The notes below the pieces were generated by a model that worked only from the letters and a program-made list of their open reading frames with translations, was not told the DNA's origin and made no database searches. Shown here piece after piece: positions 1-26,548 of a DNA stretch of 26,548 nt. Numbering within the stretch: position 1 is the stretch's first letter; every line of letters begins with the position of its first letter. Origin of the DNA: a virus. The stretch spans positions 1 to 26,548 of the IMG/VR virus record IMGVR_UViG_3300044636_000639; one strand, 5' to 3'. The translations under genes and the position numbers were made by a program.

Positions 1-149
1 TCCATGATTGTCGGCAGATCCGCATACTTGGATTTGAAGTGCGGATTAGTACTGTTTTTTGGAATCACAGGTAACGTTGACTGGATAGCAAACAACTTTG
101 CCATCAAGGTTTTCATTCCTTCGTTCCGAATATCGAGTGTGTCGGCCAT
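1..149 (-). CDS. ERF-family single-strand annealing recombinase, N-terminal part (cut by window edge)
   Basis: Reading the minus strand from an ATG at 149 gives 49 uninterrupted codons to the left edge. The product begins MADTLDIRNEGMKTLMAKLF and continues with FAIQSTLPVIPKNSTNPHF and then FKSKYADLPTIM. This matches the start of the ERF family: a helix, then the hallmark K-N-x-x-N-P-x-F-K-S-K-Y-A-D-L. P22 Erf and relatives bind and anneal single-stranded DNA during phage recombination and genome circularisation. A clear ribosome site (GAAAGG, five bases before the ATG) supports the start. The gene is transcribed away from the portal gene, so it probably heads a replication/recombination operon outside the window. 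The C-terminal part cannot be seen, so completeness is unknown. Confidence 0.85.
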   Translation of the reverse strand, partial: MADTLDIRNEGMKTLMAKLFAIQSTLPVIPKNSTNPHFKSKYADLPTIM

Positions 150-254
150 GCCAACCTTTCAGTAAAATGTTGTGGAATCTTGTTTTCTATGCTATGTTCG
201 GCGAGAAAGCCAAAACAGCACACGAGTAGATAAACCACACCACACCGATAACGC
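150..254. promoter_or_regulatory. Divergent intergenic region between erf-like gene and portal operon
   Basis: These 105 bases separate two genes facing away from each other, so promoters for both directions are expected here. Candidates are weak. On the plus strand, TTGTGG (170-175) and TATGTT (193-198) have a 17-base spacer. The same stretch also reads as TTG, 20 bases, TATGTTCG, close to the TTG/TAnnTTTG pattern of Bacteroidota promoters. On the minus strand, TTGGCT (213-208) and TAGAAA (189-184) have an 18-base spacer. The two candidates overlap, which would allow mutual exclusion. The portal leader just before 255 is rich in A and C (ACCACACCACACCG) and has no Shine-Dalgarno site. No terminator is visible. 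Confidence 0.4.
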
Positions 255-2513
255 ATGGCAAAAAAAACCAAGGGAATAGAAGAAACCCCTGATATTATCG
301 CCATTCTCAACAATCAGTTCCGGCTGATGGTGGCTCAATCGTCCTCGTCGCGTAGGACAATGAAAGAGGATCACGAGTTATACTTCTCTGATGTAGAAGG
401 CACTCGAACTCAATTTACCTCGCAGCAGTTAGATTTCATTCAAGAACGTTACGACATCCCAATATCGACAAAGGTATCCTGGGCCATCATCGAGCAAATG
501 GTGGCCTTTGTTACTGGTGGCAAGCCCTCACCACGGCTCCTAGCAACTAGTGATGTTACGACAGAGTTCACAAACATGTACGAAAAGGCCATTGTAGCCT
601 CGCTGTATGAATGTCATTTCAACCGCGAAATTACAATGTGCGTCCGCGATACATTTGCTGGTGGTCTTGGATGGCTTTACGTTCGTCCCAACGACTTCTT
701 CAGTGAGACAACTTTTGGTGTCGTCGGTGAATACAAGCCATGGTCGCAAGTTTTTGTTGACCCACATGCTCGCAAGCCAGACTTTAGCGATGCTGAGTTT
801 ATGTGCATTGTAGATGTCTTGCCCAAGGGTAAGGCTGAAAGACGTTTTGACATCACTATTGAAGACAGTGACGTCACGAGTTTTGCTCCAGACATAATGT
901 GGGGTGTTGACACAAACACCGTTCCTATTGTGGCTGGATGGCCGTTTGATACAGGTATGACCGCAAACAAGCGTGACCGCTACGTGTGGATTCGCGAGTT
1001 CTTTTCAAAGCAGCAGGTCAACGTTTATATCACCGACACTGGAACAATCAGCAGCAAAAAGCCCAAGCCGATTGAGATCCCTAACCCTGACAAAGAAGCA
1101 TTACTGGCGCAGATCCAGCAGCTGCAACAGCAAATGCAACAAGGTCTTGATAGTGCAAAGCAAGCAGACGGAGCAGCGCAAGCCGAAGAAGAGCGTATGC
1201 TCATGCCAGGCATTGACCCTCAACAGTCAATGAACTCAATTCAAGGAAGCCAACGAGAGTACGATGATATGGCTGAAGGGCTAGATCAAATGTCAGCCCA
1301 AATCCAAGAACTGCAAATGCAGTTTGCGGCAATGCCAGAGACCATCACCGCCTATGAAGTTGAAACCCTTTCCGGTGAAAAGATCACAGCTCTAAACTTT
1401 TTCCGCAAGAACCAAAAGATGGTCAAGCGTTGGCTTTTGGTCAATAATCGCCTTATTGAGCAGAACATTATCCCTTGCGATGAGTACCCTTTGATTCCAT
1501 TTACCTTATCGGTAGCAAACCGCCCTGATAAGGTTTACGGTGTGATGCATTACATCAAAGACATTGTTAAAGCACTCAATAAGTTTTGGTCGCTGCTCAT
1601 TTACGACATGCAGACCTCGGCGCACCGCAAGGTTCTTTACCCCAAGGGATCTATTGTTGACCCAAGTAAAGCAGAGAAAGAATGGGCAAAACCAAATGCC
1701 TTTATTGAATACAACCCAATACCAGACATTCCCAATGGCGGACAACCAGTCATCACCGAAGCATCAGCACTTAATCCTGCTATTGAAAGAATCTTGGGAC
1801 TTCTGCAAAATCTTCTTGAGTACATCACTGGTATTTCTAGTGTCGTCCAAGGACAGCCTACGGCTGCTACCCCAGACACTTTTGGAGGTATTCAAACGAT
1901 GCAGTCGTTTGGTACGCAACGTATTAAACTATATTCACGATGGCTCGAAGATGCCTTAGAGCGTTTTACCTATGTGTATGTTTCATATCTACAATCGTAT
2001 GCTCCGAAGGATAAAGTCTTAACCTACCTTGACGACAATGGCGACGCTCAAGAGGTAAAGCTTCTGGAATCCAGCGAAGACATTAAGTTCAAAGTACGTG
2101 TCAATATGACGTCAGCCTTGCCAACAGCACGTGCTATGGCAGCGCAGCTTCTTGGGGTTCTTGGCGGACAAACCAAAGATCCGCACGTACAACAGCTTCT
2201 GACGCAATACATGATCGATTACCTTGACCTGCCAGAATCACAAAAGATCCGCCAAGAAGTTGATGCCGTCAAGAATCTTTCGGCACAGCTAGAGCAAATC
2301 CAGCAGCAGGTCGAAGACCTTTCTTCGCAGAACAAACAGCTTCAGCAGCAGATCTTCCAAAAGAATCTTGAAGTAGACTACGCCAAAGCCAAGGCAAAAC
2401 TTCAAGCGGAAGCACAAATCGCTAGTGAGCAAATTGACGCTGGACAAACACCAAACATGCCTGGCAATCCCAACATTGCATCAGCTAGTAAAGAAGAAGA
2501 AACACCATTCTAA
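255..2513 (+). CDS. Portal protein, P22-like
   Basis: The 752-residue product has the size of the P22 portal (about 725 residues), the dodecameric ring through which DNA enters and leaves the capsid. The N-terminal part (residues 1-270) has the mixed helix/strand look of portal wing and clip, for example QLDFIQERYDIPISTKVSW. Residues about 277-360 are a Gln/Glu-rich helical insertion (QIQQLQQQMQQ, then MSAQIQELQMQFAAM). The central part (GVMHYIKDIVKALNKFWSLL, then LLEYITGISSVVQGQP) fits the portal core. Residues about 672-730 form a coiled coil (QLEQIQQQVEDLSSQNKQL), like the C-terminal helical barrel of P22. An in-frame TAA at 249 makes ATG 255 the first possible start; it lacks a Shine-Dalgarno site. 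Position before scaffold and capsid genes supports the call. Confidence 0.85.
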   Translation: MAKKTKGIEETPDIIAILNNQFRLMVAQSSSSRRTMKEDHELYFSDVEGTRTQFTSQQLDFIQERYDIPISTKVSWAIIEQMVAFVTGGKPSPRLLATSDVTTEFTNMYEKAIVASLYECHFNREITMCVRDTFAGGLGWLYVRPNDFFSETTFGVVGEYKPWSQVFVDPHARKPDFSDAEFMCIVDVLPKGKAERRFDITIEDSDVTSFAPDIMWGVDTNTVPIVAGWPFDTGMTANKRDRYVWIREFFSKQQVNVYITDTGTISSKKPKPIEIPNPDKEALLAQIQQLQQQMQQGLDSAKQADGAAQAEEERMLMPGIDPQQSMNSIQGSQREYDDMAEGLDQMSAQIQELQMQFAAMPETITAYEVETLSGEKITALNFFRKNQKMVKRWLLVNNRLIEQNIIPCDEYPLIPFTLSVANRPDKVYGVMHYIKDIVKALNKFWSLLIYDMQTSAHRKVLYPKGSIVDPSKAEKEWAKPNAFIEYNPIPDIPNGGQPVITEASALNPAIERILGLLQNLLEYITGISSVVQGQPTAATPDTFGGIQTMQSFGTQRIKLYSRWLEDALERFTYVYVSYLQSYAPKDKVLTYLDDNGDAQEVKLLESSEDIKFKVRVNMTSALPTARAMAAQLLGVLGGQTKDPHVQQLLTQYMIDYLDLPESQKIRQEVDAVKNLSAQLEQIQQQVEDLSSQNKQLQQQIFQKNLEVDYAKAKAKLQAEAQIASEQIDAGQTPNMPGNPNIASASKEEETPF

Positions 2514-2531
2514 TATCATTAGGCAACCAGC

Positions 2532-3512
2532 ATGAGTGCATTTTATCAACTATTGGCCGACATGCCTGCTCCTGAACAAGAATCACAGGAACAGCAAGGC
2601 GAACAACAGGTCGAACAACAAGTTGAAAGTCAAGAATTTGATCTTTCAGCGTTTGAACATTTGCCTGATGGATGGAAACCAAAAGAAAGATTTGCAACAT
2701 CAGAACAAGAGCTACAATTTTATCGCGAGAAATATCCTGCTCTTTGGCAACACATTTCCAGCGATCAATTCCTTGATCAATTCTTAAATACCTACGAGCA
2801 TCAAATTGCTAGTAAGGAACAAGAGGTCAAGTCAGTAACGCAACTGATTAAGGCGTTAAACAGCAATCCTGAAGAGTTCATAGCTGCGTACCTTCCAGAG
2901 TATGCGGAAAAACTTGGAGTCGGACGGATTTTTTCTTCTGATGAGATTGGAGACTACGTCGAATCAAAAATCGCCGAAGAATTTGGCGAAAACTGGCGTG
3001 ACGTTTACAATCCAGCAGATCTAGTACGACGCAATAGTGTTAGTTCGCAAATCCTCAAACGTACGCAAGCACTTGAATCGGCAATCGAAAACCACAATGA
3101 TAAAGTTCGAGTCAACCGTGATAAGTTTTTGCAAGGTTTGGGAACACAGCAACAACAACAAGCGCCAACGCAATTCAATGAAAAGCAGCTTGATAGCATC
3201 CTCGATACAATGATCGATGGGTACTTTACTGAGCTTAAAGACACGGGTCTAAGCGAAGACGAGTTTATTGAGCTAGCAATTCAATCATTTCAACACCAAC
3301 CAACAATGCGAGACATCTATCGCATTATGCACCACGACAAAATCATTGAGCAAGAACGTCAACGTGCATACGAAGAAGGTCGTAAATCAATGCTATCAGA
3401 GTTCAAGAAAGGCAGCAAACGTGCTGCAATGGACTATGTACCAGCAGAAACTCCAATTCAAGAATACAAACAAAAGTCATTTATGGGGCTTCGCCTCGGA
3501 GATGGCATTTAA
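2532..3512 (+). CDS. Putative scaffolding protein
   Basis: The gene lies between portal and major capsid protein, the usual place for a scaffold, the internal protein that directs procapsid assembly and later leaves. The 326-residue product is hydrophilic and mostly helical, with no membrane segment. It has an acidic Gln/Glu-rich start (residues about 14-35, EQESQEQQGEQQVEQQ), helical middle segments, a Gln run near residue 200, and a helix followed by a basic patch (EEGRKSMLSEFKKGSKRAA) near residues 278-298. Basic C-terminal helices bind capsid protein in P22-type scaffolds; whether this patch does so is inference. The end (FMGLRLGDGI) is unusual. AGG precedes the ATG after TTAGGCAACCAGC. 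No sequence match to a named scaffold is recognisable; the call rests on position and character. Confidence 0.65.
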   Translation: MSAFYQLLADMPAPEQESQEQQGEQQVEQQVESQEFDLSAFEHLPDGWKPKERFATSEQELQFYREKYPALWQHISSDQFLDQFLNTYEHQIASKEQEVKSVTQLIKALNSNPEEFIAAYLPEYAEKLGVGRIFSSDEIGDYVESKIAEEFGENWRDVYNPADLVRRNSVSSQILKRTQALESAIENHNDKVRVNRDKFLQGLGTQQQQQAPTQFNEKQLDSILDTMIDGYFTELKDTGLSEDEFIELAIQSFQHQPTMRDIYRIMHHDKIIEQERQRAYEEGRKSMLSEFKKGSKRAAMDYVPAETPIQEYKQKSFMGLRLGDGI

Positions 3513-3542
3513 TTTCCACACCATTATTAGGAATACAACCTA

Positions 3543-5027
3543 ATGGCAACCGTACCACAAACCCAACAAGAGGGAAGCTTTTGGCAATCTCTCTATACGT
3601 CTGGAGCCCTCCCTGAGCGGTTTCGGAAGTATGGTATGGACAACATGGGGGCTATGTCGTATATCACTCGTGATTATACAAAGTTCGCATCGATGTTGTC
3701 TCAGCGTTTTCCCAAGACCAAGACTGTCAACGATCGTGAACATCGCGTTCACGAATTGACGGAATTGGATCGCACAATTACCGTTACTGTGCCTTCTGGC
3801 GCAGGTAACAGCCATACGACGTTTGGTGTCAGCAATGCTCAAGCAGCAATGTTCCAGCCGAACGACATCTACTTTATTCGCGGTCTGTATGCGTACGCTC
3901 AGACACAAGGCATGGTCGCTGGTCAAGTATTGACTGCTACAAATCAAGTGCCTGCTACTAACGTGCCGCCGCCTCTTGGCTACACTGTTGGTGGCCAGCC
4001 AACGGCTGTTGTGTATGGTCGTACCTGGGGTGAAGATCCAACGAACTCAGGTTTTTACTTCATCGACTACGATCAAGTAATTGTCCGCAGCGTTGGAGCT
4101 CCAAACTCCGCTGGTAATGGCAATACGCAAATTACTGTTGAACGTTTTTACACAGGCCCTGGTGCCCGTGACTTTGGTGGTGCTCGCGTCCCATTGGCTC
4201 TTGTAAACACTGCTGTTAACCTCAACAACGCTGGAGCTATCCTTGGTGGCGACATACTTCTTCGTGCTACACCATCGTGGCCTGAAGGTAGCGGTACCGC
4301 TCGTGGATTCCACAAGAACCCAGTGATTGACAATAACTTTACGCAAGAGTTTAAGTACGCCGTAGAGATTGTCAAGGAATCAAAGATCAACGCTACCTAT
4401 CTCGACAAGGACCCTCTCGAAATCAACCGTATGCTTCGCATGAAGCAAATGGCACTTGACTGGGAGCGTACACTTCTTTTTGGTCGCAAAGGTAAGATGA
4501 CAGATGCTTTGGGCAACGCTGTCTACACCATGGGTGGCATTGTAGAATACATCCCACGTGATACCGACCATGTTCTTCGTCACACGGCTCCGTCGATCTC
4601 CTATCCATCGCTTCAACGTCTTCTTGATCAGCTGATGAAGAACGGTGGTTCAACAGAGAAGATCTGTCCTATTGGCACAACGCTGTACACTGATCTTAAG
4701 ATTGCCTTCTACGAAAGTGGTTATCTGCGCTATGACGAAGAAGCATCAAAGGAGTTTGATATTCCGGTTGAGTCTATTGTCCATGCTGGCGTTAAGCTGA
4801 TTCTTGTGCCATCGCAAACGATGGAAGAAACAGGTTACAGCCGTAAGATGCTTTGTCTTGATCTTGGTGTACCATCCTTCACTGTGTGTACGCACAAGGA
4901 GTGGGACATGGTCATCAATAAGGACATTGGCAACAAGGGCGAACAGATCTACAAGGAAGAGTGGATCGGCATTAAGGGTCTTGAGCGTCGTTATGCTCAA
5001 TACCAAGGTATCATTTCTTTTGACTAA
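3543..5027 (+). CDS. Major capsid protein (HK97-fold type, SU10/DUF5309-like)
   Basis: The 494-residue product follows the scaffold candidate. Its second half carries a pattern seen in capsid proteins of the SU10/DUF5309 kind: FTQEFKYAVEIV at about residue 265, then a long helix with DWERTLLFG, then YTMGGIVEYI, then a helical domain (LQRLLDQLMKNGG) and strands, ending in IGIKGLERRYAQYQGIISFD. The N-terminal part (ALPERFRKYGMDNMGAMSYI) and an inserted loop region at residues about 130-250, rich in Gly, Thr, Asn and Pro, are larger than in compact capsid proteins and could form a surface domain. ATG 3543 is preceded by AGGA in TTAGGAATACAACCTA. Codon use is regular and GC is higher than in the scaffold gene, as expected for a highly expressed gene. 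Confidence 0.85.
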   Translation: MATVPQTQQEGSFWQSLYTSGALPERFRKYGMDNMGAMSYITRDYTKFASMLSQRFPKTKTVNDREHRVHELTELDRTITVTVPSGAGNSHTTFGVSNAQAAMFQPNDIYFIRGLYAYAQTQGMVAGQVLTATNQVPATNVPPPLGYTVGGQPTAVVYGRTWGEDPTNSGFYFIDYDQVIVRSVGAPNSAGNGNTQITVERFYTGPGARDFGGARVPLALVNTAVNLNNAGAILGGDILLRATPSWPEGSGTARGFHKNPVIDNNFTQEFKYAVEIVKESKINATYLDKDPLEINRMLRMKQMALDWERTLLFGRKGKMTDALGNAVYTMGGIVEYIPRDTDHVLRHTAPSISYPSLQRLLDQLMKNGGSTEKICPIGTTLYTDLKIAFYESGYLRYDEEASKEFDIPVESIVHAGVKLILVPSQTMEETGYSRKMLCLDLGVPSFTVCTHKEWDMVINKDIGNKGEQIYKEEWIGIKGLERRYAQYQGIISFD

Positions 5028-5033
5028 GGAACC

Positions 5034-5528
5034 ATGAAAAACATCATCTTTATCGTTGCATTCGTGCTGTCAACAGCAGCATCGGTTCTTGCACAACCAG
5101 TCATCGTAAACCGTGGGCCACAAACGCCCACGGTACGACCTGAGCTGGTATTTCGTACAATTAAGACTGGTGGAGCAGCCACAGATACAGTGTTTAGCGA
5201 CATTGTGTCTCTAAAGGGCACCCTCTACTCAGACGTCAATACATTCGCTGCTGATACGCTGCATCGCTTTGTCGGATATCAGCAAGTTACTGGCGACACC
5301 TGCACGTATTCATTGGCATATCAGGAGTGTTCTCCAGAAGGATCGCCATTCTATACAACATGGACGCCTATTCTGACTTCGTTTCAGTTTGTCCCTAACC
5401 GTGCTCGTGAGTGCTGGGCATCAGTATTGCTGTCCTCACACTTCGTACGGTTTCGCGTAATCCGCGCCCAAGGTTCTACCGCAAGTGTAGCTTCTTCGGT
5501 GTACTCTCTTTTTCTCTACCGTTACTAA
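5034..5528 (+). CDS. Exported protein of unknown function with Sec signal peptide, in capsid operon
   Basis: The first 20 residues are a textbook Sec signal peptide: MKN, a hydrophobic core IIFIVAFVLSTAASV, and a cleavage site VLA before Gln21. The mature part (about 144 residues) looks beta-rich and has three cysteines (90, 99, 127), compatible with a disulfide outside the cytoplasm. It ends in an aromatic tail (SLFLYRY). The gene starts six bases after the capsid stop with a good ribosome site (AAGGA, then ACC, then ATG), so it should be made late and with the capsid protein. Virion shell proteins assemble in the cytoplasm, so an exported protein here is odd. Candidates are a surface factor that blocks superinfection, an envelope-modifying protein, or a structural protein whose hydrophobic N-terminus is not used for export. 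I do not recognise the family. Confidence 0.75.
   Translation: MKNIIFIVAFVLSTAASVLAQPVIVNRGPQTPTVRPELVFRTIKTGGAATDTVFSDIVSLKGTLYSDVNTFAADTLHRFVGYQQVTGDTCTYSLAYQECSPEGSPFYTTWTPILTSFQFVPNRARECWASVLLSSHFVRFRVIRAQGSTASVASSVYSLFLYRY
5110..5134 (+). other. Perfect 9-bp RNA hairpin inside exported-protein gene
   Basis: ACCGTGGGC (5110-5118) pairs perfectly with GCCCACGGT (5126-5134) around a seven-base loop CACAAAC. The stem is GC-rich and begins 83 bases after the capsid stop codon, at codons 26-34, just after the signal peptide. No T-run follows, so it is not a standard intrinsic terminator. It could slow translation after the signal peptide, protect the 3' end of capsid mRNA, or be a processing site. 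Confidence 0.55.
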
Positions 5529-5539
5529 AAGGCAACGCA

Positions 5540-5830
5540 ATGTTTTACAACTGTGTCCGGCTTGAAGATGTCAACGTCAAGTTTGGCCCTAACCCCGAAG
5601 ATCGTATTGCGGTAATTGTTCCGATTGCATCACTCGATGCAACGACGAACGTCGTCTCTACGCCATTTGCTCCTGGAACAACAGTTCTTGTTCTTCCATT
5701 GGCCTCGGCAACCGTTAGTGCTGCTGGCGACGTTACATTGGCTGCTAATCCAGAGCCTTCGGCTTCAGGTGCTGGTGGATTTATGGTCATTGGTACGGCG
5801 GCTCAAACCATCGGTGGTATTAGAGACTGA
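5540..5830 (+). CDS. Small virion-operon protein of unknown function
   Basis: I choose ATG 5540 because AAAGG lies just upstream (ACTAAAAGGCAACGCA) and it follows the previous stop by eleven bases; the frame stays open further upstream, but that part lies inside the preceding gene. The 96-residue product has no cysteine except Cys5. It is rich in Ala, Val, Thr and Pro, with alternating hydrophobic strands (AVIVPIASL, TTVLVLPLASATV, GFMVIGTAAQTIGG). This suggests a compact beta protein such as a decoration or capsid-stabilising protein, which often follows the capsid gene, but no family is recognised. Its stop overlaps the next start (ATGA, 5827-5831 region), so translation is probably coupled to the connector-like gene. 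Confidence 0.65.
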   Translation: MFYNCVRLEDVNVKFGPNPEDRIAVIVPIASLDATTNVVSTPFAPGTTVLVLPLASATVSAAGDVTLAANPEPSASGAGGFMVIGTAAQTIGGIRD

Positions 5831-6492
5831 TGAAAGTTTGGCAGGCCCATACTGCTTTAGCTCAAATGATAGGGGACCCGATCATTGTATCGGGTTCCCC
5901 TACTTTGATTCCAGACGGAGTACGGTATAGTAAAAACCTACGGGATCTATACCTGTATCGGGCTATGCTCAATGTTCTTGATAGCATTATCACGCAAACA
6001 CTGCAACTGCCAGAACAGCAAGCTATCGAGACTATCCAACGATACATCCCTAACTACATAGTCCAAGACAGCATTGAGCTTGGGGATCTTGCAACAGATT
6101 TCACATTTAATCTTTCACGTCGACCAGTTATGATGCTTGGCGTCTACAATGATGCAGGCGTACATTTTCGTTCAGAAACACTTAATCGTTTCTACGCAAA
6201 AATGCATCACCCATGGCATGAAGCACAGACTGATCCACGCTACACGCTATTTACACCAGCTGCCTTGACAACTGGGCAAAGCTATCGAAATGGTCGATTG
6301 CGTTTTGATTTCTCAGGCGATTTTTACAACAAGTGGGAAGCAACCGAGATTCATGCCGTGTACGTTCCAACGCCTCTTGACCCTAACACGCAGAGTGCTG
6401 ACGATCCACTTGATTTTGAGGTACTTCTGGCGGACAAGGTCATTACCATAGCCAATACGTTTGCTAAAGCAGACTCTCAAGAAAGTCAATGA
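5830..6492 (+). CDS. Putative head-tail connector/neck protein
   Basis: The 220-residue product is encoded between capsid and adaptor-like genes, where podoviruses keep head-completion proteins. It has a helical segment (residues about 35-75, LYLYRAMLNVLDSIITQTL), a beta region with RPVMMLGVYNDAGVHFR, a Trp/His-containing stretch, and a C-terminal segment near LLADKVITIANTFAKADSQ. No signal peptide or membrane segment is seen. Its start overlaps the previous stop by one base and its end overlaps the next gene (ATG 6489, stop 6490-6492). A strong RNA hairpin covers codons 14-24. The function is inferred from place only. Confidence 0.5.
   Translation: MKVWQAHTALAQMIGDPIIVSGSPTLIPDGVRYSKNLRDLYLYRAMLNVLDSIITQTLQLPEQQAIETIQRYIPNYIVQDSIELGDLATDFTFNLSRRPVMMLGVYNDAGVHFRSETLNRFYAKMHHPWHEAQTDPRYTLFTPAALTTGQSYRNGRLRFDFSGDFYNKWEATEIHAVYVPTPLDPNTQSADDPLDFEVLLADKVITIANTFAKADSQESQ
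5871..5901 (+). other. Strong 12-bp RNA hairpin at start of connector gene
   Basis: AGGGGA-CCCGAT (5871-5882) pairs with ATCGGG-T-TCCCCT (5889-5901) around the six-base loop CATTGT, with a single bulged T at 5895. Twelve pairs, eight of them G-C, make it one of the strongest stems in the window. It is followed by ACTTTGATT rather than a T-run. It sits at the 5' end of the gene after the capsid block and could reduce read-through or translation of connector genes relative to capsid. Confidence 0.6.
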
Positions 6493-7415
6493 TCTCCAAC
6501 ATTCCTAATATCGTCCCCTCCAATGGGCAATACACCCATGAGATGCTGGTCACGGCATTGCGTACAATGCTCAACGATTATGGTGGCGGCAAGCTTGACA
6601 CCTTTGATTTGCGTCTTTGGCTTAATCTTGGTTTGACAAAAGCCGCAGGATTTATCCGCACCTATGCTCCACAATACTATACGATCAAACTCCAAGGCAT
6701 CATTAATCAAGATGTCACACAGGGCAGTTCGTTGCTTGGCGGAGTATCAAAGTATGCCTATGGACAATGCGATCTTGGTACGGCCGTACAGGTATCGGCT
6801 CCAGACTATGAACGAGGTGAAATTTCATGGCCGACACGCATCTACGGCAATGCCGTATGGTCGTCGATCGTTCCCTATCAGTACATCTGCGATGTACCGA
6901 CAGTACAAATAAGCCACAAATACAACACAACAACATCACTCCAGTATCCAAACTATTGGATTGGTTTGCCACACAAGGTAGCTCCAGATCAATTCGCCGC
7001 AATTATCAGCGGATTAAATGACAGTTGGAGACAAGACGTTGTTTGGACGTACGACGACAAAAAGGTAAAGATGTGGTTTGGCAGTGAAGTACTTATCAAT
7101 CCATCTATGCAAAGTTCTGCATTGCAATACAACTGGTTTACAAATGCACGAGCAGACATTACGGTTTTACGCAAACCTATTCTGGATGATCTTGGGGATC
7201 TTAGCAAAATTGATGCAAACGGCCCTGTATTTACCAACTATCGTGAATATGTCGATTGCCCAGATGAAGCCATAGGATTGCTACTTCAATACGCCAAAGA
7301 AGCAGCTCTTGGTGTTCTTGGCAAGCCTGAAGACGCCGGTACAAAACAGGTCTCAATAATGATGGAACAGTCACTACTTACCTCACTTGGTCATGTCCAG
7401 CAGCAACCCCAGTAA
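6489..7415 (+). CDS. Putative head-tail adaptor/connector protein
   Basis: The 308-residue product starts with a helical domain: MLVTALRTMLNDYGGGKLD, then LRLWLNLGLTKAAGFI (residues about 40-57). That is the layout of adaptor proteins that dock under the portal, in which an early helix carries a W-L-N-x-G/A motif. It ends with a helix CPDEAIGLLLQYAKEAALGV that also resembles adaptor C-termini. The middle (residues about 60-245) is beta-rich, with many Tyr and Trp, and is larger than the adaptor in T7-like phages. It overlaps the previous gene by four bases and the next by 23. Adaptor/ring identity is inferred from these features and from its neighbours. Confidence 0.55.
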   Translation: MISNIPNIVPSNGQYTHEMLVTALRTMLNDYGGGKLDTFDLRLWLNLGLTKAAGFIRTYAPQYYTIKLQGIINQDVTQGSSLLGGVSKYAYGQCDLGTAVQVSAPDYERGEISWPTRIYGNAVWSSIVPYQYICDVPTVQISHKYNTTTSLQYPNYWIGLPHKVAPDQFAAIISGLNDSWRQDVVWTYDDKKVKMWFGSEVLINPSMQSSALQYNWFTNARADITVLRKPILDDLGDLSKIDANGPVFTNYREYVDCPDEAIGLLLQYAKEAALGVLGKPEDAGTKQVSIMMEQSLLTSLGHVQQQPQ

Positions 7416-7953
7416 TGATGTCGGTCAAGCAATAGTTAACGAAGCTCGCAAATGGCTCCATGTACGAGAAATTGGAGCTAATCATGGATTTAACGACAAG
7501 ATCTTTGAAGCACAAATCAAGCTAGTTGGTTGGAAAGTTGGAGAACCCTGGTGCGCCTACTTTGCCAAGCTGGTTTGGTTAAATGTTTACAAGAAAACAC
7601 CGCACTACGTCATACTTGAAAAGGTACTGTCGGGTAGTGTATTAGCCACATGGCGTAATGCCAAAGCCTCGCCAATTATTCATACGGGCGAAAAGCCCGT
7701 TGTAGGTGGTATAGTTTGCTGGGGCACTGGTAATGGCAAGGGCCATGAAGGCATCCATATTGAAATACGCGACGATTTTAACACGGTTACGATTGAGGGT
7801 AACACCTCTCGTGCAGGTGTACGAGAAGGCGACAAAATCATGGAAAAGCGTCGCAAGCTACAACCAACAGCAAAGCATAATAACGATTGGCGGTATTTAG
7901 GAACCATTATCCCTCCGGCACATGTCGACTTCCCTTCAGCACCTGCTGTCTAA
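7393..7953 (+). CDS. CHAP-domain peptidoglycan hydrolase (amidase/endopeptidase)
   Basis: The 186-residue product carries a CHAP/NlpC-P60-type papain-like fold. The catalytic Cys54 is in EPWCAYFAKLVW, His118 in GKGHEGIHIE, and Glu135 in VTIEGNTS, the usual Cys-His-polar order. Such enzymes cut the amide or peptide links of peptidoglycan. The first 50 residues (EARKWLHVREIGANHGFND) match the conserved lead-in of phage CHAP proteins of the TIGR02594 kind. The domain fills the whole protein, with no separate wall-binding domain. ATG 7393 lies inside the previous gene (23-base overlap); a TTG at 7387 would add two residues. There is no holin next to it. It could be the endolysin or a virion-borne enzyme that opens the wall during DNA entry. 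Confidence 0.85.
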   Translation: MSSSNPSNDVGQAIVNEARKWLHVREIGANHGFNDKIFEAQIKLVGWKVGEPWCAYFAKLVWLNVYKKTPHYVILEKVLSGSVLATWRNAKASPIIHTGEKPVVGGIVCWGTGNGKGHEGIHIEIRDDFNTVTIEGNTSRAGVREGDKIMEKRRKLQPTAKHNNDWRYLGTIIPPAHVDFPSAPAV

Positions 7954-8752
7954 AATTCAACGCCATATTGGCGATGAGACGTTTGCCAAAATCAAGCGAG
8001 CGGAACTCATTGATATTGTCGACGATTCAATTTTTACCGTTGCCAGTCGAGTACGGCTATGGGTTGAGCAGGTCACAATCGTGCCCCGTAATGTCACTGA
8101 GACCTACACTGTAAACGTATATGCTGATTTAGCATCGTTATCGATTAACAATGGCGACGAGACGGCTTTTGTACTGCAAGAAGGTCGACGTTATCGCGTG
8201 TACAATAATGCGTGGGAGATTTACCCGTATAACATGGTTAAGGTCGATCCAGCAACAACGCAAATCAGCAAAACGCTTCAGGTATGGAAAAACGGCGTCC
8301 AATGCCGTGAGCAATCGTTGCAATCAATTAATCAAGGGTACTCATCTGGGTTCTTGTTTGCAGGTACAAACGCTGTTACGCCTGTATCACTAGGTACGGA
8401 ATACGCTCATTATCGTCGCGAAGATGATGGTAGCGACTTTGTATTTGCACGGGATTTTGAATCAGGTGACACCTTTACCGTGATCTATCGGAAAGAACGT
8501 CCACATGCCCCTTCGCTGTGGAACAGTCTTGCAACTATACCTCACGCCGTAATGTTTGCTATACAATGGCAGGCAATCTCAATGTGCCAAACATCATTGT
8601 ATATGCAAGGTGATGAGGCAGCACAAAACAAGTCAATATATGCCAAGCAAATGGCTGAAAAAGAACTCAATAATGCTGATGCGTACTTGAGGAATCTTCT
8701 CGACGAAAACTCATCAATTACAGTCCAGCCATTGCGCTGGCTAGCGGAGTAA
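7922..8752 (+). CDS. Putative head-tail connector/ring protein
   Basis: The 276-residue product begins with helices (LQHLLSKIQRHIGDETFAKI, then AELIDIVDDSIFTVASRVRL). A beta-sandwich-like middle follows (residues about 45-190, including RRYRVYNNAWEIYPYNMVKV), then C-terminal helices (PHAVMFAIQWQAISMCQTSL, then AAQNKSIYAKQMAEKELNNA). Helix, beta domain, helix is the plan of small ring proteins that extend the portal channel. The gene overlaps the CHAP gene by 32 bases and shows no Shine-Dalgarno site, so it probably depends on coupled translation. Identity as a connector is inferred from architecture and location. Confidence 0.5.
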   Translation: MSTSLQHLLSKIQRHIGDETFAKIKRAELIDIVDDSIFTVASRVRLWVEQVTIVPRNVTETYTVNVYADLASLSINNGDETAFVLQEGRRYRVYNNAWEIYPYNMVKVDPATTQISKTLQVWKNGVQCREQSLQSINQGYSSGFLFAGTNAVTPVSLGTEYAHYRREDDGSDFVFARDFESGDTFTVIYRKERPHAPSLWNSLATIPHAVMFAIQWQAISMCQTSLYMQGDEAAQNKSIYAKQMAEKELNNADAYLRNLLDENSSITVQPLRWLAE

Positions 8753-8754
8753 CT

Positions 8755-9033
8755 ATGGACGACCTAAAACAAAGAATTGAAGCTGTGCTACGTGGTGCAG
8801 ATGTAAAATACGTTAAGCCAAAGCAAAAGCTTAAAGAATCCGAAGAAATCGAAGAAGAACACGATTTTGAGAAATCAGACGACAGTGACGAATTTGAGTT
8901 TAAGAGTGAATTGGAAATGGAAAAAAGTCATCCTGATTACAAACAGGATGTGGCACTTATACGAACCATGCTCAACAAGAAGTTCAAAGAAAAGCTTGGA
9001 CAACTTCGCGGCAAATCTTCATACGGGTCATGA
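8755..9033 (+). CDS. Small highly charged protein, unknown function
   Basis: The 92-residue product is almost entirely charged. Residues 1-20 form a helix, residues about 27-60 are an acidic stretch (EESEEIEEEHDFEKSDDSDE type composition), and the end is a basic helix (MLNKKFKEKLGQLRG). There is no cysteine, signal peptide or membrane segment. GGAG precedes ATG 8755, and the gene starts two bases after the previous stop. The last four bases overlap the next gene. Acidic-then-basic small proteins in virion operons can be chaperones or minor head proteins, but no family is recognised. Confidence 0.65.
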   Translation: MDDLKQRIEAVLRGADVKYVKPKQKLKESEEIEEEHDFEKSDDSDEFEFKSELEMEKSHPDYKQDVALIRTMLNKKFKEKLGQLRGKSSYGS

Positions 9034-9512
9034 ATAATAACCGACAAAAACAAATTGACGCTGGTTTAGAACGTAAGCGGCAAATCATGGATTTAATATC
9101 CTCTGGTGCGTACGATAACTATGTTCGCAGTGCCAATGTCGACGAAAGTCAATTTGAGCCAGGCAACAGGATGAATTACGCTCAACTTAACGAATCGGCG
9201 TACATCCCACCACCACAAGCGGCAAGCATGCAAGGCCCACAACTCCCAAGTTTGACCCAGGCCGCAAACATGTATGCAACAGCACAGAATCCGATGTTCA
9301 CCCCAAGCAAAGGGGTACAAGGTGACTTTACGCAACGCAATAACGCCTTATCGGAAATGGACGCTGCTATACGGCAACGGCAAGAAATCGTAGCAAAACA
9401 GCCTAATTATACGTCGCAAGGATTTGGTGCTGATCCAGGGCAAACACTATCGGTAAACAACGACGCTCTTCGAACGCAATTACAAACAAAGCTGCGCCAG
9501 CGCACAATGTAA
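9030..9512 (+). CDS. Hypothetical virion-operon protein
   Basis: The 160-residue product is hydrophilic and rich in Gln, Asn, Ala and Pro. It begins with a basic helix (NNNRQKQIDAGLERKRQIMD), has a Pro/Gln-rich low-complexity middle (YIPPPQAASMQGPQLP near residue 60) and a C-terminal helix (ALRTQLQTKLRQRTM). It looks largely disordered. ATG 9030 overlaps the preceding stop (ATGA). The composition resembles the N-terminal parts of the ejection proteins at 21691 and 22507, so a minor internal virion protein is possible, but that is only an impression. Confidence 0.6.
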   Translation: MNNNRQKQIDAGLERKRQIMDLISSGAYDNYVRSANVDESQFEPGNRMNYAQLNESAYIPPPQAASMQGPQLPSLTQAANMYATAQNPMFTPSKGVQGDFTQRNNALSEMDAAIRQRQEIVAKQPNYTSQGFGADPGQTLSVNNDALRTQLQTKLRQRTM

Positions 9513-9522
9513 AGGAACTGCA

Positions 9523-10155
9523 ATGTATCAACAGCAAAACAGCAATAATGATGTTGGGTCTAATCGCAACAAACAAAGCAATAAATCTCGTACGCCAGAA
9601 GCGCAAAGTTTATTTGATCGACTCAAAAATAAAGTTGGGGGTGCTGTAACTGATATATTAGGCGGTTTGCAGACTGGTTTATCGTATGAGCTCCCTAATG
9701 TAGATTTTCAGATCGACGATAAAAATATTGACAATATCATCAATAGCATAGAGTCTGGCCCTGATATTCAGATTAAGCAAAATGATATGCAAATGAAAAA
9801 TCCTGACATACAAATGCGTGATCCAAATATTCAGGTACAAGATCGAAATGTCGATTTGCAAGTAGATTACCCTACGCCGTTAGTCGATGATGCTGAATTG
9901 CAAACGTACTTTGGTATTGGCGGCAATACCGACATTAAATCTAAAATGAAAAAGAAAATGTCGGCCCGTAACAAATTGAAATCTGAAACACCAATTAGCC
10001 GTGTTCCACAACGCTCAATAAATGCACCTCGTAATGAAATGCAAATGCCAATACGCAACATTAGACCAGACGACTTGCAGGGCAATGCAGGCAATCGTGA
10101 TTGGGTGCATTTGTTGCGTGAAAAATATTTGAGCGAACCGAACACAAAAAGCTAA
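9523..10155 (+). CDS. Hypothetical protein with beta-type heptad repeat
   Basis: The 210-residue product has a good ribosome site (AAAGGA, then ACTGCA, then ATG). Residues 1-25 are Asn/Gln-rich and likely disordered. Residues about 27-55 form an amphipathic helix (AQSLFDRLKNKVGGAVTDIL). Residues 80-114 hold five tandem heptads (PDIQIKQ, NDMQMKN, PDIQMRD, PNIQVQD, RNVDLQV), with an earlier relative PNVDFQI at 58-64. The remainder is basic (KSKMKKKMSARNKLKSE) and ends in a short Trp-containing helix (NRDWVHLLREKYL). No family is recognised. It precedes the huge tail protein by one base, so it may be a tail chaperone or minor tail component. Confidence 0.65.
   Translation: MYQQQNSNNDVGSNRNKQSNKSRTPEAQSLFDRLKNKVGGAVTDILGGLQTGLSYELPNVDFQIDDKNIDNIINSIESGPDIQIKQNDMQMKNPDIQMRDPNIQVQDRNVDLQVDYPTPLVDDAELQTYFGIGGNTDIKSKMKKKMSARNKLKSETPISRVPQRSINAPRNEMQMPIRNIRPDDLQGNAGNRDWVHLLREKYLSEPNTKS
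9760..9864 (+). repeat. Five tandem heptad-coding repeats (x-D-I-Q-I-x-x)
   Basis: Codons 80-114 of the 9523 gene encode five seven-residue units with the pattern [PNR]-[DN]-[IMV]-[QD]-[IMVL]-x-x. Hydrophobic residues occupy positions 3 and 5, which suits short beta strands rather than a coiled coil, and Pro starts several units. The DNA copies differ, so selection seems to act on the protein pattern. Confidence 0.75.
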
Positions 10156-10156
10156 A

Positions 10157-13100
10157 ATGCCAAAGAAAAAACTATACCTTCAGATCTCCTTTGAGCAAGG
10201 AATGATTGATACTCTAGTCGAAGACTATGACTATCAAGATTCCGACCTTAAATGGCAAGCACCGCAATCACGGTCAGCTCTCTACATTGAGAACTACGAC
10301 CCAAACATTGTACGTGGTGCATTGACAAAGAGATATGGCTATGGTTTACTTCGCTGGCAAGGCAGTGATATTACAGGCGACGTTGGTCTGTATGACAAAA
10401 ACAATCTTGCGACTGGTTTTTTTGCTGGTTATCCGCCAAATTTCTCACAAACCCATGTCAATCTTGTTGCGCTTGACAAATTCACGACACTGATTGATAT
10501 TGACCCTGATCCAGGCGGCGTAGCTGGATTTGGCTTTAGCGGATCAGATGCAATTACGGTATGTGGTGCTATGGCAATGCCGCACAACAAGCCCGTTGCT
10601 CAGGCATTGGTACTTTACTTTGTACGCGATATTGTCGACAATACTTTATCGGGTGGCAGCATCGAAGAACGTACGCGCATTGTTCACTACGGCAAACACC
10701 TCGATCAATCTGTGCCCAATGATGCCGCTTGGCGAAATGCTCATATCAACACAGGCAATCCAACCAGTGGCAATATTAGAGGCCCTTTATATCCAGCAAC
10801 GTATCCTGGATGGGAAATTAGAGGAACGTTTACAGGAGCAGCGCGGCATGGTGGGAATCTTGTAGTTAGCAGTAACGCAGCGTATGATTACCGTCCGTGG
10901 GCAACAAATCCATACGGGGGAACAACTTTTGATTGGACGCAAACATGGATACAAAACATGTATCCTTGTTATGTATGGACATATTGGGACTATCGACGCA
11001 AACGCAATAAACGCAAGTTTTGGCAGATCATTGCTGACGGAACAAACAGCGTAACCATACTTGATGATCTGAGTGATAATTACGATTCAGACGACAAGTA
11101 TTCGCACTTCAAGGTTCTATATCCAAGTCAAAAAGTAACGCGCGATACAGATTTTGTCTCGTGGAGGGCGTACACTACAACATTTGTTGATCCAATATTG
11201 GGCAGCCAATCATTTGTGGTAACCAATGCAAGTGTTGCCGCTAGCGGAGATCTTACGACGCAATGCCGAGCAATAGATAACGTGAGCGAATCGTTTTCCA
11301 GTACCGTTCCAGTTAACTCGGCCATCGAAGTATCCATCATTGAAGCTCGTACGCGACAATATGCAACAGCAGCAATACAGCATGTAAGCGATACCATTCC
11401 TGGAAATGATCAATTAGCAGTGCTAAGTGAGTATGCTTATTTGAATAAGTATACTAACTACATCCATACGCTGGAAATACCTAAAAACTACGACATTGTA
11501 GCCCTCACCAATGATTATTGGAAGATACACCGTGGCGACTATGGCGCAACTGCAACGTATGACACCATATCAATCATTGATGGTGTTATTACATATAGCA
11601 ACATACAGCGTAATACAAAGATTATTGGTACATCGTTGATCAAGCCTGGGCCAAATGGACTTGATATTAAGGTTGGAAATGGCAAGACAGGCGATGATTT
11701 TAAAGAAATCACTGATTCAGTGTATTGGACAGTTGGTATTAGTTTGCCAGATTATCTTGCAAGCAACGCACCTCGTCCATGGTTGAAAGGCGAAAAGTTA
11801 CCACTGGCATTGACGGCAACAATTCGTGGAGCGGAGATACTGTTATCTCGACACGTACATACGGTGCAAATGGATGATTACGAGCCATATCCAGCAATGC
11901 ACTATCCATCAAGTACAATGTCGCCAGCAGCCTTTGGATTGACAAACACCAATGGACAAGGCGGCGGAACGATTTCGGTTACACCGTACGTTGTTGATGA
12001 CAAATCGTTTTTAGAGGTTATTGGATCAGGGCCAGCAGCTCATCGGCAATCAGTTACAGAGCAATATTACTTGCTCAAAGATCAACAAGTACGTATCAAT
12101 GGAAAGCTTGCTCTTGTTGCTAATGTCCGAGGTTTTGCTTTGGCTGAGCCAACAACCAATATCACCCCAGAGGGTAACATCGTTCGATATAGGCTTTACA
12201 CATCATACAAGCCATATTGCATAGAGCCATTTAATCCTACCAGCAATTACCCATTTGTCTCTAAAGCAGGTGAGCACAATTTTGTCACAAACGAAAGACA
12301 GCGCGCTCGTATATACTCCCGTCCAGCGGCACGTTATCCAGATACAGCCGTTCCGGATCTAAGTGGTGTTCCTTATCGCGATGCCAATACAGCTGGATAT
12401 CGGCGCGAACATACAAACGCAAAGGTTGTTTTTGTCACGATCAAAATTGCGAAAGCACGTTTTAGCGATGTTTTTGAGCAGGGTATCGAATCTCTAAACC
12501 TTTATTGTGCTCAACCGTCAACCGAATCGGCATTTCAAAGTGTAGGTCTGTATTCCGTACAAGAGCCACAACAAGGCATTTATATGCTGCCAGAAATACC
12601 ATCGCAAACGGAACTTAACCAGTACCGACTAGTAAAACGGTACATCCTTGATGGAGACGGTACTCCCTACCACAGCTTTCGTAATAGCAACGACAAGCAG
12701 TACTGGAAGCAATTTTACACAGGCAATCCAACCGCTACAAACAGTTGGGTTGAAAAAGGCCCCGATGCGTCCACAGGGTTTCTTGTTGCTACGGGTCAAC
12801 ATGAAGATGAAGATAATACTGGATCGTCAGCTTCCACAGAGCTAACGCCCGATTTCATCTTGTGGGATTACCCTGTTTCAACAACGCTGTCGCTCAACAG
12901 TTCAGGACAATACTGGCAAGGTCGAGGTGCTGGTCTAGTGACCAATATCAAAGGTCGCACTTTTATTGGGCAATGTATTGACCAGTACGGAGACGAAGAG
13001 CAGGCCATATTGCGTTACTCTGACGTGCAATCAGGGGTTATTACTCTTGATCTATTCAGTGAAGAAAACTTCCTTAAGGTTGGCGGTTTGCCACATACGG

Positions 13101-13666
13101 CTTTAGCAGAGTACCGTGAGCAGTTGTGGGTCTTCAACTCTAGCGAGGTGCATCGCATTCAACTGCCCGATGTTGTCAATCAAACAACATGGGAGTATCT
13201 CGATAAGATTCCTGGGCAAGGAACGTATGACCAGAAAACGGTCATCACCACACCCCTTGGCGTCATTTGGGCTAACGAAGGTGGCGTATGGATTAGCGAC
13301 GGACGTATGCCAGAAAACCTGGCTGAATCGGTGCTTACGTTTTACAAAATGATGGCAACTAACGCACCGCCGTATTACTCGACAAAGATTACATTGCCGC
13401 AGTTTCCATACGATGAGTATGGACGCAATCCGTATCTCGAAGTTAGCTACGATGAATTTAAGGATGAGCTGGTTATATCATCGCCATCAATGGTTGTGGG
13501 AGATGAACCGAACGATTTTGGCGGACAGCCAAATCAAATACCGCAGGAAGAATACCGACTTGTTTATTCGTTTGCTGCAAAAACATGGCATGTGCAACAC
13601 GCAGATCTACCAGTATTTGGAGCGTTTCTTAATGAGTTCGACCAAAATGGAAAGGTGACATTTTGA
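10157..13666 (+). CDS. Large tail hub/nozzle protein candidate
   Basis: At 1169 residues this is the largest complete product. It is acidic to neutral, very rich in Tyr, Thr, Asn and Pro, and almost wholly beta-like, with no membrane or signal segment. Near the N-terminus, ENYDPNIVRGALTKRYGYGL resembles the opening of podovirus nozzle (T7 gp12-type) and other tail proteins that ring the channel. The last third (residues about 915-1055) has propeller-like blade sequence: GLVTNIKGRTFIGQCID, EYREQLWVFNSSEVHRIQL, and TTPLGVIWANEGGVWISDGR. T7 gp12 and the crAss-like muzzle are large beta proteins at the same place in the tail. ATG 10157 follows the previous stop by one base. The final TGA overlaps the next start. 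Nozzle/hub is inferred; a large adhesin is the main alternative. Confidence 0.55.
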   Translation: MPKKKLYLQISFEQGMIDTLVEDYDYQDSDLKWQAPQSRSALYIENYDPNIVRGALTKRYGYGLLRWQGSDITGDVGLYDKNNLATGFFAGYPPNFSQTHVNLVALDKFTTLIDIDPDPGGVAGFGFSGSDAITVCGAMAMPHNKPVAQALVLYFVRDIVDNTLSGGSIEERTRIVHYGKHLDQSVPNDAAWRNAHINTGNPTSGNIRGPLYPATYPGWEIRGTFTGAARHGGNLVVSSNAAYDYRPWATNPYGGTTFDWTQTWIQNMYPCYVWTYWDYRRKRNKRKFWQIIADGTNSVTILDDLSDNYDSDDKYSHFKVLYPSQKVTRDTDFVSWRAYTTTFVDPILGSQSFVVTNASVAASGDLTTQCRAIDNVSESFSSTVPVNSAIEVSIIEARTRQYATAAIQHVSDTIPGNDQLAVLSEYAYLNKYTNYIHTLEIPKNYDIVALTNDYWKIHRGDYGATATYDTISIIDGVITYSNIQRNTKIIGTSLIKPGPNGLDIKVGNGKTGDDFKEITDSVYWTVGISLPDYLASNAPRPWLKGEKLPLALTATIRGAEILLSRHVHTVQMDDYEPYPAMHYPSSTMSPAAFGLTNTNGQGGGTISVTPYVVDDKSFLEVIGSGPAAHRQSVTEQYYLLKDQQVRINGKLALVANVRGFALAEPTTNITPEGNIVRYRLYTSYKPYCIEPFNPTSNYPFVSKAGEHNFVTNERQRARIYSRPAARYPDTAVPDLSGVPYRDANTAGYRREHTNAKVVFVTIKIAKARFSDVFEQGIESLNLYCAQPSTESAFQSVGLYSVQEPQQGIYMLPEIPSQTELNQYRLVKRYILDGDGTPYHSFRNSNDKQYWKQFYTGNPTATNSWVEKGPDASTGFLVATGQHEDEDNTGSSASTELTPDFILWDYPVSTTLSLNSSGQYWQGRGAGLVTNIKGRTFIGQCIDQYGDEEQAILRYSDVQSGVITLDLFSEENFLKVGGLPHTALAEYREQLWVFNSSEVHRIQLPDVVNQTTWEYLDKIPGQGTYDQKTVITTPLGVIWANEGGVWISDGRMPENLAESVLTFYKMMATNAPPYYSTKITLPQFPYDEYGRNPYLEVSYDEFKDELVISSPSMVVGDEPNDFGGQPNQIPQEEYRLVYSFAAKTWHVQHADLPVFGAFLNEFDQNGKVTF

Positions 13667-14442
13667 AGATTGTTCACGAATCCTCAAACAATCGACCTTA
13701 TACTCATAGTCGACGCTGGCGAATGAAATTTAACCTATCACGGTATGTGTCGGCAAAGGTGTACCGTGCAACGGGTAACGACTCCACAAACAATAAGCCA
13801 CGGTTGCTGGGCATGTTTTGGGTCAATAAAAGCAATTACCGCTACGATGAGTATTACAACAGAACGTATAGCAACTTTGATCCTGCGACAGGTATATCGG
13901 TGCAAGCGTGGCTGTATTACGCTAAAGCATTGTCATGGGTCAATGAGTATGTTGGGCCTTATCCGTTTAGAGAGATACCAGCAACAATCATTACGCACGA
14001 TATTGGCAATGGCGAAAGTGATTTTCAACTTGATAAAGTCATTTTTGACGGTCAATACGACACCAAAAATTACCTTGCGTATCAGTATAGTATCACATTT
14101 CCTGATCCTAAACTGACCATTGAGTTGCGAGCTACGAGCTACTCAAACGAAGTTCCGGTATTGACAATCGACATCATCAAAAAGAATTTTGAAGCAGTTC
14201 CTGGGCCATTTGGCCTTGGCAATCCATGGCGGTCGCGTTCCAATACACCTGGCGGAACTATTGTATCAAACAACGAAAAAGATAACCTAGGGCGTTATGC
14301 TACTCGAGAGGCTTTAGCTTTGGTAGTACCCTTTAGCAAATACCGTCGCAGCAGAGTATACGTTGAAACGGCACAAAAGCTTACGACCGTGCGAAGCCTC
14401 CAGGTACTCGCTACCGAGTTTACACGAAAGACCTACGGTTAA
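13663..14442 (+). CDS. Putative tail/appendage protein, TTG start
   Basis: The 259-residue product starts at TTG 13663, overlapping the previous stop as TTGA. A strong ribosome site (GGAAAGGTGA, 13649-13658) at correct distance supports it over ATG 13723, which has none. The protein is beta-rich with many Tyr, Asn and Arg: GMFWVNKSNYRYDEYYN near residue 50, then YQYSITFPDPKLTIEL near 145, and a basic C-terminal region (PFSKYRRSRVYVETAQKL). No catalytic motif is seen. It lies between the nozzle candidate and the first fibre-like gene, so it may link the tail to appendages, but no family is recognised. Confidence 0.55.
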   Translation: MKIVHESSNNRPYTHSRRWRMKFNLSRYVSAKVYRATGNDSTNNKPRLLGMFWVNKSNYRYDEYYNRTYSNFDPATGISVQAWLYYAKALSWVNEYVGPYPFREIPATIITHDIGNGESDFQLDKVIFDGQYDTKNYLAYQYSITFPDPKLTIELRATSYSNEVPVLTIDIIKKNFEAVPGPFGLGNPWRSRSNTPGGTIVSNNEKDNLGRYATREALALVVPFSKYRRSRVYVETAQKLTTVRSLQVLATEFTRKTYG

Positions 14443-15620
14443 TGCAAACGGGATGGATTCATAAAGACCACGAAACGCAACGTGAGTTTGAGCGTTTGCG
14501 TAACAAGGCTACGGCTAGTGTGGAACAAACGCCAGCAGTTGAACAACCAACCGTTCAACGATCAGCAGCGACTCAACTTCCGCAAAAAGAATATGATCTT
14601 AATTCACCGTTGGGCACAATCACGGTTGACGCCCAAAAAGGAACCAACAAGATCACGTGGTCTATTGAGCGGCCACTGACGTTTGCAATCAACGATATTG
14701 ATATTCCAAGCCGTATTGCTGATAATGGTACATTTCGAGTAGATACAGTCAGCCGACTACGATTTATTGCTGGTAGCAATATTGCTGTTTACGGTCGCAA
14801 CTACGACAAAGATGTTGTTGATGTTGAAATTAATGCAACTAATACCACTGGGTTAGAAGGCTCATTATCTACCGTCTGGATCAAAGACGCCAACCAAGAT
14901 ATACCAACAAGTGTTGGCTACGATACAATCACAGGCCAATATGTTACTGAGCTTATTGTAGGCCCATGGGGTTTTGTCAATGGCGTTGATTCCACTACGC
15001 CAGTTGCTGCATCTGGTTACTCTAACATTGCTAAAGACAGCGAATGGGACTGGGGGACGACGGCTCGAATAAACGGCAATAGTGCTTATACACGTATGGG
15101 CAGAGTAAGCAAAAGTGGCCTTTATTGGGTATATGGGACAGCGCAAGGCTATAAGTGGGTTTCATGGCAGGTTGACAACAATCTTATCCCGTTTGTCAAT
15201 CAAAGTGTCCATTATTACTGCATGGTGCGACGAGCTACTGGTAATCCAGAATCGCCATATAGTGCAGTTAGTATTTACAAACCACTTGACACTTTGCGAT
15301 GGGACGAATGGATAGGCACAAATTTGACGGGCGAAGAACGTCAACAGTACCGATCAGTATTCAGTTCTTTGCCGTGGAGTCTCAACGGTGGATGCAACAT
15401 TTGGCTTAATGCTGGTGATGAAGTCGCACACATGGTCACTTTTTATGGTGGCAATGGAGGTGAAACGCGGATGTTGTACCAAGTATGCTACCATGCTGTT
15501 GAGGCGGTTTTGATTGCTGACGAGACCACTATTGACCCGGCAACACAAATCAACCAAACGCCAATTAACTATAACGACACCACAATGAATTATCAAACTA
15601 TGCAATTTGCAAATGTTTAG
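14442..15620 (+). CDS. Putative tail fibre/adhesin with C1q/TNF-like C-terminal domain
   Basis: The 392-residue product has a helix-like start (HKDHETQREFERLRNKATAS), a Pro/Gln/Thr linker (residues about 25-50), and a beta segment (residues about 55-130, SPLGTITVDAQKGTNKITW). From about 165 there is a larger C-terminal domain. That domain shows patterns of trimeric jelly-roll folds such as C1q/TNF: GRVSKSGLYWVYG (about 219-231) and then CNIWLNAGDEVAHMVTFYGG (about 318-337), like the sG-x-Y and L-x-a-G-D-x-V signatures. Such domains cap fibres and bind receptors. The ATG overlaps the previous TAA by one base. The domain assignment is made by eye and needs a structure model. Confidence 0.5.
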   Translation: MQTGWIHKDHETQREFERLRNKATASVEQTPAVEQPTVQRSAATQLPQKEYDLNSPLGTITVDAQKGTNKITWSIERPLTFAINDIDIPSRIADNGTFRVDTVSRLRFIAGSNIAVYGRNYDKDVVDVEINATNTTGLEGSLSTVWIKDANQDIPTSVGYDTITGQYVTELIVGPWGFVNGVDSTTPVAASGYSNIAKDSEWDWGTTARINGNSAYTRMGRVSKSGLYWVYGTAQGYKWVSWQVDNNLIPFVNQSVHYYCMVRRATGNPESPYSAVSIYKPLDTLRWDEWIGTNLTGEERQQYRSVFSSLPWSLNGGCNIWLNAGDEVAHMVTFYGGNGGETRMLYQVCYHAVEAVLIADETTIDPATQINQTPINYNDTTMNYQTMQFANV

Positions 15621-15654
15621 TTGCAAAATCAGATTTGACCATACAAATTGATAT

Positions 15655-16011
15655 ATGTCTATTCGTGTCGAAACCGCTGCTGTCAGTACCGCCAATGTAA
15701 ATCGTGACGGTTCTGGCACTATTGCCGAAATACTATCAGGATCAAGTCACGGCACACGTATCGACTACATTACAGTCTATGCTATCAATGATACAACAAC
15801 AGGCATGATACGGTTGTTTGTCTATGATAGTTCTGCATGGCGTTTAATTAAAGAAGTAGCTGTACCTGCAACAACAGCAGCGGCAACAGAAATTAACTGG
15901 AACGCCGTTGTTAAAATGCCAGCGCTGTATATAGGACACAATCAAAAACTAGGTGTATCAACACACAAGGCAGAATCTTTCCACGTAGCAGCCATGGGCT
16001 GGAATATTTGA
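15655..16011 (+). CDS. Small beta-sandwich virion surface protein
   Basis: The 118-residue product appears to be a single beta domain: GTIAEILSGSSHGTRIDYIT, MIRLFVYDSSAWRLIKEVAV, INWNAVVKMPALYIGHNQKL and a final HVAAMGWNI. Similar small proteins, with strands ending in a G-x-x-L-x-V segment, occur next to fibre genes of many tailed phages and are thought to be virion decorations. The function is unproven. ATG 15655 has no obvious Shine-Dalgarno site. The 34-base gap before it is AT-rich and contains nothing recognisable. It opens a run of five similarly small beta-rich genes. Confidence 0.6.
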   Translation: MSIRVETAAVSTANVNRDGSGTIAEILSGSSHGTRIDYITVYAINDTTTGMIRLFVYDSSAWRLIKEVAVPATTAAATEINWNAVVKMPALYIGHNQKLGVSTHKAESFHVAAMGWNI

Positions 16012-16018
16012 AAGTCTT

Positions 16019-16456
16019 ATGAATAGATCATTTCATAACAACTTTGCACCGACTATCGTCGAAGGCACTACGGCGCAAAAAGAAAACTATGAAGTTAAAG
16101 ATTTTCCTCGCACTCTTCAGGGCCCAGCTGGCGCTCAACTTCGAGCCAATTATCAAGGCGTAAAGTGTCGCAATGGATTAAACTATCATTTCATTTTGCC
16201 AGCCAGTGTTTCTGGACAGGCAATACAGATCATCCCACTGCAAGACCCGTCAGGTAATTGGCCTTCTGTTACATACACCCTCCAGGGAACAGTTGACGGT
16301 ATCAACAAGGTCGATTTACCAACGGCGGTGACTGGTGTAGCTGTGACAACAACACCGGGAACAATCCATTTGCTATCATTCCCATATAGTGCATACTATC
16401 TGACAGTAACAGGGGCAAGCAACAATGGATATTTTTCAGTCATTGCAGCGATTTAA
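16019..16456 (+). CDS. Small beta-rich virion surface protein
   Basis: The 145-residue product has a flexible N-terminus (residues 1-35), then a beta domain: NYHFILPASVSGQAIQIIPL, SVTYTLQGTVDGINKVDLP, and LLSFPYSAYYLTVTGASNNG. The last strands resemble an Ig-like or jelly-roll edge, and Y-Y-L-x-V-T-G is typical of domains that report point-by-point averages in decoration proteins. GAAAG precedes ATG 16019. It shares place, size and style with its neighbours. No enzyme motif is present and I cannot name a family. Confidence 0.55.
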   Translation: MNRSFHNNFAPTIVEGTTAQKENYEVKDFPRTLQGPAGAQLRANYQGVKCRNGLNYHFILPASVSGQAIQIIPLQDPSGNWPSVTYTLQGTVDGINKVDLPTAVTGVAVTTTPGTIHLLSFPYSAYYLTVTGASNNGYFSVIAAI

Positions 16457-16461
16457 TACCA

Positions 16462-16812
16462 ATGGCCGCTATACTACTGTCAAATACAGGTGCTGAGGTC
16501 AATTTGCTGCTTCGTAAAGGAGCGGCATTCGGTCGTACGTTTACCTACAAAATCAATGGTATAGTTACAAATATCACTGGATATACGTTTGCTGGGCAAA
16601 TTCGAACAGCTGCTGGTACACTAGCCGCAACGTTTACATGCACAATAACAAACGCAGCACAGGGACAATTTTCCATTGCGCTTACAGCAGCTTCAATCAA
16701 CGGTTTGTTGGTAGATACAGTGTATTCGTGGGATCTTGAAGTCACGCATAATAGCATGACTTTTGAACTTATGCGTGGCATTGTCACTGTTGTTACGGAG
16801 TCGACGCAATGA
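16462..16812 (+). CDS. BppU-like N-terminal/Ig-like fibre attachment protein candidate
   Basis: The 116-residue product fits a widespread phage domain with the order LLLRKGAAFGRTFTY, an N-I-T-G-Y-x-F-x-G-Q-I-R strand pair, alternating T-x-T strands, a GQFSIALTA turn, and a final YSWDLEVTHNSMTFELMRG followed by IVTVV. This layout is seen in upper-baseplate (BppU N-terminal) and other small baseplate or fibre-attachment domains. It has no signal peptide. It starts without a visible Shine-Dalgarno site six bases after the previous stop. The stop overlaps the next start as ATGA, so the product at 16809 is probably a partner. Confidence 0.6.
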   Translation: MAAILLSNTGAEVNLLLRKGAAFGRTFTYKINGIVTNITGYTFAGQIRTAAGTLAATFTCTITNAAQGQFSIALTAASINGLLVDTVYSWDLEVTHNSMTFELMRGIVTVVTESTQ

Positions 16813-17345
16813 GTGATTTTGTCGTCAATGTTCGTGAGTCTTTGATTGTTAACCTCACTGAAGAAAACATCACTGTAAATGTTCCAGGCCCAGAACAATC
16901 ATTGGTAGTTAACGTAGTAGGAACCAATCCAACGATTGAACGAAAAGAAGAAATTATTACTCTTGATGTTGCTAGCGGTGGTTTAGTTCCAACAGGAGGA
17001 GCAGATCTTACATGTACAGCGGGTACAAATCTATCAGCATTGCGAGCTGTTACTTTTAATAATAATGGTGAAGCAGTGTATGCTTCCAATAATACAATCG
17101 CTAACGCGCAAGTTGTTGGAATAACCATAATATCGGCATCTATTGGTCAACCTGTTACAATAGCCGCTGCTGGATTGTTTGCAGACAATTCATGGTCGTG
17201 GACAAAAGGGCCCGTTTTTTTGGGTACCAATGGTATGCTCACACAAACTGCGCCAACAAACGGAGCAGTGCTGGTGTATGTCGCGCGAGCATTGACACCA
17301 ACAACAATTCAAATCGACATTGACACAACCATTTTAACGGTATAA
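16809..17345 (+). CDS. Fibre or head-decoration protein with VN-beta repeats
   Basis: The 178-residue product has two parts. Residues 1-37 contain four short strands with a V-N-V/L core (VVNV at 5, IVNL at 13, TVNV at 21, VVNV at 32), a regular beta repeat. Residues about 65-178 form a beta module: LRAVTFNNNGEAVYASNN, VVGITIISASIGQPVTI, AAAGLFADNSW, GPVFLGTNGMLTQTAP, and ALTPTTIQIDID. The same strand order is recognisable in the next gene's product, so the two appear to share a module used in phage decoration and fibre proteins. A T7-long T-run at 17215-17221 lies inside the gene. It is coupled to the upstream gene by ATGA. Confidence 0.6.
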   Translation: MSDFVVNVRESLIVNLTEENITVNVPGPEQSLVVNVVGTNPTIERKEEIITLDVASGGLVPTGGADLTCTAGTNLSALRAVTFNNNGEAVYASNNTIANAQVVGITIISASIGQPVTIAAAGLFADNSWSWTKGPVFLGTNGMLTQTAPTNGAVLVYVARALTPTTIQIDIDTTILTV

Positions 17346-17350
17346 TTATC

Positions 17351-17860
17351 ATGGCAGACAAGTATATCAAGAACAACGCGGGCCAGCTCGCTGAAGTAGA
17401 AGCAACTGTGTCATCCACAGGTGTAACTGAGGCTGGAAAAATTGTAGCACTAGACGGATCGGGTAAGCTCGACGTTTCGACGCTACCGACAGGGATTGGC
17501 GCCACTACAAAAGTTGCGGCAACTACCGAAAACCTATCGGCGGGAATGTTGGTTAATCTATTTAACGATAGTGGTACTATCAAAGCTCGAAAGGCAGATG
17601 CAAGCAACGGACGTCGCGCCCATGGTTTTGTGCTGACTGGATCTACTACGCCTAACAATGCCACTGTGTATTTGGACGGCACGATCACGGGACTCGCGTC
17701 GCTCACACCGGGAGCTGCTTACTACTTGAGTGGTTTAACAGCAGGCGCGGCTACGGCAACGGCTCCGAGCACTGCGGGCTTTATCTCGCAAGAGATCGGC
17801 GTTGCTTTGTCGGCAACCGAGATCAACTTCGAAGAACAGCAACCAATCACGTTGGCCTGA
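17351..17860 (+). CDS. Fibre or head-decoration protein, paralogous module
   Basis: The 169-residue product opens with ADKYIKNNAGQLAEVEATV, then GKIVALDGSGKLDVSTLPTG, a linker common at the start of phage fibre and decoration proteins. It continues with a beta module: AGMLVNLFNDSGTIKARKA, AHGFVLTGSTTPNNATVYL, DGTITGLASLTPGAAYYLSG, and then IGVALSATEINFEEQQPITL. The order of strands parallels the C-terminal part of the preceding gene's product. GC content in 17461-17520 is 35 of 60 bases, higher than in the genes to the left, suggesting a different source. The ATG has no clear Shine-Dalgarno site and is preceded by TATAATTATC. Confidence 0.6.
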   Translation: MADKYIKNNAGQLAEVEATVSSTGVTEAGKIVALDGSGKLDVSTLPTGIGATTKVAATTENLSAGMLVNLFNDSGTIKARKADASNGRRAHGFVLTGSTTPNNATVYLDGTITGLASLTPGAAYYLSGLTAGAATATAPSTAGFISQEIGVALSATEINFEEQQPITLA

Positions 17861-17862
17861 TG

Positions 17863-17884
17863 TTTCCGAAACGAATTTCGGGAA
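17863..17884 (+). other. Intergenic hairpin between decoration and fibre-anchor genes
   Basis: TTTCCGAAA (17863-17871) pairs with TTTCGGGAA (17876-17884) around the loop CGAA, nine pairs including one G-U. It occupies half of the 49-base gap between two genes. CATGG follows instead of a T-run, so it is not a standard terminator. It may be a processing or stability element. Confidence 0.45.
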
Positions 17885-17909
17885 CATGGTTTAACAAAGT
17901 CGAAACATA

Positions 17910-18101
17910 ATGGCAGTCAAGAGACCGATCACAACACCGGCCGTATTGCAAGAACACCCGGACGCCGATGGTCTGTTGTGTGGTCAGGGGTTGATTTTAG
18001 CAGAACAAGCAAGTTCACTATCGACCCCGTCATCTGGTTATGGCGTGTTGTATGTAAAGACGAACGGCTTACTCTATTTCAAGAATGACAGCGGCACGGA
18101 A
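17910..18101 (+). repeat. Diverged direct repeat, copy 1 (partner 18116-18307)
   Basis: The 192-base coding segment for the fibre anchor domain recurs immediately downstream at 18116-18307 without gaps at the protein level. The copies differ mostly at third codon positions but also at 15 amino-acid sites, so the duplication is not recent. Confidence 0.75.
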
Positions 18102-18116
18102 ACACTTTTGAGCTAA
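17910..18116 (+). CDS. Stand-alone fibre N-terminal anchor-domain protein
   Basis: The 68-residue product is a paralogue of the N-terminal domain of the next gene's product: 49 of the first 64 residues are identical by my alignment. Shared motifs include KRPITT, LQEHPDAD, ILAEQASSL, TPSSGYGV and YFKND. In the next gene this domain precedes the adhesive part, so it probably attaches the fibre to the tail. Here it ends almost at the domain boundary (GTETLLS) with no adhesin. It could be a decoy, a capping subunit, or the remainder of a fibre gene that lost its tip. The stop shares one base with the next start (TAATG). Confidence 0.75.
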   Translation: MAVKRPITTPAVLQEHPDADGLLCGQGLILAEQASSLSTPSSGYGVLYVKTNGLLYFKNDSGTETLLS

Positions 18117-18307
18117 TGGCGAACAAAAGACCGATAACGACCACAGGCAACTTGCAAGAACACCCAGACGCCGATCAGCTGATCGCAGGTCAGGGGAACA
18201 TCCTTGCCGAGCAAGCATCCTCACTAGGGACGCCGTCGTCTGGTTATGGTGTGATCTATGCAAAGACAGACGGGAAGGTCTATTTTAAGAACGATGCCGG
18301 TACGGAA
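18116..18307 (+). repeat. Diverged direct repeat, copy 2 (partner 17910-18101)
   Basis: This is the second copy of the anchor-domain segment, fused here to the glycine-rich adhesin. It has 49 of 64 residues in common with copy 1. Confidence 0.75.
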
Positions 18308-19252
18308 TACGACCTAACAACTGCGGGCGGTGGGGGAACAAATCCCGTCATTCGTGAATACATTGCAAATGATACGTGGACGAAACCGACGGCCTCTAAC
18401 TTTTGGGGTGCTCTTATAATCTGTCTTGGTGCAGGAGGCGGAGGAGGATCGGGCAGAAGAGGACCATCGTCAACTAATAACTCAGGCGGTGGTGGTGGTG
18501 GTGGTGGGGGAATGGCGACGCGCCTTATTCGAAAAGCTCAACTACTCAATGCGACTTATGCGATCACCGTCGGCGCTGGTGGCCCTGGTGGTGCTGCACA
18601 GACTGTCAACAACACGAATGGCAACACTGGTCCTCAGGGTGGTGGATCATCATTTGATTCTTTGGTCCTCGCGCAAGGAGGTAGTGGTGGGGCTGGTGGT
18701 GCTGCAAGCAGCGCAGTTTCTGGTGGGTCTGGTGGATCAGCAACTTTAGCGACGCCGTCATACGGTCCGTATGCCTTGAGTGGTGGGGCTGGTGGATCAG
18801 GACGAAACAACTCAACTACAACATCAGATGGTACTACTGGTTTCATTGGTGCATCGGCTGCGTCTGGTGGCGGTGGCGGACGTGGTATGTCAACAACTGC
18901 GATAGCAACAACGGCTGGGGGAAGTGGTGGTGCTATTTACAACGGAGGTACTCTAATATCGGGACCTGCTGGTGGTGCTGCCATCGCTGGATCATCAGGT
19001 AGCAATGGTACTGATGTTGCTAATAAATACATCTACGATATCGACAACACCTTGACTAATGCAATAGGAACTGGAGGCGGAGGAGGATTCCCAGGTGACT
19101 TGGCTGCAACGGTCGCAGGAGGCAACGGCGGGAATGGCGGACGTGCATCAGGAGGAGGTGGAGGAGGTGCTTCTCGTGATGGACAGAACTCAGGAGCTGG
19201 TGGCAGTGGGGGCAACGGTCTATGTGTTGTCATTGAATATTACGGAAGCTAA
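18116..19252 (+). CDS. Glycine-rich tail-fibre adhesin
   Basis: The 378-residue product starts with the 64-residue anchor domain described for the gene before it, then a Gly linker and EYIANDTWTKPTASNFWGA. From about residue 98 to the end it is a glycine-rich domain with runs such as GAGGGGGSG, nine consecutive Gly near 124-132, and many GGxGG units separated by short loops, ending in GNGLCVVIEYYGS. The W-T-K-P entry followed by G-A-G-G-G-G-G is typical of glycine-rich phage adhesins. In phage S16 gp38 such segments form packed polyglycine-II helices with receptor-binding loops at the tip. Here the loops between Gly runs (NNTNGNTGPQ, SYGPYALS, NNSTTTSDGTTG) are the likely variable contact sites. 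Overlapping long open frames are by-products of GGN codons. Confidence 0.75.
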   Translation: MANKRPITTTGNLQEHPDADQLIAGQGNILAEQASSLGTPSSGYGVIYAKTDGKVYFKNDAGTEYDLTTAGGGGTNPVIREYIANDTWTKPTASNFWGALIICLGAGGGGGSGRRGPSSTNNSGGGGGGGGGMATRLIRKAQLLNATYAITVGAGGPGGAAQTVNNTNGNTGPQGGGSSFDSLVLAQGGSGGAGGAASSAVSGGSGGSATLATPSYGPYALSGGAGGSGRNNSTTTSDGTTGFIGASAASGGGGGRGMSTTAIATTAGGSGGAIYNGGTLISGPAGGAAIAGSSGSNGTDVANKYIYDIDNTLTNAIGTGGGGGFPGDLAATVAGGNGGNGGRASGGGGGGASRDGQNSGAGGSGGNGLCVVIEYYGS

Positions 19253-19254
19253 TT

Positions 19255-19464
19255 ATGAAAGCAGCGCGTTACGCCATGGTCAAAGACAACCTTGTTTACA
19301 ACGTCTGCCTATGGGATGGCAACCTCGCCACATGGCAACCACCGGATGATGGCACGATCATGATTGCCAATGACTACGCCGGCATCGGCGATTGGTGGGA
19401 TGAATCCGAGCAACGTTTCTACCGACCGATACCGAATAACGAGGAGGTGCAGAGTGACACCTGA
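19255..19464 (+). CDS. Small tail-fibre-associated protein
   Basis: The 69-residue product has the pattern V-x-N-V-x-x-W-D-G, then W-x-P-P, then I-G-D-W, then F-Y-R-P (VYNVCLWDGNLATWQPPDDG and AGIGDWWDESEQRFYRP). It matches a family of very small phage proteins usually found just after tail fibre genes. Their role is not settled; fibre chaperone or fibre-tip component are the usual suggestions. The gene starts two bases after the adhesin stop and ends eleven bases inside the next gene. The start region carries no strong Shine-Dalgarno site. Confidence 0.65.
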   Translation: MKAARYAMVKDNLVYNVCLWDGNLATWQPPDDGTIMIANDYAGIGDWWDESEQRFYRPIPNNEEVQSDT

Positions 19465-19696
19465 GTTTTTTATCGGCGTAGTTATCACAAGTCTTGTGGC
19501 TACGGTAGGGTATTTTCTGAAGGCCCTAGTAACCAAGACCGACCGGGCTTTGGAGGTATCGCTAGCAATGCACGAAACCTTGAAAGGTGCAACAGAGGCA
19601 ATCGTTCAACTGCAACAAAGCGACCGGGAAACATCACGTCAGATCATCAATATCGTCGAACGTCTTGTGCGATTGGAAGAGCGAGCATCGCGATGA
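19454..19696 (+). CDS. Membrane protein with coiled coil, lysis-cassette type (holin or i-spanin-like)
   Basis: I choose GTG 19454 because GAGGAGG (19441-19447) is the best Shine-Dalgarno site in the window and lies six bases upstream. The frame is open earlier but that part overlaps the previous gene. The 80-residue product has one membrane segment (residues about 4-24, EFFIGVVITSLVATVGYFLK) followed by a long charged helix with heptad character (ETSRQIINIVERLVRLEERA). One N-terminal anchor plus coiled coil fits an inner-membrane spanin or an accessory holin. No lipoprotein partner (outer spanin) is visible nearby. The stop overlaps the next start (ATGA). Confidence 0.65.
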   Translation: MTPEFFIGVVITSLVATVGYFLKALVTKTDRALEVSLAMHETLKGATEAIVQLQQSDRETSRQIINIVERLVRLEERASR

Positions 19697-20055
19697 AGCA
19701 CGACGAGGTAACCATACTCAAACCCCCACCGTTTCCGGTGCGGCCATTGCCGACTGACGAGCCGATGCGCTTGTATCGGCAGCAAGTAAGCCCTGATGAA
19801 ATTAAACTTGAAATCAAACCGATTGAACTAACACTTTGGCAGAAGGCAACTCTTTTGCCTTATGTATTTATCATTTTGAAAGGTGCTGTGATGAACGATC
19901 TAAAAACAACTATCTCTGGTTTTGTTAAAGTGGCATTGCAAATTGCAACGCTTTTTGGACTAGCATGGGGACACATCGACGAATCCCTGATTACAGGTGT
20001 TCTATGGGGTGTTGTCTCAATTTACCAGTCAGTTGTAACCGCTGATAAAAAGTAA
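19693..20055 (+). CDS. Holin-like membrane protein with N-terminal extension
   Basis: The 120-residue product has a hydrophilic Pro-rich N-terminus (residues 1-50), then hydrophobic segments at about 53-66 (LLPYVFIILKGAV), 75-93 (ISGFVKVALQIATLFGLAWG) and 99-115 (LITGVLWGVVSIYQSVV). Two or three membrane spans beside another small membrane protein suggest a holin, which makes the membrane lesion that ends infection. An internal ATG at 19891 with its own ribosome site would make the 54-residue C-terminal form alone. Base composition breaks within the gene: 19681-19800 is 70 of 120 GC, and 19801-19920 is 41 of 120. The long form may therefore be a fusion and the short form the original holin. 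No endolysin is next to it. Confidence 0.6.
   Translation: MKHDEVTILKPPPFPVRPLPTDEPMRLYRQQVSPDEIKLEIKPIELTLWQKATLLPYVFIILKGAVMNDLKTTISGFVKVALQIATLFGLAWGHIDESLITGVLWGVVSIYQSVVTADKK
19878..19893 (+). promoter_or_regulatory. Internal ribosome site and start codon in holin-like gene
   Basis: GAAAGGTG (19878-19885) lies five bases before an in-frame ATG (19891-19893). Translation from here gives a 54-residue two-span protein beginning MNDLKTTISGF. Dual starts that give long and short holin forms are known from lambda S; here the difference is 66 residues, far more than in lambda. Confidence 0.5.
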
Positions 20056-20068
20056 TCTACGAGTTACC

Positions 20069-21097
20069 GTGTCAGTACGACCACGCCTAACAGAGGACGA
20101 ATACGACCTCATCATTGAGATGCGCAAAGCCGCTGGGACGTATCAAAACCCAGCGGCTATCAAGGCTGCTGCCGCGCATTACAAGCGTGGGTTCGAAGCT
20201 AGGCATGGCATAACACCAGAAGAGTCCAAAGACCAACGTGAACAGGGCGAAGCGTGGGATCCTCGCAAGGGGACGTCTAATGAATCCTACGGGGCCGTGC
20301 CAGGCATCGACGGCGAAATGGAGATTGGAGACCTGCGGGACGATGTCGTATGTGAGGTCACCAGCAACCTGACCGGCATCATCTCAGATGCACACTGGCC
20401 ATTTCACGACTTGCGACGTGATGCGTCTGGACAGTTTTACGGTGCGTACCTGACGGCATTGCAAGAGCTGAAGAACGCAGGTGTGCAGACGGTTATCCTC
20501 AATGGTGACATGCTCGATTGTTACCAGCTGTCTTCGCACGAAAAGGTAGAATTGAAACGGTCGTGGAAGTGGGAACTTGACGTCGGTAAGAAGATGCTCG
20601 AGCACCTACGTAAATTCTTTGGCGATGGCGTACGGATCATCTACCGTGAGGGCAACCACGAGGAGCGGTTTCAACGCTACCTGGCACGCAAGGCCAGCGA
20701 ACTGCAAGGGACGATCGACATTGAGTCTATGCTCGGGATCAGAGACAACGGTATCGAGTGGGTGTGCAATCGTGCAAAGATGACCATCGGTAAGTTATGG
20801 GTCGATCATGGCCACGAGTGGTATGGTGGTGGTGGTGTGATGCCAGCTCGGAACTTCCGAATGAAGGCTCTCGACAACATCCTTGTAGGTCACGTGCACA
20901 GGACTAGCCAAGATCAGATACGCAAGCCATTAGACGGGTCTTTCATTGCGGGGTGGAGTGTGGGTTGCCTATGCGATTTGAACCCTCACTACGCGCCTAG
21001 AAACGGCTGGAATCACGGGTTCGCTACGGTGCAACTGGAGGGCGACGGAACATTCGCCGTGAACAATCGCACAATCATCAATGGGGTGGTGCGGTGA
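20069..21097 (+). CDS. Calcineurin-like metallophosphoesterase
   Basis: The 342-residue product carries the full metal-site motif set of the metallophosphoesterase superfamily: D107-x-H109 (SDAHWPFHD), G146-D147 (NGDMLD), G195-N-H-E198 (GNHEERF), H247-G-H249 (VDHGHEWYGG) and G274-H-V-H277 (LVGHVHR). The superfamily cleaves phosphomono- or diesters using two metal ions. The substrate cannot be predicted; protein, nucleotide or nucleic acid are all possible. The N-terminal 100 residues are helical and Ala/charged-rich (AAIKAAAAHYKRGFEARHG) and could contact nucleic acid or another protein. GTG 20069 starts the frame. The gene is much more GC-rich than its right neighbour and sits in the lysis region, so it looks like an acquired cargo gene. 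Confidence 0.85.
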   Translation: MSVRPRLTEDEYDLIIEMRKAAGTYQNPAAIKAAAAHYKRGFEARHGITPEESKDQREQGEAWDPRKGTSNESYGAVPGIDGEMEIGDLRDDVVCEVTSNLTGIISDAHWPFHDLRRDASGQFYGAYLTALQELKNAGVQTVILNGDMLDCYQLSSHEKVELKRSWKWELDVGKKMLEHLRKFFGDGVRIIYREGNHEERFQRYLARKASELQGTIDIESMLGIRDNGIEWVCNRAKMTIGKLWVDHGHEWYGGGGVMPARNFRMKALDNILVGHVHRTSQDQIRKPLDGSFIAGWSVGCLCDLNPHYAPRNGWNHGFATVQLEGDGTFAVNNRTIINGVVR

Positions 21098-21390
21098 CGA
21101 TTCCTAAATCATTTAGATTGGCTGGTGATTTATGGAAAGTTGTTATAGCTAAAAAACCTATTGGTGGTTTTGGTGAGTGTGACTTTGAAAAACGCATTAT
21201 CCGAATAGCGGCTACAATCAACGGCAAACCTATTTCTACATCGGATCAGCTTAAAACGTTTTTGCACGAATGGTGGCATGCCTTTGAGCATGTCATAGGT
21301 CGAGACGTAAACGAAACTGACGCAATACAGTTTGAGAATATGATGTATCAAACACTAACAACAATGCGCGGTAATCAAAACGAGCTATAA
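21094..21390 (+). CDS. Small HExxH zinc metallopeptidase-like protein
   Basis: The 98-residue product has H58-E59-W-W-H62 in LKTFLHEWWHAFEH, the zinc-binding HExxH of gluzincin-type peptidases, preceded by a strand (KRIIRIAATINGK) as in SprT- and ImmA/IrrE-like folds. Glu74 or Glu81 (NETDAIQFEN) could be the third ligand. Proteins this small and of this layout are common in phages, and their targets are unknown. GTG 21094 overlaps the phosphoesterase stop (GTGA), with GGGGTGG just upstream. Composition falls to 22 of 60 GC in 21121-21180, against 38 of 60 in the previous gene (20641-20700). It is the last gene before the terminator. Lysis, protein processing or anti-host action are possible; nothing here decides. 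Confidence 0.75.
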   Translation: MTIPKSFRLAGDLWKVVIAKKPIGGFGECDFEKRIIRIAATINGKPISTSDQLKTFLHEWWHAFEHVIGRDVNETDAIQFENMMYQTLTTMRGNQNEL

Positions 21391-21404
21391 AACAACAGAT
21401 TTGT

Positions 21405-21438
21405 AAACGGGGACTGGCAAAACCAGATCCCCGTTTTT
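21405..21438 (+). terminator. Intrinsic terminator closing the structural/lysis unit
   Basis: AAACGGGGA-CTGG (21405-21417) pairs with CCAG-A-TCCCCGTTT (21423-21436) around the loop CAAAA. Thirteen pairs form with one bulged A at 21427, followed by T's 21434-21438 and more T's at 21441-21444. It lies 15 bases after the stop of the metallopeptidase-like gene, the only long non-coding gap on the plus strand after the portal. It is the clearest terminator in the window. Confidence 0.85.
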
Positions 21439-21449
21439 ACTTTTACGGT

Positions 21450-21496
21450 GTTGCGATATTGCAACATCACAACTCCATTCATAAAATGAGGCCATT
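21450..21496 (+). promoter_or_regulatory. Leader of second late unit with near-palindrome
   Basis: After the terminator, GTTGCGATATTGCAAC (21450-21465) is a near-perfect dyad (arms GTTGC/GCAAC), possibly an operator or small hairpin. TTGCAA (21460-21465) and TAAAAT (21482-21487) with 16 bases between look like a sigma70 promoter. However, the implied transcript start would fall on or after the ribosome site (GAGG, 21488-21491), so that reading is doubtful. A promoter for the ejection genes should lie somewhere here because a terminator precedes them. Confidence 0.35.
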
Positions 21497-21688
21497 ATGA
21501 GCCAAGAACTGCAATCCCAACCATCCGAAACGGATGAAACAATCGATCCAATGGATCAGGCAACCGCAGAATTGTCCACACACATTGAAAATCTTTGCAA
21601 AAAGTACAATGCAGAGTTCATTGTTCACAAGGTTGTCTTTTCGTTTCTTCCAAAACAACTAGAATTACCCCCATCGACTGAGGTATAA
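21497..21688 (+). CDS. Small orphan protein heading the ejection-protein unit
   Basis: The 63-residue product has an acidic start (QELQSQPSETDETIDPMDQA), a helix (ATAELSTHIENLCKKYNAEF) and a strand-like end (IVHKVVFSFLPKQLELPP). It has one cysteine and no membrane or signal segment. GAGG five bases before ATG 21497 is a good ribosome site. It is the first gene after the terminator and abuts the first ejection protein gene with a two-base gap. No family is recognised; a small chaperone or minor virion component would fit the place. Confidence 0.6.
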   Translation: MSQELQSQPSETDETIDPMDQATAELSTHIENLCKKYNAEFIVHKVVFSFLPKQLELPPSTEV

Positions 21689-21690
21689 TC

Positions 21691-22500
21691 ATGCTAGGTC
21701 AAATTATTGGTGCTGGCGTTGGAGGACTTGTTAGTGGTTTTAATGCCTACCAACAAGCACAAAAGCAACGAGAGCTTCTTCGTCTTGAAGAGGACTACAA
21801 CCGTTCTGCCAATGCCAAACTAGAACGCGCTAACGAAGCTAACCAGCTTCAGAACCCCTACGCTACGGCGCAGCGAGCTAGGCAGGATGTCAACTCAACG
21901 CTTTCTGCTGCTACGGGTAGTGCGCTCAATGCCGCTGCTGGACAGATGGCATCAAGTGGAGATTTTGGCAACGCTCAAGGTGCTGGCATTGCTATGTCAC
22001 AGGCGTCTCAAGCAGCGGCAGCTCCATACGCTCAACAGCTTTCTGGCATTACCCAGCAAGCGTATCAGGACAATGCCAACAAGATCCGGCAGTCGGAATC
22101 GATTGCTAACAGCCAAGCGGCACTGTCTCAGAACGTCAACTACATTGACCGTCAAAAGCAGAACATCAACCCTCTTGGTAATGCTTTGCAAGCAGGACTA
22201 GCAGGTGTACTTGGTGGGTCAAACCTTGCCAACAATCTTTTTGCTTCTATCAATGATCGCGACAAAGGAACTGGTGAAGGCGACGTTACACAAACACAGG
22301 ATTTTGTTGGGCCAATGAATCGGCCACAGCAAGCACCCGTACAACAACCAGTACAGCAACCCGTAGCTCAACCACCAGCAGCAGCACAACCAGCAATAGG
22401 CATCAACCCATTTGCCAATCCATACAACATGGGAATGACGCTAATTAATAGTGTGCGTCCAGTGCTTCCGTTTCTCATGAACCGCAATCAAAACTTCTAA
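21691..22500 (+). CDS. Putative ejection (internal virion) protein, gp14/gp7-like
   Basis: The 269-residue product begins with a glycine-zipper-like hydrophobic segment (IIGAGVGGLVSGFNAYQQ), then a long Ala/Gln-rich helical region (residues about 20-165, e.g. GIAMSQASQAAAAPYAQQLS), a second Gly-rich segment (LQAGLAGVLGGSNLANNLF), and a Pro/Gln tail (QQAPVQQPVQQPVAQPP). This is the usual layout of small ejection proteins such as T7 gp14 and P22 gp7, which leave the virion with the DNA and help form a channel across the envelope. It is the first of three size-graded genes, as in T7 (14, 15, 16). GAGG lies seven bases before the ATG. Assignment rests on layout and order, not on a close match. 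Confidence 0.65.
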   Translation: MLGQIIGAGVGGLVSGFNAYQQAQKQRELLRLEEDYNRSANAKLERANEANQLQNPYATAQRARQDVNSTLSAATGSALNAAAGQMASSGDFGNAQGAGIAMSQASQAAAAPYAQQLSGITQQAYQDNANKIRQSESIANSQAALSQNVNYIDRQKQNINPLGNALQAGLAGVLGGSNLANNLFASINDRDKGTGEGDVTQTQDFVGPMNRPQQAPVQQPVQQPVAQPPAAAQPAIGINPFANPYNMGMTLINSVRPVLPFLMNRNQNF

Positions 22501-22506
22501 ACGACT

Positions 22507-24150
22507 ATGCCACAGTATAGCTTTGCTCCATCAACCGATAGTGCCGACAATACGTTAGGCAATGAGGGCTTTCGCCAGCTATTCAACAATCTTTCGCAGA
22601 ACGTCGAATACCGACGAAAGATGCAAGCGGCTAAAGGTGCTCAAGCTGCAAAGATGCGTTTGCAGCAAGAAGCAGGATTATTGCCTAAAGGCAATATTAC
22701 CATGACCGATCAAGGTTATGAGTTTGATAATGAGCAAGCAAGGAACGCCTATTACTCTGCTCTTGGTGGCATGATGGGCGATCAAGACATGAGCCGTGAG
22801 GGTGGTGTACGTTCTACGACAAGCGTTATTAACGATGAAGAACAATACGCCAATGATATTGCCAATGCTAACGTGTCAAATGTGGGCCCCAACGGTGAAA
22901 ATCTAGGGGCAATAACAGAAGATATGGCTCTCATAACTCGTGGTATTGGCGAAAATCAACCAGACATTCTTGACAATCCTGGTCGTCGTGCAGCTTTTAA
23001 TAATGACGTTGATAGCCGTGTCAATGCGTTTGTCCAAAAGGTACAAAACACACCTAAGAAAGATCTTTCTGGCATTGGTATGCTTGCCGTCAAAATGGCT
23101 ACCGAACTAGCTGCTGCTAAAGGTAATCAGTTGACGCCTACAACAGAAGCACCCGGAACAACAGCAGCAGGCAAGCCTGCAACCGCAACAACAGCCCCAA
23201 CTACACCAACAAGTAGTCGTATCTCTGCGTCGGTAACCGACAAAGACAGAAATCAAGTTGGCGTGAATCAATCAGTATCGCAACGTGGACAAGCCAGTTA
23301 CGAGTACGATGCTGGTGGTATTAATGTAAAACGCGATCAACTAGCTCAAACCACAACAAGTAAGCAAAGCGCACGATACGACGACACTAAAACAAGCTTG
23401 AAAAACTTGCTTGGACTATCAGCATTTTCAGCTGGTGCTGATGATCTGTCTGTTGCTGCTGGGAATCAACAGTCAACAAACAATCCGTTTGGAGCAATGG
23501 CACAAAAACGCGCTAACGATATGCTGCGCTGGGAGCAAGCTGCCTCAACTGACGGCACTCAACAGAGCGTTGAAAAGGTTGGTGAGCGTCAGATCACCAC
23601 AACAGGCATGAAGGCTAAGGGCAGTGCTACTACACAAGAAGCTATGAAGCATGCTCAGAATATCATTTTTGCTCCACAACAAACTTCGAGTGTAAGCACT
23701 GGTGACCGAATCAACAACGGGCCTGGTAATCAGAGTCCTGATTTGGCTGTTGGTGCACTTACAGATGCTAACGGCAAGCCGATCACTACGACTTTCAACA
23801 GAGATACCAATGCATATGAATTAAAGGGTGTCGATCTGTCTGGTACAGCCATATCAAGATGGACACGGATAGATGGAAGAGATCGACCAGACATAAAAAT
23901 TACACACCAAAAAGATGGCACAGTTCGATTTGAAGATAAGAATGGCAACTTTTTGGAAGGCCGTCCAAATCCAAGCGTAAAGGGCGACTACATAAATGTA
24001 CGAGGAAACATTGCGCTAGATGTTGTCAGCCAAATGGGACTTAATCAAGGTCAGCGCGGCGTTGGCAATACTGGCACTGATTCTTATACAGATCCAAACC
24101 GACGGATTAACACTGGTCGCAATGCAAACGATTACATGGGCAACAAATGA
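22507..24150 (+). CDS. Putative ejection (internal virion) protein, middle of three
   Basis: The 547-residue product is hydrophilic and rich in Gln, Asn, Thr, Ala and Gly, with no membrane segment. The N-terminal part has a helix (LFNNLSQNVEYRRKMQAAKG). A Thr/Pro/Ala linker occupies residues about 208-240. The C-terminal part has a strand region (TRIDGRDRPDIKITHQKDG, with FEDKNGNFLEGRPN) and a flexible Asn/Gly-rich end. The position between a small Gly/Ala-rich and a very large protein matches T7 gp15 or P22 gp20. It starts six bases after its neighbour with no clear Shine-Dalgarno site, and its stop overlaps the next ATG (ATGA). The function is inferred from order and composition. Confidence 0.6.
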   Translation: MPQYSFAPSTDSADNTLGNEGFRQLFNNLSQNVEYRRKMQAAKGAQAAKMRLQQEAGLLPKGNITMTDQGYEFDNEQARNAYYSALGGMMGDQDMSREGGVRSTTSVINDEEQYANDIANANVSNVGPNGENLGAITEDMALITRGIGENQPDILDNPGRRAAFNNDVDSRVNAFVQKVQNTPKKDLSGIGMLAVKMATELAAAKGNQLTPTTEAPGTTAAGKPATATTAPTTPTSSRISASVTDKDRNQVGVNQSVSQRGQASYEYDAGGINVKRDQLAQTTTSKQSARYDDTKTSLKNLLGLSAFSAGADDLSVAAGNQQSTNNPFGAMAQKRANDMLRWEQAASTDGTQQSVEKVGERQITTTGMKAKGSATTQEAMKHAQNIIFAPQQTSSVSTGDRINNGPGNQSPDLAVGALTDANGKPITTTFNRDTNAYELKGVDLSGTAISRWTRIDGRDRPDIKITHQKDGTVRFEDKNGNFLEGRPNPSVKGDYINVRGNIALDVVSQMGLNQGQRGVGNTGTDSYTDPNRRINTGRNANDYMGNK

Positions 24151-26548
24151 GCGACAATCCTCTGTATGAAAAAACGTGGCAAGCTATCAATAACGCCACA
24201 AAAGATCGACGTTTGGAAATGGCCTTGGGTACGGATGTCAGTAAAACACCCGAGTACCAAAAAGAATACCTACGACTAAACAACGATGGTATTGCTGATC
24301 CTAAAGATGCAAAGCTTTACAAAACGTACCAATCGAGCTATGAAAAAAGCGTTGCTCTATCTAACGCTGATCGTAAGAAGTATTCCGTTAGTGGCATCAA
24401 TGATTACAACGCACAAGATCTTCTTGTCAACGATGTTGTCACAAAAGCGGAAAAGCTAGCTCGCGACCAAAAGCTCGGTGCTATTAGTGAAGAAGTATTT
24501 GACAAGGTTCTTGCTGAGAAAAATCTTGGTCACATCAAAAACGACGTACGTGATTTGTACGACGATCTTTACAACCGTGCTGATGCACGGTATGGGTCGT
24601 CTGTTGGTCTTTATCAACTTCGCAAGAAGCATAAGGTACAAGAGCAAAAACAAGCATCTACACCCATACCAACAAAGCAACAAGAGCCGCCTAGCCTGCT
24701 CAAGCCCACGGTAAACGATGAGATCAACAAGGTTCTTACTGGTGCTGGCTTGCCAACTGTTGAGCAGTCAAAAACAAAAACGCCTGTTACTACGCAACAA
24801 CAACCGCAAGCAGGTACAAAGTCATCAAAGTATGAGCGATACAAGGCAATCAGCGATGAGCTGAATAAAAACATTAAGCCTATTGACGATACATACGGTG
24901 GTGAATGGGTTGATGTTGTCTATACCGATGCCAAACAAAAAGACGACAATGGTAAACCAGCGCAGTTTGTTGACAAACTTTTTATCAGCCGTGATGATAA
25001 GCTTAATGGCATAGCTAACAAAAAGATTGAACAACGCCGCAAGGATCTTGAGCTTACTGCTGCTTATACGCCACAGGTCAAAATGCCTTTGTCGTATGAT
25101 GCCAAGAACAATACTATTGATATTGGGAATGTCAATGCGGCTGATAAAGACGTACAAGTGCAGTTTGCCCAAGACTTTACTTCAGCAGTCTTGCGTCGAG
25201 CAAAGGAAACTGGCAACGACAAGATGACCGTATCAATGGCTAAGACCATTGCTCGTCAGCTTAGTGGCCTGTTGAACGACGATGAGGATGAAGGACTAGC
25301 AGAAACCGTTGGTAAGGCGTTTACCCGTTCTGGTGCATGGCGCATACCAGCACTGTCAATGTTTGGGATTGATGATGAGTTTGAGAGCATTGTTGGAGAA
25401 GATCCAGCACTGCGTCAACTCTTTGACAACTACCGGGAAAAACTGCGTCAGGTAGATCATCTGCGCGAGGCAAAGCGTGTCTACGGATCAAAGCTTCCTA
25501 AAAATCTGTTTGACACTAATAACAACCCTGTTGGTTCACGAAATCTAACCACGTTTGCAGGGGAGACGATTAAGTCTGCTATTGGATGGATCAGTAAAGA
25601 AGCACAGCAACTTGTTGAAACATCTCAGGCACGACAATCAGCTTACGATGCAGGAATACAACCCAAGGTCGGTAATGGATATTCTTGGGCTGATTTGTTG
25701 TCGTATCGTGGTGGAGCTCCAACAGTTCCTGAATTGCGCCAGGTGTTTCAGGATAATGTTGTACCAATTCTTCAGCAGCAACATCCTGACTGGAACGAAA
25801 AGTCAGACCAGGAAAAGACAAAGCTTATTGATGAGTTTATTCCCGATCAATCAACAACCAACAAGATCTACCAAGGTCTTGGCAGTCTTGTCGGTGCACT
25901 TGCTCCTACGGGTACGCTCTCAGTTGGTGCAAAGGTTGTTGGCGGTATAGGTAAGGCTGCTCGTGCTGCATCGCTATCTCGTGCAGCAACAATGATGAAG
26001 AACACCAAGTTTGCTACGGCAATGATGGAAGTTCCTCATGTCAAAGCATTGGGTCAAGTGCTGTCAAAAGCACCGGAGCTTGGTGACGGTGTGCAGACGG
26101 CAGCTACGTTCATGATCTCTCATCTACTAGAAAATGTCCCTACGGCCACTGAGGATGAGTTGCTGGAATCAGCTGCTACTGGTGCTGCTTTTGGTGCACT
26201 GGGTACGGCATTGTCAGAGCGTGTTGTATTGCCATTTGTGGTACGTTCCAACGCCTATCAAAAAGTATTAAGTAACCCTGAATTTCGTGGTTACCTTTCC
26301 GAAAAGCTTGGTGCTGATAGCTACAATAGCATTATGTCAAAGCTGGGGGACAAAAAGCAGCTGGCCTATACGCTTGGTAATATCCTTGCAAATCCATTGC
26401 AAGGTGCAGGCAAAGCACAGATCACAGGACAAGAATACGACCTAGCCCAATTTGCTATTGACGTTCTTGCTGGTGGCCCGTTGGGTCTAAAGCTCTACCG
26501 CGCTCGTCGTGGTAAGGGTAATGAGCCGCTGACCATTGACGATTACGT
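24147..26548 (+). CDS. Large ejection (internal virion) protein, N-terminal 800 codons (cut by window edge)
   Basis: The frame from ATG 24147 is open to the right edge with no stop (800 codons, then two bases), so the full protein exceeds 800 residues. Residues about 1-250 are charged and helical with a Gln/Thr/Pro linker near 185-225. The middle has KQLVETSQARQ-like helical and mixed segments. Residues about 574-610 are Gly/Ala-rich and hydrophobic (GLGSLVGALAPTGTLSVGAK), and a second such stretch lies near 675-700 (ATGAAFGALGTALSERVVLP). Long proteins with buried hydrophobic stretches are typical of the largest ejection protein (T7 gp16, P22 gp16). No lytic transglycosylase motif is visible in the part seen. 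Its start overlaps the previous stop by four bases. Confidence 0.65.
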   Translation, partial: MSDNPLYEKTWQAINNATKDRRLEMALGTDVSKTPEYQKEYLRLNNDGIADPKDAKLYKTYQSSYEKSVALSNADRKKYSVSGINDYNAQDLLVNDVVTKAEKLARDQKLGAISEEVFDKVLAEKNLGHIKNDVRDLYDDLYNRADARYGSSVGLYQLRKKHKVQEQKQASTPIPTKQQEPPSLLKPTVNDEINKVLTGAGLPTVEQSKTKTPVTTQQQPQAGTKSSKYERYKAISDELNKNIKPIDDTYGGEWVDVVYTDAKQKDDNGKPAQFVDKLFISRDDKLNGIANKKIEQRRKDLELTAAYTPQVKMPLSYDAKNNTIDIGNVNAADKDVQVQFAQDFTSAVLRRAKETGNDKMTVSMAKTIARQLSGLLNDDEDEGLAETVGKAFTRSGAWRIPALSMFGIDDEFESIVGEDPALRQLFDNYREKLRQVDHLREAKRVYGSKLPKNLFDTNNNPVGSRNLTTFAGETIKSAIGWISKEAQQLVETSQARQSAYDAGIQPKVGNGYSWADLLSYRGGAPTVPELRQVFQDNVVPILQQQHPDWNEKSDQEKTKLIDEFIPDQSTTNKIYQGLGSLVGALAPTGTLSVGAKVVGGIGKAARAASLSRAATMMKNTKFATAMMEVPHVKALGQVLSKAPELGDGVQTAATFMISHLLENVPTATEDELLESAATGAAFGALGTALSERVVLPFVVRSNAYQKVLSNPEFRGYLSEKLGADSYNSIMSKLGDKKQLAYTLGNILANPLQGAGKAQITGQEYDLAQFAIDVLAGGPLGLKLYRARRGKGNEPLTIDDY

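Follow-up and report, generated by a model that had tools for sequence, protein, structure and literature searches.

The window analysed here, a stretch of viral DNA of 26548 bases, carries a small holin-like gene of 120 codons. Comparison of this gene with its relatives leads us to conclude that its N-terminal tail and its membrane domain have separate histories, and that a break in base composition within its reading frame is a real recombination junction. We propose, with a probability of about 0.6, that the gene is a two-part holin-like lysis gene, that a block of the type found in the L012 phage was joined around a membrane domain ("type II") of the backbone lineage, and that the tailed protein is the main product. 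The occurrence of all four combinations of two tails and two membrane domains within one such 120-codon gene is the noteworthy observation.

The composition break and the mosaic block

The features of the region, all on the plus strand, are as follows.

17301..21372, plus strand: GC-rich block common with L012-type phages, from tail-fibre genes to a SprT-like gene, broken only by the island
19454..19696, plus strand: upstream partner gene, 80 aa, with one N-terminal hydrophobic span, a long charged tail and a strong Shine-Dalgarno (SD) site (-14.9)
19693..20055, plus strand: holin-like gene, full length, 120 aa, its start overlapping the stop of the preceding gene (ATGA)
19693..19790, plus strand: N-tail, Pro-rich, without predicted secondary structure
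19791..20067, plus strand: AT-rich island (38.6% GC), comprising the remainder of the gene and a short intergenic gap
19828..19890, plus strand: linker/helix 1, residues 46-66, LTLWQKATLLPYVFIILKGAV, with a W-Q/N-K..L.PY..G pattern conserved among close relatives
19880..19886, plus strand: SD-like aaggtgc 5' of the internal ATG
19891..20055, plus strand: candidate short form from an in-frame ATG, type II membrane domain, 54 aa, with a KTTI-G start and two hydrophobic spans
20069..21097, plus strand: metallophosphoesterase-like gene (phrog_221, E-value = 2e-29), right flank of the L012-like block, 98% identical in amino acids to L012 and 30% to L063

The GC content is 58.3% at 19681-19800 and 34.2% at 19801-19920, as the initial annotation had reported in placing a break within the frame near codon 37. 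The step is unmatched in the window: among all its positions, adjacent 120-bp segments differ by at least 0.24 only at 19784-19801, with a maximum of 0.267 at 19794. Third-position GC drops from 0.64 in codons 1-36 to 0.32 in codons 37-120.

The DNA identity profile against L012, L007 and L004 exhibits sharp junctions near 19790 and 20067. Identity is 83-96% over 19691-19780, about 73% over the next 60 bases and 23-66% from 19841, and it is back at 86-100% from about 20080 onward, inside the following gene. The flanks (17301-19862 and 20068-21372) are 83-94% identical to phages of about 54% GC (L012, L004, L010). The island is 70-80% identical in DNA to L006 over 19841-20050, and L006 matches 91% of the residues of the 54-residue part. 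From this profile we conclude that the composition break is a real recombination junction; the proposed recombination holds in that the junction lies in frame at the predicted place. Mosaicism is ordinary among phage genomes. The initial 10-15 codons of the island are closer to the L012 group than to L006, and the donor was therefore probably itself a long-form gene. Identity of the block to the L012 group stops at 21372, where T7-gp14-like genes follow, as in L063.

Two further irregularities were observed within the block. Segments 17910-18101 and 18114-18307 may represent a tandem duplication: in blastn against relatives, the 68-aa gene at 17910-18116 matches counterparts of the N-terminal part of the tail gene that follows, and vice versa, at about 70-74%. 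The upstream gene (19454-19696) exhibits two alleles when compared with L008 and L010 (96-98% versus 60% identical), with similarity climbing again near its end: a further mosaic junction, in the gene just before the holin-like one.

Tails, membrane domains and the direction of exchange

Hydropathy of the full-length protein peaks at residues 73-91 and 99-117, with a third, weaker peak at 52-70. A low-confidence AF2 model (mean pLDDT 56) places helices at 48-66, 70-91 and 97-119, and none before residue 48. Codons 1-66, which include the N-tail, are under purifying selection relative to the L012 group (dN/dS 0.17-0.28).

Long forms were compared in eight lineages: the window, L006, the L012 group, L049, L059, L060, L062 and L063/L065. 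Two types of membrane domain are seen among them, type I (L012, L049, L059, L060) and type II (window, L006, L062, L063), with similarity z-scores of 7-18 within type I, 12-26 within type II and -0.2 to 4.6 between types; the two types are not convincingly homologous beyond the first 9 or so residues. The tails group differently. The window tail is 79% similar to that of L012 (z = 24), and the L059 tail is 52% similar to that of L062 (z = 21). All four combinations of tail (A, B) and domain (I, II) therefore exist: A+I in L012, A+II in the window, B+I in L059 and B+II in L062. This pattern indicates that tail and membrane domain have separate histories, the reshuffling between L059 and L062 being independent of that in the window. 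In both tail pairs the similarity dwindles past residue 35-45, ahead of helix 1 or inside it; the exchanged unit therefore seems to be the hairpin together with most of helix 1. The break, at about codon 36, lies 30 codons before the internal start at codon 67, and the two mark different boundaries. An exchanged unit that begins about 30 codons ahead of the internal start does not support the idea that this event created the fusion.

The relatives carrying the holin-like gene, in all eight long-form lineages, are full length, and none lacks the tail. Third-position GC is nearly even across the gene in L006 (0.52/0.51) and L012 (0.64/0.62). Met67 and Gly64, three codons before it, are invariant in 8/8 of these diverged lineages. 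As the long form is present in all eight, with both residues invariant, the junction in the window swapped one N-tail for another inside an already long gene. Accordingly to this comparison, the fused long form predates the junction and is not new to the window phage. The proposal that the recombination event in the window had itself created the fusion finds no support in these full-length relatives, L006 and L012 with their nearly uniform composition included; tail-less homologues do exist, as stand-alone genes.

An assembly chimera of two co-occurring phages could in principle mimic such a mosaic, the window being a single viral contig from a sequence collection. We consider this very improbable: the reading frame runs on through the left junction and gene order is preserved at the right one, no sampled relative comes closer to the flanks than a 6% difference, and the same reshuffling occurs in the independent pair L059/L062.

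We infer the direction of the exchange, whereas the mosaic itself is directly visible in the alignments. The GC content is 0.449 in the backbone, 0.386 in the island and 0.519/0.545 in the flanks, and 0.53-0.56 in L012-type phages throughout their loci. The portal and capsid genes of the window have kin in the L063 and L065 records (62-63% in amino acids, the value for the portal; 72% in DNA), which carry type II domains in a similar gene order; no match to these genes was found in the L012 record. Composition and kinship agree in favouring the N-tail as the incoming side, with L012-like flanks arriving on both sides of a type II domain that belongs to the backbone lineage. The earlier description of the N-terminus as foreign is favoured to this extent: the flanks match L012-type phages of 53-56% GC, and the island fits better with the 45%-GC backbone and with the type II domains of L063/L065. 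The simple view of the AT-rich half as the foreign piece is weakened by the backbone composition and by L063/L065 sharing its type.

The opposite polarity, in which a resident L012-like lysis block received its type II domain, as a small island, from a donor resembling L006, is a serious possibility, though one that we rate below even odds. It requires one small insertion in place of two large tracts and is simpler in that respect, and L006 is the best sampled match to the island. Against it, the island is nearer in composition to the window backbone than to the block, the backbone kin carry type II, and the island and L006 share just the above 70-80% of DNA identity. Against the reading that we favour, on the other hand, the type II sequence nearest to the island is that of L006, in whose record the window portal has no match.

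The gene is a clean example of modular exchange within a very small lysis gene, and the family, absent from curated libraries, is defined here. In the literature on intragenic mosaicism in holin genes we found no paper describing this case.

Stand-alone homologues and lysis context

Short proteins related to the type I domain occur as stand-alone genes. These stand-alone homologues (50 residues, 22 loci, L021-L042, from AT-rich phages) were collected with the seed MKNPKTTI and their similarity was retested without the seed; against the L012 type I domain it persists (z = 3.5-5). They start exactly at the Met67 equivalent, and the upstream frame closes within 0-22 codons. With the long forms these MKNPKTTIFG proteins have in common the start Met, the KTTI-G motif and two hydrophobic spans; they differ in being without an N-tail and in exhibiting an A-rich start context with no clear SD. 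Homology between the window's own 54-residue part and the stand-alone proteins is undetectable beyond the motif, so that the link to them runs through the type I relatives. A lysozyme motif follows the stand-alone gene in 12/22 loci. In the two loci read fully, the gene overlaps a small membrane gene and precedes a phage lysozyme (PF00959, E-value = 1e-30 to 1e-31). Given the start at the Met67 equivalent and the neighbouring lysozymes, a long-standing fusion with its start preserved is plausible, the simplest reading being that a tail was joined in the distant past to a protein like the stand-alone ones.

The gene exhibits no significant profile match to curated holin families in Pfam, PHROGs and NCBIfam. 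The sole lysis match, a weak likeness of the 54-residue part to the holin family phrog_263, is not significant (E-value = 0.19). Searches by tblastn in sequenced phages gave nothing, whether with the 120-aa protein, the product of the gene upstream of it or the stand-alone form; two scans of bacterial genomes gave no relative, and Rfam gave no match. The upstream partner gene pairs with the long form in relatives, and its weak PHROG matches are to families of unknown function.

A CHAP/TIGR02594 endolysin-like gene is conserved downstream of the holin-like gene in four relatives:

L062 2811-3272: next gene (TIGR02594, E-value = 1e-44)
L060 687-1250: next gene (TIGR02594, E-value = 1e-37)
L059 3895-4353: three genes downstream, after the metallophosphoesterase and SprT-like genes
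L005 5652-6143: three genes downstream, in the same arrangement

The L062/L060 protein also matches endolysin PHROGs, its best PHROG match being a tail lysozyme. The gene is missing at that downstream site in the window and in L063. No endolysin gene adjoins the holin-like gene of the window, where the nearest CHAP candidate (7387-7953; phrog_9589, E-value = 2.5e-8) is an endolysin-like gene lying far away among structural genes and weakly alike to the L005 CHAP gene.

The gene, of putative two-span (class II holin) architecture, stands beside an endolysin-like or lysozyme gene in L062, L060 and the stand-alone loci, and not in the window itself. From its context the gene is probably a holin-like lysis gene. 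That it is instead a membrane protein of other function, located in the tail/lysis region by chance, appears unlikely to us. Family models give no holin call, and in several relatives the metallophosphoesterase and SprT-like genes stand between the gene and any endolysin; yet the gene directly adjoins endolysin-like genes in L062 and L060, the stand-alone homologues adjoin lysozyme genes, and the small hairpin architecture is in keeping with a holin.

As a holin-like lysis gene, it would consist of two parts that can be exchanged. One is a variable, hydrophilic N-tail, here some 35-45 residues long; the other is a membrane domain, of either type I or type II, made of one amphipathic or hydrophobic helix and a two-span hairpin bearing the KTTI-G motif. 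An L012-type block, with its own N-tail and neighbour genes, would have recombined around the type II domain typical of the backbone lineage, leaving the AT-rich island. Most of the gene's output is probably the full-length protein, whose translation would be coupled to that of the membrane-protein gene upstream. This protein would probably accumulate in the inner membrane and open it to the endolysin, with the tail, on the cytoplasmic side, perhaps serving as a regulatory or partner-binding arm.

The internal start and a possible second form

The in-frame ATG at 19891, the SD-like aaaggtg that precedes it and the 54-residue two-span frame (residues 73-91 and 99-117) are present as initially described. 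The anti-SD pairing energy is -6.2 kcal/mol, a value equalled by about 6-8% of internal in-frame ATGs. A shorter second protein starting at Met67 is plausible; a minor 54-residue product could be a relic of the ancient fusion.

It is doubtful whether ribosomes starting also at Met67 would provide a two-form timer, in which one of the 120- and 54-residue proteins would be the inhibitor and the other the effector. Such a timer would be consistent with the invariance of Met67 and Gly64 in the eight diverged long-form lineages, with the stand-alone homologues beginning at exactly the same residue, and with an SD-like strength above that of random internal ATGs when the eight lineages are combined (0.004). 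This SD-like strength was considered as proof of internal initiation and rejected, the signal being lost on synonymous-codon resampling (combined 0.44). With the amino acids fixed, the synonymous codons overall do not favour an SD, and the site in the window is explained by its Lys-Gly codons. L006 and the L012 group exhibit the weakest possible SD codon choices (1.0), and enrichment is seen only in L049, L059 and L060 of the eight lineages (each about 0.04). Furthermore, what recombination exchanged was more than the 54-residue unit: helix 1 moved along with the hairpin.

Holin timers with two forms have been described before (PMC6116005), so that a timer here would not be the new kind initially suggested. 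The dual-start holins of lambda and phage 21 are established (PMC6116005, PMC9671378). Lambda S105/S107 and phage 21 S68/S71 likewise exhibit two in-frame starts, corresponding here to the ATGs at 19693 and 19891. In those holins the starts are 2-3 codons apart with a basic residue between them (Met-Lys-x-Met type) and the extension is Met-Lys; here they are 66 codons apart, a long hydrophilic tail and a helix make up the extension, and the second start is a candidate only. Also comparable, according to work cited in PMC6116005, are the intragenic inhibitor of Listeria phage A118 (Hol118) and the in-frame embedded antiholin of a Lactobacillus fermentum phage, for which an inhibitory product is reported. 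There, an in-frame start deep inside the holin gene would likewise drop the N-terminal part. In those cases the embedded product is reported to inhibit; the short product here is a candidate, and the likeness is one of architecture. A two-form timer in the present gene, if real, would count as a variant, set apart by an extension of unusual length.

A broader picture, which we regard as improbable, is that of a holin family whose long cytoplasmic tails can be swapped and whose internal start is conserved; every phage would make a tailed and a tail-less form, and a tail swap by recombination would reset the timing of lysis for a new host or cassette. Were the internal start in use, this family would allow direct testing of whether a long N-tail makes a holin a timer.
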